Notes under the pieces: model-generated
Told to the model about the DNA's origin: nothing
What the model saw: only the letters and a program-made list of their open reading frames with translations
Databases searched by the model: none
Assembly: GCA_012103575.1 (NCBI GenBank)
Contig: WLWN01000001.1
Coordinates: 1,069,792-1,133,791 of the forward strand
DNA from: Kiritimatiellia bacterium
GTDB lineage: Bacteria > Verrucomicrobiota > Kiritimatiellia > WLWN01
Direction: 5' to 3'
DNA: 64,000 nucleotides
Made by a program: the position numbers and the translations under genes
Shown here: positions 1 to 64,000 of the stretch, one piece after another
Layout of the letters: each line of letters begins with the position of its first letter
Numbering within the stretch: position 1 is the first letter of the stretch

Positions 1-1257
1 AAGCATTTGAGCGTGTCCAGTCAATCCAAACGGTTCCAAACAAAGTGCTGATATCTTGTCCGTCAGGAGTATCAGGGGTATCGATGATTGCAACCTGTGG
101 AGATATACCTTGTTGAAATCTAAAAGAGGGAATGGATATACTCCTAGGATTTCTCAGATGACTAAAGGATCCGAGATCCAATCCTACGGCATTCCCTCCA
201 CGATCTTCCGCATCTATAATCAGTGATTTTTGATAAATCGAGAAGGTATATGTTGCTCCATTTAGATATCGTATATAAACCATATCTCCTTCTTGTCTAA
301 GGATTGTAATCGTCGTGTTTTGTGCTTTGGGTTGAATGCCTCCTCCATCTAGGGCCCGACCCATAAATATATCATTCCAGTAGATATCAGCGTAGTGTAT
401 GCCTTCTTGGGGATTGATTCTATACTCTAAGATTTCGTTTTTGCTTATGTATTTGAATCTATAGGACCCATTGGTAGTTCTTTCTAACCTGTTTTCATAA
501 TTTTCTTGTGCCAAGGAAGGCAAGATGCTTGGCAGTGGAGGAGGCGGTCGTTTCTTAAGATTTAGTGCGGGGAGCATCTCTGCATAAAAGGAAAGAGAAT
601 CCATGTAGATTTGTGCTGGTTGATTGCTCGAAACATTTAGAAATTCGATGCCTTTTAAATGACACGGATGTTGTAGGGTGGAGAGTTTATGGGCATCCAG
701 TTTGTGGTGAATATAGACCCATCCTCTCTGCTGGATCTCTGAAAGGGTGATGGTATGTAAGGCGTCAGAGGCGTCCGTGATTAAAACACCTACCTCTATG
801 GGTTGTGTGCGGCTTTGTTTTATGGTATGGGACTCATCATAAAAAATCCAAAAATTGATGCTATCAAAATAGTCAGGCAGTTTTATGGGTTTGGGAGGGA
901 TCAGGACAACAGGGGTATCAGAGACTAAACCGTTGAGATCTAATCGCCCTACATATGTATCCCACAGTTGAAGGTCTCTTGTACGCTGAAAGTTAATGGT
1001 TTCCTCTCCAGCATACTCTACCCGCCACCCCATAAGCCGTTCAAATCCTATCAGAGACTCGCGACGTTCTCGTCGACGGCTCCATATCAATTCATAAGGG
1101 CGGTGATCAAAAGGTTTGTCAGGTGAGACTTCACAGGCTATTTCGGGTGGGAGCAGGTTTTCGGTGAGTGAAGTTTTTTTTCTGGTTTTACAAGCGTACA
1201 GCCAGCGCTAAGACAGATACCTATGAACAGAAGGCTTGACCTGTTTACCCTTTTCAT
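1..1257 (-). CDS. Large secreted lipoprotein, 3' end beyond window, apparent frameshift
   Basis: The minus strand is open from the left edge to about 1165. An ATG at 1257 encodes a lipoprotein signal ending in a lipobox (LLFIGICLSAGC), so export and lipid anchoring are expected. The signal frame and the long downstream frame are offset by one base at an A8 run (minus strand, about 1174-1181); a ninth A would join them, and the downstream frame has no ATG of its own. The start is preceded by an AAGG-type ribosome site. The body (over 370 residues here) is rich in aromatic and acidic residues and in beta-strand-like segments such as HYADIYWNDIFMGRALDGGG. I do not recognise the family; a carbohydrate-related surface protein is only a guess. 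It lies just downstream of, and in the same direction as, the GtrA-like gene. Confidence 0.55.
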
Positions 1258-1273
1258 AACATCACACACCTTA

Positions 1274-1801
1274 TCATCCTTTAAAAATAAGACGCTTGCG
1301 TGCGATATAATTGATCATAACCGCAATGATTCCAGCTACAATATAAGCGACCGTTGTGCTTATACTAAACATACGTATCATCATCCAGCCCAGCAAGGTT
1401 CCCATAAAAAAGCTTACGATAGAAACTATATAAAATAAGGGCACCTCTTTATAGCGTTTGCGTCGACCCGACTCGAAAACCCAAAAAGCGTTCGTAAGAT
1501 AGGCTGTGAGGTTACTAAATATAAATGCAACAATTTTCCCACAGATATAATTCGTGGCTCGTATCTGTTCTCTTATCTCTACAACCTGAAGGCCTAGTAG
1601 TCTAACGAGGGGGTCATCTGGACTTAAGGCTGGTAATACACGCCAGGCTAAGATGTAAAAGATTAAAATATCAACACCTGTTGCCAACAGTCCGCATACT
1701 CCATATTTGGCAAACTGAATGATGGAATGTGTTTCTTGCTTAAGAAACCGTTGCAATACGTTTTTCATGACAAGGACGTCTAGGACTTTGATTTTATCCA
1801 T
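1274..1801 (-). CDS. GtrA-family four-helix membrane protein
   Basis: A 175-residue protein with four hydrophobic segments, typical of the GtrA/DPMS-like family: it opens with QFAKYGVCGLLATGVDILIF, has a central FSNLTAYLTNAFWVFES and ends with INYIARKRLIFKG. Family members are thought to help move lipid-linked sugars across the inner membrane or to act on cell-surface polysaccharide. The first ATG overlaps the end of the greA gene by 22 bases. An in-frame ATG 11 codons later (1768) would avoid the overlap, and neither has a convincing ribosome site, so the start is uncertain. Translational coupling to greA is plausible. The family call is firm; the substrate is unknown. Confidence 0.8.
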   Translation of the reverse strand: MDKIKVLDVLVMKNVLQRFLKQETHSIIQFAKYGVCGLLATGVDILIFYILAWRVLPALSPDDPLVRLLGLQVVEIREQIRATNYICGKIVAFIFSNLTAYLTNAFWVFESGRRKRYKEVPLFYIVSIVSFFMGTLLGWMMIRMFSISTTVAYIVAGIIAVMINYIARKRLIFKG

Positions 1802-3939
1802 TCACGAATTTGAGGAGAAAGCGTTTCAAGCTCTTTTATCACGCATGATCCTTCTCCACTTTCAGCAGGAATGACCACCTGATCTCCCGGCTGATGTCCT
1901 TCTAATGCCTTGGCCAGACGCGTCTCAGAAGAAATAATGTTTAATGTTTCGTCATGATCCCAAACACCCAGAATAACATATTTCTCTTCATGGTTATCTG
2001 GATATACAAGGGTCACTTCAGTAGCCATGCCTACGGTTTCATAAGGGTAATTTTCAAATTCTGTTGGCGTGACCTCTTCAAGCATCTGTTCGATTTCTGC
2101 TTCTCGTCGTATGAGAATCGCTTGCATTTCTTTAGCTGCTTTGTATTCATGGCTTTCTTTTAAATCACCATAACTGCGAGCCAAGGCTATTTCTTTGCTA
2201 TTTTTTGGGATCTCAACCTTGGCAATTCGTTCCAGCTGATTTTGTCTTTCCGTATAGCTTCTTTGAGATGTATATAGTATTTTTGAGCTTGATTTCTTCC
2301 CTTCATCCTGACTTTGATGATCTGTCAAGACCGACTGTAGTTCCGGATACATTTTAACCATGTGTCCTAATATTGAACGCCCGTCAATCGAAGACCAAAT
2401 CATAGAGTCTCTAATCCGCACAAAAAGGGTGTTTCGCTCCTTTTCACTCATGTGACTAAGAATCAGCTGGAGTGAGTCTTTGGTCTTAAATTTGTCACTG
2501 AGTTGGTTTTGGACTTTGAGCCGATCCCCTCGATGCTCTTCTTCTAAGGTAATTAATATTTGATCCGCTAGGTCGGAAACAGATCCCAGGGACCATTTAT
2601 CGAGATAATCTAGGTTTTTCCACAGCCAATAGACAATCTCTATATTGACTTGTTTCTTTCTCATCATGGCGCGAATTTGTTGAGAACATTCTTGTTCTCG
2701 ACCCTGGTTTTGTAATAATTCGATAGTTTCGGCCAAGGTGCTCGTGTCCATCTGAGGGAGGATTTGAAGAAATAAATTTAACGTATCTTCTTGAGCGAGG
2801 CTCAAAAGTAAATTCATAAAAGGTCTTTTATCCCGTACAGGCAGGCTTGAAACTGTTTTCAGAAAAGGGTTCTTCTGCAAACAAAGGTTCATATGTTCCA
2901 AGAAGCGTGTGTCGAGATCATTGACCTTCAGTCGATATGCGGTGATGGCTGCGCGTGCAGAATAATGGGGTTGTTTTAATTCAGCGCCGTAGACAACAAA
3001 AGCGAGTCGATCACTAAGGATTTTTTTTGAGGTTTCCGAAAAATCGTCAGCGCCTTGTTCTTGTTCAATATACTCATCGATTAATTCAAGAATCTTCTCC
3101 ATCTTCTTTGTATTCGATAATATGCTAAACCAGTGTTCATCATATTTCTTCGCGGTGTCCAACAATAAAATCGGTTCTGCTCTTTTAGAAGGAATATCGA
3201 CACAAGGATCTTTTTTCAGTTCTTTTCTGGACCCTTCCCAAAAACGTTTCCACTCAGTTTCTTTGACTAAGCTGGGAACGAGTTTTTCTTGTAAGATCGC
3301 AATAGACATTGGACCGTAATCCTTTAGAGCCCATCGAACAACTTGGTCAGGATGTTCCTTGATTAAGGCCTGTAATTTTTTAGGGTGATGGTACTTTTCT
3401 GCTAACAAATGACTTTCAGGGATTAATTCTAGGGTTTCGGCGGAATATGAGAATGACATTTCATGTTTAGATTTTTTGTCAAAATCAATCTCCACCTTTT
3501 CATAAAAAGTGTCCACGTTTTTAATCACCCCAAAACCCCAGGTTGAATCGTGACACAAAACACCCGGCGAAAACGCCCGCAAGAGTCGAAGTCGACGAAA
3601 AGATTCAGAGACTAAAAGTTGATCGTTAAGACCTATGTTTTTTATAACCGACCGGTTTTCGGGAGTATTCCCTAGAACGGATAAGAGATCTTTTTCAGCT
3701 CTTTTATTGGATTCGGGATGGAGACTATTGTGGGTGGCCCTAAATTCTAACACATCTAGCGCGTGATCCGTTTTCTGTTGATGATTCAATGTTTCTTGGA
3801 GCAATTCTGACAGCGAGCTCGCGACCCCTTGTTCTCCTGCATTGTATATAGAAGTCAGTGTATTAACTAGACTGTCTACAGGGATCTCTGGTTGTTCTAA
3901 GTGAAGCAAAAAATTTTCCTCAAGTTTTTCAATATCCAT
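1780..3939 (-). CDS. greA: Transcription elongation factor GreA, long form with helical N-terminal extension
   Basis: 719 residues. The last ~165 are a complete GreA: the coiled-coil hairpin with ALARSYGDLKESHEYKAAKE (about 585-605), followed by the FKBP-like C-terminal domain (YPYETVGMATEVTLVYP, then SSETRLAKALEGHQPGDQVV). GreA binds RNA polymerase through the secondary channel and stimulates cleavage of backtracked RNA. The first ~550 residues are mostly alpha-helical, without a family motif I can name. Standard GreA is about 160 residues; a ~715-residue form is known in Chlamydiae, which is the main reason for placing this genome in the PVC group. The gene is intact and divergent from the pseudouridine synthase gene, with a 74-base shared upstream region. 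Confidence 0.9.
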   Translation of the reverse strand: MDIEKLEENFLLHLEQPEIPVDSLVNTLTSIYNAGEQGVASSLSELLQETLNHQQKTDHALDVLEFRATHNSLHPESNKRAEKDLLSVLGNTPENRSVIKNIGLNDQLLVSESFRRLRLLRAFSPGVLCHDSTWGFGVIKNVDTFYEKVEIDFDKKSKHEMSFSYSAETLELIPESHLLAEKYHHPKKLQALIKEHPDQVVRWALKDYGPMSIAILQEKLVPSLVKETEWKRFWEGSRKELKKDPCVDIPSKRAEPILLLDTAKKYDEHWFSILSNTKKMEKILELIDEYIEQEQGADDFSETSKKILSDRLAFVVYGAELKQPHYSARAAITAYRLKVNDLDTRFLEHMNLCLQKNPFLKTVSSLPVRDKRPFMNLLLSLAQEDTLNLFLQILPQMDTSTLAETIELLQNQGREQECSQQIRAMMRKKQVNIEIVYWLWKNLDYLDKWSLGSVSDLADQILITLEEEHRGDRLKVQNQLSDKFKTKDSLQLILSHMSEKERNTLFVRIRDSMIWSSIDGRSILGHMVKMYPELQSVLTDHQSQDEGKKSSSKILYTSQRSYTERQNQLERIAKVEIPKNSKEIALARSYGDLKESHEYKAAKEMQAILIRREAEIEQMLEEVTPTEFENYPYETVGMATEVTLVYPDNHEEKYVILGVWDHDETLNIISSETRLAKALEGHQPGDQVVIPAESGEGSCVIKELETLSPQIREWIKSKS

Positions 3940-4013
3940 CTCGTTATAGGTCCTTTATATTCTGTTTGTTACGTGTTGTTATATATTTTGCGTATTTCAT
4001 CAAAAAGTAAACT

Positions 4014-4877
4014 ATGAGATCTTTCTATAAAGTGGATACCCCTTGTGGGCTAGTTTTGTTTCTGAAGCAAGCATTAAATGTTTCAGGAAAAAAAGTCAAA
4101 GCCATCCTTGATGCGCGTGTTGTTTTTGTTAATGGGCAAAGAATATGGATGGCGAAACACCCGCTTGAAGAGGGTGATGAGGTAGAGGTCTGTGAGGTGC
4201 CGTCCTCTCCACGGCAAGGATCTATAAAAATTCTTCATGAAGATAAGGAGTATCTTGTCGTCAATAAATCCGTAGGCATTTTATCTTCAGGGTTGGACAG
4301 CATTGAAGAACGTTTACGCAAACAAGAGAAATGCCCTGCAGTCAACCTCGTGCATCGTTTAGACAAAGATACTTCGGGGTGTTTGCTCCTTGCAAAAGAG
4401 GGTGATGCTAAAGAACGAATGATCCCCCTTTTTAAGAAGCAACAAGTGTCTAAACAGTACCTGGCTATTAGCATGGGATGTATTCCTCATAAAATCAAAA
4501 AAATTACAAAGCCGATTGAAGGCCAAATAGCGATCACCGGTATTAAGGTGATAGATGGGAATAAACAGGCAAGCCTTCTCTCCATTGATTTACATACAGG
4601 GCGTACTCATCAGATCCGCAAACATTTGGCTTCAATTGGGCATCCCATTGCGGGTGATAAGCATTACGCAACCCTTAAACTAGTAGACCCCGTATTAAAA
4701 AAAGTGCCTCGCCAAATGTTACATGCTTGGCAGTTGTCATTTAAACATCCGCAAACAGGGATCTCCATTCATGTAACAGCGCCGTTGCCGGACGATTTCC
4801 GAAGATGTCTTAAACAGATGGATCTTCCGAACAATTTTTGTAAAAATAATGTGTTAGCTGTAAAAACAATCCAATAA
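4014..4877 (+). CDS. RluA-family 23S rRNA/tRNA pseudouridine synthase
   Basis: 287 residues. An S4-like RNA-binding region (about 20-65, KAILDARVVFVNGQ) is followed by the catalytic domain with the RluA signature HRLDKDTSG, whose Asp is the nucleophile, and later HTGRTHQIRKHLASIGHPI. The enzyme isomerises specific uridines in structured RNA. The length and domain order fit RluC/RluD-type proteins, but the exact target uridine cannot be deduced. The gene is intact; the first ATG follows a short leader and starts directly into the S4 region (MRSFYKVDTPCG). A decayed methyltransferase gene follows. Confidence 0.88.
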   Translation: MRSFYKVDTPCGLVLFLKQALNVSGKKVKAILDARVVFVNGQRIWMAKHPLEEGDEVEVCEVPSSPRQGSIKILHEDKEYLVVNKSVGILSSGLDSIEERLRKQEKCPAVNLVHRLDKDTSGCLLLAKEGDAKERMIPLFKKQQVSKQYLAISMGCIPHKIKKITKPIEGQIAITGIKVIDGNKQASLLSIDLHTGRTHQIRKHLASIGHPIAGDKHYATLKLVDPVLKKVPRQMLHAWQLSFKHPQTGISIHVTAPLPDDFRRCLKQMDLPNNFCKNNVLAVKTIQ

Positions 4878-4917
4878 AGGGGGTCCATTTAGAAATTTTA
4901 GAAGAGGTATAAAAAGG

Positions 4918-5430
4918 ACAAGCCGTTTATTCAAAACGAGCTCTTTCAATATATGACCTTTGGGTATTGGGTGTGTCTAATACCTGGATCCGTCAGTTAA
5001 ACGCGGTTTTCTGCACGAACCATTTGGGCCAAAAGGAATTACAAAAAAGCCTTGACGCACCCAGCGGGTGCGCCTGCGTTTTTTTGCAACCTTTTGCCTC
5101 CAAAGCATTCGCACAGAAATCCCACGTTTAACTGACGGATCCAGGTAATAGATATATTTGGAAATGTCCCACCAAAAAACTTCTTGATCATTATAATGAG
5201 AATGTTTCTTCAAATCACTTGGACATCGGTGTGGGGACAGGATATTTTCTTGATAAATGCCATTTTCCATCAAAAAAAAAGTTAGAATTGCGCTACTTGA
5301 TTTAAATCAAAATAGTTTGAATGAAACAGGAAAAAGAATTGCTCGATATAAGCCAACATTATACAGGTTGAATGCTCTTGAAAAAATTGAAATTGATACT
5401 GAATGTTTTGATTCAATAGGTCTAAATCCT
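4918..5430 (+). pseudogene. Class I SAM-dependent methyltransferase, 5' part, interrupted by a palindromic element
   Basis: Reading across the palindromic element (4981-5147) and keeping one TA gives a continuous frame, ALSIYDLWVLGVSN then NRYIWKCPTKKLL, followed by the SAM-binding motif LDIGVGTGYFLD and IALLDLNQNSLNETGKRIAR. These are classic class I methyltransferase segments. The frame ends at FDSIGLN near 5430, where the IS1380 region begins; the C-terminal end reappears at 7074-7194. No good start codon is visible upstream, since a stop lies just before KGQAVYSKR. The gene is therefore doubly interrupted and probably dead. The substrate is unknown. Confidence 0.7.
4981..5147 (+). repeat. 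Palindromic MITE-like element, copy 1 (complete)
   Basis: A 167-bp element bounded by TA on both sides. The outer inverted repeats are CCTGGATCCGTCAGTTAAAC and its complement. The inner arms also pair (TTTCTGCACGAACC.. against ..GAATGCTTTGG on the other side), so the whole unit is one long imperfect hairpin around a GCACCC/GGGTGC centre. It sits inside the methyltransferase gene. Removing it with one TA restores the reading frame, showing that it is an insertion with a TA target duplication. Related copies lie at 34146, 37611 and 39437. It has no coding capacity of its own. Confidence 0.85.
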
Positions 5431-7073
5431 GAATCCGTCAGCTATCGCTTCGGAAGGTGTTTTGGGGCTCAAAAGTTGAAAACTTTTTCCTTGAGATGCT
5501 CGCTTTTGGGCGGATTGGGACCGGCAAGTATCACCCTGATGAATTTTTTGAGCGTACAGGTCAGATTCACTCTGATTTGACCATTTTGGGGCGTAGGCCT
5601 CCTTGGGCAGTCGCCTTAGAGTATTGTTAAAGGTGCACGGAGGGCTATGCGAAGGAATGGGCAATATCTTGTATCACTTCGAACCAGCGACAACGCTTGC
5701 CAAAGTGAAGTTCAATTCGTCCGGCGCGGCGGACCAATCGAACCGCGCAATAAACGATATTTTTGAGAACCGTTTTGATTCGCCAGCGCGGGATGTTGAT
5801 TTTCTGCGGGGCAAGCCCAGCCCGTTTGATGACCTCTTGGCCAAGACCGCGCAATAGGTTGAAGGCCACCATGGCGCATAACAGAATAATCTTATTGGCA
5901 CAGAGTCTCCCCGAAGGCAATCGCTCAACATCAAGATCGCTTTTGAGTTCACTGTGGTACTGCTCGCTGGGGCCATGTCCATGATAGAGATCTAGCACTG
6001 TCTTGGCACGACAAGAGAGGTTCGTCCACCAGGTGTTCACCTCAAGTTTAGGAACCAGAAGTTTCTGACCATCGATATCGATGGTGCGTTCAATCACTTC
6101 GAAGGCCACCGGGACACAAGGGCGGTTTTGGTCACCACCGAGATGGAAATGATCGAAAAAGCCTGTGTAAACGTTCTTGCCTTCACGACTGTCTTGTTTG
6201 TCTCCAACTCAGCGTGCAAGGGCCAGCATTTGTTCAGGACATTCGCGGCGAGGATTTCGCTTTACGATAAAATAATGATCCCCAAAAGCGTCGAAGTTAT
6301 CGGCCGCAGCGTTGCCACTATCAAGCCGAAGCAAACATTTTCCACCCAGGCCCAGGGTTTGGAGCGTTTCAACGCTGCGGGCAATAAACGCGGTCGTTCC
6401 CGACTGACAATGTTGTTTACCGGGTCGAAGTTCGCACTCAAGCATGTGGCCTTGAGTGCCCACATAGGCAAATATCAGGGCGTAACCATCATGGCCCTTC
6501 TAGGTGTAGGAAACGGCTTCTTTCGAAGAGCCTGAGTGATCCAAAGGGCTCACATCGATATCGACGGGAACAAGATCAAGCCCTTCGACATCTACCTAGC
6601 CAAAGGGGCCCGAGGAAAGAAGTTCGGTGTTGAGTTTGCGTAGCCCCACATGGGTTCTGGCTGGGGGCAGGTCGTCGAAACGACGTCGGAACACCAGCTC
6701 AGAGGCTACCTTTTTAACTCCAAAGGCATTCATAAAAATCTCATCACCCCGGTACAGGTCGATATCATTGAAATCGGTTCGACCGTTGCAAAGTAAGCCG
6801 ATCTGGGTAAGGAGGATCTCCCGATCAGAGATCGCATCGGAGCGGCGTGGTTGAAAATTGGAGGGAAGAATCCGTTGAGCATGATCCTCAAGCAGCAGGC
6901 CGCAAAGATGATTTCCGCTTGTGCTGTTGAGTTCGCCCTTGCCAGTCTTTATTTTATATTGTTTCATATACACACCTGTTGGGGTGGGGTTGTTTGTTTG
7001 AATACGGGTATCCTCATTCGGAGCTACTATCTTATCAAACGGTATCGAAAAAAATCGTACAGCGGATACGTTA
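5431..7073 (-). mobile_element. IS1380-family insertion sequence, degraded
   Basis: A segment of about 1.64 kb that separates the two parts of the methyltransferase gene and contains a frameshifted IS1380-type transposase on the minus strand. The boundaries are estimated from where the methyltransferase frame stops (after GLN) and resumes (ATGACAATATATAAC..GIFNNTEDS). The ends share a weak inverted similarity (GAATCCG at the left, GTATCCG on the complement of the right), so they are approximate. The length matches the usual 1.6-1.7 kb of this IS family. Confidence 0.65.
5645..6967 (-). pseudogene. IS1380-family transposase, frameshifted
   Basis: The N-terminal part starts at ATG 6967 (MKQYKIK) and runs through GLLLEDHAQRILPSNF, REILLTQIGLLCNGRTDFND and IFMNAFGVKKVASE. 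The C-terminal part, in other frames, contains DLYHGHGPSEQYHSELKSDL and ERLPSGR, then CANKIILLCAMVAFNLLRGL, both hallmarks of IS1380/DDE_1-type transposases. At least three frame changes lie between about 6100 and 6650, so no functional enzyme is expected. Confidence 0.75.
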
Positions 7074-7194
7074 ATGACAATATATAACACAAAAGGCATT
7101 TTTAATAATACCGAAGATAGTTATGAAGACTTGAAAAATTGCTTATCAAATAACTATACAAGGTTGTGTAGCTCTATTCAAAGCGTTGAAATAA
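7074..7194 (+). pseudogene. Methyltransferase 3' fragment beyond the IS1380 insertion
   Basis: The short frame GIFNNTEDSYEDLKNCLSNN resembles the C-terminal region of small class I methyltransferases. A one-base shift near 7160 then gives GCVALFKALK and a stop at 7194, the usual GCVALF-type ending. Position, strand and frame content fit the other half of the gene at 4918-5430. The extra frameshift shows decay has continued since the insertion. Confidence 0.55.
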
Positions 7195-7392
7195 ATCAGG
7201 TAACAACCGGCTTGGAGACGGACGTGAAACCCGTGTGTCAATGTCAGCAAATTGCCCGCTGTTAAAGTCTTGTGATAATTCAGGCTTGGTTTCTTTTGAC
7301 TTTTATGCTGACAAAATTAACGTTGCCAATTCTTTCACCGAAATCGGGCTCGCGCCGTGTTTAACGTTGTCGTCTCTTATTTTAAATGCAAG

Positions 7393-8732
7393 TCACCATT
7401 GTTCCATAAGAACCCGATAAGCGTCGAATAGATTATTGTTAGGATCATAAATATGTGTGGCTTCTGAAGTGACTCCATTTAGCTCAATGATTTTAAAATT
7501 TTGGCCTTGCTGAAAATCGTCGATAGAAGGGGTCCGTATATCATATTTAAAAAAAATGGAGCCATACATACAGCTCGTTTGTCTTTAAGAATAAGTTCTT
7601 CTACTGTGGACTGCCCATCTCCAATGAGCGTCGAAAAACGTTTGTCGGTAATAGAAAAAATCTGACCTTTTTCTTGGCCGGGAAACCGATAATAAAAGAC
7701 ACCATACTCATATCCAACTACGTGTTCTTGGATCATCATGTCTTCGGTTGCAGAAACAATCGACGCTTCCAGTTCATCTCGAGATCGAATAATAGACACG
7801 CCCACACCTCTTTGGCCTATATTCGGTTTTAAGACGATGGGAAGATTGAGACCGCATTCATTCATAAACGTGAATGCCATTTCAAGACGTTGAGTGGTTG
7901 TTGCTGAAGCTTTGATAAGGTGCGTTGTTGCCAGATATTCTTCAACATCTGAAAAATTTTTAAGGATTGCATATTTTGATTCACCGATAACACCTCCCGC
8001 ATACATGCCGGGGTTCGCCGCTGTAAATAGAGTTAAACAACGATGTTTAATACCCAAATAAAGTACATATATAACGAGTGGAAAATAAAAGATCCATGGC
8101 GACCAAAATTCCCATCGTATTTTCCGTTGCCACGCAGATATGAGAAGCCGTCTTCCTTTATAATTAAAGAGTGGGATAATAGTTTTAGCAATGATCCATA
8201 TGAATAAGGCTAACCCCATAAAGGTTATGAGGGCGTACTGTTGGTAGAGGTAGAAATAAGAGGAGGCAGTGGCTCCGATTACCATGGATAGACTGACAAG
8301 AAGCGGGGTCCATATACTGGAGGCTAGACAAAAGTATCCTGAAAAGCGCCAAAAATTCATATGTAAGAGGCCACATGTCACATACGTGGGAAAACGTGTT
8401 CCGGGCAGAAATCGACTTATAAAAATGACGATGGGACCTTTTTGAGAAAGCCACTGTGTGCTACGGGTGATGTCTTCTCCTTTAAGAAACCATTTGATAG
8501 GCGCTTTTCTTAATAAGAGAGGTTGTCCAACATATTTACCCAAAGCATATAATAATAGATCTCCAATATAAATTCCCACAAAACAAGCAAACGTTGCGGC
8601 AAAAAAATGAAGGCACCCTTGGGCAACAAGCAATCCTGCGCTTATACAGGCCAGATCTTCGCTGATGAGCGTCAAGAACGCGAGGGCCATTAGCATCCCG
8701 ATTATTGAAACATCATTCCAATACTCTATCAT
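7393..8732 (-). pseudogene. DedA/VTT membrane domain fused to an ATP-grasp ligase domain, 3' part damaged
   Basis: Residues 1-170 are a DedA/SNARE-associated membrane domain (several hydrophobic helices, with RFLPGTRFPTYVTCGLLHM after the re-entrant segment). A further membrane segment follows, then an ATP-grasp domain (LPIVLKPNIGQRGVGVSII, MIQEHVVGYEYGVFYYRFPG). The open frame ends at 7479 with an aberrant tail. In the next frame the expected C-terminal ATP-grasp motif is present: GSIFFKYDIRTPS, then IIELNGVTSEATHIYDP and DAYRVLMEQW, stop at 7393. Part of the central ATP-grasp region seems deleted between AVCMA and GSIFF. The intact version would couple a lipid-transport-type membrane domain to a carboxylate-amine ligase; the substrate is unknown. 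Confidence 0.7.
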
Positions 8733-8772
8733 ATCATCAAAAAACCTTTAAATATGGCTCCTATTTGTGACG

Positions 8773-9508
8773 TTAGACCTTTGACCTTAATGTTTGGACT
8801 ATAGGTGTTGAACTTTGACAGGGCGCAGTTGGTGTATAGTAGAAATGAATACTATCTTTCTCAACAATGATATGACTGAAGCTGACTGTTTCTGCATCAT
8901 CTCGGTGCATACATATAGAGCTTGGGCCTCTCTTGGGTTCATGATTTTTATGAAAGTTAACTAGTGTTTCTCTATTGACAGGAAGTTTAGACAGGTAATC
9001 AGAGAAGCAAGCCTGGCGCTGTTTGAGTACAGAAACTTTGTCATAAGATGAAGTAGAAATGGGAAGATCTTGGTTTGTAAGATGTTCGACGGTCAGTTTG
9101 AGGCGGTCCCAGGTACACGATTGTGCGGGTTTATCTAGAGCAAGCAGGAGTAAGATAAAAGGCTGATAACAGTTGAGTTCTAAGCTGTCTATTTTATCAT
9201 ACGCATATTCTTGGGAAGGGCTATCCATTAGAGAGGTAAGTAGGAGTCCTCTACTTATCGGAGGGGTGGAGGCAAGGGCGGTAGCTCTGTTGATGGATGA
9301 TGATTGAGGATACATAAGAGGGGGTAAGCCCACCCTCATTAACACCGATCCATGACCCCCCTGCTTGTTCGTCTATCGGTGCCATATACTTCATATGATT
9401 ACGGATTCGGATCTGTGGGGGAGAAGCCGGTAAACGTGTACGTTGTTCGTCTCGATTAAAAAATACCTCGTAGCGATGCGTATCATGCAGCCACGTTACT
9501 GTACACAT
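8773..9508 (-). pseudogene. NRDE-family (TANGO2-like) protein, frameshifted
   Basis: It begins MCTVTWLHDTHRYEVFFNRDEQRTR and contains YMAPIDEQAGGSWIGVNEGGL, the signature of the NRDE family. After NEGGL the frame shifts at a short C run (LCILNHHPSTELPPLPPP is in a second frame), then shifts again to SRGLLLTSLMDSPSQEYAYD, which continues to the stop at 8773. Two one-base indels therefore separate three frames of otherwise recognisable protein. The ATG overlaps the end of the DinB-like gene by 13 bases, suggesting a former operon. The biochemical role of the family is unsettled. Confidence 0.7.
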
Positions 9509-10032
9509 GAGGTGTTGATTTCCTGATATCGCAATGTGGAAGGCGCTACACCAAATGTGTTTCCGGGCTCAAAGTTTTCAATCCGGAGAATCATTGCAAT
9601 GAGTGCATAGTGATGGATGGTATGGCTTAGCAAAAAATCCAACTCGCGGGAGATTGTCGAATTTGCCCAAGATGATATGTTTTTTTCAAAATCATTATTT
9701 TCAATCTTGATTTGAATAGGTGTAGTGGCTTGCGCAATAGATATGACAGAGAGCTGTTCAATAATATGTTGAATCCGATCGATAGCGAAAACGCGATCGG
9801 ATTCCACCCGAGGGTCTCGTTGTCTTGCTTCATAATCAACTTTTCCTTTTTTAATACCCAAAAGAAAGTTTGTGTAGTGGTCTACATCATGTCTGATATG
9901 AGAGCCTATACCACTTGTGTAAAGTGGGGGAGACGTTTTAGAGTACAATTCATCCCTAACTTTTTGAAGTAGTTCTAAGGCTTGTTCTAGATATAAAATG
10001 TTAGTTTGGGCTAAAGAAGATCTGTTGATCAT
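9496..10032 (-). CDS. DinB-like four-helix metal-dependent protein
   Basis: 178 residues, predicted all-helical. Histidines are placed as in the DinB/YfiT superfamily: GSHIRHDVDHYTNFLLGI early and LLSHTIHHYALIAMILR late, which would form a three-His metal site. It also has VDYEARQRDPRVE, common in a DinB-like subgroup. Members include thiol-dependent transferases and many of unknown function. The gene is intact, follows the cysteine desulfurase gene in the same direction and overlaps the NRDE gene. A role in thiol chemistry is suggested only by family and neighbour. Confidence 0.7.
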   Translation of the reverse strand: MINRSSLAQTNILYLEQALELLQKVRDELYSKTSPPLYTSGIGSHIRHDVDHYTNFLLGIKKGKVDYEARQRDPRVESDRVFAIDRIQHIIEQLSVISIAQATTPIQIKIENNDFEKNISSWANSTISRELDFLLSHTIHHYALIAMILRIENFEPGNTFGVAPSTLRYQEINTSCVQ

Positions 10033-10046
10033 GTTCCCTCCTTTTT

Positions 10047-11210
10047 TTAATTACTACTTTTTGCGTAACCCTTTATCTTTTTGATGATTGATGGAAGATG
10101 ATGAATAACAACCTGTATCTCTTCTGTTGTATTAAATCGACTGAAGCTAAAGCGCATCGCTCCTTTAGATTCGACTTTGCTATATCCCATGGCAGATAGT
10201 ACATAGGAAGGCTCAGCAGAACCTGATGAACAAGCGCTTCCCGATGAGCAACAGATTCCTTCTATATCCATTAATGCCAAAACGGCATCAGATTCAATAT
10301 CATCAAATATAATAAACGACGTATTGGGAAGTCGATGCTGATCTTTACCTATAATATGTGTACCATTGATTTGTTCATAGACTTCTTCCTCAAATGTATC
10401 ACGTATTTTTTGAACCTTGCTTTTCATGAATGGTTGATGCTTTTGGGCTAATTCAGCCGCTTTTCCTAATCCCGCAATACCCGGCACATTTTCCGTTCCT
10501 GCCCGACGGCCTTGTTCCTGGTCGCCCCCTAATAAATAGGGCCCGGTCTTTATCCCTTTTCGGATGTATAAACCTCCAATCCCTTTAGGTCCATGAAATT
10601 TGTGCCCTGAGAAGGATATAAAATCAACCGAAGATTCTATCCCCGGGACAGATATTTTCCCGATGGCTTGTATGGCGTCTGTGTGAAACAATGCTCCATA
10701 TTTATGAGATAACAGAGAATATCTTTCAATGGGAAATAGAATTCCCGTTTCATTATTGGCTGTCATGATAGAGACTAAGGCGGTTTCTTTATTCAACGCA
10801 TTTTTGAATTCGTCTTCATCCAACACACCGTCTTTGTTCAATGTCAAATAGGTTACTCGATATCCGATCGTTTCGATATAATTCATGTATTTCAACACAG
10901 AAGGATGTTCAACTCTCGTTGTAATAACATGACATTTATGCGGGGCTGCGCGCATCGCAATATGAATGGCTGTGTTATTGCTTTCCGTTCCTCCGCTCGT
11001 AAAAAGAATAGTGTCAGGTGCCACACCAAACAACGCAGCAACCTGTTCACGGGATTGATGAAGAATACGCGAAGCCGCTCTGGCTGGGCCATAGGGTCCT
11101 GATGGGTTCGCATATTGAGTGCCCAAAAAAGGGAGCATAACCTCGCGCACTTCGGAGTCGACCGGCGTGGTTGCATTGTTATCTATATAGATGATTTTTT
11201 GTGATGACAT
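10047..11210 (-). CDS. Cysteine desulfurase (NifS/IscS type)
   Basis: 387 residues, full length for the class V aminotransferase fold. The PLP lysine lies in FISFSGHKFHGPKGIGGLYI and the catalytic cysteine loop is GICCSSGSACSSGS. ATTPVDSEV at the start and ESNNTAIHIA also match. It converts cysteine to alanine and passes the persulfide to Fe-S cluster or thio-modification partners. No IscU/NifU neighbour is visible, so NifS and IscS cannot be told apart. The start overlaps the end of rnr by 28 bases, indicating translational coupling. Confidence 0.9.
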   Translation of the reverse strand: MSSQKIIYIDNNATTPVDSEVREVMLPFLGTQYANPSGPYGPARAASRILHQSREQVAALFGVAPDTILFTSGGTESNNTAIHIAMRAAPHKCHVITTRVEHPSVLKYMNYIETIGYRVTYLTLNKDGVLDEDEFKNALNKETALVSIMTANNETGILFPIERYSLLSHKYGALFHTDAIQAIGKISVPGIESSVDFISFSGHKFHGPKGIGGLYIRKGIKTGPYLLGGDQEQGRRAGTENVPGIAGLGKAAELAQKHQPFMKSKVQKIRDTFEEEVYEQINGTHIIGKDQHRLPNTSFIIFDDIESDAVLALMDIEGICCSSGSACSSGSAEPSYVLSAMGYSKVESKGAMRFSFSRFNTTEEIQVVIHHLPSIIKKIKGYAKSSN

Positions 11211-13194
11211 CGTCGACGTTTTCGCTCTTTTTTAGGTTTTGACTCATTAAAGATTCTAAAATCTATAAGCCGTTTTTGGGTGCACACCTTCACTAATTCT
11301 ACCGATACCAAATCTCCAACAGACCACACCTTTTTACGTCTTTTTCCTATGGCCCGTCCGCGTTCAGGTTCAGCTACATAATAATCATCTGTAAAAAGAG
11401 AGAAAGGAAGCAAACCTCTTTGAAGGGTCTCTTCCAATTCAACAAGTAGGCCCTTTGACGCTATCGAGGTGATAATCCCAGGAAAAGGCCCTGTATCTCC
11501 CTTACGAAGCTTGTGATCATAATAATCGATGAGTTTAAGCGCTACGCTTTCTTTTTCTGCTTCTTCTGCATGGCGTTCCCGCTCAGAACAATGTGTAGCC
11601 ATACACGTTAGATCTTGGTGTGTGTAGGGTGGGGGAGTACTCTCTTCAAAAGATCTCAGGATTCGATGGATTACTAAATCAGGATATCGTCTTATCGGAG
11701 ATGTAAAGTGGGTATAATGAGAGAACGCTAACCCAAAATGTTCTCCTAAAGACGATGAATAAACGGCTCTTGTAAGATTCCGAAGAATGGCAAGGCTTAC
11801 CGGATACTCACGGGGTGTACCAACAACGCGTTGGACAATATCGTTTAGGTGACGTTGATCTTTGGGACTCTCGAAGATTCCAATAGCTTTTAGATCTAGC
11901 ATCATTTGTAACCAATTTTCTAGATCAGGTTCCTTGTGAATCCTATACAGTGCAGGGACCGACTTCGAAAAAAGGAGGTGAGCAACCGCTTGATTCGCAA
12001 TGAGCATAAATTCTTCAATGAGTTGATAAGCTTCACTAGAAATACGTTTGTGCGTTTTAGTTACTTTTCCGCTTGTATCAAGAATGCATTTGATCTCTGG
12101 GAGGTTAAATTCCAAAGAGCCGCTTTCGAGCCGGTTCTTTCGTAATAGTGCCGCTAACTCTTGCTGTTGCATCAGGCTCTTTTGGATGGGTTTTGGAATG
12201 GTCTGATCCGTTTGGCCCTCTAAAAAAGATTGAACGTGTGTATAGGTAAGTCGTGCTGATGACCGAATGACCGAAAGAAACGTTTCTGTGTGGAGTATAG
12301 CCCCCTTTTTGTCTAATGTAATCGATAGGCTATGCGTCAACCTATCTTCTAAAGGTTTCAGGCTGCATAGATCGGTGGTGAGATGACGAGGTAACATAGG
12401 AATCACTCGGTCGATTAAATAAGCGTTTGTGCTGCGATGATAGGCCTCTTTGTCGATATCAGAACCGATGGGAACAAAATGAGGTACATCCGCAATATGG
12501 ACACCTAGATTCCAATGCCCATCAGGGGTTTGGGTCAAAGAAACAGCGTCATCATGATCTTTTGCCTCCTCAGGATCGATGGTAAACGTCAATATATCCC
12601 GTAAATCTTTTCGATGAGGAATTTCTGCATGAATAGAGTCTGCTGAAAATGTATGCGCTTCGTCTTCTACCGCTTGAGAGAAATCTTCTTCGAGCTGATA
12701 GTTTCGTAGAATACTTAGCATATCAATTCCGGGTCCATCAACGGGTCCTAAATCTTCCATCACAATACCTGTTAAAGGGGCAGAAGTACTTTTCCAAGGG
12801 TCCAAATGTACAACCACTTTATGATTTTTTATGGCTAAACTTTTCTTAAAATCACGAACTTTAACTCTATGCCTTATGCGCGGGTTATCCGGAATGATAT
12901 GCCAATACGGCTTGTTATGCAGGATGCCCACTAAGACTTTTTGATTCTGTTCCAACACTTTTTTGACATGGCCTTCGATTTTTTTCCCGGTTTTAGAGGA
13001 TAGATGAGGAGGTTTCCCTCCCCCCCCCTTTTAGAAGCTGTTCGTTCGTGTACAGAGATAAGGACACGATCCCCATCTAAACCCGCACCCATATACTTTT
13101 CCGGAATAAAAATATCTTCAGCATATGGATTGTCCAAAATGACGAATCCAAAGCCACGTTGATGAACTTGAAGTTTTCCAGTTTCGTCTTTCAT
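11183..13194 (-). pseudogene. rnr: Ribonuclease R, split by a G9 homopolymer frameshift
   Basis: The N-terminal frame (from ATG 13194) has the cold-shock-like region GFGFVILDNPYAEDIFIP; the rest carries a second OB-fold, the RNB catalytic domain (TFTIDPEEAKDHDDAVSL, with the conserved Asp cluster) and a C-terminal S1 domain (GIITSIASKGLLVELE). RNase R is a 3'-to-5' exoribonuclease for structured RNA. The two frames meet at a run of nine G on the minus strand (13020-13028); ten G (or seven) would give one continuous ~670-residue protein. Everything else is intact, so this may be a sequencing error, a slippage-regulated locus or an early knockout. The gene overlaps the desulfurase gene. Confidence 0.8.
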
Positions 13195-13326
13195 TTATTA
13201 AGATCTCAAGATAGGGTTAAATTATATACTAGGGTGGAAGGGGGAGGAGATACACCTGATCTCACCGAAGGCCAATAAAAATACCTTTATCATCACGAAT
13301 AACAAATAATCAATCATTAAAAAAAT

Positions 13327-14769
13327 ATGAACATACTCTTTGCAGCCAGCGAAATGGTGCCTTATGCGTCTACCGGAGGGTTGGGCGAAGTCATGGCTGG
13401 ACTCCCCAAAATACTAGCTCAGGATTCATGTAAACATGTTTATCGTGTGATGCCCTTGTATAAGTGTGTATGGAAGGGTGACTTTAATCTTCATGACACA
13501 GGAATGCGGTTGAACGTTCCGATAGGGCGTGACTCTAAAGAAGCTGAAGTGTGGGTCAATAAGGATGTGGTGCCTATAACCTACTTTATCCGAAACGATG
13601 AATACTTTGATCGCGCCGAATTGTATAGTCTTCCAGAACAAGAATATGACGACAATGATGATCGGTTTATCTTTTTTCAGAAATCAATTATTGGAATGAT
13701 TGATGCCTTAAAGCTCAAAATAGATATCGTGCATTGCAATGACTGGCAAACAGGATTGATCCCTTTATATCTGCGAAATGGGATGGATGGAAAAGGACGA
13801 GAATCTTCCGAACGGACCCTTTTAACCATCCATAATTTAGCGTATCAGGGTATTTTTTCGAGATCAAAATTCTCCAATACCAATTTACCTCCAGAATATT
13901 TTTCAACATCGAGCATGGAATATTACAATAATATCTCTTTTCTTAAAGCAGGCATCACATCAGCTGATTTGATAACCACTGTGAGCAAAACATATGCCCA
14001 AGAAATCCAATCAGAAAAATATGGCTGTGGTTTTCATGGGATTTTAAGCGAGTCTCAGAATAAATTAAACGGCATTGTAAACGGCATTGATTATACCGTA
14101 TGGGATCCAGCTACCGATAGATTTCTTGCTGAAAAATACGATAGAAACGATCTTAAAGGGAAGATAACATGCAAACACGATATATTATCTATGATGGGAC
14201 TTCCAATCAAACCTACACGACCATTAATCGGCATGATTACACGTTTAGTAGAACAAAAAGGCCTAGATATTTTAGCTGGAGCTATCCCAAAGCTGATGGA
14301 GATGAACATAAATTTCATCTTACTTGGATCTGGGCAACAAAGGTATCATAAACTTTGTGAATCATGGGCCATGAAATGGCCAAAAAGAGTGAGTGTAAAG
14401 TTAGGGTATAACGTCGAATTATCACATAAAATCGAGGGAGGCGCCGATCTTTACATGATGCCTTCAAAATTTGAGCCATGCGGGCTTAATCAGCTTTATA
14501 GTCTTCGATACGGGACCATTCCCATTGCTCATGCGACGGGAGGGTTAGAAGATACAATTGAGGATGTCCGCAAATCTGGACACAAAGGCACAGGATTTAA
14601 GTTTAAAGAATATACACCAGATAGATTGATAGAGACCGTTCAGCGTGCTTTGTTCTTTTACACGAATCCATCTCAGTGGAAAAAGATACAAAAACGAGCT
14701 ATGAAATGCGACTTTTCATGGGAACACTCAGCTAAAGAATACGCTAAGCTTTACATGCAGTTGCTGTAA
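13327..14769 (+). CDS. glgA: Glycogen synthase (GT5, ADP-glucose type)
   Basis: 480 residues, the normal length. The N-terminal GT5 half opens MNILFAASEMVPYASTGGLGEV, where STGGLGEV replaces the usual KTGGLGDV sugar-nucleotide motif. It continues with VHCNDWQTGLIPL and TIHNLAYQGIF. The C-terminal half has PLIGMITRLVEQKGLDIL and MMPSKFEPCGLNQLYSLRYG. The enzyme extends alpha-1,4-glucan from an activated glucose donor. The Lys-to-Ser change in the first motif is noteworthy because that Lys contacts ADP-glucose in bacterial GlgA. The gene is divergent from rnr with a 130-base region between them and has no glycogen-gene neighbours here. Confidence 0.92.
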   Translation: MNILFAASEMVPYASTGGLGEVMAGLPKILAQDSCKHVYRVMPLYKCVWKGDFNLHDTGMRLNVPIGRDSKEAEVWVNKDVVPITYFIRNDEYFDRAELYSLPEQEYDDNDDRFIFFQKSIIGMIDALKLKIDIVHCNDWQTGLIPLYLRNGMDGKGRESSERTLLTIHNLAYQGIFSRSKFSNTNLPPEYFSTSSMEYYNNISFLKAGITSADLITTVSKTYAQEIQSEKYGCGFHGILSESQNKLNGIVNGIDYTVWDPATDRFLAEKYDRNDLKGKITCKHDILSMMGLPIKPTRPLIGMITRLVEQKGLDILAGAIPKLMEMNINFILLGSGQQRYHKLCESWAMKWPKRVSVKLGYNVELSHKIEGGADLYMMPSKFEPCGLNQLYSLRYGTIPIAHATGGLEDTIEDVRKSGHKGTGFKFKEYTPDRLIETVQRALFFYTNPSQWKKIQKRAMKCDFSWEHSAKEYAKLYMQLL

Positions 14770-14870
14770 AAACCTCAATAATAAAGGGGATATGGACCTT
14801 TAAAGCTTCAACCACAATATATGGTATACCCGTACATATCTAATTAGACATAATATATATTATGCGACGT

Positions 14871-15674
14871 TTAATATACAGGGAATGTGTGACCATTAAT
14901 GAATGCGGGTAAACGCGGGTAAACATAACGGATCATGGGTTGATTGGTAAACATAGAATGACCACTTGTGTCTTGCCAGGATAAACTCACGTTTTCAGTG
15001 GAGTTGCCGACCCAGGGATCTTGAATTTTTCCAGTAACCCTAAAGTACGGTTCAAACAGGTCTAATAACGTGTGTGTCTGGAGTTGTTGATAGGCATTGG
15101 CTTGAGTCGACGTATCATTAACTTCGTAGACATATTCGTAGGCTCCAATATCAACAAAATCGTTTATGATACGAGGCGTCCCTTCAACATCCGAGGCATT
15201 GATCATCCACGTTTGATTACTGCCCCTATCAATACAGGGCGAAATAGATGACAGTCGATAGTCTCCAGCAAATTTCAACTGTACAACACACAGTTTTCAA
15301 CAACAGCGTAAGATGTCGCACCATCACCCAACCCTTGATTCCCAACAAGGCTGCAATGTCTCAAGATTCCTCCATAAACGCCACCACCTAAAAAATAACT
15401 TCTATTGCCAATAATAAAGCAGTCGGAAAGCATAGCATTCGGTTCACACCTAACGCCTCCGCCACTATTTTCCTGACAGTTTGTAGAAAGAATTTGGGTA
15501 AACCCATTTGTCAGGGTGAATCCGATCAATGGCCGATTGAATGTCGTTAGCGGCAGTGGCCCAATTTGTAAAAGGAGGCGTGTGACTTCCTGAGAAGGAA
15601 ACATAGTTCATCGCGCCCCAGATAACTGGCGTTAGGCAAAAGAAAAGAATCGGAATTAAATGTTGTGGTTTCAT
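14871..15674 (-). pseudogene. Secreted right-handed parallel beta-helix protein, internally deleted and frameshifted
   Basis: ATG 15674 (MKPQHLIPILFF) gives a signal peptide, then YVSFSGSHTPPFTNWATA and ANDIQSAID, a start common in PVC-group beta-helix proteins. The frame then jumps by deletion into LIGFTLTNGFTQ, GGGVRCEPNAMLSDCFI and GGGVYGGILRHCSLVGNQG, which are beta-helix coils. After VVENCVLYS another break leads to YRLSSISPCIDRGSN, RIINDFVDIGAYEYV and a C-terminal domain. At least two frame changes and missing coils mark it as a remnant. Intact relatives are exported surface or extracellular proteins, often polysaccharide-related. Confidence 0.7.
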
Positions 15675-15973
15675 CTGTGTCATTCTGTCTCTTAATTCAG
15701 TCTTTTTTCAAAAATTTGTATCCTATCTTTGCTTCTATTCATTACTATCGACAGGAAGATCGATTTTCTTCCATCTTTTTTGATTTTTTTGTTTAGCTGT
15801 GAATTTTTCGGCCACGGCCGATCCGCCGAGGAGGAAGACGGGATTACAGGATGAACAGGATAATATGAAAACCGCAGAATGTCGAATGTCCAATGCTGAA
15901 TGTCCAAGGGAAGAACAAAACCTGGAAATTGAGCATTAAAAATTCGATATTCGTCATTTCTTGAGTGTCATCA

Positions 15974-16420
15974 CTAGCGGAAAGCAGCTCAAGGCGTTGG
16001 CTCAACTGGTGGGCAAACGTCCCGATGCAACGCTTGAAGAACTCAAGAACATGAGCGCGGCGTGAAGGGGTCGATATGGACATTGGTGTACCACTACCTT
16101 GATTTCTTCGGTCCGCCTGGACGGAACAACAGCGGCCATGGAGGGGGAGGGGGCGACAGAGACGGCTGTTTTTGGAGAATATATTCGCCGGGTTCTTCTC
16201 CCGACTCTTTCACCTGAAGACATCGTCATCATGGACAATCTTCGCGTCCATCACAATCCCAAGGTCATTGAACTCATTGAGTCATGTGGGGCCCATGTAA
16301 GATTCCTTCCACCCTACAGCCCCGATTCCAACCCCATTGAAAAAATGTGGGGCAAGATAAAGAATCGGTTGGGCAGCCTTGCAGCCCGCAGTCAGCAGGA
16401 ACTATCTGAGAGGTTTCTCT
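15974..16420 (+). mobile_element. IS630-family remnant, truncated and internally deleted
   Basis: Sequence nearly identical to the intact IS630 at 39722-40719. The left end is missing (it begins at AGCGGAAAGCAGCTC). A central ~270-bp piece is missing between GGGGTCGAT and ATGGACATTGG, and the right end stops at GAGGTTTCTC after a further 23-bp deletion. The retained reading frame (16099-16420) encodes the catalytic end: IMDNLRVHHNPK and PPYSPDSNPIEKMW. It lies between two beta-helix fragments. Confidence 0.8.
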
Positions 16421-16640
16421 CCACCACGTTCATAACCCTCAGGTGATGCTTTGGTAAAACCATTTGTAATAGTGAATCCTATCAATTCTACCCCATTCGT
16501 CACATAGGCACATCGTACAGCATTGGAAGAGTTGTAAGGTCCTTGCCCCTCGATCACGGAAGGCTGGTCCATTCACGCTGCGGACAGTTATCGGTTTGGG
16601 AATGGCAACCTTCTTCGGTTCCAATCACTTCTACAACATC
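16421..16640 (-). pseudogene. Beta-helix protein fragment
   Basis: Minus-strand frames here spell VAIPKPITVRSVNGPA, then, after a one-base shift, SVIEGQGPYNSSNAVRCAYV, TNGVELIGFTITNGFTKAS and PEGYERGG. This is the standard opening of PVC-type right-handed beta-helix proteins after their signal region. It is cut on one side by the IS630 fragment and joined on the other, out of frame, to a YraN remnant. Confidence 0.6.
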
Positions 16641-16838
16641 AAATCGGAAGTAAGGAGGTTTTTGTTTTAAGGCTTTCATATACTGGATGGACGCCCGCGA
16701 AATAGTACAAATGCGGGTTCCTAAGATTTTGCATCCTTTTTTAGAGAGCATTTTAACCGCCATTTTTTCACCCCAAATACCTGCCGCAATATGAGGAGCA
16801 TAAGTTGCCTCTTTTCTTCTTTTGAATGGCCACCACAT
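16620..16838 (-). pseudogene. YraN/UPF0102 endonuclease-like fragment
   Basis: It starts MWWPFKRRKEATYAP, then GIWGEKMAVKMLSKKGCKIL matches the N-terminal helix of the YraN family (Holliday-resolvase-like nuclease fold). The central catalytic strands (GEIDLIA.. and ..FVEVKTR) are missing. The family's C-terminal YFRFDVVEVIGTEEG follows almost at once, after which the frame runs into beta-helix sequence. An internal deletion thus removed the active site. It lies just downstream of the ABC-F gene in the same direction. Confidence 0.55.
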
Positions 16839-16878
16839 GGGAGAGCAGAGTAATGGATGATGAGGGAATATTCCACGA

Positions 16879-18786
16879 TTAATATTCTATGATTTCATCT
16901 GAAACCTTTGCCCATTTGTGCATACAACTTTGCAGTTCTTTTTCGACCGCACCCACTTCTTCGGCAATGCACTGGCGCTCTTCATGAAAAGAGGCGGTTG
17001 CGATGCCACCTGCTAACGCGATCTTTTTTTGTTCTAATTTTTCGATGCGTTTTTCAAGGTCATCAATCATTTTTTTAGCCTTGCGTACGGCTTGCTTGGA
17101 TAACTCTTTCCTTGTTTGGGAAGAATGTCCTGAAGTCTGTTGTGATGTGTTTGGCGAATGCTTAGGTGATTGTCTTTCTTGTTCTTGAACTTTTTCTCGA
17201 TAATAGTCGTAATCTCCATGAAACCGAGTCGCCTTCCCTTGGGCAATAGAAACAATGGACTGGGCTACACGGCTTACGAATTCGATATCATGGCTTACCA
17301 AACAGACGGCTCCCTCATAATCTATGACGGCCTGCTCTAGAGCCCGACGTCCTTGGATATCCAAATGCGTGGTGGGTTCGTCTAAGATCAGAAAATTGGG
17401 GGGTTGAATAAAAATACGCGCAAAGGCTAAACGAATTCTTTCGCCGCCGCTTAATACCTTGCAAGCTTTCTGAACCATCTCTCCAGGAAACCCAAAACGT
17501 CCCAACAGGCTTCGCACTTTTTGCTCAGGCATTTCAAGGTTTGCCTCGTGTACAATCTGATAGACGGTTTTCTCTAACGGCATGGTTTCGGAGAAATCTT
17601 GAGATTGGTACCCAATAATAACTTGATGTCCAAGACCTCGTTTTCCCTCGGATACATCGTGTGCTCCCGCCAATAAACGTAATAAAGTTGTTTTACCCAT
17701 ACCATTAAAACCCACTACAGCTATTTTTTCGCCACGTAAAATGCGCAGATTTACATGGCGCAAGACCCAATGTGATTGATTATAGGTAAGCCCCGCATCT
17801 TCAAGGGCGATGACTTCTGAACCGCAATGAGGGGGGGACGCCATATGAATCTTTGAAAAGGACTGACTATTTTGGGGGACCTCAATGATCTCCATTTTGT
17901 CTAATTGTTTTAAACGACTTTGGACTTGAGAGGCTCTGCTGGCTTTGGCCCGAAATCGTTCTGTAAAACGTTCTATTTGTTCTCGTTTACGATCTTGGTT
18001 CTTTTTAGCGGCGATTAATTGAAGACGACGTTCCTCTTTTTCTTTTACGTATCGGTTATACGGCACGGGGTATCGGGTCACCAGACCTTGCTCTATTTCC
18101 AGAATCGATGAGGTGAGCGAACGCAGCAAATAACGATCATGAGAAATAAGCAAGAGGGTCCCCTCATATTCTTTGAGAAACCGTTGCAGCCATTCGACAG
18201 CGGGAACATCGAGATAGTTGGAGGGTTCATCTAATAGTAAAATATCCGGTTGACTGATCAGCGCACGAGCTAGTTCCGCGCGCATTTGCCAGCCCCCACT
18301 AAACGAGCCAAAGGGTTTTTCAAATGTATCTTCTGAAAAGCCTAATCCTCCCAAGGCTTCTTGGGCTCGTGTTTGAAGTTCATAACCGCCCAGATGTTCG
18401 AAACGGTCCATTAATACGCCAAGCCGAGCTACTAGTTTTTCACGCTCTACACCTTTTGAGGTGCTCATTTGTTTTTCTACATTTGAAATGTCTGAATCGA
18501 TTTGCTCTAGCTCAGGAATGGCGCGAGAGGTGTAATCCAACAAAAGAACATCATCATGATGTCCGTATAATTGTTGCCGCAGATGACCCAATTGACAATT
18601 CTTTGGTAACTGAATAACACCTTCATCTGGAACCAGTGAACTGCATATTAGTGAAAAAAGGGTACTTTTTCCGGCGCCGTTAGGGCCTACAATCCCGACA
18701 TGATCGCCTGTCTGGATCTGAAGACTTGCGTCTTTCATAATGATCTGGGGACCATAACGCATGGATACTTGTTTAAAACTAATCAT
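16879..18786 (-). CDS. ABC-F family ATPase (Uup/Ettan type)
   Basis: 635 residues with two nucleotide-binding domains in one chain and no membrane segment. Domain 1 has Walker A GPNGAGKST and the signature FSGGW; domain 2 has GFNGMGKTT and LSGGERIRLAFARI. Walker B motifs ILLLDEPSNYLD and FLILDEPTTHLD are both intact. A charged linker and a C-terminal coiled coil (KKMIDDLEKRIEKLEQKK) follow the Uup/YheS pattern. ABC-F proteins bind the ribosome and adjust translation; the coiled-coil tail is seen in Uup-type members that also touch DNA metabolism. The gene is intact. Confidence 0.88.
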   Translation of the reverse strand: MISFKQVSMRYGPQIIMKDASLQIQTGDHVGIVGPNGAGKSTLFSLICSSLVPDEGVIQLPKNCQLGHLRQQLYGHHDDVLLLDYTSRAIPELEQIDSDISNVEKQMSTSKGVEREKLVARLGVLMDRFEHLGGYELQTRAQEALGGLGFSEDTFEKPFGSFSGGWQMRAELARALISQPDILLLDEPSNYLDVPAVEWLQRFLKEYEGTLLLISHDRYLLRSLTSSILEIEQGLVTRYPVPYNRYVKEKEERRLQLIAAKKNQDRKREQIERFTERFRAKASRASQVQSRLKQLDKMEIIEVPQNSQSFSKIHMASPPHCGSEVIALEDAGLTYNQSHWVLRHVNLRILRGEKIAVVGFNGMGKTTLLRLLAGAHDVSEGKRGLGHQVIIGYQSQDFSETMPLEKTVYQIVHEANLEMPEQKVRSLLGRFGFPGEMVQKACKVLSGGERIRLAFARIFIQPPNFLILDEPTTHLDIQGRRALEQAVIDYEGAVCLVSHDIEFVSRVAQSIVSIAQGKATRFHGDYDYYREKVQEQERQSPKHSPNTSQQTSGHSSQTRKELSKQAVRKAKKMIDDLEKRIEKLEQKKIALAGGIATASFHEERQCIAEEVGAVEKELQSCMHKWAKVSDEIIEY

Positions 18787-19010
18787 GGAAAAACCTTTGC
18801 CAATGTTACCTGGATGATGTGATCTGCAAGACCAGACTTTCTTTTATCAATGATAGAAATGTGTAATGAGATTCATGTAGAGAATGAATATGGGCTGGTG
18901 CGAGTATTAGGACGGCAAGCCGCCATAAAGAAGAGTGGTAGCCAGTTACCGCACTCCATATAGCTTGTCAAACATTATGGAAGGCAGTCAATTCTCACCG
19001 CTTTTTTCGG

Positions 19011-19925
19011 TTAATCGTCGATCTCTATCATCCTCCAAAAGTGTTTGGCTCGGTCTTGAATATCTTCTAGGGTAATCTGTTGAAGAGCGTCGAGACTAAA
19101 CTGTTCGACGCCAAATGAGGCAACAACGCTTCCATAGAGGATGGCTCTTCGTATGGCTGTCTGATGGTCATTTCCTTCAGAGGCGATCATGCCCATTAAA
19201 CCTCCGGCATAGGAGTCTCCCGCCCCCGTAGGGTCTTGCACAACCTCGATGGGATATGCGGGTATAAGAAAGATGCCTTCCTGAGAAAGCAATAAGCTTC
19301 CGTGCTCACCCTTCTTAATTAAAATATATTGAGGGCCTTGGTTTAATAGTTCCTGGCCGGCTTGGATTAAGGAGTTTTTTTCGGTTAAATGTTTTGCTTC
19401 TGATTCATTTAGCGTGAGCATATCAACGCGGCCTATCACCTGTTTAAGCGTTTCACGTGCAGTATCAATCCATAGGTCCATGGTGTCAGCAACCACAAAA
19501 TCGAGCTCTTCCATTTGATCCAAAACATATAGTTGAAGATCTGGAGAGATGTTAGCTAAAAATAAGTAGGGACTCTGTTGATAGGAGGCAGGTAGTTCAG
19601 GGGCAAAGGAGGCAAATATATTTAGGTCGGTAGACAGAGTCCGCCGATGATCCATATTATCTTCGTAGACTCCTGACCATCGAAAGGTTTCCCCTTCTGC
19701 GGTTTGCAATCCTTCTACATCGATTTTGAAATGACGATATACATCACGGTACGCTTCAGGAAAATCAGTGCCAACCACCCCTACCATCCCTACATCCGTA
19801 AAGAAAGAAGCGGCGGCACACGCATAACTCGCTGATCCGCCAAGAATGGATTCGTGCCGTTCGCTAGGTGTTTCAATGGTATCGATCCCCACCGACCCTA
19901 CAATAATCAGTTTATCTTTTTTCAT
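19011..19925 (-). CDS. PfkB-family carbohydrate/nucleoside kinase
   Basis: 304 residues with the PfkB/ribokinase fold: an N-terminal IIVGSVGIDTIETP, the glycine pair in LGGSASYACAAASFF, and the C-terminal signature QDPTGAGDSYAGGLMGMIA, whose Asp is the catalytic base. The family phosphorylates sugars or nucleosides; the substrate cannot be read from the sequence. The gene is intact and stands alone between the ABC-F gene and the ribosomal protein genes, with ~220-250 bases of unassigned sequence on each side. Confidence 0.85.
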   Translation of the reverse strand: MKKDKLIIVGSVGIDTIETPSERHESILGGSASYACAAASFFTDVGMVGVVGTDFPEAYRDVYRHFKIDVEGLQTAEGETFRWSGVYEDNMDHRRTLSTDLNIFASFAPELPASYQQSPYLFLANISPDLQLYVLDQMEELDFVVADTMDLWIDTARETLKQVIGRVDMLTLNESEAKHLTEKNSLIQAGQELLNQGPQYILIKKGEHGSLLLSQEGIFLIPAYPIEVVQDPTGAGDSYAGGLMGMIASEGNDHQTAIRRAILYGSVVASFGVEQFSLDALQQITLEDIQDRAKHFWRMIEIDD

Positions 19926-20181
19926 TTTTTAACAGGTCTCCCTCTTTAGTTTGTAAGTATGTTAACAACGATACAATGACGGATGATATAGAGCAACCAC
20001 TAGCGAACAATCCTACGTGTCGTCGCTTGGGGCACTTCTGTAATCGATCTTCGTCCTTTCATCCCTTCAATACAACATATAGAGCCTGTTAACAAACCAT
20101 AATTTTTTCTGTAAAAAGGCTGGACAGATAAATCATTCTAGCGTACATATTCGCGTTTCCATTTTATTAAAGTTCAAAAAA

Positions 20182-20370
20182 ATGCCAAAACAAAAAACTA
20201 GAAAATCAGTGGCCAAACGGTTTAAGAAAACGGGTACCGGAAAAATAAAACGTCAAGGCGCAGGTCGTGGCCATTTATTTACGGGTAAATCTCGCAAACA
20301 AAAAAGACGTCGGAAAGCCGGGGGCCTTGTGTCTGCAGCGGATGAGAAACGTTTAGCCACTCATTTTTAG
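20182..20370 (+). CDS. rpmI: 50S ribosomal protein L35
   Basis: 62 residues, very basic, opening MPKQKTRKSVAKRFKKTGTG and ending in a Lys/Arg-rich tail (KQKRRRKAGGLVSAADEKRL), as in L35. It forms the usual pair with rplT 58 bases downstream. The infC gene that often precedes this pair is not upstream here; the ~256 bases before it hold no gene and may contain the promoter and leader. Confidence 0.95.
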   Translation: MPKQKTRKSVAKRFKKTGTGKIKRQGAGRGHLFTGKSRKQKRRRKAGGLVSAADEKRLATHF

Positions 20371-20385
20371 AATTAGTTATCTGTT

Positions 20386-20408
20386 CCCAATAACAAATAA
20401 CCATTAAC
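20386..20408 (+). repeat. 7-bp-period repeat between rpmI and rplT
   Basis: On the complement this reads GTTAATG GTTATTT GTTATTG, three imperfect heptamers of the GTTATTG type. Related runs occur at gene edges near 24116, 47411, 50452, 53716 and 58481. Confidence 0.5.
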
Positions 20409-20428
20409 TGAAACGGAGTTTCACTACC

Positions 20429-20785
20429 ATGCCAAGAGCAACCAATGCACCCGCATCACGACGAAGAAGAAAAAAGAGATTAGTCCTCGCTAAAGGATTT
20501 AGAGGCGGGCGCAGTAAATTTTTTCGGACCGCTACAGAGTCCGTTGACCGAGCCATGTCGATGGCAACGGCTCATCGCAGACTCAAGAAACGTGATTACC
20601 GAGCTTTGTGGATCCAACGTATTTCAGCGGCATGCAAACCGCACAACATTAATTACAGTCGTCTCATTGAGGGGGTTACAAAAGCGGATATTAAATTGAA
20701 TCGAAAAATGCTTTCTGAAATAGCGATTCACGATCCAGCCGGGTTTGCCTCTATTGTGGATCAGGCAAAAACCAAACTTTCTTAA
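20429..20785 (+). CDS. rplT: 50S ribosomal protein L20
   Basis: 118 residues, normal length, with the basic N-terminal extension (RRRKKRLVLAKGFRGGRSKF) and the globular part (RDYRALWIQRISAACKPH, NYSRLIEGVTKADI). L20 binds 23S rRNA early in 50S assembly and in many bacteria represses its own operon. An ACGGAG ribosome site precedes the ATG. The gap to rpmI contains one of the dispersed 7-bp-period repeats. Confidence 0.96.
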   Translation: MPRATNAPASRRRRKKRLVLAKGFRGGRSKFFRTATESVDRAMSMATAHRRLKKRDYRALWIQRISAACKPHNINYSRLIEGVTKADIKLNRKMLSEIAIHDPAGFASIVDQAKTKLS

Positions 20786-20788
20786 TTC

Positions 20789-21070
20789 TTAACTGATGAA
20801 AGAGTCCGACCGCGCGGCTTGTTCTGTAGTTATTCCGTTCACCCATAGCTCAGTCTCACTCAAATCAATTTGGTCATTCCAAATAATGCCGTACCCATGT
20901 TTATCCGGATGTACATTCTTAAAGAACGCATCGTCCTTCAGACTGCTAAAAACTTCCTCATTGAGTAGAGGAATACAGTCATATATTTTTTTAGTTCCTG
21001 ATGAGAAAGTAACGAATAGCTTCTTTCTCTCAAATGGTTTAACGGACCTTACTTTAGGATATTTTTTCAT
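20789..21070 (-). CDS. DUF2442 family protein
   Basis: From ATG 21070 this is a 93-residue protein starting MKKYPKVRSVKPFERKKL, with LFVTFSSGTKKIYDCIPLL and the tail DQIDLSETELWVNGI. It matches DUF2442, small beta-rich proteins usually encoded next to a DUF4160 gene, as here. The longer open frame to 21115 overlaps the DUF4160 stop and is unlikely. Such pairs are sometimes listed as toxin-antitoxin-like, but this is not established. It is convergent with rplT. Confidence 0.75.
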   Translation of the reverse strand: MKKYPKVRSVKPFERKKLFVTFSSGTKKIYDCIPLLNEEVFSSLKDDAFFKNVHPDKHGYGIIWNDQIDLSETELWVNGITTEQAARSDSFIS

Positions 21071-21072
21071 TT

Positions 21073-21322
21073 TTATTCTAAACCAGGTAATTGAATAAGT
21101 TTCTGAGAGTCCCACATAGCTTGTAGCTCAGACTGGTAGTTTCGGGCCCATTCCTTAACTAATTTTAATGCTCGTGGAGGTAGATCTCCTTCCGATCATT
21201 TCTAGCGTTTTGGTCTCGAATATACCATTATACTCTGCATAAATAGCATGAAAGTGTGGAACACCGTGTTCCTTAAAATACATCTTAATAACGACTCCAT
21301 AAAATCTGCTAATCACAGGCAT
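21073..21322 (-). pseudogene. DUF4160 family protein, frameshifted
   Basis: It starts MPVISRFYGVVIKMYFKEHG at 21322, then VPHFHAIYAEYNG, the DUF4160 core. After ETLEMIG one extra base moves the frame; the rest (GDLPPRALKLVKEWARNYQ, then SELQAMWDSQKLIQLPGLE) is in the next frame and stops three bases before the DUF2442 ATG. A single indel separates it from an intact gene. Confidence 0.75.
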
Positions 21323-21389
21323 GTCTATGTTTCTTTCACAATGCGACCATAATGACAAAAATCAAAGATTCTGTCACGGTACAAATATA

Positions 21390-24119
21390 TTGTTAAAAAA
21401 TTATACGTACTTCATCATACTCAGCGTTTTGTTTTGCTTCTCTCATCATACTCTCTTAGCTGGTTTGATCGAAGATGAAGGGGAAAAGACAATTATTCAC
21501 ATACAAGTCCACGACTGGATCTTTCCCGACCCAAGTCATACCGATACCGCTATTCGGTCTGAAGCTGCTAAAGTAAAAGCATTTACAAAACAGTTCCCCC
21601 ATATTTTTGCTAAAAAATACCGTGCCCAATATAAAGAAGACCCCGAACGATATGGATCCCACAATTGGGATCATGTCGAAGTTCACGTCCATAATTTTTC
21701 CGGCCTGAAAATCGAAGGTGTTGAGTCCGATCTATTAGCCATCGCAGGAAAAGTAGCACCCGATATCATCTATGTAAATTTCAGAAAATCGGCAACCTAT
21801 ATTGAGCAAGGGTTCCTATATCCTCTAGACAAACCAGAAGATCATTACCTGACCCACATGACTCAAGAAGAAATCGATTTTCGTGTTCACCCCAAAATCT
21901 GGCCGGTCATTAAACGAAAAGGACCTGGAGGCAAAGAATATGTTTGGGCCCTGCCCTTTCGTGGCGCTTTGGGGAAAGTATTGTTTTATCGAAAAGATCT
22001 ATTCGATACTGCAGGGGTCGAATATCCGAACGAAAACTGGACATGGGACGATCTTTATGAGGCCTGCAAAAAACTAACCGATCCCGCACAAGGCATCTAT
22101 GGTATTCGATTTGTTAGCGGCAAACAAGAAGCTTATCATTGGGTCAATTTTCTTTGGGCGATAGGTGCAGATATCTTGCGTTTCAACAACACGGCAGAAA
22201 GGTGGGAAGTGGCTTTTGATACGCCTGAAGCTGCTGTGGCGCTTGACTTTTACACACAATTAAACACAGAGCCGTGGATAGATCGACATGGGCATAAACG
22301 GTATGGATATGTCTACAAAGATCCTTCTGATGGATACATCAAATGGGAACGAGGAGAAATTGCCATGAAATTTGATTATGTCTTTGAAAGACTCATATCA
22401 AAAAGTAATCCCGACCTCGTGGGAATGGTCCCGGCCCCTAAAGGCCCAACAGGCATTAGAGCCGCCGAACTCAACAGCCGAATGATGGGTCTTTTTGCCG
22501 AAATTAAAGAACCTGCTGTACGCGATGCGGCATGGGAGTTTATCCAGTTTTACGATTCAAAAGAGGCCGTAGAAGTCAAAACCCATGTCATGGTCGAAGG
22601 CGGACTCGGTCAATATGTAAACCCTAAATACCTGCGTATGTTCGGGTACCCTGAACTCATCCGTCTATTCCCAAAAGGCTGGGATAAAACCTTTGAAACC
22701 GCTATTGAAACCGGTCAACCGGAACCCTACGCAAAACATAGTAATATCGCTTATGATATTTTAACAAAGCCTTTACAAGAAACAGAGCAACTCGCTCTTC
22801 AGGATAAATTACCTAAAGAACGTGAAGCTCGACTCGCATACCTTCTGAAGCTTCTAAAGAAAACAGGAAATAAAGCCAGAGAAGAGATGCTGGAAGAATT
22901 TCCTCCTGAAGTCGTCCAAAAACGAAAATTTTCAGCGGCTGTATTTATTGCGTTAGTCCTTATTGCTTTCACCATTCTATTTCGAAAAGTAGTGAAGGAT
23001 TTTGCCCCGCACACACCAGAAGAGAATAAACCTACATGGAACCTCCGTAGACATGCATGGGCTTACACCCTTTTACTCCCGGCTATTATTACCATTGCCA
23101 TTTGGCAATACGCCCCTTTACTGCGAGGATCCATTATGGGATTTCAGGATTACAAAATAATGGGAAACTCTACCTGGGTAGGCATCCAACATTTTGGAAA
23201 TGTCTTGTGGAATCCAGATTGGTGGCTCTCTGTATGGAATTCCGCCCGCTATTGTGTATGGGTGGTGGTTTTTACCTTTTTGCCACCCGTCATATTAGCT
23301 ATCTTTCTGCAAGAAATTCCGCGAGGCACCTTACTTTTCCGAACCATTTACTACCTCCCAGCGGTAATGTGCAGCCTAGTCGTTATCTTATTATGGAAAT
23401 CTTTCTATGATCCGAGTGAACGGGGTGTTTTGAATGGAATGTTAATGTCTATTCCCGCTATTGTATTTATAGGGGTTGGTTTCTTATCTTTTTTCATAGC
23501 CTTCACGTTCTTCCGACGGCTTCACTATCATCAAGTCAATGGGGTCGCCTGGCTCAGTTTAGCTATAGGGCTTTGCGCTTGTTTTGCTTGTTTTGAGTTA
23601 GCTAAACCCATGCTAACCCAAACCGATCTCCCTTTTTTAAAAAGGCTATGGACACCCTTGTCGGATCCCTATCGATGGCTTCAAGACCCGAAAACAGCGA
23701 TGCTAGCCTGTGTCATCCCCATCGCTTGGGCTGGATTAGGACCGAGTTGCCTCATTTATCTCGCGGCTTTAAAAGGTATTTCAAATGAATTTTATGAAGC
23801 CGCAGATATGGATGGAGCGACCTTTTCGGACAAAATTCTTTTTATTGTTTTCCCCATATTAAAACCACTACTCATCATTAATTTTGTCGGTGTTTTTGTT
23901 GGTTCATGGTTTTATTCCGAAGCCAATATCTTAGCCATGACAGGTGGAGCCGCCCAAACCGAAGTCGCCGGACTTCACATTTTCTATAAGGCATTTATTT
24001 TCCATCAGTTTGGACCCGCAACAGCCATGGCTTGGATCTTAGCTTTCATGTTAATTGGATGTACCGTGTATCAATTACGCATTCTTTCACGGTTGGAGTT
24101 TCGGGGGTCGAGTTATTAG
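21390..24119 (+). CDS. Sugar ABC transporter: substrate-binding protein fused to MalF-type permease
   Basis: One chain of ~909 residues. A TTG at 21390 fits the start because it opens the signal peptide (LLKNYTYFIILSVLFCF); the ATG at 21321 would add 23 residues overlapping the divergent DUF4160 start. A family-1 solute-binding domain follows (APDIIYVNFRKSATYIEQGF, FRGALGKVLFYRKDLFD) up to about residue 500. Then come a membrane helix (FIALVLIAFTILF) and a MalF-like permease (HAWAYTLLLPAIITIAIWQY) with the EAA loop EFYEAADMDGATFSDKI. The binding domain is thus tethered to the permease. The second permease gene is downstream; no ATPase gene is nearby, so a shared MsmK/MalK-type ATPase encoded elsewhere is inferred. 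The gene is intact. Confidence 0.88.
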   Translation: MLKNYTYFIILSVLFCFSHHTLLAGLIEDEGEKTIIHIQVHDWIFPDPSHTDTAIRSEAAKVKAFTKQFPHIFAKKYRAQYKEDPERYGSHNWDHVEVHVHNFSGLKIEGVESDLLAIAGKVAPDIIYVNFRKSATYIEQGFLYPLDKPEDHYLTHMTQEEIDFRVHPKIWPVIKRKGPGGKEYVWALPFRGALGKVLFYRKDLFDTAGVEYPNENWTWDDLYEACKKLTDPAQGIYGIRFVSGKQEAYHWVNFLWAIGADILRFNNTAERWEVAFDTPEAAVALDFYTQLNTEPWIDRHGHKRYGYVYKDPSDGYIKWERGEIAMKFDYVFERLISKSNPDLVGMVPAPKGPTGIRAAELNSRMMGLFAEIKEPAVRDAAWEFIQFYDSKEAVEVKTHVMVEGGLGQYVNPKYLRMFGYPELIRLFPKGWDKTFETAIETGQPEPYAKHSNIAYDILTKPLQETEQLALQDKLPKEREARLAYLLKLLKKTGNKAREEMLEEFPPEVVQKRKFSAAVFIALVLIAFTILFRKVVKDFAPHTPEENKPTWNLRRHAWAYTLLLPAIITIAIWQYAPLLRGSIMGFQDYKIMGNSTWVGIQHFGNVLWNPDWWLSVWNSARYCVWVVVFTFLPPVILAIFLQEIPRGTLLFRTIYYLPAVMCSLVVILLWKSFYDPSERGVLNGMLMSIPAIVFIGVGFLSFFIAFTFFRRLHYHQVNGVAWLSLAIGLCACFACFELAKPMLTQTDLPFLKRLWTPLSDPYRWLQDPKTAMLACVIPIAWAGLGPSCLIYLAALKGISNEFYEAADMDGATFSDKILFIVFPILKPLLIINFVGVFVGSWFYSEANILAMTGGAAQTEVAGLHIFYKAFIFHQFGPATAMAWILAFMLIGCTVYQLRILSRLEFRGSSY

Positions 24120-24178
24120 TCATTAGTTATTGGTTGTTGGGGAAGAGGTTAAGAATCGCTACTAGTTATTAGGAAAAG
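24116..24178 (+). repeat. 7-bp-period repeat after the fused transporter gene
   Basis: Contains A GTTATTG GTTGTTG G and, 35 bases later, AGTTATTAGG, directly before the four-helix-bundle gene. Confidence 0.5.
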
Positions 24179-24180
24179 AT

Positions 24181-24432
24181 ATGGATAGAGACATTAAGAC
24201 TTTTGAGGATCTTCAGTGTTGGCAACATATGGACAATGCAAAGTTCTGTAGTCATGCTAGAGCGTCATGTTGGGAAATCCTAGATCATCTAATAACCGCA
24301 CATGACGACAACATAATACCAAGCGAACTTCTCGAAAAAGGACGAGAATATATTGGAACCTCGATCAAGCTAATCAACGGCTACATGAACTATCTAAAGC
24401 GCTCGACAAACCCAAAAACCAATAAAAAATAA
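24181..24432 (+). CDS. Short four-helix-bundle protein (23S rRNA IVS-encoded type), shortened
   Basis: 83 residues: FEDLQCWQ at the start and CWEILDHLITAHDDNIIP followed by KLINGYMNYLKR match the two ends of the four-helix-bundle family best known from 23S rRNA intervening sequences. Family members are about 110-130 residues; the middle (the conserved RAAVSIPSNIAEG-like segment) is missing, so this copy probably lost part of its bundle. It sits between two transporter genes, preceded by a 7-bp-period repeat, which suggests it was inserted into the operon. Function unknown. Confidence 0.55.
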   Translation: MDRDIKTFEDLQCWQHMDNAKFCSHARASCWEILDHLITAHDDNIIPSELLEKGREYIGTSIKLINGYMNYLKRSTNPKTNKK

Positions 24433-24437
24433 CTCTA

Positions 24438-26342
24438 ATGTCCATCATATCAAAAATAGGTCGAAAAACCCTAAAAGTTAGACTCTTAATTCTAACCCTA
24501 TACGCCACACTCTTCTTAGGCTCTCTGACCATGATCTACCCGTTTCTCATTATGATCTCGGGAAGCACAAAAAGCGGTGTGGACACCAAAACATTCGATA
24601 TATTTCCTGCATTTCTAAAGAGTGACACCCTCCTTTACCAAAAACATGTTGAAGGATTATTCAACGAACGGCTTTTAGCCATGAAAAATTGCTACAACCT
24701 CGATACCCCCTCGTTTGAACACCTCCAACTTCCTAGAAACCCTTCAAAACAGCTCGTCCAAGAATGGGAACACTTTCTTATAGAAAAACCATTGCCTCCA
24801 GAAACCTACGCCTTGGGATATGTAGAAGCTCGAGTTTCTAAAACACAACCTCTGATGCTTAGAAATTTTAAAGGATATCTTACGAAGAAATACGATAAGA
24901 ATATTGAAACATTAAATCGGCGGTTAGGCACAGAATTCGTTGGTTGGAATGCCTTCTATTTGATCCCAGAAGACTTCTTACCCCGGCAAAGAAAACTATT
25001 AAACACACCTTTCTCTCAAACATTTACCCATTTTAAAGAACAACAACCCCTTAACTACCGGCATTACTTCATGCTCGAAGGGTTTTATAGGAATATGTTT
25101 CTCAAAACTCAATATACAAAAGATATTGGAACCTATAACCAAACACATGGAACCGACTACATTTCTTATGATCAAATTTACCTCTCTCGTACTCTGCCTG
25201 CAGGAACGATCAAGGAAAGAGAGGATTGGGAAAACTTTGTACGAAAAACCCTTAATCTATTATGGATTCACGTGAATAAAAAAGCGCAACCTTTCTATCA
25301 AGCCTTTCTGCAAGCAAAGTATAATACAATCGAAACGTTAAACCGAAATTATGAGACTCATTACAAATCATTTGAGAAGATTCCTCTTATTGAAAAGCTC
25401 CCTTCAGAGGGTGTGAAACTAAGTGATTGGGGGACCTTTATCGCTGGATGGCAAGATCCCGATACCCAAAAGATATATAGACCCGAACCTGAACACCTAC
25501 AAATCATTGGAACAGATTTCGCTTTTCAGGATTACTTGATGCAAAAATATACAAACCTAGAAACCCTCAACAATAAACTAGGAACCATTTACCAAAACAT
25601 TCAACAGATACGTCCGCCCCAATATGAAGCACATTATTTTTCTTTTCTCAAAAACCGAAACGCATTGAAATGGGAATTTATTGCACGAAATTACATTACC
25701 GTCATTGACTATATGGTCTTACACGGACGTGGAATTATTAACACCATCATCTATTGTGTACTCGCCGTGTTGGCAGCTTTAATTTTCAATCCGCTAGCGG
25801 CATATGCCATGAGTCGCTATTGTCTACCCAACACATATAAAATTCTACTGTTCATGTTATTGACCATGGCATTTCCTCCTATGGTCACTCAAATTCCCGT
25901 ATTTCTCATGTTAAGAGATTTTCATTTATTAAACACCTTTGCAGCCCTCATCCTTCCAGGCCTTGTACATGGCTACTCCATCTTCCTCCTCAAAGGGTTT
26001 TTTGACTCTTTACCACGTGACCTCTTTGATTCCGCCCAAATCGACGGGGCCAATGAATGGACCCTGTTCTGGCAAATTACCATGAGTTTATCAAAACCCA
26101 TTCTAGCTGTTATTGCATTACAAGCATTTAATATGGCCTATTCAAACTTCATGTTTGCCTTGCTGATTTGTCAGAACGAAAAGATGTGGACACTGATGGT
26201 TTGGCTCTATCAGCTACAACAAAGAAGTGGACAAGCCGTGATATATGCATCACTCATCATCGCCGCTATTCCTACATTTTTCATATTCCTTTTCTGTCAA
26301 AAGATCATTATGCGGGGCATTGTCGTTCCGGTCGAAAAATAA
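24438..26342 (+). CDS. MalG-type sugar ABC permease with a large periplasmic repeat domain
   Basis: 634 residues, over twice the ~280 of normal MalG. Helix 1 (about 15-42) is followed by ~390 residues predicted outside the membrane, then the remaining helices from about 430 (IINTIIYCVLAVLAALIFNP) and the EAA loop DLFDSAQIDGANEWTLFW. The inserted region holds four related units at about 151-176, 226-250, 295-317 and 371-393 with the pattern KY..IETLN...GT.Y.S...I.L, each followed by LP and W..F motifs. The pattern recalls short segments of GH42-type beta-galactosidases, though that is recollection. With the upstream fused binding protein-permease it should form one importer. The gene is intact. 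Confidence 0.82.
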   Translation: MSIISKIGRKTLKVRLLILTLYATLFLGSLTMIYPFLIMISGSTKSGVDTKTFDIFPAFLKSDTLLYQKHVEGLFNERLLAMKNCYNLDTPSFEHLQLPRNPSKQLVQEWEHFLIEKPLPPETYALGYVEARVSKTQPLMLRNFKGYLTKKYDKNIETLNRRLGTEFVGWNAFYLIPEDFLPRQRKLLNTPFSQTFTHFKEQQPLNYRHYFMLEGFYRNMFLKTQYTKDIGTYNQTHGTDYISYDQIYLSRTLPAGTIKEREDWENFVRKTLNLLWIHVNKKAQPFYQAFLQAKYNTIETLNRNYETHYKSFEKIPLIEKLPSEGVKLSDWGTFIAGWQDPDTQKIYRPEPEHLQIIGTDFAFQDYLMQKYTNLETLNNKLGTIYQNIQQIRPPQYEAHYFSFLKNRNALKWEFIARNYITVIDYMVLHGRGIINTIIYCVLAVLAALIFNPLAAYAMSRYCLPNTYKILLFMLLTMAFPPMVTQIPVFLMLRDFHLLNTFAALILPGLVHGYSIFLLKGFFDSLPRDLFDSAQIDGANEWTLFWQITMSLSKPILAVIALQAFNMAYSNFMFALLICQNEKMWTLMVWLYQLQQRSGQAVIYASLIIAAIPTFFIFLFCQKIIMRGIVVPVEK

Positions 26343-26351
26343 TGACAAGGT

Positions 26352-26969
26352 TTATATCTTCTTCAGTTGAGAACGGTAAAAGTTTAATTCCGCCATGGAT
26401 GCGAGAATATCGTAATAGGCATCATGAGCCCTTCCTTCGACTTCATCTTTTGACTCTGGGAAATACTTTTTCACAAGATCGGGGCTATCTTTATCAAACT
26501 CTTCTCCGGAAAACCAATGTTTCCACTCCTGTTTTAAGGTAGAAACATCAAACAGACGGTAATGGAAACGTCCAGAAAACTTAGGCAAAAACTTTTGGGC
26601 CGTCGACAAATCCGCATGAACACTGTTACCCGCTAAAACCGGCTGACACTCGACATCCTTTTGGAAAAGGCCGATAGCTTCATCGAGATAGCTCGTTAAA
26701 CGGGTATCCACATCCATAACATCAAAAGCTCGAGAGGATTGGCATGCCACAACAAGATCTGGAAGATTTTCTGCGACCCACGGACTTACTTCTTTCCCAT
26801 CTTCCAGTTTAACTATTAAGTTTAAATCTTGATCTGGAGACAATAAACGATTGAGTTTAGTATCCGTAATAATAAGGGCCACTTGCAAAAGCTGTGCCTG
26901 TTCAAGTTCGAGACTCGTGAATTCTGTGTCAAACCAAAGGTATATTGTTATCTCGTCTTTTTTTTTCAT
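26352..26969 (-). CDS. orn: Oligoribonuclease-like DEDDh exonuclease
   Basis: 205 residues. The DEDD motifs are in order: WFDTEFTSLE (Exo I), VLAGNSVHADLSTAQKFLP (Exo II) and GRAHDAYYDILASMAEL (Exo III with its catalytic His). The Exo II region and the HYRLFDVSTLK strand are typical of oligoribonuclease, which degrades 2-5 nt RNA to mononucleotides. It is slightly longer than the E. coli enzyme, and the family's usual TGLD is TEFTSLE here. Convergent with the MalG-type gene and downstream of ftsZ. Confidence 0.82.
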   Translation of the reverse strand: MKKKDEITIYLWFDTEFTSLELEQAQLLQVALIITDTKLNRLLSPDQDLNLIVKLEDGKEVSPWVAENLPDLVVACQSSRAFDVMDVDTRLTSYLDEAIGLFQKDVECQPVLAGNSVHADLSTAQKFLPKFSGRFHYRLFDVSTLKQEWKHWFSGEEFDKDSPDLVKKYFPESKDEVEGRAHDAYYDILASMAELNFYRSQLKKI

Positions 26970-27006
26970 CGGTAAAAGTTCTGCCCGTAATTGTCCTGTC
27001 TAATGT

Positions 27007-27109
27007 GGCTCTTGCAAAAGAACGCCGCTTGCGCGGCTACTACAAGCTATCAAATAGCTTTACACATGTTTGTAGATAGCGTCGCAAGACACGTTCTTTT
27101 GCAAGAGCC
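27007..27109 (+). repeat. 103-bp palindromic element between ftsZ and orn
   Basis: Perfect 18-bp outer arms (GGCTCTTGCAAAAGAACG and its complement) enclose imperfect inner arms (CTTGCGCGGCTACTACAA against TTTGTAGATAGCGTCGCAAG), so the whole region can fold into one hairpin. It ends a few bases before the ftsZ stop codon on the other side, so it could act as the ftsZ transcript end. It differs in sequence from the 167-bp family. Confidence 0.75.
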
Positions 27110-27112
27110 TCA

Positions 27113-28291
27113 CTAATTCGAAAGTTTAATTCCACACCGCGTAAAGGTCGGTATATCTAGATCTTCACCATGATAATAGGTGGGCTCAACATCTTTAAAA
27201 CGTCCTTCTTTGCCCGCGAGCTCAAGGTTTAAATTAATCTGTTGTAATACCGGACCTTTCTTCGGTGTGGCCATTTCTATATCTGAAAGGACTTCATCAT
27301 CGAATAACAAACCTGTTTTTTCTTCCGGATCTTCTGAAGCCTTCTCTTCAAAGGCGATTTCAGAGGCCAAAACCGTTATAGAAATCTGGTTTTCAAGTTT
27401 ATCATCGATCGCAGCCCCCATGGTCATATGAGCATTTCCAGGAATCACAGAAGTTATTTCCGTCATCACTTCTTGAATATCTTTAAGCGCTAGATTTGAG
27501 TCACCAGAAATCCCCACCAACAATCTCTTTGCTTGCGCAAGAACATTGCCTCGCTCCAGATAAGGACTTTGCATGATTTTTTCTATCGCCTCTTTTGTCT
27601 TTTGTGTTCCTGATGCTTCTGCATAGGCAAACGAGCACGCACAACCTCCTTCTTGCGTAACACTCCGAATATCAGAAAAATCAAGATTCATAATTCCTGA
27701 ATAGGTTAATAAATTCCATAGAGAACGAACCCCCATTCCGATCATAAGGTCAGATCGTTCGAAAATATTTACAAGAGATTCTTCACGTTCCGTTGGTTCC
27801 AGTAAACGCTCGTTTGGCATGTAAATGATTGCATCTGAAACCGCTTTTATGCGGGAAGCCCCTTCCTCGGCTTGCCGCCTCCGCTGTTCACCTTCAAAAG
27901 AAAATGGCAAGGTAAGGAAACTCAAGACCATGGCCCCCTCTTCTTGCGCAATACGTGCTATCATAGGAGCCGCCCCGGTTCCGGTCCCGCCTCCCAAAGC
28001 CACAACAAGAAACACAAATTTCACGTTGTGGAATAAACCCCTAATTTTTAATTCATCGCTTTCGAGGGCTCTCCCACCTACATCCATCTTCCCACCCGCA
28101 CTAAGGCCATCGGTTATAATAGATCCAATTCGAACTTGCTGAGGGACTGCACACGAAGACAAAACTTGTGAATCCGTATCAATAGCAATCACTTCAGGCC
28201 CTTCTGGACACGATACAGTCATGTTGGAAACAGCGTTGATTCCTCCGCCCCCAACACCTATAAGAATAATTTTTTTAGAAAATACAGACAT
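27113..28291 (-). CDS. ftsZ: Cell division protein FtsZ, divergent
   Basis: 392 residues with the tubulin signature GGGTGTGAAP, an N-terminal IILIGVGGGGINAVSNM and the T7-loop equivalent MNLDFSDIRSV. The end YHGEDLDIPTFTRCGIKL contains the conserved C-terminal peptide (DIPTF.R) that binds FtsA/ZipA-type partners. Several normally invariant stretches differ: SAGGKMDVGGRA stands where AGANPEVG is usual, and GGCACSFAYAEASG stands in the T6/T7 region. FtsZ polymerises with GTP at midcell. The gene is alone, not in a dcw cluster. Presence is notable because some PVC lineages lost FtsZ. Confidence 0.88.
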   Translation of the reverse strand: MSVFSKKIILIGVGGGGINAVSNMTVSCPEGPEVIAIDTDSQVLSSCAVPQQVRIGSIITDGLSAGGKMDVGGRALESDELKIRGLFHNVKFVFLVVALGGGTGTGAAPMIARIAQEEGAMVLSFLTLPFSFEGEQRRRQAEEGASRIKAVSDAIIYMPNERLLEPTEREESLVNIFERSDLMIGMGVRSLWNLLTYSGIMNLDFSDIRSVTQEGGCACSFAYAEASGTQKTKEAIEKIMQSPYLERGNVLAQAKRLLVGISGDSNLALKDIQEVMTEITSVIPGNAHMTMGAAIDDKLENQISITVLASEIAFEEKASEDPEEKTGLLFDDEVLSDIEMATPKKGPVLQQINLNLELAGKEGRFKDVEPTYYHGEDLDIPTFTRCGIKLSN

Positions 28292-28586
28292 TACACGCCA
28301 TGATACAAACCAACCTTTTCATATTCAAGTTATTGTACATTGTAAATGATGAAGTTATCTGCTGGCATATAACGATCCTTCTTTTTCGTTTTTTTATCTG
28401 CGTACTTCAGCATGTTCTGCGGTTAAAAATGTTGTCTCCGCCTCGATAGCTGCCCTAAAAAAGGCATTGCAGAATACAACAAAATATTGCACTATTACAC
28501 AAAACTGAAAATAGAAAGGAGGCAGCTCCGCCCGGCGACCAAATGTTTAAATTTTGGGCTGCCTATCTTCCTATCCGCAATGGTAG
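28292..28586. other. Non-coding stretch upstream of ftsZ
   Basis: About 295 bases between the ftsZ start and the left end of the IS30 element. It must hold the ftsZ promoter, but I see no box or gene I can defend. It includes a short reverse-complementary pair around AAATTTTGGG (28549) and CCCAAAAATT (29580) flanking the IS30, too short to interpret. Confidence 0.4.
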
Positions 28587-29562
28587 AGTAACAATACAAG
28601 TGCAAAGGTCCGCAGCATAGTTCATTCTTTGGGTATCTAACCCCCCCCAAAGGAGAACATAGAATGCCACGAACCTACGAACATTTAAACCGTTATGAAC
28701 GAGAAGTGATAGCCCAGATGCTAAAAGAAAAATATAGCTTATCTCAAATTGGCCGTCACCTGGGCCGATCCCCCTCGACTATTTGGCGCGAGTTTCGCCG
28801 TAATCGAGTCCGTGGCCGCTATTACCCAAGACCCGCAAATGGCCTGGCTCAAAGCCGATTACAGCTAGCTCGAAAGCCTCAAAAAGTGATGGGAGCTAGC
28901 AAAGAACAAGTGGAGACTCTCCTGGCGAAGTATTTGGTCTCCAGAACAGATTGAAGGTCGAAGAAAGCTAGAAGGTGACCCTCCCATCAGTCGAATGACG
29001 ATCTACCGCTACTTGTACAGTCCAAGAGGGGCTGGCTACCGAAAATACCTGCGTGGCCCCGGAAAGAAAAAACGAGCGACTCGGAAAAGCCATTCACGTA
29101 TACACAACCAAACGATGATTGACCAACGCCCCGAAGAGGGTGAAAGTCGCAAGGTGGCAGGCCATTGGGAAGGTGACACTATTCAGGGCCAAACGAGAAA
29201 AGAGGCCTGTGTAGTCACTCTAGTAGATCGAGTGACTCGATTCGCTGATTCAGGGCTCCCCTGTAAAACGGTGACTGTAGATAATGGCATGGAGTTTGCC
29301 AGCCATGCTAAACTACAGAAAAAAATAGCAACCCCCGTTTTCTTTGCTGAAGGGAGAAACCCTTGGCAAAGAGGGACCAACGAAAATACGAATGGTTTGC
29401 TTCCCCAGTTTTTCCCGAAGAAAACCGACTTTGCTGCCCACAGCTCCGCTCAGTTGAGATGGGCTGTGGAGTTACTGAATAATAGACCGAGAAAATGCTT
29501 AGAATATAGAACGCCCAAAGAAATGATGGACAGCTTCGGTTTTGCACTTGCAAGTTGAGTCT
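28587..29562 (+). mobile_element. IS30-family element 1, decayed
   Basis: The ends are inferred from an inverted similarity, CAATACAAGTGCAAA (28592) and TTTGCACTTGCAAGTTG (29541), the latter being a common right-end sequence in this IS family. It encloses a broken IS30 transposase. It lies between the upstream region of ftsZ and toxin-antitoxin debris. Confidence 0.6.
28664..29558 (+). pseudogene. IS30-family transposase 1, frameshifted and deleted
   Basis: The first frame has the HTH (YEREVIAQMLKEKYSLSQIG, RHLGRSPSTIWREFRRN). A frameshift near 28935 leads to WSPEQIEGRRK and RMTIYRYLYSPRGAGYRKYL, then the DDE core (GHWEGDTIQG, TVDNGMEFASH, GTNENTNGLLPQFFPKKTDF). About 20-25 residues are missing between VDRVTRFADSG and LPCKTVTVDNG. 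Both defects should abolish activity. Confidence 0.85.
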
Positions 29563-29727
29563 GCACCTCTGGGAATGATCCCAAAAATTCGTTCCATGCT
29601 CTGGACCTTTTTGTGTTTATTTCTGATCTTCATCTGTTTTCAATTTCCAATCTCTAATAACACGTCTTTTTTTTCACCCATTATCTATTTTTTCTCATAT
29701 CCTAAATACCTTCTTACTCATACCTCT

Positions 29728-29934
29728 TCAACGCTCACACGCCTCTGCCTGATCTTTATAACCCTTCCTTGCTCCGTAATGCTCTTTATCCTCTCGAATA
29801 ACCGCTGAGGCAGGATGTTTCTCACCATATTTTACCTTTAGTTTGCGCATAAACGCATCAGGGCCCTCACAATATTTACGGCTTAATTTTTCGCGCACCT
29901 TTTGTTGGTATGCGACGGCATCAAATTTCTTTTT
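29728..29934 (-). CDS. Small antitoxin-like protein
   Basis: From ATG 29934: 68 residues starting MKKKFDAVAYQQKVREKLSR with KYCEGPDAFMRKLKVKYG, charged and helical, resembling small partners of PIN toxins in diverse bacteria. Its start overlaps the end of a PIN-like fragment by 14 bases, typical of a toxin-antitoxin operon. Its toxin is broken, so it is probably an orphan. Assignment rests on context more than on a motif. Confidence 0.5.
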   Translation of the reverse strand, partial: KKKFDAVAYQQKVREKLSRKYCEGPDAFMRKLKVKYGEKHPASAVIREDKEHYGARKGYKDQAEACER

Positions 29935-30184
29935 CATCAAGAATCTCCTTTGGTATTCTAATCTCAAGTATGGGATAACCTAATCGCAAATTTACGGAAT
30001 TAAACGCATGGATTCTCCCCAGGTTAACGATATGTCTAAAATTCCAACTCACCAAAACATCCACCCGTTCTACTGTGGCTATGGCAATATGTTGAGCATC
30101 AGCCATATGTTTAACCCTGACAACCTCTTCTTCAACATAATTGTTGGCTAATTGTTCAGCTTCTTCTGATAGAGTAACATTCTC
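29921..30184 (-). pseudogene. PIN-domain toxin, C-terminal fragment fused to RHS debris
   Basis: The segment LSEEAEQLANNYVEEEVV, then HMADAQHIAIATVERVDVLV, SWNFRHIVNL and the tail LGYPILEIRIPKEIL is the C-terminal half of a PIN ribonuclease-like toxin (conserved D in ADAQHIA, W and N in SWNF). The N-terminal half with the first catalytic Asp is absent; RHS sequence runs directly into it in frame (DDALGNIENVTLSEE). It is probably the product of recombination that removed the toxin start and the RHS end. Confidence 0.6.
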
Positions 30185-33100
30185 AATATTGCCCAAGGCA
30201 TCATCGATCTGAATGATATTGTTATTGCCATCATAGGCATAAGTACCTGATAACTTGGGAGGCATCACTATGTTCCATCTCAGTAATCGATTGGCCATCA
30301 CCCTTAGGCAGTTGAGTATTCGAATCAAAAAATTCGGTTTCTGTGCGAATACGCCGATCCAGATTGTCGTAAATATGAGCTGTTTCTGAAAGGCGGACAT
30401 TATTTCCACCACCCACCATATCTGTTAACTCACCATCGACTCGCTCTGACACACGATTATGATTACCGTCATAATGGCGAGTTGCCATATTCCCCATAGC
30501 ATCCCTTGTTTCAACGAGTCGATTGTATCCATCATACACATGATCAGTTATGTGCGGGGTCTCTTCAAGACCTTCTAATGTTCTAACTGGATTCCCGTTT
30601 TTATCGTAATCGTACTGGGTCGTAGATTGGTCAGGATCCCCTTTTACTCGAACAACTTGAAAGGCCTTGTCCCGTTCGTCATAGATTGTTCGGATATGGT
30701 TGTTCGGTTGATTCCCGTTTACCGCTTCCCCATAACGGGTCAAGGTTAGGTTCCGATTTCCATCGTATCCATATTGAGTGCTAAGCGTTAAACCTGCGTC
30801 GATTTCTTCGGTCCTGTTTGTAAGAAAATTGAGAATCTCGTATTCATAGAGGGTGGTGAAATGCGTGGTTGCCTGAAGCACACCCTGATCTTCAACGTTC
30901 TGAACATCTTCACGGATCAAATTGTTATTGGCATCATAGAAGAAATTTTTTTGGTAACGCAGTCCTGTTCCATCGATTACTTCACGAGAAACTTCACGTA
31001 CCACTTGGTCTAATTGGTTCATGATATATTGAGCATTATGTCCACGTGGATCGGTTACACGGACCGGATTGCCTACCAAATCATAGGCGTAGGTGGTGGT
31101 AAGTCCATAATTGTTAGCATCAACAATTTCTTGGTAAAGATACCCTGCTTGAGGCCCAGTATATAATATGTATATTCATCTCGACGCCGATGATTACTCC
31201 CATTATCAGGTTGAATATGAGCTGTTAGCTGGCCATATTGATTGTATTCAAAATCCTCCAAAATCGAAGGAATACGATGGACTGTCTGGGTACGGTTACC
31301 AAACGCATCATAGGCATAAACGGTTTCGTTCCCACGAGCATCGGTATGTTTGGTTACAAAATTGAATCCGCAGTTACACCCAAACGTGGTGTCATATTCA
31401 TACTGTTCTTCGATCGCTGGTTGGTCACCCGCAGGACTATGACTCCCTGGATAATGACGAATGATTCGAAGATTTCCTCTTAGATGCGGAAATGAAGTAG
31501 GATTCAAATCCCCTTCATAAAACTTTTCGGTATAATTCCCGTTAGGGTGGGTAACTTTAATGGCTAAAAAATCGCTGTTGTGTGTCCATTTTATTTCAAA
31601 GTAATTGGGATCGTTTAACCGTAGCTTTCCGGTCGGGCGATTCGCCGTATCTGTTGTCAGTTCAGTTAGGCTCGCTTTACCCGTATATTCACGATATACA
31701 ACCTTGCGATTCCCTTTGTCATAGAAATATTCAGCTACATGTCCCACACGATCATTGACAATGGCTTTGACGGTAGCATTTCCATTGTTAGGTCCAGGCT
31801 GAAGTTGTACATACTCGATATCCACAACATTCCCACCCCATATCTGACGAACCACACGATCAAATAAAAAGTCATTTGGGTTTAGAGACGTTGAATACAC
31901 ATTGATGAGATAAGGCCCATCTTCAAAGGTCGGATCATTAGGGTCATTCCGTCGGCCATCGGTGATCGCTAAGAGATTATGGTTTAACCGATCATCTGAA
32001 AACCCAGTTGTATAAGTGTAGGTCGTGGTTTTCCCATTTGGGAAATCATTCCCATTGGGTGTTCCGATTTTGTTACGGACTTTAAATCACCAAAGTTCCC
32101 GCCTGGCTCAGCGTCATTATAATATTCATAGGTTACGCTCCGACCGGAAAAATCAGTGACAGATTCGATGAATCCATCCCCGTTATACTCAAGGGAAATA
32201 GAACGATTTAAGGTATCAATGATGTTGGTAAGACGTCCCGCATTATCGTATTCAAATTGGATCACATTTCCGTTGCGGTCCGTTATGCTTGCCATTTCTC
32301 CGGTAGGATAAAAAAGACGAACGCTTTTATTGGGCTCGGTCAAGGAGTACAGGCCATTGGTTTCGAGATTTAGAGAATTAAAAAAGCCTTTAAACCCAAG
32401 GGTCCCATCTGGACGTGGACGGCATAAGTCATCGCGCGTGTTTCCATTACACACGCGAACACCGCGACCTTGGGGAATCAGATGATTGTTATAAGAAAAG
32501 TCCCACCCATTTCCCATAACCGTATTTGGACCAATTTTGGAACGGTATTTTCTGGACCAGACAAAGTCCATGCCACGCCCTTTAATGGCGAGATCAGTCA
32601 CTGAAAGCCCCTGTTCGCCTGAAAATAAATAGATAGGGTCGGTATCAGAGTTTTCGTTTTCTTTGCAATCGCATCCATTACAAGGAGGTTCTTTATCTTT
32701 GATCCGACCACTTCCCAGCGTCCTGCATCATGATTAAAACTCCATAAAGTGGTTTTTGCCCCGGGTGGCAGTGGATTGGTAGTTCCTGGTTCTGGTAAAT
32801 TAGGGAAACATACCGGCACTGGTTCATCAAAATTGGCGGCCCTATTGGTCTGAACAGTAATCACCAAAGGGAAATCCAGTCCATCTGGAAGCTGGCCTGG
32901 TATTCGATCGAGAGGTACGGGCGCAATGCCTACCTGATTTCCAAATGTTCCATCATCATATTGCAAAGAGCCAGGAGGAACCGTTATTTGTACACCCGCA
33001 AATGCTGGGTTATTAGCGATGACCGCGTCTGGGAATGAAACAATGGTTTTGTTAGATTGGCTGACCTGTTGTAAAGTGCCGGTTTGAACAAGGGGCAAAT

Positions 33101-33944
33101 AAAAGTTACCTACATTGACATCCTGGGTCGCTATAGAAGTTAAAGTTTTCCCCACGTTCGGATAATAACCCGCCAGATTATTACTGACTGTTACCCCATG
33201 TAATAGTTACCCCTTCTAGGGGGTTATTGACCCATTGATTCGTTCCATTGACTAAGACCTGTTCAGAGGCAAAAACGCGACCATTCACCATGGTGTTAGA
33301 AACAGTGGTTAGGCTTAAGCATATCTCCCACCATCGTCACACGTATTCGCGCGCTGGCAGGCAGTGGATCATCGTAAAACAAGGTAGCCTTAGTTCGACT
33401 CGATGAAACATGAATACGTCCGGTGAGTGTATTCCCTCCAAAATCGGCATGAAAAATTACCATCCTCTCCATCGGCCGGGGAACTATGAATCATGGTCAA
33501 AGGCGTATACGTATTTGGATCTTCTCCGTACTGATATTCAAGCAAGTTCGAAATTTGATCGGCGTCAAAATCTAAAAGCGCATCATTCGTGTTTAAAGGA
33601 TTTAAAGGAGGAGTACACAATTCGTAGACGTCGTCAATTCCATCGGTATCCGTATCAAGCGGATTGGTGATGCCTACACACAACACACAGTAGAAACTAA
33701 GTTGATTACTTTGAACACCCTGCAGCTGACCACTGTTCTCTTGGCCCAGGGCCATATCAATCGGGGTTGTAATATTGGTGACAACTTGTCCATGACAAAG
33801 AATGTAGTACGCGTTTGTATCTGATTCATGAACGATCTGTTGGTTTTCAAAATCAAATTGGGTAATCTCAAAACTGTGGGTTTCTGTAAGGAATACAGAA
33901 AGGAAAATTGTAAATATAAAGAGCAAATGTAGCTTACATTTCAA
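30185..33944 (-). pseudogene. Secreted RHS/YD-repeat protein, many frameshifts
   Basis: The start at 33944 gives a signal peptide (LLFIFTIFLSVFLTETHS), then calcium-binding thrombospondin-3-like repeats (NPLDTDTDGIDDVYEL, LDFDADQISNLLEYQYG) and an Ig-like region (IHSSPADGE). An N-terminal RHS shell part follows (GRGMDFVWSRKYRS, MGNGWDFSYNNHLIPQG), then about fifteen YD repeats (FEYDNAGRLTNI, YGYDGNRNLTLTRYG, QYDYDKNGNPVRTLEG). The reading frame breaks at least five times (near 33470, 33160, 32600, 32070, 31080 and 30240). RHS proteins form shells, often around a C-terminal toxin; here the end is replaced by a PIN fragment. Confidence 0.75.
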
Positions 33945-34145
33945 TTTTCAGTTCGACCCCGCTTTACGGTTTCAAGTTTCGCCTACGCTTGGTAAAAAAT
34001 CTTTTTTTCCAATAAGAAAAGAAACCGAATTTACCTTATTACATTCTTTTGTCAAGTGCTTTCGGGGTAAAAAGTCCAGGATTTTCTTTTCTGTGTCTTT
34101 CTGCGTGTTCTGTGGTTCATTGAACTCTTTTTGGGTTACGGCCGT
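33945..34145. other. Non-coding stretch upstream of the RHS gene
   Basis: About 200 bases without a gene. AT-rich; it should have held the RHS promoter. I see no clear regulatory site. Confidence 0.35.
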
Positions 34146-34257
34146 AAGGTTGCAAAAAAACGCAGGCGCACCCGCTGGGTGCGTCGAGGCTTTTTTGTAA
34201 TTCCTTTTGGCCCAAATGGTTCGTGCAGAAATCCGCGTTTAACTGACGGATCTAGGT
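34146..34257 (+). repeat. Palindromic MITE-like element, copy 2 (left arm missing)
   Basis: Matches the complement of copy 1 from AAGGTTGCAAAAAAACGC through the central GCACCC/GGGTGC hairpin to the end GTTTAACTGACGGATCTAGG. The left ~60 bp is absent, with the same breakpoint as copy 4. It lies between the RHS and VapC genes. Confidence 0.8.
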
Positions 34258-34278
34258 TTCTGACAAGATATTGGCCTG

Positions 34279-34638
34279 TTAAGAACAGATAGCTATTTCG
34301 TAATCAAACGCGAAGGAGGCATGATAGGCATCGATAAAGTCTACGTTGGTTCGCGTGTAACGGTCCAACGCATCAATCCAACGGTCTTCATGCTGAATGG
34401 AAAAGCCTGGGGTGTTCAGGATCGCGATGATTTTTTCAGCAATCGCGCTCCGTTCCAATCGATAAAAGGAGTCTAGGGTCCAGACCAATTCCGCCAGACA
34501 AATATCTGTAATGAGCAGGGTATACTCCCCCTGAACCGCTCGTTTAAAAAGCTGTTCGCAATCGTCGGCCTTGAGAGGATCGTCGTTGGTGATATAGCGG
34601 ATTAAAACGTTGGTATCCAGAAGGACGGTTTTCGGCAT
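34279..34638 (-). CDS. PIN-domain toxin (VapC-like)
   Basis: 119 residues starting MPKTVLLDTNVLIRYITNDD, with the first acidic PIN motif (LDTNVLIRY), a middle Glu in CLAELVWTL and the last Asp pair in NVDFIDAYHASFA. VapC-type PIN proteins are metal-dependent RNases that cut tRNA or rRNA. The end (FDYEIAICS) is abrupt; most relatives have ~15 more residues with a TFD.DF motif, so the tail may be lost, perhaps at the boundary with the repeat. It is paired with an AbrB-type antitoxin 13 bases upstream. Confidence 0.82.
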   Translation of the reverse strand: MPKTVLLDTNVLIRYITNDDPLKADDCEQLFKRAVQGEYTLLITDICLAELVWTLDSFYRLERSAIAEKIIAILNTPGFSIQHEDRWIDALDRYTRTNVDFIDAYHASFAFDYEIAICS

Positions 34639-34651
34639 AATGATCTTATCC

Positions 34652-34900
34652 TTAAGACTTTGACCGCCCCACCCGCTTACGGGTTGTTTCTCTTATGGCT
34701 CTGAAATTTTCTGGCCGACGAGTGCTTTTCACCGATCCCCTTATACCGAAGATGACGCCTTTAAGCGGCGTGATAATAACCTTCTCCTTTTCAAATTTGT
34801 AGGCAATCCGATCATGGTTCGACAACCCCATTTTTTCACGGATGGGTTTCGGAATGGTGGTCTGCCCCTTACTTGTTATAGTTGAAGTTATCATACTCAT
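34652..34900 (-). CDS. AbrB/MazE-type antitoxin (VapB-like)
   Basis: 82 residues with the swapped-hairpin DNA-binding domain: SMITSTITSKGQTTIPKPIR then EKMGLSNHDRIAYKFEKEK. Such antitoxins neutralise the partner PIN toxin and repress their own promoter. The C-terminal half is basic and less conserved. It precedes the toxin gene, the usual VapBC order. Confidence 0.82.
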   Translation of the reverse strand: MSMITSTITSKGQTTIPKPIREKMGLSNHDRIAYKFEKEKVIITPLKGVIFGIRGSVKSTRRPENFRAIRETTRKRVGRSKS

Positions 34901-35221
34901 TTCCTTTCTTTATTGATTGGTAAATGTATAAGAAAAAGAAAGGAATTTGTCAACTGAATGCAAACGTGCCAGTGGGAGAATGACCCGGCGTCTCGTGTTA
35001 TTTAGAGCTCACGGTCTGATCAAGAAAATCGCATGCATGTACATGTCGCCTGTTCAGATGAAGATAACCACGGCTGCTCCAGGTGTTTCGTGGGCCAAGA
35101 TCTTTCTTTTCTCTCTTTTCGTTACGGCTTTGCTTCGCCAGGTCTTTTGCAACCATATCTTCCGTAAACTTTCTAACTCCTATACATTAAAGAAAAAGAT
35201 TCCTTTCGAGACCGATCGAAT
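34901..35221. other. Non-coding stretch between VapB and the AAA/DUF4143 remnant
   Basis: About 320 bases. It contains the vapB promoter region near 34900-34950. I see no conserved coding frame or structured RNA. Confidence 0.35.
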
Positions 35222-36219
35222 TCAGCTTAGTATGTGATTTAATCCTCTTCTTGACACAGCTTTTACTCCAGGAAAAAGAACCGTTGGCTTCACTGTCTTG
35301 CCTTCGTGAATGAGATAAGCCTTTGCATCATAGTTTCGTATATTCTGGGCTAAACGGGTGAGCGAAGCAGCAAGATGAGGTTTAGGGGTGCGGGTAGATT
35401 TTGCTTCTATCAGTGTTAATTTTTCGATTCCCGTTATCGAGCACAAAATCGACTTCCAAACCTTGTTGATCCCGAAAGTAATAGAGTCCCCGTTCTTGAC
35501 CTCGATTAAGCCGATATTTTATAATTTCGGAGGCAATAAACCCTTCAAATATCGGGCCACGGAATGGAGAGGTAGAGAGGGTTTTCTCGTCATGCACACC
35601 CAGCAAATAACAGGCGAGGCTAGAGTCGATAAAATACAGCTTAGGAGATTTGATTAACCGCTTTCCAAAATTCTCGTAAAATGGAGGGACCAAGATAATT
35701 TCTCCAGTAACTTCAAGAATACTAATCCATTCTGTAATCGTGGGAACCGATACCCCCAACGGGGCGGCAAGATCTGTTTTGTTTAATATCTGTCCACAAC
35801 GACTGGCTAGGAGGGCCATGAAGCGTCGAAAGGTAGACAGCTCACGAATGGGAGCTTATACGGCCCGCACATCTCTCTCTAAATAGGTTTGAATATAAGA
35901 GCGAAACCAGATTGATGCTATGGCGCTCTTGGCCATGACTTCCGGGAACCCCCCTCGGAAGATGGACACTTTTCGGGTTGCTGATCGATCCGTGTCCGAA
36001 TGTAGTTAAAAAGTTCTGGAACATTCTGAATTTCATCCAGTCCGCAGCGGCACGCGCTACTTGGTCAGGATCCTCTAGCAAAAGATAAGCTGCTTTTGGG
36101 AAAAGACGATGAAAGAGCGTTGTCTTTCCTGCCCGTCGAGGTCCAGTAAGAATAAGGGCCGAGAAATTTCTCGCCGCAGCTTTTAGATCATTCTCTACTT
36201 TTCTGGGTATATATTTCAT
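35222..36219 (-). pseudogene. AAA-type ATPase with DUF4143 domain, broken into three frames
   Basis: The first frame (from 36219) has Walker A (ALILTGPRRAGKTTLFHRLF) and LLLEDPDQ. The next frame (35819-35440) is the DUF4143 half (LNKTDLAAPLGVSVPTITEW, KLYFIDSSLACYLLG, GLYYFRDQQGLEVDFVLDN). The third frame gives the end (IEKLTLIEAKSTRTPKPHLA). Frameshifts near 35440 and between 35840 and 36000 break the gene. The family is widespread and mobile; its role is not settled. Confidence 0.8.
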
Positions 36220-36455
36220 TTGAGTAATCTAAAGTATCACTTTAGAATTATCAATATTAATTTTTCCAAGGGCAGTATTAAATTTTACTGAAATACAAAA
36301 TATGAATAACAAGACAGTCATTAGGTCAGTATGTTCCCCTCCAGAGAACATCATTTATAGTCAGTTGGCACTATGTGCCGTCGTCTACTCTTACAATGAC
36401 GTCCCCGCGGTAGCGCATCGGGAAAATTGACGCGAACGCAGTGAGCAAATAACCA

Positions 36456-37592
36456 TCAATGACAGCGCGAAAGCGCATTTTGCTTTCGATGCTTCCCCAG
36501 CATGTCAATTAAAAGAAACTCTAAAAGAAGGTGAGAAGGAATTTGTGTGCTAATCATTTTTTCATGCGTGATAACAATTTTGTTTAACCATTCTCTTAGT
36601 TCATCTAAAGAAAAATGTTGCGCTTGATCGATTAGTTTACTAGCCCGAAAGGGATGTAAAGAACGGGGATCTTTTTCTAAGGATGAAAGCAGTTCTTCTG
36701 CACCTTGATCTTGAACCCAATGAACAGTTTTTTTCCATCTTCCTTCTTGTCGAACTTGAACCCAACCCCGATCCAGGCATTCTCTCAATTGCAGCATGAG
36801 ACGTATGCTGTTTTCCAATCCTATAATAAGCCCTACGTCCGATTCCTGTTGAGAAACGAGTTGACGCAATATATGTAACGTCGATTTTAAATCCCGCCGC
36901 CCCACAGCATCCGCGAGGTCCCATGACAAGGCCTCTCTCATGGCTGAGACAATACTGTTAACGTCCTCTGATTGGATCTGCGTATTGGAGCCCATATACG
37001 TCACTAGTTTTTCAGCTTCTGACATAATTTGACGAATATCTGTTCCCACACGCTCAATAAACAGTTCCAAGGCACTATGATCAATCTTCAGGGAGGCTTC
37101 TCGAAAATACTGCTGAACCCGTCCTCTCACCTCTTCTTCGAGTTGATAGGACTTGTCAGGCACATTATGTTCAGAAACTTCAGCGATTGCTTTGCACGCT
37201 TTGTAGAAGGCTGATCGTTTATCTATTTTTGAGCTGCTAATCACTAAGAGATGAGTTTCAGAAAGGCCCTCTTTGATTTCATGGACAAGCTTTTCTATAC
37301 TCCTTTTTGTCTCTTTGGATTTGCCCGCGGGTGTTTCAGAAAAGAAATTGGCATCTTTTAACCAAACCACGTTACGGTCACTAAACAAACCTTCTATCTG
37401 TAAGGCCTGCAGACACCGGTCGATCGCTTCACATGCAGCGGCTACCATGTCTACACGTGCCTCAATGATATCAAGGGATAGGGCGTGTTGTTCTGGAGGA
37501 CATAGTTGGTTAACCTGTGCACGGCTTTTAACCGATACCTCATATTCGTCCGTTCCAAAAATTAGATAGATAGATTTTTTTTGCTGGGTCAT
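36456..37592 (-). CDS. holA: DNA polymerase III delta subunit
   Basis: 378 residues. The N-terminal AAA-like part starts SIYLIFGTDEYEVSVKSRAQ, followed by GLFSDRNVVWLKDANFF and SETHLLVISSSKIDKRSAFY. The collar part has ALELFIERVGTDIRQIMSEA and EALSWDLADAVGRRDLKSTL. Delta opens the sliding clamp within the clamp loader. The length and motif order are normal and the gene is intact. It is divergent from the HIT gene with a full palindromic element in the shared upstream region. Confidence 0.88.
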   Translation of the reverse strand: MTQQKKSIYLIFGTDEYEVSVKSRAQVNQLCPPEQHALSLDIIEARVDMVAAACEAIDRCLQALQIEGLFSDRNVVWLKDANFFSETPAGKSKETKRSIEKLVHEIKEGLSETHLLVISSSKIDKRSAFYKACKAIAEVSEHNVPDKSYQLEEEVRGRVQQYFREASLKIDHSALELFIERVGTDIRQIMSEAEKLVTYMGSNTQIQSEDVNSIVSAMREALSWDLADAVGRRDLKSTLHILRQLVSQQESDVGLIIGLENSIRLMLQLRECLDRGWVQVRQEGRWKKTVHWVQDQGAEELLSSLEKDPRSLHPFRASKLIDQAQHFSLDELREWLNKIVITHEKMISTQIPSHLLLEFLLIDMLGKHRKQNALSRCH

Positions 37593-37610
37593 ACTTCCTT
37601 TTAGTGCCCA

Positions 37611-37776
37611 TACCTGGATCCGTTAGTTAAACGTGGGATTTCTGTGCGAATGCTTTGGAGACAAAAGGAACCAAAAAGACGTAGGTGCACCCACAGGGTA
37701 CATCGAGGCTTTTTTAGTTTTCCTTTTGGCCCAAATGATTCGTGCAGAAAACCACGTTTAACTAACGGATCCAGGT
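37611..37776 (+). repeat. Palindromic MITE-like element, copy 3 (full length, diverged)
   Basis: A 166-bp copy with outer repeats CCTGGATCCGTTAGTTAAAC and its complement. It has compensating changes: GTTAG at one end and CTAAC at the other where copy 1 has GTCAG/CTGAC, so pairing is preserved. The central hairpin is GCACCCACAGGGTAC. It fills most of the 250-base gap between divergent holA and the HIT gene and must lie in or near both promoters. Confidence 0.82.
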
Positions 37777-37843
37777 CCATAGAACATCTAATGATACTTT
37801 ACCCTTTATCTTTTATTTTTCCACCTTTAATGTCTTTTCCATC

Positions 37844-38323
37844 ATGAAACAGATATGGGCGCCGTGGCGTATCGATTATATTCTGCAAGCAAAAGAAGAA
37901 GGTTGCTTTCTGTGTGATATTCTTCAGCAAGAAGATGACCGCACAAATCTTGTTCTCAAACGAGGTGAAACGTGCGCGATTATTATGAATAAATACCCTT
38001 ATAATAACGCACATCTTATGGTCGCCCCTTATGGACATACGAACAAATTCGAAATGCTCCATGAAAACGAAACATCCAACATGATGATATTCGTCCAGGA
38101 AGCCATACAGAGGTTAAACTCTTTTATGCACCCGGAAGGATACAATATAGGCATCAATCTTGGGGAAGCCGCCGGCGCAGGGCTAAAAGAACACATTCAT
38201 ACACATATCGTTCCCAGGTGGGATGGAGACACCAACTTTATGCCCGTACTAGCAGAGACAAAGGTGATTCCACAATCGCTTCATGAACTCTGGGACCAAC
38301 TTTACCCACTATTTAACACGTGA
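37844..38323 (+). CDS. HIT-family nucleotide hydrolase/phosphorylase
   Basis: 159 residues with the histidine triad in LKEHIHTHIVPRWDGDTNFM and upstream NAHLMVAPYGHTNKFE. The start MKQIWAPWRIDYILQAKEEG and CFLCD are typical of the branch named AP4A phosphorylase or FHIT-like hydrolase. It cleaves nucleoside polyphosphates. Its TGA stop overlaps the GTG start of the next gene (GTGA), so the two are translationally coupled. Confidence 0.9.
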   Translation: MKQIWAPWRIDYILQAKEEGCFLCDILQQEDDRTNLVLKRGETCAIIMNKYPYNNAHLMVAPYGHTNKFEMLHENETSNMMIFVQEAIQRLNSFMHPEGYNIGINLGEAAGAGLKEHIHTHIVPRWDGDTNFMPVLAETKVIPQSLHELWDQLYPLFNT

Positions 38324-39408
38324 AATTAATCGACAAATATATGCTCCGAACCTTTTTGGCGCCTTTAGGCTACTGTCTAGCAGGATTTATAATCATCTAT
38401 ATTGTATACGACCTCTTTGATCATGCCGCTGATTTTGTGGACGCAAAAACGCCTACGCTGTACATTGCCAAATTCTATTTGTTTCTAATCCCATCCGTTT
38501 TAATTTATATCGTTCCTATTTCACTTCTGCTCGCTGTACTCTATAGCCTCTATCAATTAACCCGTCACAACGAACTCACGGCCATGCGAGCCAGCGGGGT
38601 TAGCTTATACCGTTTGATGGTTCCTTTTGTTTTTGCAGGTATATTAGGCAGTATATCCGTGGCCATCATTTCTGAATCTATAGGGCCGTGGTCAGCATAT
38701 TGGACAACCGAATTCATTCAATCGCAGAAACAGCAGAATAGACTGAACCTCCATATTATTAATGATTTGACCTTTAATAACACACAAGATAAACGCAACT
38801 GGGTTATTAATAATTTCAACAAGAATACGTATCACATGGAAGGCGTGAGGATCATCCAACAGAACCAAGATGGTTCAGAAACGTATCTACAAGCGAAAAC
38901 AGGTCGCTGGTTAGATGCCCATTGGTGGTTCAGCGATTTGGCGATACAGCATTTTGATCAAGATGGCAGTGCAATCGGCCGGACAACCTATAAAAACAAG
39001 GCAACAGAAATGTTAGATCTTACGGAAGTACCACGCGACTTTCTAACTGAAATTAAGAAACCCGAGTTTCTTTCTTCCTTTGAATTGATGAACTACCTCA
39101 AGACACATAAACATCTCTCAAAAAAAGCGCTCGCCTCGAAATGGGTGGATTTCCATCATCGTGTAGCTACACCATGGGCTTGCCTAATCGTTACACTGAT
39201 TGGCATCCCTTTTGGCAATCAAACAGGCAGGAAAGGAACACTTTGGGGCTTTATTTTATGTTTCAGCCTATTTTTTGGATATTATCTGCTGATTCACTTA
39301 AGCCTTTTTCTCGGGAAAACGGAAGTTCTAATACCATGGTTTGCAGCATGGGGACCTAATGTTATTTGTTTAATGATGGCCTCCATTCTCATTTATAGGA
39401 TGAGATAA
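38320..39408 (+). CDS. LPS export permease, LptF/LptG family
   Basis: 362 residues, six membrane helices arranged 3+3 around a periplasmic domain (about 125-260), as in YjgP/YjgQ. The start is GTG (MKLIDKYMLRTFLAPLGYCL). ELTAMRASGVSLYRLMVPF and WACLIVTLIGIPFGNQTGRK are characteristic family segments. It works with LptB to extract lipopolysaccharide from the inner membrane, supporting an LPS-bearing outer membrane. Only one of the two paralogues is here, and F versus G cannot be decided. The gene is intact. Confidence 0.88.
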   Translation: MKLIDKYMLRTFLAPLGYCLAGFIIIYIVYDLFDHAADFVDAKTPTLYIAKFYLFLIPSVLIYIVPISLLLAVLYSLYQLTRHNELTAMRASGVSLYRLMVPFVFAGILGSISVAIISESIGPWSAYWTTEFIQSQKQQNRLNLHIINDLTFNNTQDKRNWVINNFNKNTYHMEGVRIIQQNQDGSETYLQAKTGRWLDAHWWFSDLAIQHFDQDGSAIGRTTYKNKATEMLDLTEVPRDFLTEIKKPEFLSSFELMNYLKTHKHLSKKALASKWVDFHHRVATPWACLIVTLIGIPFGNQTGRKGTLWGFILCFSLFFGYYLLIHLSLFLGKTEVLIPWFAAWGPNVICLMMASILIYRMR

Positions 39409-39436
39409 GCAACTAAAACGCTTGACTTATGACATA

Positions 39437-39532
39437 AAGGTTGCAAAAAACGCAGGCGCACCCGCTGGGTGCGTCGAGGCTTTTTTGTAATTCCTTTTGG
39501 CCCAAATGGTTCGTGCAGAAAACCGCGTTTAA
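39437..39532 (+). repeat. Palindromic MITE-like element, copy 4 (both ends truncated)
   Basis: Starts at AAAGGTTGCAAAAAACGC like copy 2 and stops at AACCGCGTTTAA, without the outer GACGGATCCAGG. It carries the central GCACCCGCTGGGTGC hairpin and sits just after the LptF/G gene, where it could end transcription; its edge abuts the PilZ-like start codon. Confidence 0.8.
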
Positions 39533-39721
39533 TGGAAGTATACATGGACGATATGACCTTAAAAGATCGCAACGTTTTCGTTTTTGCAGATGAACAAGAA
39601 TCACGAGGGACTAGACAACCAAAAGACTTTCACTGCTGCCCTTCCGGTATAGAATTTTGCGTAGAAGATCCTATCGACACGTTTCGTGTCCTAGACCTTA
39701 AATTTAAAGTGCCAGAAAACC

Positions 39722-40719
39722 TAGAGCATTTAACGATTAAAATGCCTCTTTAGAAGATCTATACTCCATGACATGAGTATAGCAACAGCAGAAATCCGGC
39801 GGCGTGCGATAGATGCCTACAAAATGGGCAAAGGTTCCCAGGCCGATATCGCATCTTCTTATCGTGTAGATCTTAGAACGTTTCAGCGTGGGCTCTCTCG
39901 TTTCAACGAAACCGGACAGACCGCTCCTCGACCGCGTGGGCATCGTCAGGCCCTCTACAGCGGAAAGCAGCTCAAGGCGTTGGCTCAACTGGGGGGCAAA
40001 CATCCCGATGCAACGCTTGAAAAACTCAAGAACATGAGCGGCGTGAAGGGGTCGATCATGGCCGTACAGCGGGCGTTGAATCGGTTTCCCGGTATAAAAG
40101 AAACGCTTCACGCCAGCGAGCAAGACCGGGCGGATGTAAATCTCTTGAGAAAGCAGTGGATCCAAGAGGTGGCCAAACTTGATCCAAGTCGCCTTGTCTT
40201 TATTGATGAATCCGGGGCGAAAACGAATATGACTCGTCTGCGGGGCCGGGCGTTGGGCGGGAACAGGCTTTTTGCCAAAACGCCTCATGGACATTGGTGT
40301 ACCACCACCTTGATTTCTTCGGTCCGCCTGGACGGAACAACAGCGGCCATGGAGGGGGAGGGGGCGACAGACACGGCTGTTTTTGGAGAATATATTCGCC
40401 GGGTTCTTCTCCCGACTCTTTCACCTGAAGACATCGCCATCATGGACAATCTTTGCGTCCATCACAATCCCAAGGTCATTGAACTCATTGAGTCATGTGG
40501 GGCCCATGTAAGATTCTTTCCACCCTACAGCCCCGATTCCAACCCCATTGAAAAAACGTGGGGCAAGATAAAGAATCAGTTGGGCAGCCTTGCAGCCCGC
40601 AGTCAGCAGGAACTATCTGAAGCGATCATACAAGCGTTCGAAGAGGTTTCTCCCGACGACGTAATCGGCTGGTTTTCTTCGTGCTACATCGCGACACCTC
40701 AATCGTAAAGAGCGCTCTA
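39722..40719 (+). mobile_element. IS630-family insertion sequence, complete
   Basis: A 998-bp element with TA at both ends (the IS630 target duplication). The terminal inverted repeats run TAGAGCATTTAACGATT at the left and AATCGTAAAGAGCGCTCTA at the right. It carries one intact transposase and interrupts a PilZ-like gene. Two decayed relatives lie at 15974-16420 and 57207-58204. Confidence 0.92.
39773..40708 (+). CDS. IS630-family transposase, intact
   Basis: 311 residues. The N-terminal HTH region has MGKGSQADIASSYRVDLRTF and the winged part RPRGHRQALYSGKQLKALAQ. The DDE catalytic domain has LVFIDESGAKTNM (first Asp), IAIMDNLCVHHNPKV (second Asp) and PPYSPDSNPIEKTWG (Glu). All three acidic residues are present. 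One oddity is NRFPGIKETLHASEQDRADV, where copy 3 has NRLGYRYKRNASRQRARP from a shifted frame; ours matches the usual KKT/KETLHASEQDR, so it is the functional version. Confidence 0.92.
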   Translation: MSIATAEIRRRAIDAYKMGKGSQADIASSYRVDLRTFQRGLSRFNETGQTAPRPRGHRQALYSGKQLKALAQLGGKHPDATLEKLKNMSGVKGSIMAVQRALNRFPGIKETLHASEQDRADVNLLRKQWIQEVAKLDPSRLVFIDESGAKTNMTRLRGRALGGNRLFAKTPHGHWCTTTLISSVRLDGTTAAMEGEGATDTAVFGEYIRRVLLPTLSPEDIAIMDNLCVHHNPKVIELIESCGAHVRFFPPYSPDSNPIEKTWGKIKNQLGSLAARSQQELSEAIIQAFEEVSPDDVIGWFSSCYIATPQS

Positions 40720-40921
40720 GCCCATAGAGAAGTAACCTGTTCAGGTGTTGTTGTTCACTGTAATCCCGAAGAAAACTCTTCCCTACATCGCGTATGGGTT
40801 AAGTTTATAGACTTATTGGATGAAAACCAGCAAGCCATTACTCGAATGGAAAAGAATAGAAATGGCCACCATCAAATCATGTCTACCAACCGCTAAAACA
40901 CTCATCTTTTAGTTCTAAAGA

Positions 40922-43318
40922 TCAGGCGTTCTGCACTTTCTGCGCATCATCAGAAACCACATCAAAGCTTACTTTTTGTAGGCTAATACAGTCGACCGGA
41001 CAGGCTTCTACACATGCATTACACCGAATGCAATCTTCTTGATTAATCCAAATCATATTTGTGTCTTCACTTGTTTTTGCTTCCTGCCAACCAACAATTC
41101 GGTTTTTATCGTCATAGTCTAATGAACGAACTTTGATAATGCAATTCGGACGTGGCTTGGCCTTAATACACCAATCACAATAGATACATTTATCCGTATC
41201 AATTTCATATTTGTAATGACAAAAATAGCATCGCTGAGTTTCATCAATCGCGCGTGTCTGATCATACCCCGTTTCGACTTCCCCGGTTAAATCACGCTGT
41301 TCAAGAGGACGTGCAGGCATTTCTTGCCTAGGCACTTCATCCATTTCACGAATCCGGCCAGTTGCTTCAGCATCTTCGACAATAGCCACATCGATCATAC
41401 GCTGTTTACCCATAAGAAAAGTATCGACTTCGCGCGCCGCATCTTTCGCATGAGCAATCGCATCGATCAGGGTTAAAGCGCCTGTGGCAAAATCTCCGGC
41501 AATAAAGATTTTATGATGAGCTGTCTTCTGTAATTTCCCGCTTTTAAGCCATTGGTCGGTGTCGACAAGATCAGGCTTTAAACAATCATCAATCCAAGCG
41601 GTATCAGGAAACTGACCTGTAGCAAGAAGCACGGTATCCGCAGGGACTTCAAATTCGCTGCCTGGAACGTCTACAGGACGCCTTCGCCCACTTGCATCGG
41701 GTTCCCCTAACTCTGTCCGAATAAACTGCATGGCCTTTACATGCCCATCTTCGCCAATATACGCCTTGGGACTGACCATAAATTCCATGGGAATCCCTTC
41801 ATGTTTTAATTCGTCCAGTTCACCGGGTGTAACCAACATCTCGTTCACGGATCGGCGATACGAAACGCTGACGGAATCTTTTTTTGCATATAAAATAGAA
41901 CCTGGAACGACCTCTTCATCCTTTTTCGATTCGATATGAATCATTTTTGCCCCTAATCGCTTTGCAGTCCTAGCACAGTCCATGGCTGTAAACCCACCCC
42001 CAATAACCACCACGTGCTCACCAATTGTTGCATGATCTGTTTCGTTCGATTCTAATAAAAAGTCCAATCCGTGACGGATCCCTTTTAATTCTTTGCCAGG
42101 AAGATCTAATATATTTGGACGGAACGTTCCAGCGGCCATGACTAACGCATCATGTTTATCGATCAAATGTTGCAATGAAATATTTTTTCCAATTTCAGTG
42201 TTACAAATAATGTCTATGCCCAACCCTTGAATTTGCTGGACTTCTCTATCAGTGGTTTCCCAGGGTAACCTGAATTTTGGAATGCCTTGGTTCATCATTC
42301 CGCCCGGTTTATTATGTTTTTCATACAGAGTAACGCTATGCCCCATTAACGCAAGATTGCGGGCAGCCGCTAATCCGGCTACGCCAGAACCCACCACGGC
42401 AACTTTTTTATCGGTCGGTGGATACCAAGGATCCATGACGACAGGATCTTTATCTGTAAGATCCGCTGCGGACCGTTTTGAAAAACAGATGGCAACCGAA
42501 TCTCCGAGCCCCTCCCATCCATGTCGACACATATCTTCACAAGGCCTAGAACAAACACGCCCCAATACTGCGGGAAACACGTTATCCTTGAGGTTGATGC
42601 GATAAGCCAAATCATATTGGCCTTTATAAATAGCAGATAAATAACCGGGAATATCTGTTTTAGCGGGACATCCTTGTTGACAAGGAATGTTTTTTTCAAG
42701 CCAGTCAAAGTCTTTGGGTTGATGCGCATAGCCCTTTAATATTGAAACGGCATTAAAACGATAAGAGGTCGGAACACCTGCTTGTCTTTTGTCGTTAAAC
42801 CCACCTAACTGATATTCCTTTTTTTTGCATTCAGCCTTTCCGCCTTTTTCTTGAACTTCCTTTTGGGCTTTTTCTTTTGCCTCGATGAAAAGTTTATTAT
42901 TCGGCTGTATGTTTAACGCACGATCAATCCATTCAATCGCTTGGTTCGGTTGATGATTGTATAGTAAAGCGAGGCCATACAGATACTGATTAGCGGGAAG
43001 GGATTCAGCTGTGACATACTTAGAAAATGTTTCCGCGGCTTCCCCGTATCTTTCTTTACGAAAAGCTGAAATGGCTTTAATCGTATAGATCCATTTTTTA
43101 TTAAAACCTAACTCAAGGGCTCGATCTGCAAAGTAATGGCAGGCATACATATCACCGCGCGCATCGCCTCGCTGATAATAAGCTTTTGCTAATAAGGCAC
43201 AGATGCACCCATCGCTAGGTGGACCCGGTGTACGTAGAAGATCAATCGCCTCATCATTTTTACCTTCACGCAAAAACGATTCGGCATATTGAATGGAATG
43301 ATTCTCATTATTTTTCAT
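40922..43318 (-). CDS. TPR-GltD-ferredoxin fusion: FAD/NAD(P)H oxidoreductase
   Basis: 798 residues in three parts. Residues 1-160 are TPR-like helices (LLAKAYYQRGDARGDMYACH, YGLALLYNHQPNQAIEWIDR). About 205-690 is a GltD/DPYD-type module: Cys motifs CQQGCPAKTDIPGYL and GRVCSRPCEDMCRHGW, FAD site VAVVGSGVAGLAAARNLALM, NAD(P) site VVVIGGGFTAMDCARTAKRL, and ATGQFPDTAWID. The end carries ferredoxin motifs, KCIYCDWC and DCIRCNACVEACPVDCISL. It should pass electrons from NAD(P)H through FAD and Fe-S clusters. The start overlaps the upstream siroheme reductase gene by 11 bases, and no gltB is present, so it is read as that enzyme's electron donor. The gene is intact. Confidence 0.85.
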   Translation of the reverse strand: MKNNENHSIQYAESFLREGKNDEAIDLLRTPGPPSDGCICALLAKAYYQRGDARGDMYACHYFADRALELGFNKKWIYTIKAISAFRKERYGEAAETFSKYVTAESLPANQYLYGLALLYNHQPNQAIEWIDRALNIQPNNKLFIEAKEKAQKEVQEKGGKAECKKKEYQLGGFNDKRQAGVPTSYRFNAVSILKGYAHQPKDFDWLEKNIPCQQGCPAKTDIPGYLSAIYKGQYDLAYRINLKDNVFPAVLGRVCSRPCEDMCRHGWEGLGDSVAICFSKRSAADLTDKDPVVMDPWYPPTDKKVAVVGSGVAGLAAARNLALMGHSVTLYEKHNKPGGMMNQGIPKFRLPWETTDREVQQIQGLGIDIICNTEIGKNISLQHLIDKHDALVMAAGTFRPNILDLPGKELKGIRHGLDFLLESNETDHATIGEHVVVIGGGFTAMDCARTAKRLGAKMIHIESKKDEEVVPGSILYAKKDSVSVSYRRSVNEMLVTPGELDELKHEGIPMEFMVSPKAYIGEDGHVKAMQFIRTELGEPDASGRRRPVDVPGSEFEVPADTVLLATGQFPDTAWIDDCLKPDLVDTDQWLKSGKLQKTAHHKIFIAGDFATGALTLIDAIAHAKDAAREVDTFLMGKQRMIDVAIVEDAEATGRIREMDEVPRQEMPARPLEQRDLTGEVETGYDQTRAIDETQRCYFCHYKYEIDTDKCIYCDWCIKAKPRPNCIIKVRSLDYDDKNRIVGWQEAKTSEDTNMIWINQEDCIRCNACVEACPVDCISLQKVSFDVVSDDAQKVQNA

Positions 43319-45002
43319 GGACAGAAGATTCTATGAGGGCTGCATGAAAAGCAGGTTGTAGTTTTAAATTTTTTCTATTCAAAGGCTCTTTTTTTCCTGA
43401 AATAGGTCCGAGCTTTTGTATTAAGCTCTTCGCACCTATTTCTCTTACAAAATCTCCGAATTTTTGTTTCTTGTTTTTCCGGTTCTCAACATAAAACTCA
43501 AGTAATTGTCGTATGACCGAAACCATTTGTTCTGATGATACATCGCATAAATGCTCAGCAATATGCCCTCCCCCACTTAGCTTGCCACCTATAAATATCC
43601 CAAATCCCTCGGAGCTTCCCTCCTCCTCCTGTTCGCGCATACCGCGTAAACCAATATCCGCGATCCAATGTTGGGCACAGGAATTAGGACACCCATTCAT
43701 ATGAATACGTAACGATCCTACTTCTTCCCATAATGCTTTATCGGAAGCTAATTCTGCATAAAGAGCGCGATAGGTATTCGGCGTATCCGATACAGCCAAG
43801 TTACACTGTGTAGTTCCTACACAAGCGACCATATCCGGTAAATGCTCATGACCTTCGGTCGGGTATCCGGCTTCACGAATCTCTTCGAGTAAAGACTGAA
43901 CGTTTGAGTCCTTTACATATCGCAACTCAAGATTCTGTCGATTGGTTAACATGATTTCGCCATTCCCATACGTCCGCGCCCAACGAACAAAACGATGTCC
44001 ATCTTCAACATGAAACTCTGAACGCAAAATCATAATACGTACCACGCTGTACCCTTGTTGACGCTGAGGAATGAGGGTTTGTCCATCTAAAAACATGTCA
44101 CCGACATCAGGCTCTGAATGAGAGGCCGCTTCAATCTTTTCCAGCCCTTGAATCTGCCATTGGTGTAATTGTGCTAGAATGGCTTCACCAAATCCATGGG
44201 CGCCTAACTTATCGACAACTACTTTCATGCGGGCATAGGCACGAATTCTTCGGTTTCCTTTTTGCCTAAAAATTTCCGTTGCAGCCCGGGTTACATCGCA
44301 CACCAATTCTTCTGGCACCCAATCAAAGATAACTTTTGCCATGTACGGCCGAGCGCCTAACCCACCCCCTGCATGATATTTCCAGCCTATTTCCTCATCT
44401 CCTTCTTCCTGAAACCGCTTAACGGGATACCATCCCTGACAGTTCATTAATGTTTGTCCGCAGGCCCGTCCACAACCCGATACGCTAATCTTGTGTTTTC
44501 GAGGAAGGTTACGTTGTTCATCGAGTAACTCGGAGTCATCCGCAATGGCTGTAAGCATTTTTCGAGTGTCTGCCAATTCATGGGGACACACTCCTTGCAA
44601 AGAACATGTCACGACATTACGCGTTACATCCCCACACGCGTTTTTACTAGACACACCCACGTTTTCCATTTCTTCTAGAACCTTATAAATATCTTCCTGA
44701 CGGATCCAATGAAATTGAAGGGTTTGACGGGTGGTTATGCAAAGCTGTCCTTGCCCATATTGCTCGGCTAGTTGAACAGCACGTTCTAATTGATCGGCTT
44801 GAATCAATCCGCCAGGCAACCTTAAGCGGATCATAAAAAACCCTTTTTGAAGCTGATGATAAACGCCGGTCCATTTAAACATGCCAATCTCATTCGTTTT
44901 CACATCATGGAAAGGACGCTGCGCAATATCCCGAAAATCAAAGTCAGGATCGATTTGAAGTTTATCTTTTTCAATAGGTGTCAAATTAGGTTCTGCAGGC
45001 AT
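43308..45002 (-). CDS. Siroheme/[4Fe-4S] sulfite or nitrite reductase
   Basis: 564 residues with the duplicated NIR/SIR architecture. First half: GGLIQADQLERAVQLAEQYG, GQLCITTRQTLQFHWI and KISVSGCGRACGQTLMNCQG. Second half: EIMLTNRQNLELRYV, then the siroheme-[4Fe-4S] cysteines VACVGTTQCNLAVSDT (Cx5C) and HMNGCPNSCAQHW (Cx3C). The enzyme performs a six-electron reduction of sulfite or nitrite. The two cannot be told apart from motifs alone; absence of nitrate genes and the usual role in anaerobes make assimilatory sulfite reduction somewhat likelier. The partner electron-transfer gene overlaps its stop. Confidence 0.88.
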   Translation of the reverse strand: MPAEPNLTPIEKDKLQIDPDFDFRDIAQRPFHDVKTNEIGMFKWTGVYHQLQKGFFMIRLRLPGGLIQADQLERAVQLAEQYGQGQLCITTRQTLQFHWIRQEDIYKVLEEMENVGVSSKNACGDVTRNVVTCSLQGVCPHELADTRKMLTAIADDSELLDEQRNLPRKHKISVSGCGRACGQTLMNCQGWYPVKRFQEEGDEEIGWKYHAGGGLGARPYMAKVIFDWVPEELVCDVTRAATEIFRQKGNRRIRAYARMKVVVDKLGAHGFGEAILAQLHQWQIQGLEKIEAASHSEPDVGDMFLDGQTLIPQRQQGYSVVRIMILRSEFHVEDGHRFVRWARTYGNGEIMLTNRQNLELRYVKDSNVQSLLEEIREAGYPTEGHEHLPDMVACVGTTQCNLAVSDTPNTYRALYAELASDKALWEEVGSLRIHMNGCPNSCAQHWIADIGLRGMREQEEEGSSEGFGIFIGGKLSGGGHIAEHLCDVSSEQMVSVIRQLLEFYVENRKNKKQKFGDFVREIGAKSLIQKLGPISGKKEPLNRKNLKLQPAFHAALIESSVHEK

Positions 45003-45008
45003 TTCAAA

Positions 45009-46018
45009 TTACTCCTGGATCCGCAACTGGTCTTTTGTTGTAAAAGCCACAATAAGAGGTCGATGATCAGATGCTATGTGATTAAGGGGATCACTCAGTA
45101 TACGTGTCTTTCCCCGAACCACTTCGGGTTTAATCGCATGGCTAACAAGCAGATAATCGATCCGATTATATTGTTCATACACAGGATCATACGCTGTCCA
45201 TATATGGCCAAAAGAATCTTTAGGCCGGACATCTACTGTATACTCTTTATGATCACCGGTAATTTCTCGTAAGGCTTCAGATTCGATAGTATCATTCATC
45301 GTTCCAACGACCAACAGATTTAAACGCGGATTTTTTTAAGTGCGCGTCTCATGTGTTTATTTAATAATCGAGCTTCGTTACGTCGCATCTCTGTTTGACC
45401 CAGTGGATGAAATTCTTTTGATTTAAGATGCGCGACCATCAGCTTAAATTCATACCCGGGATTCACTCCGATATCAACATCAATAATGCCATGGGTTAAA
45501 AGAACATTGGCATCCCCCATCGAATATCGATCATCCTTATGAGACCATGAGGACATGATTGGGAAACGACTTAACATGGCTAAATGATAGGTTGACTGTT
45601 CAGTCTCCAAGTACTCTGTAAATTCGTATTCGATCCCCACATTTTTTAGAGCGCGTTGAAAGGCTTCAAACGCCGCAGGATCGCCTATTTCTTGAACGGC
45701 TAAAATATCCGGATTCACCTTGGAAATGAGCTTTACAACCGCTTGTTGTTCCGCTTGAGGCTTCGGATTATTCTTTTGGCCGTCTCCATCTCGATCGTCC
45801 ATGCCATATCGATTTAGATCAAACGACATTACAGATATTTGATCGGATGGAAAAAAAGGGACGCTTTGACTTTCGGTTGACCCGTTAGGCTGACATGATA
45901 CAAGGATCATAGTCCCGCATAACAGCAACCAAATCCGAACGTCGAAGATCGAAATCTGTCGAAGATCCACCGCGGTAGAAAACAAATTCAACATTCGAAT
46001 ATTTAAATTTCTACACAT
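45009..46018 (-). pseudogene. Endonuclease/exonuclease/phosphatase family lipoprotein, frameshifted
   Basis: The N-terminus has a membrane/lipoprotein-like segment (WLLLCGTMILVSCQPNGS). The EEP fold follows: ISVMSFDLNRYGMDD, KVNPDILAVQEIGDP, MLSRFPIMSSWS, LMVAHLKSK. At RALKK an A7 run (minus strand, about 45331) shifts the frame; the remainder (LLVVGTMNDTIESEALREIT, RIDYLLVSHAIKPEV, ASDHRPLIVAF) gives the last catalytic motifs including SDH. One base separates it from an intact metal-dependent phosphoesterase. A ferredoxin-reductase module lies downstream and a TPR gene upstream. Confidence 0.78.
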
Positions 46019-46063
46019 AGGATTTCTTTGGGATTTCGAGATTTGTGCTTTGGCGTCTACGGA

Positions 46064-47320
46064 CTAGTAGCCCTGAAAAATATCTTTCTTTGAAGCATCC
46101 ATCGTATTGATCTCTGAAGCCGCTTTCTCGAATTGTTCAGCAGCAATGTCATACTGTTTTTTTTCTTTAAATGATAGCCCTAGATAATACAAAGAGTTCG
46201 TACGGCGATGTGGATTCCGCTGAGATTGTTGAAATTCCTGGATCGCTTCATTATAAGAACCACGCTGATAAAGAATTTCGCCATAGTCATATTTAAGGGA
46301 TAGATCGTTCGGGTACTTTCTTACACGGTCAGCGATGTCTTTAAAGAGAAACCTGTCTTTCTCCTCCTGCTTAGCATTAAGCGCTTCTTCATTACCAGCA
46401 ACCTGCAACGCCTCTATTTCCTTATCAAACCGTTTAATATAAATGGCGCTAATGGAACGATCAAGGTTGGGGTCCCCTCCCTCCGTTCCCGTCTGCGCTT
46501 CATGAAGGATCTTTAAAGCTTCTTCAAAACGTTCTGCTTTGGTATATAGATCCGCTAAACTTCGTTTGTAATTAAAGTTTTCAGGTTCTTGTTCAATCTT
46601 CTGTTTTGCATCTTCAATCAGCGCATTCACATCTTTGGCTGTTTTCACGGCCTTGGTTTCTTGTTCCAGCGTTTCGGCGTGTTTCACGTCTTTTATGACA
46701 TCCCGATATGATTTTGCCTCAGACCACCCCCCTGTATTCATCGTATCCAGGGCCGATGCATCTTTGTAGGCTTTAATAAGCTTAGGATCTTTGGGGTTCA
46801 GTTGAAGTAATTTTTCAAAACAGCTTTTCGCTTTTTGAGTTTCATTTATATTTAAGTACAAAGCGCCTAATCGCTCGAGAAGATCTGTATTCTCTGGATA
46901 ATGTTCAAGGGCTATCTCCATGGTTTGCACAGCTGCTTCAGGCATTTCGGAAACACAAGCGACCTCCACAAACAGCTTTATAAACGATTTATTTAAGAGG
47001 TCCAACCTTAATAATTTTTCAGCATCTTTCAACGCCTTTACAGGGGTTTTTTTTAAGGAAGAAGAAATCGATAACGATAGAGATAACCCCTTTAAACCAG
47101 ATAATGTATGCGCCATTTTACCCGTATCTTTATCTTTAAATTTTTTAATGGAAGCCGCTCTAAGAAACTGACGTGCTTGGAGTAAATGGGGTTCCATGTC
47201 AAGGCAAGCCGCAAACAGATCCATCGCATAATCTAAATTGTTATGTTCCAGCGCTGCAAATCCTTTATCAAAAAGGTCGCGTACTTTTTTGGGGGCTTGT
47301 TCACGTGTTACTTCGGCCAT
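46064..47320 (-). CDS. TPR-repeat protein
   Basis: From ATG 47320 (MAEVTREQAPKKVRDLFDKG) this is 418 residues; the frame extends upstream to 47362, but that stretch overlaps a region of repeats and lacks family support. It has no signal peptide. Several TPRs are clear: DLLERLGALYLNINETQKAK, SCFEKLLQLNPKDPKLIKAY, YDYGEILYQRGSYNEAIQEF, LYYLGLSFKEKKQYDIAAEQ. A charged linker lies in the middle. TPRs serve as protein-binding scaffolds; no partner is evident. The gene is intact. Confidence 0.78.
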   Translation of the reverse strand: MAEVTREQAPKKVRDLFDKGFAALEHNNLDYAMDLFAACLDMEPHLLQARQFLRAASIKKFKDKDTGKMAHTLSGLKGLSLSLSISSSLKKTPVKALKDAEKLLRLDLLNKSFIKLFVEVACVSEMPEAAVQTMEIALEHYPENTDLLERLGALYLNINETQKAKSCFEKLLQLNPKDPKLIKAYKDASALDTMNTGGWSEAKSYRDVIKDVKHAETLEQETKAVKTAKDVNALIEDAKQKIEQEPENFNYKRSLADLYTKAERFEEALKILHEAQTGTEGGDPNLDRSISAIYIKRFDKEIEALQVAGNEEALNAKQEEKDRFLFKDIADRVRKYPNDLSLKYDYGEILYQRGSYNEAIQEFQQSQRNPHRRTNSLYYLGLSFKEKKQYDIAAEQFEKAASEINTMDASKKDIFQGY

Positions 47321-47410
47321 TGTTTTGAATCCTTTTCTTAAACACAACTTACGAGAACCCATCTATGGATGCAATCAGCAATTCTACTTTTAACCCTAAA
47401 ATTAGAATTG

Positions 47411-47442
47411 CTAGTTATGGGTTATCTGTTATTGGTTAGTGG
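47411..47442 (+). repeat. 7-bp-period repeat upstream of the amidase gene
   Basis: Reads GTTATGG GTTATCT GTTATTG GTTAGTG G just before the amidase start codon. Confidence 0.55.
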
Positions 47443-47458
47443 GAAGTTTTTTCTGACT

Positions 47459-48479
47459 ATGCGTAAAAGTATTCAAATATTCGTCTTACTCCTCCTTATA
47501 ATCCTCACCGGGGCAGGGCCTGCGTTTGCCTGGCCACAGAAAGATTTAAAGGTGATTAAACATGGAGGAGAACGTTATATCCCTTTAAAAAAAGTCGCTT
47601 CGTTTTATCGGTTTAAGTCACGTCATCTCTTTAAAAACAGATATAAACTCTAATAACTCATGGAGCGATTTAACCTTTCAGAGCGATCAACGTAAGGCAA
47701 CGATAAACGGCATCACGGTTTGGCTCCATACTCCCCTACAAAAAATCAATAGAAAATGGAGCATAACCCAAAATGACTGGCGCACACTCATCGATCCCAT
47801 CCTTCGTCCCGAAAAACACCTGCAGGGCCAAAGAGCACGGGTGATTGTATTAGATCCTGGCCACGGAGGAAAAGACCAAGGGGCCTTAGGCATAAAAGGG
47901 ACCCAAGAAAAAGGGGTTGTTCTTCAACTCGCAAAACGTATACAAATACATTTAGCCAATGCGGGATTCAACGTCTATTTGACGCGTACTGGAGATCGAT
48001 TTATTGAGCTCAAGAAACGTGCTGAAAAAGCTAAGGCATGGCAGGCAGATGTCTTTGTAAGTATTCATATTAACGCAGCAAAAAATATAAAAGCACATGG
48101 GATTGAAACATATATATTACCCGCTCTGGGCTATCCTGCAACATCCTCCACGTCTATGAAAAAAAGGCATGGCACTGATTTCTCAGGAAACACTTTTAAT
48201 GGTAATGGGCCAAATACCCTATTAGGGTATTACTTACAGCGAGGATTACTCAAACAGACCCAAGCAAACGATCGAGGGATCCGCAGAGCACGATTCGCTG
48301 TCTTAAAAGCGGCCCCTTGCCCAGCCGCTCTGGTAGAATGTGGTTTTCTTTCCAACGTATCTGAAGAAAAACGTATAGATACAGATGGCTACCAAAAGCG
48401 TATTGCGCTCGGGATCAGTAAAGGCATTATCGATTATGCTAATGTAATTAAAAAAGAAGGATTGGAACAGAAAGACTAA
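47459..48479 (+). pseudogene. N-acetylmuramoyl-L-alanine amidase (AmiC type), frameshifted in the N-terminal part
   Basis: ATG 47459 (MRKSIQIFVLLLLIILTGAG) starts a signal peptide and an AMIN/copper-amine-oxidase-like region (IKHGGERYIPLKKVASFYRF). The frame breaks near 47640; the rest (INSNNSWSDLTFQSDQRKAT, VWLHTPL) continues one frame over into the amidase_3 domain: VIVLDPGHGGKDQGALG (Zn His/Glu), YLTRTGDRFIELKKRAEKA, FVSIHINAA and ALVECGFLSNVSEE (catalytic Glu). The catalytic domain (47841-48479) is intact, so a truncated amidase might still be made. Family members cleave the peptide from peptidoglycan glycan chains during cell separation. Confidence 0.8.
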
Positions 48480-48505
48480 TGAAAAAGGGGGAAAACAGGC
48501 AAACT

Positions 48506-49828
48506 TTACAATAACCAGGACACCACTTCCGGGAAGAGAATCAAGAGGATCAGCCCCAACAACTGGATAATGATAAAGGGCATGACCCCTCGATAAATAT
48601 GGGTCGTTTTAACTTCTTTGGGAGCGACCCCTCTTAAATAAAAGAGCGCAAATCCAAAAGGCGGAGTTAAAAAAGAGGTTTGTAAATTCACGCCGATCAT
48701 GACCCCTAACCACACTAAATCAAAACCCATCATTCGAAATACAGGAACAAGCAGAGGAACAATGATAAACGCAATTTCAAAAAAATCGATAAAGAACCCT
48801 AAAATGAATATGGCCAGGTTCGTTACAATCAGCAGACCTACTTTGCCTCCCGGCAAATTGGTTAAGAGCTCTTCAATCCAAACATCCCCATAAAGACCTC
48901 GAAATACGAGGGCAAAGGCTGTGGAACCTACTAGCAACATCATGACCATGGCCGTAAGATGTGTTGTGGACTCCATGGTCTGTTTCAAGGCCGTAAACGT
49001 CAACCGCTTGGAGCAAGCGGCAATGATCATCGCGCCCACACTTCCTAAAGCCCCTGCTTCTGTTGGCGTTGCAATGCCAAAAAATATACTCCCCAGAACC
49101 ACCAAAATAAGAATGAGCGGCGGAAACATAACAAACACAACTTGTTTGAAGAGTTGTTTTTTAGGGATAGCTATCATTTCAGGAGGTAATGCCGGCGCAA
49201 CAGCAGGCTTGATCTTCGCAATGATCATCACATACACAGCGTAACCGCCTACCAGCATGAGACCCGGTGTCAACGATCCCCGAAAGAGATCACCCACGGA
49301 AACCCCTAGCTGATCGCCCAGGACCACTAATACAACACTTGGAGGAATAATCCTCTGACCTAAGGTACCTGAAGCAGCTATCACACCCGAGGATAACTCT
49401 TTAGAATACCCGTATCTCAGCATTACCGGTAAAGAAATCAATCCCATAGCCACGACTGACGCGCCAACAACACCGGTTGCAGCGGCTAGTAATGCGCCTA
49501 CAAAAATAACGGCTAATGCAAGGCCTCCCCTCAGGGACCCAAATAAGGTACCCATTGTTTTTAAAAGGTCTTCGGCTAACCGAGATTTTTCCAGAATCGT
49601 ACCCATAAAAATAAAAAAGGGTACGGCCAGAAGAACGTAATTTGACATAATCCCGAAAATGCGTTCGGGAATAGCAAAGAGTAGGCTCCAATCAAAGTAA
49701 CCGAGCGCAACACCGATACAGACAAAAACTAAAGAGACACCACCTAACGTAAAAGCAACGGGGTACCCTAAGAAGATACAGGTGAGGACCGTAAAGAACA
49801 TCAACGGCGCTATCCAGTCCCCTGTCAT
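48506..49828 (-). CDS. dctM: TRAP transporter large permease (DctM)
   Basis: 440 residues, about twelve hydrophobic helices. Typical DctM segments are FFIFMGTILEKSRLAEDLL, GVVGASVVAMGLISLPVML, GVIAASGTLGQRIIPPSVVL and LQTSFLTPPFGFALFYLRGV. The large permease forms the Na+-coupled substrate path with DctQ and a periplasmic binding protein. It follows dctQ after ~97 bases containing octamer repeats. No DctP binding-protein gene is adjacent, so the substrate is unknown. The gene is intact. Confidence 0.9.
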   Translation of the reverse strand: MTGDWIAPLMFFTVLTCIFLGYPVAFTLGGVSLVFVCIGVALGYFDWSLLFAIPERIFGIMSNYVLLAVPFFIFMGTILEKSRLAEDLLKTMGTLFGSLRGGLALAVIFVGALLAAATGVVGASVVAMGLISLPVMLRYGYSKELSSGVIAASGTLGQRIIPPSVVLVVLGDQLGVSVGDLFRGSLTPGLMLVGGYAVYVMIIAKIKPAVAPALPPEMIAIPKKQLFKQVVFVMFPPLILILVVLGSIFFGIATPTEAGALGSVGAMIIAACSKRLTFTALKQTMESTTHLTAMVMMLLVGSTAFALVFRGLYGDVWIEELLTNLPGGKVGLLIVTNLAIFILGFFIDFFEIAFIIVPLLVPVFRMMGFDLVWLGVMIGVNLQTSFLTPPFGFALFYLRGVAPKEVKTTHIYRGVMPFIIIQLLGLILLILFPEVVSWLL

Positions 49829-49857
49829 GCTCCGAAGCTCCGAAGAAGATTAGAATG

Positions 49858-49948
49858 ATGGAGTATTGGAGTATTGGAGTATTGGAATACTGAAGAATTG
49901 TGCTTTTTCTGCTCTGCTGTTCCATTATTCCACCACTCCATCACTCCT
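49858..49948 (-). repeat. 8-bp-period repeats between dctQ and dctM
   Basis: Two runs of imperfect octamers: GAGTATTG repeated three to four times (49861-49890) and, on the complement, GAGTGATG GAGTGGTG GAATAATG (49922-49946). The second run overlaps the end of dctQ and encodes its last residues (SDGVVE). They separate two genes that are usually adjacent. Confidence 0.6.
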
Positions 49949-50431
49949 GGCGTTCTGACGAAATAGAAAACGCCATTTCTTCACGCCATACAATAGACCC
50001 TGTAGGATCAAAAGAAGAAACCCTATGGGAATACATGTTTTGATGGGATAACGAGGGAGTCCACCTGGATCGGGCGATGCTTCCTTAATCATCCATGAAT
50101 CATGGACAGTCCCCCAGGACGCCCAGATCATGAAAACAGAAAAAGGAATAAGAAAAAATACTGTACCTAATAAATCAATCCATGCTTTTCCTCGTTCACT
50201 CAGCCGTTCATAAAAGACGTCTACACGAACATGTCCATTTTTCCTAAAGGTAGAAGCTGCGCCTAGCAGAAAAATGATACTGAATAGATACCATTGAATT
50301 TCAAGATACGCATTGGAACTTAAATTGGCATGGATAAATTTTCCCAGGTAACGGGCTATGGCATTAAATGTTCCGACCAGAACCATGAACAAGGTAAGCC
50401 AACACACAATGTGGCCAATCCGTTTATTCAT
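49925..50431 (-). CDS. dctQ: TRAP transporter small permease (DctQ)
   Basis: 168 residues with four membrane helices and the DctQ pattern FNAIARYLGKFIHANLSSNA, YLEIQWYLFSIIFLLGAAST and FRKNGHVRVDVFYERLSERG. DctQ pairs with the large permease. The gene is intact; its last codons come from octamer repeat sequence. A dctP gene would be expected upstream but the neighbour is an NDK-like gene. Confidence 0.88.
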   Translation of the reverse strand: MNKRIGHIVCWLTLFMVLVGTFNAIARYLGKFIHANLSSNAYLEIQWYLFSIIFLLGAASTFRKNGHVRVDVFYERLSERGKAWIDLLGTVFFLIPFSVFMIWASWGTVHDSWMIKEASPDPGGLPRYPIKTCIPIGFLLLILQGLLYGVKKWRFLFRQNARSDGVVE

Positions 50432-50451
50432 ACGGTCAATGTTGCTAAGAA

Positions 50452-50483
50452 TAGTTATCGGTTATCCGTTATTAGCTGTTAGG
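50452..50483 (+). repeat. 7-bp-period repeat upstream of dctQ
   Basis: Reads GTTATCG GTTATCC GTTATTA GCTGTTA GG in the 166-base gap between the NDK-like gene and dctQ. Confidence 0.55.
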
Positions 50484-50507
50484 AAGAATCTAGTTTTTTC
50501 TTTCTTC

Positions 50508-50575
50508 AGCCCTGAGGTCGAAACCCCGGGCTAGATGTCTTTGTCCCTTTGGGACAATCGATGTCAAAGATGGCA
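50508..50575. repeat. Possible dispersed repeat with GTCCCTTTGGGAC hairpin
   Basis: The stretch includes GAGGTCGAAACCCCGGGCTA and TTGTCCCTTTGGGACAAT, two short palindromic parts. Similar text is, from memory, common as a dispersed repeat in Bacteroidota and PVC genomes. Only one copy is seen here, so the assignment is weak. Confidence 0.3.
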
Positions 50576-50597
50576 TCACTTGAGCGCCTACACCCTC

Positions 50598-51602
50598 TCA
50601 CAACAATTTCTCCACCGCCTCTTGTGCATCCATTTCTTCAGTTACATCAAAGGCTGACTCTTGGTATCCATTGATTTCCACATTAGGATTTTTTGCCAGC
50701 TGAAGAACTTTCTCTTCAGAGGCTCCTTGCTGAGCGAGCAATTGACCAAAACATGTATCGCGAAAAGAGAGCAGTCTTTCGCCTCCATGCTCGGTAAAAA
50801 ACCGTTGTATTTCAACCATTCCTTCAAGGGGGCCCGCTGATAAATGAACACCGTTAGAACTCGAACTCACATCCGCCATCCCCAATTCATCTTTCTGTTG
50901 AAGGAATAGATTACGCAAAGATCCTTTTTCGGCCTGAACAGGATTGGTAGCGCCAACTAGTTCTGTCCGTAAATCTGTCCATGGCTTATCACTCATACAT
51001 TCCAGGGCAACTAACGCATTCGATGAAGCATAAAATGGTTCAAGTTGATAGGGATGAAAAGGATTCAAAATAATGTACCTCTGCCCCTGTATTTTTATAG
51101 ATAATGCATAAGTCCCCCCCCCTAGTTTTTCGGTCCCAAGATTTGCGGAAAAGGCCGAAAGCGCTAACGGAGTAAAAGCTGCGCATGCTTCAAGGAATTG
51201 ATGTCCACCCAACACCTTTGCGCCTTGATTGACTTCTTCTGAAAAATGTTGATGCAGCATGTCTTGTGCATGCTGTGTAATCGCCGGCTCCCCGTTAAGT
51301 GATATTTGATTAATCACCCCGTAATGATGATCCATGATCCGATATTCATACAAATAATCACCGTTCAAGACACATACAGCTCCAATCTGTATTCCCCACT
51401 CATCAAGAACGTTAAAGACAAGCTCTAACCCTTTCGACAAGTGTACCCCTTGCTGAATAGCGGTGAGTTCAGGTTTTAGAAACAGGACAAACTGATGCCA
51501 TCCGGGATTTTTTGTTTGTTCATAAGGCTGAACCCATTCACTCACCGGATTTCCGTTATATGATGTGATCTGTTGACAGGTCTCATATATTATTTTGATC
51601 AT
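50598..51602 (-). CDS. NDK-like protein with a large internal insertion
   Basis: 334 residues. The C-terminal half aligns by eye with nucleoside-diphosphate kinase: ALVALECMSDKPWTDLRTEL, VGATNPVQAEKGSLRN and SSSNGVHLSAGPLEGMVEIQ, where the His in NGVH sits at the phosphorylated His of NGTH in E. coli Ndk; IQRFF follows as in other Ndk. The N-terminal half has FVLFLKPELT (like IIKPDA) and MDHHYGVIN. About 100 residues separate the halves, and ~70 follow. Classical Ndk is ~140 residues. It could make NTPs from NDPs or be a regulatory relative. The gene is intact. Confidence 0.6.
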   Translation of the reverse strand: MIKIIYETCQQITSYNGNPVSEWVQPYEQTKNPGWHQFVLFLKPELTAIQQGVHLSKGLELVFNVLDEWGIQIGAVCVLNGDYLYEYRIMDHHYGVINQISLNGEPAITQHAQDMLHQHFSEEVNQGAKVLGGHQFLEACAAFTPLALSAFSANLGTEKLGGGTYALSIKIQGQRYIILNPFHPYQLEPFYASSNALVALECMSDKPWTDLRTELVGATNPVQAEKGSLRNLFLQQKDELGMADVSSSSNGVHLSAGPLEGMVEIQRFFTEHGGERLLSFRDTCFGQLLAQQGASEEKVLQLAKNPNVEINGYQESAFDVTEEMDAQEAVEKLL

Positions 51603-51765
51603 TGCTTTTCATGTGCTCCGTAATATTATTCATTAAGAACTTTGTTAAGGAAAAACTTAACCACGAATGGACAGAGATGGATACGAATAAATTGAAAGAA
51701 AAAGTATATATAAAATGTCCCTGCCATTAAAAGGCTATACGCTAAAAAATAAAGGATGACACGTT

Positions 51766-52962
51766 ATGTTAGAGTCTATATCACCAGCACCACCCGATGC
51801 GATATTGGGGTTAACCGAAGCGTTTAAAAAAGATACGAATCCTGATAAAATTAATTTAGGGGTTGGCGTTTATCAAGACGATACAGGCACCACCCCGATC
51901 TTAGAAGCCGTGAAAGCGGCTGAAGAGAAACTATTAAAAGAAGAAACGTCAAAGTCCTATTTGTCTATTTCAGGTTCACCACAATACACACAATGTGTCC
52001 AAACCTTATTGTTTGGAGACGGCCATGAAATTCTTTCATCAGGAAGAGCCAAAACAGCGCATACACCCGGAGGAACCGGAGCGTTACGTGTAGGGGCTGA
52101 CTTTTTAAACCAATCTTTACCCGATGCATCTATTTGGGTTAGCACACCAACATGGGCCAATCACAAAGGGATTTTTAGCGCGAGTGGTTTTGAAATAAAG
52201 GACTATCCATATTATGATCCCCAAACGCATGGCATTGAATTTGGAGCCATGAAAAAAGTGCTAAGCAATATCCCTGAAAACGATATCGTCTTATTGCACG
52301 TCTGTTGCCACAACCCAACGGGCGTTGATCTTGAGTCTGAACAATGGAAAGAAATCGCAGCCATAGCCAAAACCCAACGATGGATTCCTTTTCTAGATTT
52401 TGCGTATCAAGGGTTTGGAGCAAGCCTGGAAGAAGATCGACGAGGATTGCTTGGGTTATTAAATATCGACACCCCTCTATTTGTAGCCAATTCGTTTTCG
52501 AAAAATGTTGGACTGTATCGAGAACGAACTGGGGCTTTAACCGTGATCGCACAGGATGCTTTTAAAGCCGACGCTATTTTTAGCCATATCAAAGCAACGA
52601 TACGGACCAATTACTCGAATCCCCCTGCGCACGGTGGATCGATTGTAGAAACGATTCTTAATGATGATACCTTACGCCAACAATGGACCGAAGAGTTGAC
52701 TGATATGCGTAACCAAATCGCGTCTGTACGTTCCACGTTGGTTCAGAAGTTAGCAGAAAAGGATATTCCTCAAGACTTCTCTTTTATTGAAAAACAAAAG
52801 GGCATGTTTTCATTTAGTGGATTATCGGATGAACAGGTCACCTATTTACGCGAAAACAAAGCTATTTACATTGTAAAAGGCGGACGTATTAACGTCGCAG
52901 GCGTTACCCCTCAAAACATTGATTATCTATGTGAGTCGATTCGGGAAGCTATTCAACAATAA
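51766..52962 (+). CDS. Aspartate/aromatic aminotransferase (class I)
   Basis: 398 residues. The start MLESISPAPPDAILGLTEAF and INLGVGVYQDDTGTTPILEA are typical of the AspC/TyrB branch. The PLP lysine lies in LFVANSFSKNVGLYRERTGA, with the conserved HNPTG as CCHNPTGVDL and the C-terminal substrate Arg in IYIVKGGRINVAGV. It transfers amino groups between aspartate or aromatic amino acids and 2-oxoglutarate. The length is normal and the gene intact, and it is the only biosynthetic gene in this stretch. Confidence 0.9.
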   Translation: MLESISPAPPDAILGLTEAFKKDTNPDKINLGVGVYQDDTGTTPILEAVKAAEEKLLKEETSKSYLSISGSPQYTQCVQTLLFGDGHEILSSGRAKTAHTPGGTGALRVGADFLNQSLPDASIWVSTPTWANHKGIFSASGFEIKDYPYYDPQTHGIEFGAMKKVLSNIPENDIVLLHVCCHNPTGVDLESEQWKEIAAIAKTQRWIPFLDFAYQGFGASLEEDRRGLLGLLNIDTPLFVANSFSKNVGLYRERTGALTVIAQDAFKADAIFSHIKATIRTNYSNPPAHGGSIVETILNDDTLRQQWTEELTDMRNQIASVRSTLVQKLAEKDIPQDFSFIEKQKGMFSFSGLSDEQVTYLRENKAIYIVKGGRINVAGVTPQNIDYLCESIREAIQQ

Positions 52963-53020
52963 GTGGAAAATCGCCGAGTCTAACGTTGTAATACCAAAGA
53001 TTTAATATATCATCAGAAGC

Positions 53021-53224
53021 ATGAAAACGATAGAGACAGATATAACTGTTATGCCAAATGGGCATGGGATTTTAGAGGATGTACATGAGCTTGGAGCCGT
53101 AATTCATCATGCTATTTTAGTCGTTGAAGAAAAATCAGTTGTGGAGAAAAGAGGTGATCTTTCGGATTTTCCTGTAGATGATCATGGGCCATGGGCGACG
53201 AACATAAGCCTTCGTTGTGGATGA
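53021..53224 (+). CDS. Antitoxin-like small protein preceding a PIN remnant
   Basis: 67 residues: MKTIETDITVMPNGHGILED, then AVIHHAILVVEEKSVVEKRG. The beta-hairpin-like N-terminus and the position (ATGA overlap with the PIN frame) fit an antitoxin. Sequence similarity to a named family is not clear. The partner is inactive. Confidence 0.45.
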   Translation: MKTIETDITVMPNGHGILEDVHELGAVIHHAILVVEEKSVVEKRGDLSDFPVDDHGPWATNISLRCG

Positions 53225-53568
53225 TACCCGGTAAATCTATTTTCATTGACACGAACATTCTGATCTACGCCAACAGTGTCCATGCTCCTTTTCATCGTGA
53301 AGCCCGCGAACAACTGACCAAATATTCCAAGGAAGGGTATTACCTATGGATCAGTTCACAAGTACTCCGAGAATTTACTTCGGTTATGACTCGTCCTCAA
53401 ACTTGGTAACATTCTATTGAGACAAAAGAAATTGTAGCTCGGATCAATTACCTTGAGGAACATTTTCAGGTTATAGATGACAGCAAACTGATAAGAAAGA
53501 AACTGTGGTCTTTAGTCGATGAATATGAAGTCAAAGGCAAACAGCTCTATGATCGTTTACAAAATTGA
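53221..53568 (+). pseudogene. PIN-domain toxin with an internal stop
   Basis: The first frame has IPGKSIFIDTNILIYANSVH and YYLWISSQVLREFTSVMTRP (acidic PIN residues in IDTN and REF). A TAA at 53407 interrupts it, but the same frame continues (ETKEIVARINYLEEHFQVID, KLIRKKLWSLVDEYEVKGKQ) to a stop at 53568. The last family motif (GKQIHDA) is degraded to GKQLYDR and the remaining tail is missing. The ATG overlaps the antitoxin stop (ATGA). Confidence 0.75.
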
Positions 53569-53715
53569 TAAACTTTTAACACATAATGTGGCAGATTTTA
53601 TTCGGTTTTCGATAGAAATTGTCGTCCTTTCGCTGCTCTCTAACAACCCATAAAACAGAATCGAATAGCGGAATACGCGTAATCCCTCTTTGGAGAACGA
53701 ATTTTCTTTATTCTT

Positions 53716-53738
53716 CTCCTAATAACCAATAGCTATTC
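53716..53738 (-). repeat. 7-bp-period repeat at the end of the ClpP-like gene
   Basis: On the complement, GGGAATAGCTATTGGTTATTAG, again GTTATT-type heptamers at the very end of a gene. Confidence 0.4.
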
Positions 53739-55215
53739 CCATCGATAGAAATTGTCAGGGTTATATAGAAAGTAAAAATCAAAGGGTTCGAGACGGGGTA
53801 AACGCATATAGTTTCCAACAGACGTCTCTGTGTGGTGGTCGGAGACAAAGACTAACTTAGGTTCCGGCGTTTCATTTCCAGGTTTTTTTGTATATCCCTC
53901 TTCACGAATGGCGTTGACAATGGAATCTACCCATTTTCAGTTTTTTCGCACGATCCGCGAATTCTTCCCAATCACCTGTTGATCTTTTTTCGTACATCTG
54001 CGCATAAAACTCTTTTAAGGAACGTTCCATCTTTTTTGCTACAGGCAGATGTAATCGACGCGCCCATTCTTTTAAAGTTTCAAGTTGTTCTTGTTGCTGG
54101 GTCAGATTTTCCCCATGCACAATACTTAAGGGTTGGTGATGTAAAATAATGGCATTGGGATATGCATAGGAATGCTCTGCTAGCGTAAGTATAATGGCCG
54201 CCATACTGGCCGCAAAGGATTTAACAACGACGTGAATCGGCGCTTTGCTCGCTTCCATGGCTTTAAGGATACGATATCTTTCCATAGCCGATCCACCCGG
54301 GCATCGATCGATCATGATAAAAATCGGAAACGCTTGGGATTTGTTGTTAAAGTAATGAATTCGCTCAGTCACATAATCTGCGGTGCCTTTAATAATCGGT
54401 CCATTGAGGGGAATTCTTCGGTCACTAATGGTGAGAACCCCCTTCCCAAACGGTTCTTCATTATACTCAAGTTCTTGATTCACTTCCGATTTCCACGTTT
54501 CTCTTTTTTGTCTAAGTTCAAGGTCACTGTTTAACTGAGTTAAAGCGATCCGATATTGTTTCTGCTTAAAGGCCGCACGCTTGCTTTCGAGGCCTAAACG
54601 CGCCATTTCTATTTTAATGTTTTGCTGTTCTTTATTCAGTGTAATTTCAAGTTTTCGAACTTCTTCGTGGGCTTTGGCATTTTCTAAGGCCAGTGTGTCT
54701 CTTTCACGTTCTAATTGGGATAATGATTGTCTATCCTTTTCTTTGTTAAAGAGGTTTTCTAGTTCCGTTTTTTGCTTTTTTGCAGCGAGATCGGCTAGTT
54801 GTTTTTGAAGCATTTTTTGTACTTTCAGATTTTCCAAATCCAGTTTTTCGATTTCTACCTTTAAATTTTCAACTTCTTTTTGATGCTTTGCGGCTTCTAA
54901 AGCATTTTCCAGCTCCAGTTTGCTTCTCTCTGTTTGAAGCTTAAAACGCTCCATCTTCACCCGTTCTTGTAAAAGGATATACGTACTCCGCAATTTTTTT
55001 GTTTCTTTGGACGAGTCGTGTAGTTCCGTTTTTAGTTGCTCATCTCGCAAGGTATTTTCAGCTGCCAATTGATCTCGCTGGAGCGTGATCTTCTTCAAGG
55101 CTCGTTCCGCTTGGGAAAGGGGGGGCGCTGTTTCCTTTTCCGATTCAGCGATCGTTACATGATGAAACAGACAGGCCACAAGCATTGAGCATAAAAAAAT
55201 GGATCTTTTATTCAT
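53733..55215 (-). CDS. Periplasmic coiled-coil protein with a ClpP/crotonase-like serine protease domain
   Basis: Signal peptide (FLCSMLVACLFHHVTIA), then ~230 residues of heptad-rich coiled coil (about 30-260), then a ClpP/SppA-like domain: IFIMIDRCPGGSAMERYRIL (oxyanion-type GG), VVVKSFAASMAAIILTLAEH (Ser at ASM, the nucleophile position) and PNAIILHHQPLS (candidate catalytic His). It would act outside the cytoplasm, perhaps on envelope proteins. The open frame ends at 53902, but one base at an A4 run (about 53938) moves it into WVDSIVNAIREEGYTKK and FDFYFLYNPDNFYRWE, ending at 53733. The catalytic part is unaffected. The domain arrangement is unusual. Confidence 0.72.
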
Positions 55216-55247
55216 ATACGTTTTTTCCTTTCGTTAGACCGAGTATC

Positions 55248-55290
55248 TAGGATCCAGGGTCCAGAATCAAGGATCCAGTATGGAGGATCG
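55248..55290 (+). repeat. 7-bp-period AGGATCC repeat
   Basis: AGGATCC AGGGTCC AGAATCA AGGATCC AGTATGG AGGATCG: six imperfect heptamers in the gap between the divergent ClpP-like and pyrimidine phosphorylase genes. Confidence 0.65.
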
Positions 55291-55335
55291 AATTTCTACT
55301 TTCAAGTTTCAGTGTTCTTCTCTACACTCCCTTTC

Positions 55336-56646
55336 ATGATTCCCCAATGGATTATAGAAAAGAAAAGAGACCACAAGGCATTATCGGAAGAAGAGATCCG
55401 TTTCTTTATAGACGGATATACCCGCGAAGAGATTCCTGACTACCAAATGGCGGCTATGGCCATGGCCATTTATCTAAATGGGATGACCTTTGAAGAGACG
55501 GCTATCCTTACTGATGCGATGATGCATTCGGGAGATCTGGTAGACACATCTTCGATTAAATTTCCCAAAGTCGATAAACACTCAACAGGGGGCATTGGCG
55601 ATAAGGTATCGCTCATTTTGGCGCCTCTGATGGCCTGTTGTAATGTGGCTGTTCCCATGGTATCTGGACGAGGCCTTGGAATCACAGGTGGCACCCTCGA
55701 TAAACTTGAGTCCATTCCAGGATGCCGAACGAATTTGTCAGACGCTGAGTTTGTAGATATTGTACAAACATGTGGCTGTTCTATCACCGGACAAACAGGA
55801 CAACTAGCTCCTGCTGATAAAAAACTCTATGCCCTACGCGATGTAACAGCCACCGTTCCTTCTATTCCTCTTATTGTCGCGAGCATTATGTGCAAAAAAC
55901 TAGCGGAAGGCATTGATGCGCTCGTTTTAGATGTGAAGTGGGGACAAGGCGCGTTCATGAAAACACAGGAACAAGCCCGAGAGCTTGCAGAAAATATGGT
56001 AGAAGTAGGAACGCGGATGGGCAAAAAGATGGCCGCTATTATTTCGGATATGAATCAACCATTGGGATGTACGACAGGCAACGCTTTAGAAGTGATTGAA
56101 AGCCTTGAAGCGCTATCGGGCAACGGTTCAAAGGATCTGATGGAGGTAACCATGACCCTTTGCACACGGATGTTGATGCTCACCGAACAGGTTAAACAGG
56201 AAGAAGAAGCCATCCGTATTCTTGAAGAACATATCGCGTCAGGAGCAGCCCTCTCGAAGTTCAAAGAAATGGTCAAACTTCAGGGGGGCGATGTGGGTGT
56301 TTTAGAGGATCCCGCTAGATTGCCTGTCGCCGGGATCAAGCAAGAATTTCCTGCATCAGAGTCAGGTTATATATCAAAAGTTGATGCGGAACCGATTGGG
56401 AGAGCATGTCTCATGCTCGGGGCTGGACGAACAAAAATAAATGATCCTGTAGACTTTGCTGTAGGCATTTCTAATATCCTGAAAATCGGTGATTTGATCG
56501 AAAAAGGAAGTCCTTTGTTGACGGTCCACGCCAATGATAAAGAAAAGCTCAATGAGGCGCTAATACTGATTCAAAAAGCGTTTGATATTTCAGAAGAAAA
56601 ACCATCCCCCACCCCATTCATTAATGATACGATAGTTCCTCAATAA
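55336..56646 (+). CDS. Pyrimidine-nucleoside (thymidine) phosphorylase
   Basis: From ATG 55336 (MIPQWIIEKKRDHKALSEEE) about 436 residues, the normal length. Markers are DYQMAAMAMAIYLNGMTFEE, the phosphate loop KVDKHSTGGIGDKVSLILAP, GRGLGITGGTLDKLESIPG and DVKWGQGAFMKTQEQARELA. It splits thymidine, uridine or deoxyuridine to base and (deoxy)ribose-1-phosphate. The upstream ATG (55312) would add eight residues before the conserved start. With purine phosphorylase and cytidine deaminase it forms a nucleoside-salvage cluster. Confidence 0.92.
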   Translation: MIPQWIIEKKRDHKALSEEEIRFFIDGYTREEIPDYQMAAMAMAIYLNGMTFEETAILTDAMMHSGDLVDTSSIKFPKVDKHSTGGIGDKVSLILAPLMACCNVAVPMVSGRGLGITGGTLDKLESIPGCRTNLSDAEFVDIVQTCGCSITGQTGQLAPADKKLYALRDVTATVPSIPLIVASIMCKKLAEGIDALVLDVKWGQGAFMKTQEQARELAENMVEVGTRMGKKMAAIISDMNQPLGCTTGNALEVIESLEALSGNGSKDLMEVTMTLCTRMLMLTEQVKQEEEAIRILEEHIASGAALSKFKEMVKLQGGDVGVLEDPARLPVAGIKQEFPASESGYISKVDAEPIGRACLMLGAGRTKINDPVDFAVGISNILKIGDLIEKGSPLLTVHANDKEKLNEALILIQKAFDISEEKPSPTPFINDTIVPQ

Positions 56647-56659
56647 GGGAAAAGAAAAC

Positions 56660-57206
56660 ATGAACATCATGGAACACGCATTTACCGTTGTACGCGACCA
56701 CTTCCAAAAAGCTCAACCTACATGCGGCCTCATATTGGGTTCTGGATGGAGTGAAGTCATAGAGGCCTTTGAGATACATCATTCAATCGGCTATGAAGAA
56801 ATTCCCGGACTTGGAAAAACAGGGGTGGTCGGACATGCCGGCAGACTAGTCCATGGAATATGCGGAGGACTTGAAACACTTATTTTCCAAGGGCGCCGAC
56901 ACTGGTATGAAGGAGAGGGATGGGACCCCATTATCTTACCTATATATGTCCTTAAAAAGATGGGTGTTACCACCCTTGTATTAACAAATGCAGCCGGTGG
57001 TGTCCGAAGTGATTTAAAACCTGGGGACCTTATGATCATTGATGATCACATTAACAACATGCCCTCGAATCCTCTAATAGGACCTCACCTCCCTATTTGG
57101 GGTCCTCGCTTTCCTGATCAGACGGCTGTATATAATCCAGACCTTCGAAACACGCTTGAACACGCCGCAAAATCGGTCGATGAAACTTTGTATCGTGGAG
57201 TTTATT
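56660..57206 (+). pseudogene. Purine-nucleoside phosphorylase, 5' part, interrupted by IS630
   Basis: From MNIMEHAFTVVRDHFQKA the frame shows CGLILGSGWSEVIEAF (phosphate loop), GRRHWYEGEGWDPI and VLTNAAGGVRSDLKPGDLMI (active-site loop). At 57206 it meets IS630 after GVYL. Across the insertion the frame resumes correctly as ASSGPTYETPAEV. Substrates of the intact enzyme are inosine and guanosine and their deoxy forms. It sits 13 bases after the pyrimidine phosphorylase. Confidence 0.88.
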
Positions 57207-58204
57207 TAGAGCATTTAACGATTGAAATGCCTCGCTAGAAGATCTATACTCCATGACATGAGGATAGCAACAGCAAAAATCCGGCGGCGTGCGATAGATG
57301 CCTACAAAATGGGCAAAGATTCCCAGGCCGACATCGCATCTTCTTATCGTGTAGATCTTAGAACGTTTCAGCGTGGGCTCTCTCGTTTCAACGAAACCGG
57401 ACAGACCGCTCCCCGACCGCGTGGGCATCGTCAGGCCCTCTACAGCGAGCAGCTCAAGGCGTTGGCTCAACTGGTGGGTAAACATCCCGATGCAACGCTT
57501 GAAGAACTCAAGAACATGAGCGGCGTGAAGGGGTCGATCATGGCCGTACAGCGGGCGTTGAATCGGTTGGGCTACCGGTATAAAAGAAACGCTTCACGCC
57601 AGCGAGCAAGACCGGGCGGATGTAAATCTCTTGAGAAAGCAGTGGATCCAAGAGGTAGCCAAACTTGATCCAAGTCGCCTTGTCTTTATTGATGAATCCG
57701 GGGCGAAAACGAATATGACTCGTCTGCGGGGCCGGGCGTTGGGCGGGAACAGGCCTTTTACCAAAACGCCTCATGGACATTGGTGTAACCACCACCTTGA
57801 TTTCTTCGGTCCACCTGGACGGAACAACAGCGGCTATGGAGGTGGAGGGGGCGACAGACACGGCTGTTTTTGGAGAATATATTCGCCGGGTTTTTCTCCC
57901 GACTCTTTCACCTGAAGATATCGTCATCATGGACAATCTTCACGTCCATCACAATCCCAAGGTCATTGAACTCATTGAGTCATGTGGGGCCCATGTAAGA
58001 TTCCTTCCACCCTATAGCCCCGATTCCAACCCCATTGAAAAAATGTAGGGCAAGATAAAGAATCGGTTGGGCAGCCTTGCAGCCCGCAGTCAGCAGGAAC
58101 TATCTGAAGCGCTCACACAAGCGTTCGAAGAGGTTTCTCCCGACGAGGTAATCGGCTGGTTTTCTTCGTGCTACATCGCGACACCTCAGTCGTGAATCGC
58201 TCTA
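57207..58204 (+). mobile_element. IS630-family element, decayed copy
   Basis: A 998-bp relative of the intact element at 39722, inserted at TA within the purine phosphorylase gene; the ends are TAGAGCATTTAACGATT and a GTGAATCGCTCTA right end with a small deletion relative to copy 2. The transposase is broken. Confidence 0.9.
57258..58195 (+). pseudogene. IS630-family transposase, frameshifted with an internal stop
   Basis: Starts like the intact copy, then loses three bases (TACAGCGAGCAGCTC against TACAGCGGAAAGCAGC), shifts frame near 57570-57620 and again near 57790, and has a stop (TAG for Trp) at PNPIEKM just after the catalytic Glu. Catalytic motifs are otherwise recognisable (LVFIDESGAKTNM, PPYSPDSNP). 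Confidence 0.85.
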
Positions 58205-58505
58205 GCCTCTTCAGGTCCTACGTATGAGACCCCTGCAGAAGTCCAAGCCTATAAACAACCTAGGGGCCGATGCCGTAGGTATGTCCACGATTCCAGAAGC
58301 GATATTGTCCCATGCAACAGGACTGAAAGTCGTAGCACTCTCCTGCATTACAAATTATGCGGCAGGTATCAGTGACACCGAACTAACGCATGAAGAAGTT
58401 ACGGATACTTCACAAAAAACCATACCATGGATGCAATCAATTCTATCAGCATTTTGGCAGAAAATGGGCGAGATGAGTCAATTGTTATTGGTTATTAGTT
58501 GTTAG
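58205..58505 (+). pseudogene. Purine-nucleoside phosphorylase, 3' part, with a second frameshift
   Basis: Continues in frame with the 5' part through SSGPTYETPAEVQAYKQ, then one extra C (about 58259) moves the frame to LGADAVGMSTIPEAILSHAT, GLKVVALSCITNYAAGISD and HEEVTDTSQKTIPWMQ. The stop is at 58503-58505; the last residues (LLLVIS) are encoded by the 7-bp-period repeat. The gene therefore carries two independent defects. Confidence 0.82.
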
Positions 58506-58506
58506 A
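58481..58506 (+). repeat. 7-bp-period repeat at the purine phosphorylase/cytidine deaminase junction
   Basis: Reads T GTTATTG GTTATTA GTTGTTA G, ending in the stop codon of the phosphorylase frame and overlapping the upstream candidate start of cdd. Confidence 0.6.
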
Positions 58507-58513
58507 AACATGT

Positions 58514-58909
58514 ATGGAAATCGACCCCCAATTATTACTACAAGCCGCGGCTGAAGCAGCAAAGAACGCACATGCGCCCTACTCAAACTATCAAGTGGGT
58601 TCGGCTGTATTGGCTGAAGACGGATCAATCTTTCCAGGGTGCAATGTCGAAAACGCTTCTTATGGACTCACCAATTGTGCCGAGCGTACAGCCATCTTTT
58701 CTGCAGTAGCTAAAGGGCAACGGACGTTTAAAGCCGTGGCTATAGTTGCAAGCGGGAACACCATACCGTATCCATGCGGTGCCTGTCGGCAGGTGCTATC
58801 AGAATTTTGTGAACCAGCAACCCCTGTTTATGTTGCGTCAATAAGCAACCCTGCAACGTTTGACCAGATTACGCTAGGAGAACTTCTTCCAAAAAGCTTC
58901 CGTTTCTGA
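58514..58909 (+). CDS. cdd: Cytidine deaminase
   Basis: From ATG 58514 (MEIDPQLLLQAAAEAAKNAH) 131 residues. Zinc and catalytic motifs: CNVENASYGLTNCAERTAIF (Cys and the proton-shuttle Glu) and YPCGACRQVLSEF (two Cys). APYSNYQVGSAVLAEDG binds the substrate. It deaminates cytidine and deoxycytidine, feeding the pyrimidine phosphorylase upstream. The ATG at 58499 lies within the repeat and is less likely. The gene is intact. Confidence 0.93.
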   Translation: MEIDPQLLLQAAAEAAKNAHAPYSNYQVGSAVLAEDGSIFPGCNVENASYGLTNCAERTAIFSAVAKGQRTFKAVAIVASGNTIPYPCGACRQVLSEFCEPATPVYVASISNPATFDQITLGELLPKSFRF

Positions 58910-59011
58910 GTCAAAGTGCAGGAGTTGGAGGTTGAACAAAAAAATGAGTTGGCAAGGCCTAATCGAGCCTGCCCGCTCTACAGATCAACATGTAGCATCC
59001 AGTATCCCGCA

Positions 59012-59841
59012 TTACCAATTTGCATTTATAATCGGTAATACCTGCCATGAATCTTTTCCCGTAGCAATATTAACAAGCCCCAGTTGAAGCCCTCTGAGTT
59101 CTCTGGTGATATTTACAGCTCCAAACTGAAATCCTGAAAGCTCTTTTGTATGGTTTACAAGACCACCTGACACAGAACCTGCACAGTTTAACATACCGTA
59201 TTCAAATCCGCTCAAGTCACCTTTGGGTATAGTTGATGGCACCGATCTGTTCTCCGGTCAGGTCACCTTCTACGATATTTACAAAACCTACATTAAGACC
59301 CAAAGCATTCGACTTGTTCCAGTTAAGAGCACCGTATTGGAAACTATCTACAGCGCCTTGATTTAATATTGACAATACCGACTTGACCCCCTGAAAAATC
59401 TCCTTCATTCCAGTTCACTTCACCTGCTTGAATACCTATAATATCGCCTTGAGTCCGATTTACAATCCCCGCCTGATATCCATCAACATCACCTTCAGCC
59501 CAGTTCAATAAACCAGCCTGTACTCCTACAGCATCGCCACCTGCATGGTTCCCCAAAGCAATCTGTCTTCCTGTCACATTTCCATCAGCACAATTAACCG
59601 CCCCAAATGCAACTCCGGATAAGTCACCCTGTACTTTATTGAAAAAGCCGATATCTAGACCTGAAACACTTGCATTATTGCCGTAAATAATATTCCAACG
59701 AAATCCATGGATCGCGACATCCGCATCCACAATTTGAACAGGATCAAAAATCGAAATCTGAAAAGGGAAAACTTCAGAGGTCTTTGTTTTTTTCTTTGCA
59801 GCCATCGCTGTCATCGTTCCCATAGAAGAAATGGCCAACAT
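59012..59841 (-). pseudogene. Surface-repeat protein (GxQxGxVN repeats, LA_2272-like), frameshifted
   Basis: Starts MLAISSMGTMTAMAAKKK, with a short signal-like segment. About ten units of ~20 residues follow: SGLDIGFFNKVQGDLSGVAF, GAVNCADGNVTGRQIALGNH, GVQAGLLNWAEGDVDGYQAG, IVNRTQGDIIGIQAGEVNW. The pattern G.Q.G.VN...GD..G resembles the surface-repeat family described in Leptospira. Extra single bases near 59380 (A3 for A2) and 59228 (C3 for C2) split it into three frames. It probably was an exported beta-solenoid-like surface protein. Confidence 0.7.
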
Positions 59842-59902
59842 GCATTACTATCATATGTTTTACATCTGTCATAGTGATTTCTCCTCTCATTATACGCTTT
59901 GA

Positions 59903-60988
59903 GAATTGTAATATTAAATGCCCAAAAGAAGATATTGTAAAACAGGAGTGTTCCATGCCGAAATCTTCTAGATTTAAAAACTCGACAGAAGACAAAAAAA
60001 AGAGAAAGACATGGTCGAACCGTAGAGCGCGAAATCAAACGTGGGGAGGTAGAGCATTTCGATACAGAGCCGCGAAAGAAGAAAGCATACAGCAGTGATC
60101 GAGCCCAGGAACTTCATGATCTAAATGCGACGGCCAAGGGACCTGAGCTTAAGCTTGGAAAGCATCATGAAACGGCTGTGTTTATCAGCGAGCACATTCT
60201 TGTTCACAAACGCTCACCCGATGTGGTTGCTCCTTTGCTTAAACAAGAGCAGAGACCTGCAGCGGTGAGTACAAAAACGCTGTATACCTATATTGACCAA
60301 GGTCTCATCCCGGGGGTGAGCAACGAGTCCCTATGGGAAAAACGAAAACGGATAAAACGAAAAAGACGTGCTATTAAGCGGGTTAAAAAGCAACATGCCC
60401 GAAGGACCAGTATCGAAAAACGACCTAAGACCGTAGAAAAACGCGAGGAATTTGGGCACTGGGAATTGGATTTGATCGTCGGCGGAAAAGGAACTTCAAA
60501 ACCGGTTTTAATGACGTTAATAGAAAGAAAGACCCGAATGCTAAGGGTGAGAAAACTTTCGGATAAAACACAGGCATCGGTTCTGCAGGCCCTCAAAGCG
60601 ATCGAAAGATCGATGGGAGTTGGCCCATTCAGATCGATGTTCAAGTCGATTACAGCCGATAACGGGAGCGAGTTTCTCGACGTGGAGCAGATGGAGCGTT
60701 CCGGATTTAGCAAAAAGAGACATGTTAAACTCTATTATGCTCACCCGTATTCTTCCTGGGAACGAGGCTCCAACGAAAATGCCAACCGTATGGTTCGTCG
60801 TTTCGTCGCCAAAGGAGACAACATCGGAAAATATACCATCGACCGTATTGATGAGATTGAAAAATGGATTAACAACTATCCCGCAAGATCCCAGAATACA
60901 AACCCGCACAGGAGTGTTTCGATTTGGAGATCGCCGCATGAACAGAAGCTCTCAGGTCCATTTTTTGCGGCATTTAATTTTACAATCC
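59903..60988 (+). mobile_element. IS30-family element 2
   Basis: Bounded by a 20-bp inverted repeat with about one mismatch: GAATTGTAATATTAAATGCC at the left (59903) and GGCATTTAATTTTACAATCC at the right (60969). It lies upstream of the surface-repeat gene and encodes an IS30 transposase unrelated in detail to IS30 element 1. Confidence 0.75.
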
Positions 60989-61014
60989 ACCGACTTTCGA
61001 CCTTCAGACTTTAG
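59955..61014 (+). pseudogene. IS30-family transposase 2, HTH region deleted
   Basis: ATG 59955 (MPKSSRFKNSTEDKKK), preceded by an AGGAG ribosome site, looks like the true start. The next expected stretch (helix-turn-helix) is missing and the frame shifts to RHGRTVEREIKRGEVEHFDT, then on to the DDE core: EFGHWELDLIVGGKGTSKPV, ITADNGSEFLDVEQME, YYAHPYSSWERGSNENANRM. All three catalytic acids are present. The C-terminus reads through the right inverted repeat, suggesting the original stop was also lost. Confidence 0.78.
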
Positions 61015-61022
61015 ACACTCTT

Positions 61023-62234
61023 TTACAAAACCGTTTTGTTTAAGGAAAGAATCGGAAGCAGTATTGCCAATGCCAATAAAAGAACAAAGCCACCTGCAAG
61101 CAAGACAAGCAAAGGCTCAAACACGGCAATAGATCGCGTCACTAACCGTTCCCATTGCTGTTCATATCTTTTACCCGCACTTTCTAAAAGTTGTGGAATT
61201 TCGCCACTGACTTCCCCCGCACGAATCCAACCGGGCAAACTTCCGCGTAACGGAGGAATTCGGCTGATGGCATTGGCCAAGGTTTCTCCTTGTTTTACCG
61301 TTTGGGTTTCTTGGTCGACTAAATGGCTTATCCACACATTTCCCGTTGAACGTCCGGCTAAGGAGAGGGTTTCTACTAGAGGAAGGCCCCCTTTCAACAA
61401 AAATGATAATGTCCTAGAAAATCTTAGATTGACTAAAGCGGTATAGGCCTTTCCCCATAGTGGAATTTTAAAGATCCATTGATTAAATTGAATCTGTCGT
61501 CTTTTGGATAGTTTAAGTTTCTTTCGGCCCCAAAAAAGAAAAACACCTATACCTATCAATAAAGGGAGCCCTACATAAGTGGCGGCTTCTCCAAAAAATA
61601 ACATGCTTCTAGTGATGAGAGGAAGTGGAATATCGATTTCGCTTAACACCCCTCCAAATAGAGGGAGTAAAACACCAAGAATAACAATGGCGATGACAAT
61701 GGCAAACGTAAGGACGATGACCGGATAAACCAAAGCGGTTGAAACACGTTCTTTTAAAGACTGTTGTTCTTCAATAAAAACAGCAAGTCGCTCGAGCATA
61801 TCGCCTAAAGTACCCGCATGTTCTCCGACTTCTATGGCGGCTTTTTCGAAGTCACTAAGGGTATCGCTTGAGCGGTCCAATGCATCGGCAAGGGATTCCC
61901 CGGCTTTAATGGAATCTCTTGTTCCAGCGATAAGTGCACGCGTTTCCCCTAGTTCAGGTGAATCAATTAAGACCTGAAACGCTTGAGAAAGAGGGATCCC
62001 GGCCTTCAGCAAAAAGGCGGTCTCCCGATAAAATATGGCACGGGTCTCTGTATTAAAGCGTGAACGCTTTCGAAACCATTTGCCGGAACCATCAACGCCT
62101 ACCACCTTTATCTTTTGGACAAGTACAGCTTGTTTGAAAAGCTTTTCACGCGCGTCTTTTAGATCCATCGCTTCTATCAGACCACGTGAAATCTGTCCGT
62201 TCTCGTTCAGCCCTTTATAATCGAAGGTTTGCAT
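61023..62234 (-). CDS. gspF: Type II secretion / type IV pilus inner-membrane platform protein (GspF/PilC)
   Basis: From ATG 62234 (MQTFDYKGLNENGQISRG), ~403 residues; an upstream ATG (62264) adds ten residues not seen in the family. It has two T2SSF domains: FYRETAFLLKAGIPLSQAFQ, LSDFEKAAIEVGEHAGTLGD; and FSRTLSFLLKGGLPLVETLS, PGWIRAGEVSGEIPQLLESA, with three membrane helices. It anchors the pseudopilus motor in the inner membrane. It lies 89 bases downstream of gspE, the usual order. GspF versus PilC cannot be settled without more of the cluster. Confidence 0.9.
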   Translation of the reverse strand: MQTFDYKGLNENGQISRGLIEAMDLKDAREKLFKQAVLVQKIKVVGVDGSGKWFRKRSRFNTETRAIFYRETAFLLKAGIPLSQAFQVLIDSPELGETRALIAGTRDSIKAGESLADALDRSSDTLSDFEKAAIEVGEHAGTLGDMLERLAVFIEEQQSLKERVSTALVYPVIVLTFAIVIAIVILGVLLPLFGGVLSEIDIPLPLITRSMLFFGEAATYVGLPLLIGIGVFLFWGRKKLKLSKRRQIQFNQWIFKIPLWGKAYTALVNLRFSRTLSFLLKGGLPLVETLSLAGRSTGNVWISHLVDQETQTVKQGETLANAISRIPPLRGSLPGWIRAGEVSGEIPQLLESAGKRYEQQWERLVTRSIAVFEPLLVLLAGGFVLLLALAILLPILSLNKTVL

Positions 62235-62353
62235 CTTTAGGATGTCATTGTTGTCAATTGGCACTACATGCGGGCACTATTGTTTATTTGAAACTCCTAT
62301 ACAATGAGTTAATGACGATCAATGACATTCTTTGGAGAAGAATAGATTGACCC

Positions 62354-64000
62354 TTATTTAGTGACCCGCATCACTTCATCGATACTCGTTAATCCCTTGA
62401 CGACCTTATCGAGTCCATCATCGAGCAATGTTTTCATCCCAGCATCAATGGCTTTTTGTTTTAGTTTAGAAGGCGACATTCCTGCACGTATGGTGTTAAC
62501 CATATCTTCGTTGATTAAAAGGATTTCGAAAATAGCAATCCGCCCCTTGTATCCGCCCAAGCAATCGGGACACCCTTTTGGCTTACACACGTCTTCTCCT
62601 TCCAGCTTTTTGGCGGCGGGACCTAACAGGGCAAGCTCTTCTTCGAGAGGCGCAGAGACTTTGCAGTGCGAACATAACTGGCGGACTAATCGTTGTGCTA
62701 AAGAAGCACGTGAGGAAGACGCCACCAAATAAGGTTCTACCCCCATATCTATTAAACGGACCACCGCGTTTGCCGCATCATTCGTATGGAGCGTGCTAAA
62801 AACAAGATGACCGGTTAATGAGGCGCGTATTACAATTTCGGCGGTTTCAAGATCGCGGGTTTCTCCCACCAGAATAATATCTGGATCTTGTCGTAAAATA
62901 TGTCGAAGACCCATGGAAAAGGTAAGACCAATCTTTGGTTTTACACCTATTTGACCAATGTTAGAAAGCTGATATTCGACCGGATCTTCAATGGTTAATA
63001 CGTTCACGTTTTGAGTATCTAATTCCTGCAATGCACTGTATAATGTTGTTGTCTTACCACTTCCAGTCGGTCCTGTAACCCATATGATTCCATGAGGCTC
63101 CTTTAAAAGCCTTTGAAACGTTTCCAACATGTGAGAAGACATCCCCAGTTCTTGAAGAGGACGCAGCGTTGTATTTCTATTTAGGAGACGTAAGACTAAC
63201 CGCTCTCCTTCTGCTACAGGCACGGTTGATATACGGATATCAATATCGCGCGCGCCTACATGAACTCTTGCGGTTCCGTCTTGAGGTAATCGTTTTTCAG
63301 CAATATCGAGCTGGCCCATCACTTTGAGTCTAGAAATAAGCGCTGCTGCCAGGTGTTTCGGCGGAGAGGGTTGTTCATACAAGTTTCCGTCGATACGGCA
63401 GCGAACCCGTAATCGATCTTCCAAAGGCTCCATGTGAATGTCGGAGGCGCCTGACTTGAGCGCTTCTAAAAGGATAAGATTCACGAGCTGAACAACCGGC
63501 GCGTGATCCGCTATACGCAACAAGTCTTGACTTTGTGGGATGATGTTAGACTCAGCTCTTGATGTCGTTTCAAGTTCATTAATCAAATCCTGAGTCGAAT
63601 CGGTCTTTTGATAGTAACAGTGCTCAATGCTTTTAAGTATAACGGTGCTAGGCGCAAGAATGGGAATCGGTTCAACGCCTAATAGATTCCCTACGTTATC
63701 TTGATCCGATATGGCCATGGGATCAGAAGTTAATACAGAAACTTTTCCGTTTAAACGAATGGGTAGAAGTTCATGGGATCGAGACCAGTCAACGGGTATT
63801 TGCCCAACGAGTTCAGGATCTAACATATGGTCATCAACATGGTGAATGACTTCTATACTAAATTGTTGGCCTAGAGCTTCGAGTAACATGTATTCGGTAA
63901 TACCCCCTCTTTCCAGAAGCAATTGGCCTAACCGTCTCGAGGAGGATTGTTCTTGCTGTTCGTCCAACGCCGCTTGGACTTCCGGTTCGGTTACAAATCC
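62354..64000 (-). CDS. gspE: Type II secretion / type IV pilus assembly ATPase (GspE/PilB), partial
   Basis: At least 548 residues; the frame remains open to the right edge, so the start is outside. An N-terminal T2SSE_N-like domain (RRLGQLLLERGGITEYMLLE) precedes the ATPase with Walker A VTGPTGSGKTTTLYSALQEL, Asp box TIEDPVEYQL, Walker B HILRQDPDIILVGETRD and the His box STLHTNDAANAVVRLIDMGV. A four-Cys zinc motif (CSHC..CPDC) follows. It powers pseudopilus assembly for protein secretion or twitching. It is intact as far as seen. Confidence 0.92.
   Translation of the reverse strand, partial: GFVTEPEVQAALDEQQEQSSSRRLGQLLLERGGITEYMLLEALGQQFSIEVIHHVDDHMLDPELVGQIPVDWSRSHELLPIRLNGKVSVLTSDPMAISDQDNVGNLLGVEPIPILAPSTVILKSIEHCYYQKTDSTQDLINELETTSRAESNIIPQSQDLLRIADHAPVVQLVNLILLEALKSGASDIHMEPLEDRLRVRCRIDGNLYEQPSPPKHLAAALISRLKVMGQLDIAEKRLPQDGTARVHVGARDIDIRISTVPVAEGERLVLRLLNRNTTLRPLQELGMSSHMLETFQRLLKEPHGIIWVTGPTGSGKTTTLYSALQELDTQNVNVLTIEDPVEYQLSNIGQIGVKPKIGLTFSMGLRHILRQDPDIILVGETRDLETAEIVIRASLTGHLVFSTLHTNDAANAVVRLIDMGVEPYLVASSSRASLAQRLVRQLCSHCKVSAPLEEELALLGPAAKKLEGEDVCKPKGCPDCLGGYKGRIAIFEILLINEDMVNTIRAGMSPSKLKQKAIDAGMKTLLDDGLDKVVKGLTSIDEVMRVTK

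Follow-up and report, generated by a model that had tools for sequence, protein, structure and literature searches.

On the 64,000-nucleotide stretch of DNA analyzed here (the window), two neighboring permease genes lie on the forward strand (Table 1). The product of the downstream gene is confirmed as a MalG-type permease that carries an extracytoplasmic repeat insert between its transmembrane (TM) helices TM1 and TM2. BPD_transp_1 was found in Pfam for residues 470–628 (E = 8.6e-13), NCBIfam assigned the C-terminal part to the UgpE/MalG/GlcU type, and AlgM2, SugB and MalG were the solved chains matched in the PDB, with the NCBIfam and PDB matches starting at about residue 415–440. A Foldseek search with the whole model aligned the permease part with 3rlf_G (E = 6e-8). 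BPD_transp_1, an EAA loop and a MalG/UgpE-like sequence together place the protein among CUT1-type MalG subunits. Hydropathy analysis revealed six TM helices (around residues 16–34, 432–450, 469–487, 500–518, 543–561, and 601–619), and the EAA loop falls between TM4 and TM5. In the MalG-type permease family, this loop is cytoplasmic, and the extra 350–380 or so residues between TM1 and TM2, the first periplasmic loop (P1), are therefore extracytoplasmic; a cytoplasmic location of the insert is ruled out by this topology.

In the product of the upstream gene, an SBP_bac_1-type binding protein and a MalF-type subunit form one chain, such that the binding domain is covalently joined to a membrane subunit. 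The UgpA/MalF-like match comprises residues 784–923 of this fusion. The two extra TM helices at the position of the P2 domain of E. coli MalF also occur at the related loci L108, L138, and L148 and are absent from L064. The original prediction had described a MalG-type permease with an extracytoplasmic insertion between its first two helices, paired with a binding protein–permease fusion, and all of these statements are borne out.

Table 1. Features of the fused MalF gene and the MalG gene in the window (residue numbers refer to the respective protein).
Feature	Position	Strand	Basis
Binding protein–MalF fusion, 932 aa	21321..24119	+	SBP_bac_1 and UgpA/MalF-like matches
Solute-binding domain of fusion, residues 141–417	21741..22571	+	SBP_bac_1, E = 1.4e-23
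Extra TM helix tying binding domain to permease, residues 540–558	22938..22994	+	Hydropathy
MalF-type permease part of fusion, residues 575–932	23043..24116	+	Sequence, hydropathy
Two extra TM helices, residues 713–760, at position of E. coli MalF P2	23457..23600	+	Hydropathy, order relative to EAA loop
MalG-type permease subunit with P1 repeat insert, 634 aa	24438..26342	+	Pfam, NCBIfam, PDB matches
TM1, model helix 12–42	24471..24563	+	AlphaFold2 model, hydropathy (16–34)
Extracytoplasmic insert (P1), residues 46–426	24573..25715	+	Insert-only model; topology by EAA loop position
Repeat unit U0, residues ~58–130, degenerate here, clear in relatives	24609..24827	+	Unit HMM, models, alignment
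Repeat unit U1, residues ~131–210	24828..25067	+	Pairwise scores, unit HMM
Repeat unit U2, residues ~211–278	25068..25271	+	Pairwise scores, unit HMM
Repeat unit U3, residues ~279–355, top-scoring unit	25272..25502	+	Pairwise scores, unit HMM
Repeat unit U4, residues ~356–408, ends in helix leading to TM2	25503..25661	+	Pairwise scores, unit HMM
MalG membrane core, TM2–TM6, residues 430–634	25725..26339	+	Sequence and fold matches
EAA coupling loop, residues 529–553, ATPase contact site	26022..26096	+	Sequence LFDSAQIDGANEWTLFWQITMSLSK; aligns with AlgM2/SugB EAA region

The gap between the two permease genes measures 318 bp and is thus longer than the approximately 0–120 bp found in most relatives. 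It contains an open reading frame (ORF) for 83 amino acids (24181–24432, +) whose only match is to the latter half of the four-helix-bundle family of 23S rRNA intervening sequences; with 21.8 bits it scores under the family cut-off of 33.8 and by appearance is a truncated copy. Further downstream, the window contains a shortened transposase ORF (28995–29558, +, 187 aa), of which a near-identical 318-aa copy is present elsewhere in the genome (L157:2055–3011), and, on the reverse strand, a run of several partly overlapping ORFs (29921–33944) that perhaps represent fragments of a single disrupted RHS-type gene, with RHS repeats at 30231–31079. A second MalF/MalG-like pair is located at L063 of the same genome (about 1250 kb) near a glucoamylase-family gene; its MalG ORF encodes only 123 amino acids and the pair is probably broken.

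Repeat units and predicted fold of the P1 insert

Within the family, mean pairwise identity amounts to 71% for the MalG core versus 32% for the insert. When units U1–U4 were compared with each other, the top pairs reached z values of 7–9 against shuffled sequences. A hidden Markov model (HMM) of the unit, built without the window protein, scored 38, 35, 45, and 16 bits for U1–U4 on the window permease, and across different HMM runs U4 ranged between 16 and 24 bits and U1–U3 between 35 and 45 bits. With the leave-out HMM, the highest score among 1000 shuffled inserts was 5.4 bits. Repeats arising by chance are ruled out by these two controls. The original prediction had recognized the repeats and counted four of them. 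The repeats are real, but four is an undercount: the insert consists of five units of about 67–81 residues with the consensus YRDYLEARYGEDIDALNRALGTDYASWNEIPL. The N-terminal unit U0 (detected at residues ~67–98) scores 15 bits here and 20–48 bits in many homologues, and in the model it has the same helix-helix-helix-strand pattern as the other units.

AlphaFold2 modeling with 48 sequences gave pLDDT values of 89–97 for the insert within the whole protein, and 96.0 with a pTM of 0.92 for the isolated insert, which is predicted to form five regular helix-helix-(short helix)-helix-strand units. Disorder of the insert or absence of the repeats from all homologues would have spoken against the original prediction; disorder is ruled out by the pLDDT of 96, and the repeats are present in several phyla. 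Across the alignment of relatives, nearly every row has residues in all five unit regions; some rows of Verrucomicrobiota type have lost parts of units, and L146 lacks an entire unit. Unit sizes vary between about 0.6 and 1.5 of the reference length, and the insert has three invariant and 12 nearly invariant positions.

Relationship of the repeat unit to glycosidases

A profile built from 30 units retrieved 34 distinct PDB sequences at E ≤ 1, headed by residues 158–196 of the GH42 enzyme 1kwg (E = 2.4e-10) and followed by GH50 agarases, GH167, GH14 beta-amylases, and an exo-glucosaminidase. All strong matches were TIM-barrel glycosidases. In these enzymes, GH42 beta-galactosidases among them, the counterpart of the unit is the helix directly behind the acid/base glutamate. 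The alignment with 1kwg revealed five extra residues, FWSQR, after GTA in the enzyme, exactly at a gap in the MalG units, and Trp182 (by count) lies within this stretch. In the GH42 protein BiBga42A, Trp-200 on the same element touches the sugar in the neighboring subunit (PMC10688820). As judged from these alignments, the glycosidase scaffold is retained in the MalG units and the sugar-contacting tip is absent. A single unit fits GH167 and GH42 closely (1.6–1.9 Å over 39–53 columns, Foldseek against the PDB), and an insert-only Foldseek search of the PDB retrieved no whole-domain match (best E = 0.29, TM ≤ 0.14). The corresponding fold search against viral models retrieved nothing. Measured against the PDB and this viral library, the modeled domain as a whole would therefore be without a solved counterpart.

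In 38 genomes of the same class, clear tandem runs of the unit were found in MalG-family frames, and other ORFs mostly contained one match. The permease at 24438–26342 was the sole match of the unit profile in its own genome; a GH42 match elsewhere in this genome (L157) belongs to an unrelated glycosidase-like protein. When the window permease is searched with the Pfam profile for GH42 (PF02449), it scores 30.9 bits with a cut-off of 21, and the match is limited to profile positions 148–261 of 376, in several stretches. The same profile is matched by 43 of 48 homologous inserts at E ≤ 0.01, and a Pfam scan of these 48 inserts yielded no known carbohydrate-binding module family; apart from two stray hits, it matched nothing beyond the GH42/GH14 helix. 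A TIM barrel with acid/base and nucleophile glutamates is not present in the permease. The resemblance to GH42 beta-galactosidases noted in the original prediction is thus genuine, but its suggestion of carbohydrate handling is weakened, as the units contain neither the five-residue tryptophan stretch of GH42 nor a catalytic strand. The PF02449 cut-off alone is misleading in that it calls the permease a GH42 protein, and GH42 counts in the phyla concerned may be inflated.

Distribution, genetic environment, and co-divergence

Matches to the permease at E ≤ 1e-10 were present in 72 of 97 genomes of the same class; many were full length with 35–65% identity, and the weaker ones were ordinary MalG cores. 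From a scan of genome contigs we kept 80 loci, most of them from metagenome bins, which may contain wrongly assigned single contigs. The taxa named for these loci are Kiritimatiellota, Lentisphaerota, Verrucomicrobiota, Planctomycetota, Armatimonadota, Cloacimonadota, and, in one case, Latescibacterota. The set extends to complete chromosomes (B12222, syqfu) and to cultured strains, and the cultured strains with this architecture include Victivallis vadensis DSM 14823, Oligosphaera ethanolica, Lentisphaera marina, and Cerasicoccus. A homologue of the fused binding protein–MalF gene, mostly full length, adjoins the permease gene in 73 of the 80 loci. Five of the remaining seven loci are located at contig ends, and two (L073 and L109) are not; a fused MalF was undetected near L036 or L054–L058. 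No neighboring gene other than that for the fused MalF is conserved across the homologous loci. At loci of the same class with an ordinary MalG and a detectable MalF, the latter is unfused and gives no binding-domain score in 19 of 19 cases. The combination of a binding protein–MalF fusion with a repeat-built MalG arm was not found in the open-access literature searched.

Four further loci (L064, L065, L067, and L068) combine a fused MalF of 850–886 amino acids with a MalG containing a different P1 insert of about 290 residues, for which no Pfam or PDB match was found and which is unrelated to the repeat insert (hhalign probability 0.1%). In the MalG tree, all proteins of the repeat type group in a single clade (100/100), and those with the other insert fall inside a branch (100/94) that also contains ordinary MalG proteins. 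P1 therefore seems to have grown twice, each time together with a tethered binding protein. The two events can be called independent with confidence only as regards the MalG inserts. The two groups of fused MalF are placed apart in the MalF tree, though a joint placement is no more than borderline rejected (p-AU = 0.054), such that a single origin of the MalF fusion is not firmly rejected. A set of loci from the same class, L171–L190, had been considered as MalG proteins with even larger inserts and was left uncounted, as L173, L174, L178, and L181 proved to be MalF-MalG single-chain fusions. These loci constitute a separate family with both subunits in one chain of about 630–890 amino acids, and several of them adjoin an ORF of 554–590 amino acids with at most a weak binding-protein match.

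For 60 pairs of fused MalF and MalG, evolutionary distances of insert and binding domain correlate when both membrane cores are controlled for (partial r = 0.375, reached in 0 of 2000 permutations), and the value for MalG core and binding domain is −0.09. With a fast-evolving region of the fused MalF as an added control, partial r is 0.29–0.35 on raw, rank, and log scales. Co-divergence with the binding domain is strongest for units U1 and U2. These correlations are suggestive of a link between arm and binding domain, with the reservation that the permutation test does not fully remove shared ancestry.

A MalK-type gene adjoins the permease gene in L088, and a homologue of it does so in L076. 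The genome under study contains one unlinked gene for a MalK with OB_MalK/TOBE that is 63% identical to the L088 protein, and the ATPase serving the importer would be of the MalK type and encoded away from the pair. In some relatives the permease gene lies near genes for GH127, ROK kinase, Gfo/Idh/MocA, or GlcNAc-epimerase proteins, in Cloacimonadota near GH38 and GH20 genes, and in others near housekeeping genes. No carbohydrate-degrading genes are located next to the pair in the window. The glycosidase and sugar-related neighbors in some relatives fit a glycan as cargo; together with the family assignment they point to carbohydrate transport, presumably of an oligosaccharide.

A possible role of the arm and comparison with known systems

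Taken together, the two genes are best explained as encoding the membrane half of a carbohydrate ABC importer of the CUT1 (MalFGK2-like) type, in which the binding protein is covalently tied to the MalF subunit via the extra membrane helix and the P1 loop of MalG is expanded into a rigid arm, as predicted, of five tandem units (helix-helix-short helix-helix-strand), each built on a supersecondary element found as a single copy in glycosidases of clan GH-A and GH14. Situated beside the pore entrance, the arm would contact the tethered binding domain and hold or orient it for docking, and could thereby take over the job of the P2 loop of E. coli MalF, in place of which two extra membrane helices are predicted here. 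On leaving the binding domain, the substrate would then enter the MalF/MalG cavity, with the MalK-type ATPase supplying the energy. As the permease nearly always adjoins a binding protein–MalF fusion, holding the binding protein over the pore is the most likely function of the arm, and on balance we think it probable that the system is a CUT1-type importer whose repeat arm positions the tethered binding protein. The original prediction had left the choice between sugar handling and docking; it is docking that agrees better with the coupling to fused MalF and with co-divergence.

The arm might instead be a carbohydrate-binding module that concentrates poly- or oligosaccharides at the transporter. 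The resemblance of the unit to a glycosidase element that carries a sugar-touching tryptophan in BiBga42A is in keeping with this idea, as is the fast evolution of the insert, which a ligand-facing domain may exhibit. The units, however, lack precisely the FWSQR stretch that holds Trp182 of 1kwg, the insert matches no catalytic or known carbohydrate-binding family beyond the GH42/GH14 helix, and the pairing with fused MalF would be left unexplained, so that we consider such a module unlikely. The step from binding module to active enzyme, i.e., a degenerate GH42 protein with catalytic activity, has virtually nothing to recommend it apart from the Pfam score above the cut-off: it is refuted by the partial profile match and the missing barrel, and the fold search yielded local matches only.

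Regular repeat structures are a common build of protein-binding scaffolds, and the arm, modeled confidently as such a structure, could also dock an extracytoplasmic partner other than its own binding domain, such as a glycosidase, an outer-membrane porin, or peptidoglycan. Glycosidase genes do adjoin some relatives, but with fused MalF as the only conserved neighbor a single dedicated partner of this kind is unlikely, and we rate this explanation as rather improbable. Even less probable, in our opinion, is an ornament without specific role that is maintained by lineage inertia. It would account for the low identity of the insert, its variable unit sizes and the loss of a unit in L146, but not for retention across several phyla with invariant and nearly invariant positions or for the confidently predicted fold.

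Beyond the preferred reading of the arm as a holder of the tethered binding protein, we tentatively propose, while conceding that this may well prove incorrect, that an element of glycosidases became detached, shed the tip that contacts sugar and, through multiplication, gave rise to a new repeat fold that cradles the binding protein, and that, more generally, a binding protein tethered to MalF regularly goes along with an enlarged P1 in MalG, an outcome reached with two or more unrelated domains. The arm is a clear case of a fragment familiar from glycosidases that is reused as a structural repeat. The importer, with the binding protein on one subunit and the repeat arm on its partner, is a widespread design that occurs in several phyla, polysaccharide degraders among them. 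It makes the question testable of how a tethered, non-diffusing binding protein finds and leaves its dock.

With E. coli MalFGK2-MalE and CUT1 importers (UgpE, AlgM2, SugB), the system shares sequence and fold of the MalG core, the EAA loop, and the order of helices. It differs from them in the enlargement of P1 by about 350–380 residues and the fusion of the binding protein to MalF, and from the E. coli importer also in a MalF without a P2 domain and with two extra helices in its place. In GH42 proteins (1kwg 158–196; BiBga42A), the counterpart of each unit of the arm lies directly behind the acid/base glutamate, but unlike these enzymes the insert has no TIM barrel, no catalytic residues and no sugar-contacting tryptophan stretch, and it contains the element in five tandem copies. 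OpuA is an importer with a tethered binding domain, and a binding domain covalently tied to a membrane subunit is likewise found in GlnPQ (PMC8025302) and in the importer from the window. While GlnPQ imports amino acids as a homodimer whose binding domains are attached C-terminally by flexible linkers and which has no repeat arm, and the permeases of the GlnPQ/OpuA type are homodimeric members of amino acid/betaine families, the importer described here has two different CUT1-like subunits and is tethered through an extra TM helix at the N-terminus of MalF. A further parallel is the P2 periplasmic loop of E. coli MalF, which comprises residues 91–271 (PMC3150292). In both cases a membrane subunit of this importer type bears an extracytoplasmic domain, folded according to the model in the case of the arm, which like P2 would lie at the binding protein; unlike P2, it is located on the other subunit, in P1 of MalG, and is made of tandem helical units.

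Follow-up and report, generated by a model that had tools for sequence, protein, structure and literature searches.

An enlarged, split nucleoside-diphosphate kinase as the probable working Ndk of a lineage of Kiritimatiellia

The gene that we analyse here codes for a protein of the Kiritimatiellia, P0001, which is very probably an enlarged nucleoside-diphosphate kinase (NDK), split in its sequence by a large insert, and the working Ndk of its lineage. We put at roughly 0.85 the probability that it is an active kinase and serves its bacterium as main or only Ndk, both its catalytic activity and its place as sole Ndk in the cell being what we infer from its predicted fold, its conserved residues and the content of its genome. 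Conservation of Ndk, a small housekeeping enzyme, is very wide; most bacteria have it in the standard small form, and the classical protein consists of one compact domain of about 135-150 residues. With 334 residues, a large insert and extensions, P0001 is therefore better described as a variant that has the fold and the motif of the family than as a classical Ndk.

The gene lies in a window of 64,000 nucleotides, the whole stretch of DNA that was analysed. The open reading frame of 334 residues first noticed in the letters is real, and it is read on the minus strand; its parts are collected in Table 1. This frame is open for no more than two codons ahead of the ATG at 51602. A GGAG in the segment 51601-51620 precedes that start by 13 bases, and an out-of-frame ATG (51612) by 3. 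The coding strand also carries a run of nine G (within LGGGTY; a run of C on the plus strand at 51114-51122), a possible slippage site and one of three runs of C or G of at least eight in the window.

Table 1. Parts of the P0001 gene, in positions of the window
Feature	Position	Strand	Basis or remark
Whole gene, 334 residues	50598..51602	minus	ATG at 51602, stop codon counted in; ends of homologues roughly coincide
N-terminal extension, residues 1-34, ahead of core strand 1	51501..51602	minus	NDK structural matches begin at residues 31-36
First half of predicted NDK core, residues 35-95: strand 1 with K43 (KPE), helix, strand 2, helices with HY94	51318..51500	minus	Model, structure matches and alignment
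Insert, modelled alone as residues 96-181, of which about 80 are extra; predicted helices and four short strands	51060..51317	minus	Spacing and insert-only model
Second half of predicted NDK core, residues 182-270: F182, strand 3, GATNP, R230, N250-x-x-H253, S255, E264	50793..51059	minus	Model, structure matches and alignments
Codon of predicted phospho-accepting H253	50844..50846	minus	Computed from the frame; H in 37 of 38 relatives
C-terminal extension, residues 271-334; S-A-F-D-x-T-E-E (D319, E322) is conserved	50601..50792	minus	Alignments; mostly beyond the structural match

Taken as a single sequence, P0001 is barely visible to the standard tools. It scores 21.6 bits (E 2.2e-4) against the Pfam NDK family (PF00334), over residues 195-271 only and below the gathering score of 27, which a long-form relative in another genome of the class (G010) just reaches, and 22.9 against an NCBIfam NDK model whose cut-off is 155. 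Used as a lone query, it found no relative in a first scan of the genome contigs, and nothing significant in the PDB, where its best match was an unrelated heme enzyme (E 0.2). It would thus be conceivable that P0001 resembles NDK by chance, or in part only, and is no homologue at all, but this we consider close to negligible, as a profile built from 17 of its relatives matches many solved NDKs, down to E 2e-7, and the structural likeness described below takes in the first half of the core as well. The scores below threshold are a limit of the models, and the Pfam match, although weak, is real, as is the likeness to NDK that the original prediction had seen in the region of the catalytic histidine (GATNP, residues 217-221; NGVH, residues 250-253). 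When profiles are compared by sequence only, no more than the C-terminal 47-48 columns align with canonical or tandem NDKs.

It is at the level of the fold that the relationship becomes plain. The AlphaFold2 model of P0001, computed from 13 aligned sequences, has a mean pLDDT of 93.6 and a pTM of 0.90, and the best 50 matches in the PDB are all NDKs, whether found by Foldseek (probability 1.00) or by VIA (Z 13.0-13.8). The top VIA match, Ndk of Mycobacterium tuberculosis (4ane), aligns 126 residues with a Z of 13.8 and an rmsd of 1.9 Å. This confident model and its fold matches rule out chance similarity. As the best structure match spans residues 35-278 of the model, the ferredoxin-like NDK core is predicted to be present in two halves, preceded by about 34 residues and followed by about 60. 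A predicted structure without that core had been named beforehand as what would overturn the assignment; the model has the core, and the C-terminal extension of the fold that had been announced is there too.

Most of the residues expected of an active enzyme accompany the fold. P0001 has the N-x-x-H-x-S motif with the catalytic histidine (N250, H253, S255), together with K43, T219, R230 and E264, which we take to be the residues of the phosphate site and the glutamate that orients the histidine. Among 38 aligned relatives, drawn from at most 30 loci per genome search so that they do not cover all 62 matching genomes of the class, and with identical matched stretches counted once, N250, S255 and R230 are found in all, K43, F182 and H253 in 37, and R212, T219 and E264 in 36. 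When L019, a canonical Ndk from this class, is added to the alignment, its K11, F59 (the phenylalanine of the nucleotide site), T93 and R104 fall on K43, F182, T219 and R230, and its N114, H117, S119 and E128 on N250, H253, S255 and E264. Two placements are looser: R212 sits five places before the glycine of GATNP, where the canonical R87/R88 sits four places before it, so that MAFFT puts T213 on R87; and the placement of Y94 on Y51, the canonical tyrosine of the nucleotide site, is ambiguous, MAFFT setting H93 against canonical H54. The 38 include two divergent members of the split family, both from one taxonomic family (f40) and one of them in an open frame of 441 residues. The first (L098, in G297) is the only one of the 38 in which the catalytic histidine is missing, NVIL replacing NxxH, while the second (L099, in G310) keeps the histidine and departs at the position of E264.

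In its predicted core fold and its active-site set of K, T, R, N, H, S and E, P0001 is thus like the classical Ndk/NME proteins (PF00334; M. tuberculosis Ndk, PDB 4ane and 1k44). It differs from them by the insert that separates the first helix pair from F182, by the distance from threonine to histidine, by its extensions at both ends and by falling under the Pfam gathering score. The insert can be sized from the spacing of Y94 and F182. P0001 and 10 of the 12 other aligned rows have 88 residues there, L057 has 85 and L060, a relative of about 300 residues, has 87, against the 8 residues that separate Y51 from F59 in the canonical Ndk; some 80 residues have therefore been inserted, fewer than the approximately 100 first proposed, although the split itself stands. 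The second difference is smaller, 34 residues from T219 to H253 against 24 from T93 to H117. These lengths also bear on the idea that a fusion, a frameshift or an error of assembly produced an oversized ndk. The run of nine G is a typical spot for indel errors, but the 12 long-form rows keep 85-88 residues between Y94 and F182 and 34 between T219 and H253; an artefact, which we hold to be very improbable, is rejected on this conservation of lengths across independent assemblies.

How would such a protein work? By the usual ping-pong reaction, H253 would take the gamma-phosphate of ATP and pass it to NDPs and dNDPs. In ordinary Ndk the helix pair covers the nucleotide, and it is at the tip of this pair that the extra domain of about 80 residues would sit, while the Kpn-like loop would be about 10 residues longer than usual. 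The insert, the longer loop and the C-terminal extension would together probably alter the packing of the oligomer or the access to the site. Modelled alone with 12 relatives, the insert (residues 96-181) is predicted with a pLDDT of 94.5 and a pTM of 0.85; in the PDB, Foldseek found no match for this model below E 0.97, and the best Z given by VIA among 999 chains was 2.7, a null result that does not show a new fold. What the insert does can accordingly be stated only as conjecture. One tentative idea, which we hold to be rather doubtful, is that it forms a domain whose fold has yet to be solved, placed over the nucleotide site, and makes the enzyme a regulated or differently assembled Ndk; if this were true, one bacterial lineage would have swapped an unregulated housekeeping enzyme for a gated one.

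The content of the genomes brings us to the role of the protein in the cell. P0001 is the only NDK match in the host genome, a member of the Kiritimatiellia with 3.14 Mb in 2 contigs and a completeness of 94%, and the search for a classical ndk that had been proposed as a check thus came back empty. The 334-residue form is found in 11 genomes of the class (G000, G010, G017, G030, G042, G052, G061, G071, G091, G319 and G321), one of which (G061) is a complete chromosome, CP120722.1, of Kiritimatiellota bacterium B12222, while G319 and G321 are less than 90% complete. In all 11, a search with PF00334 up to E 10 gives the long protein itself as its top match; the next best in any of them has an E of 0.13 or worse, and a tandem-NDK profile matches none. 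The same family has a twelfth genome, G081 (85% complete), with neither the long form nor a match to PF00334. The 12 named loci of the genome contigs, that of CP120722.1 among them, bear the labels Kiritimatiellia, Kiritimatiellota, Kiritimatiellaeota, Pontiellaceae, Verrucomicrobia, PVC group or plain bacterium. The 12 sampled long-form proteins make one clade (support 100/96) in a tree from which the two divergent f40 proteins were left out, so the 11 genomes amount to something like a single evolutionary event rather than 11. The sister of this clade (L095) comes from another class, in a genome (G587) that also has an NDK of canonical length.

The rest of the class looks different. Among 345 class genomes, 192 match PF00334 at E 0.001 and 184 exceed its cut-off; among 97 relatives, the window's genome counted, the figures are 81 and 76. 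The matches over the cut-off that were listed lie mostly in open frames of about 390-450 residues, and a single full match of canonical length was seen in two of the 345 genomes (G008 and G318). In most of the other Kiritimatiellia that have an NDK, it is a tandem form of about 390 residues (L020-L048). Each of the 16 such proteins aligned holds a pair of NDK units. In the first, neither the catalytic lysine nor the histidine seems to be present; the second half, as in P0001, carries a catalytic motif of NDK type (GPTDPSKAxPGSVR, NAAHASDS). Both proteins are enlarged Ndks of one class; the tandem protein differs from P0001 by the repetition of the unit, and profile comparison aligns only 47 columns of the two. 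Nearer to P0001 are relatives of about 300 residues (L011-L018 and those of G432 and G553), found in other Kiritimatiellia and in some other Verrucomicrobiota. They have the same architecture, with the insert at the same site (in L060, Y and F are 87 residues apart), but shorter ends and 21-24% identity, and they form a separate branch; unlike the long form, many share their genome with a tandem or canonical-length NDK. An NDK over the cut-off accompanies them, for example, in G060, G070, G297, G432, G553 and G587, and none over the cut-off is present in G130, G133 and G142. Finally, six genomes of one family (f10: G009, G024, G036, G048, G057 and G067, 93-95% complete) and two others (G077 and G095) match neither PF00334 nor the split-NDK or tandem profiles, the whole of this negative set being 93-97% complete. 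Among open-licence PMC papers, we found nothing on NDK in Kiritimatiellota, nor on proteins with tandem or fused NDK domains.

It follows that the lack of a classical ndk is not by itself proof that P0001 fills the role of Ndk, since these other Kiritimatiellia seem to live without any gene of the family. This is one of the observations that lend some weight to another reading, akin to the new regulatory relative suggested when the gene was first noticed, in which P0001 keeps the fold and the phosphorylation of the histidine while acting as a regulator or as a specialised phosphotransferase, for instance in a protein-histidine relay, with adenylate kinase or other enzymes carrying out the bulk of NDP phosphorylation. 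The host genome does have an adenylate kinase gene; the similarity to classical Ndk is weak and domains have been added; and the shorter branch of about 300 residues often coexists with another protein of the NDK family. Yet the residues that hold nucleotide and phosphate are almost fully conserved, and no second NDK-family match exists in any of the 11 long-form genomes, so that we regard a purely regulatory or specialised role as unlikely. The alternative offered at the same time, that P0001 is the Ndk of this lineage, is the one that we favour, because the core is present and the genome has no classical ndk.

The surroundings of the gene support the orthology of the long forms and say little about their function. 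In the window, the divergent neighbour of P0001, at 51766, is the gene of an aminotransferase (Aminotran_1_2; PRK09257, aromatic amino acid transaminase), and on the other side P0001 precedes the genes of a TRAP transporter (DctQ, DctM). At another locus (L049), the order is the same aminotransferase, the NDK, an RsmB-type methyltransferase and TRAP genes, and a further one (L059) has the aminotransferase and the methyltransferase in common. Of 13 loci, 9 (L049-L055, L058 and L059) have, as the next gene downstream, one for a protein whose domain is an RsmB/F methyltransferase (PF01189, under the rsmB cut-off of TIGR00563), counted with only the longest of overlapping frames kept, so that an antisense frame may mask a neighbour in L056; its reading frame and that of the long NDK often touch. 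In the window, the methyltransferase is not downstream of P0001. An origin from phage was considered and rejected: the protein belongs to no PHROGs family, tblastn gave no match in 50,697 phage records, and a viral structure library gave one match under E 0.001, to an unnamed protein of 170 residues, the NDK of Tupanvirus being at E 0.15.

The unusual form of P0001 has a practical consequence: standard family models miss or underscore the long form, and genome annotations may therefore label these bacteria as lacking ndk. More generally, the Kiritimatiellia hold canonical-length, tandem and two split forms of NDK within one class. We can therefore see this class as a natural test of how far the fold of a housekeeping enzyme can be rebuilt, and of whether the genomes that seem to be without every one of these forms truly live without Ndk.
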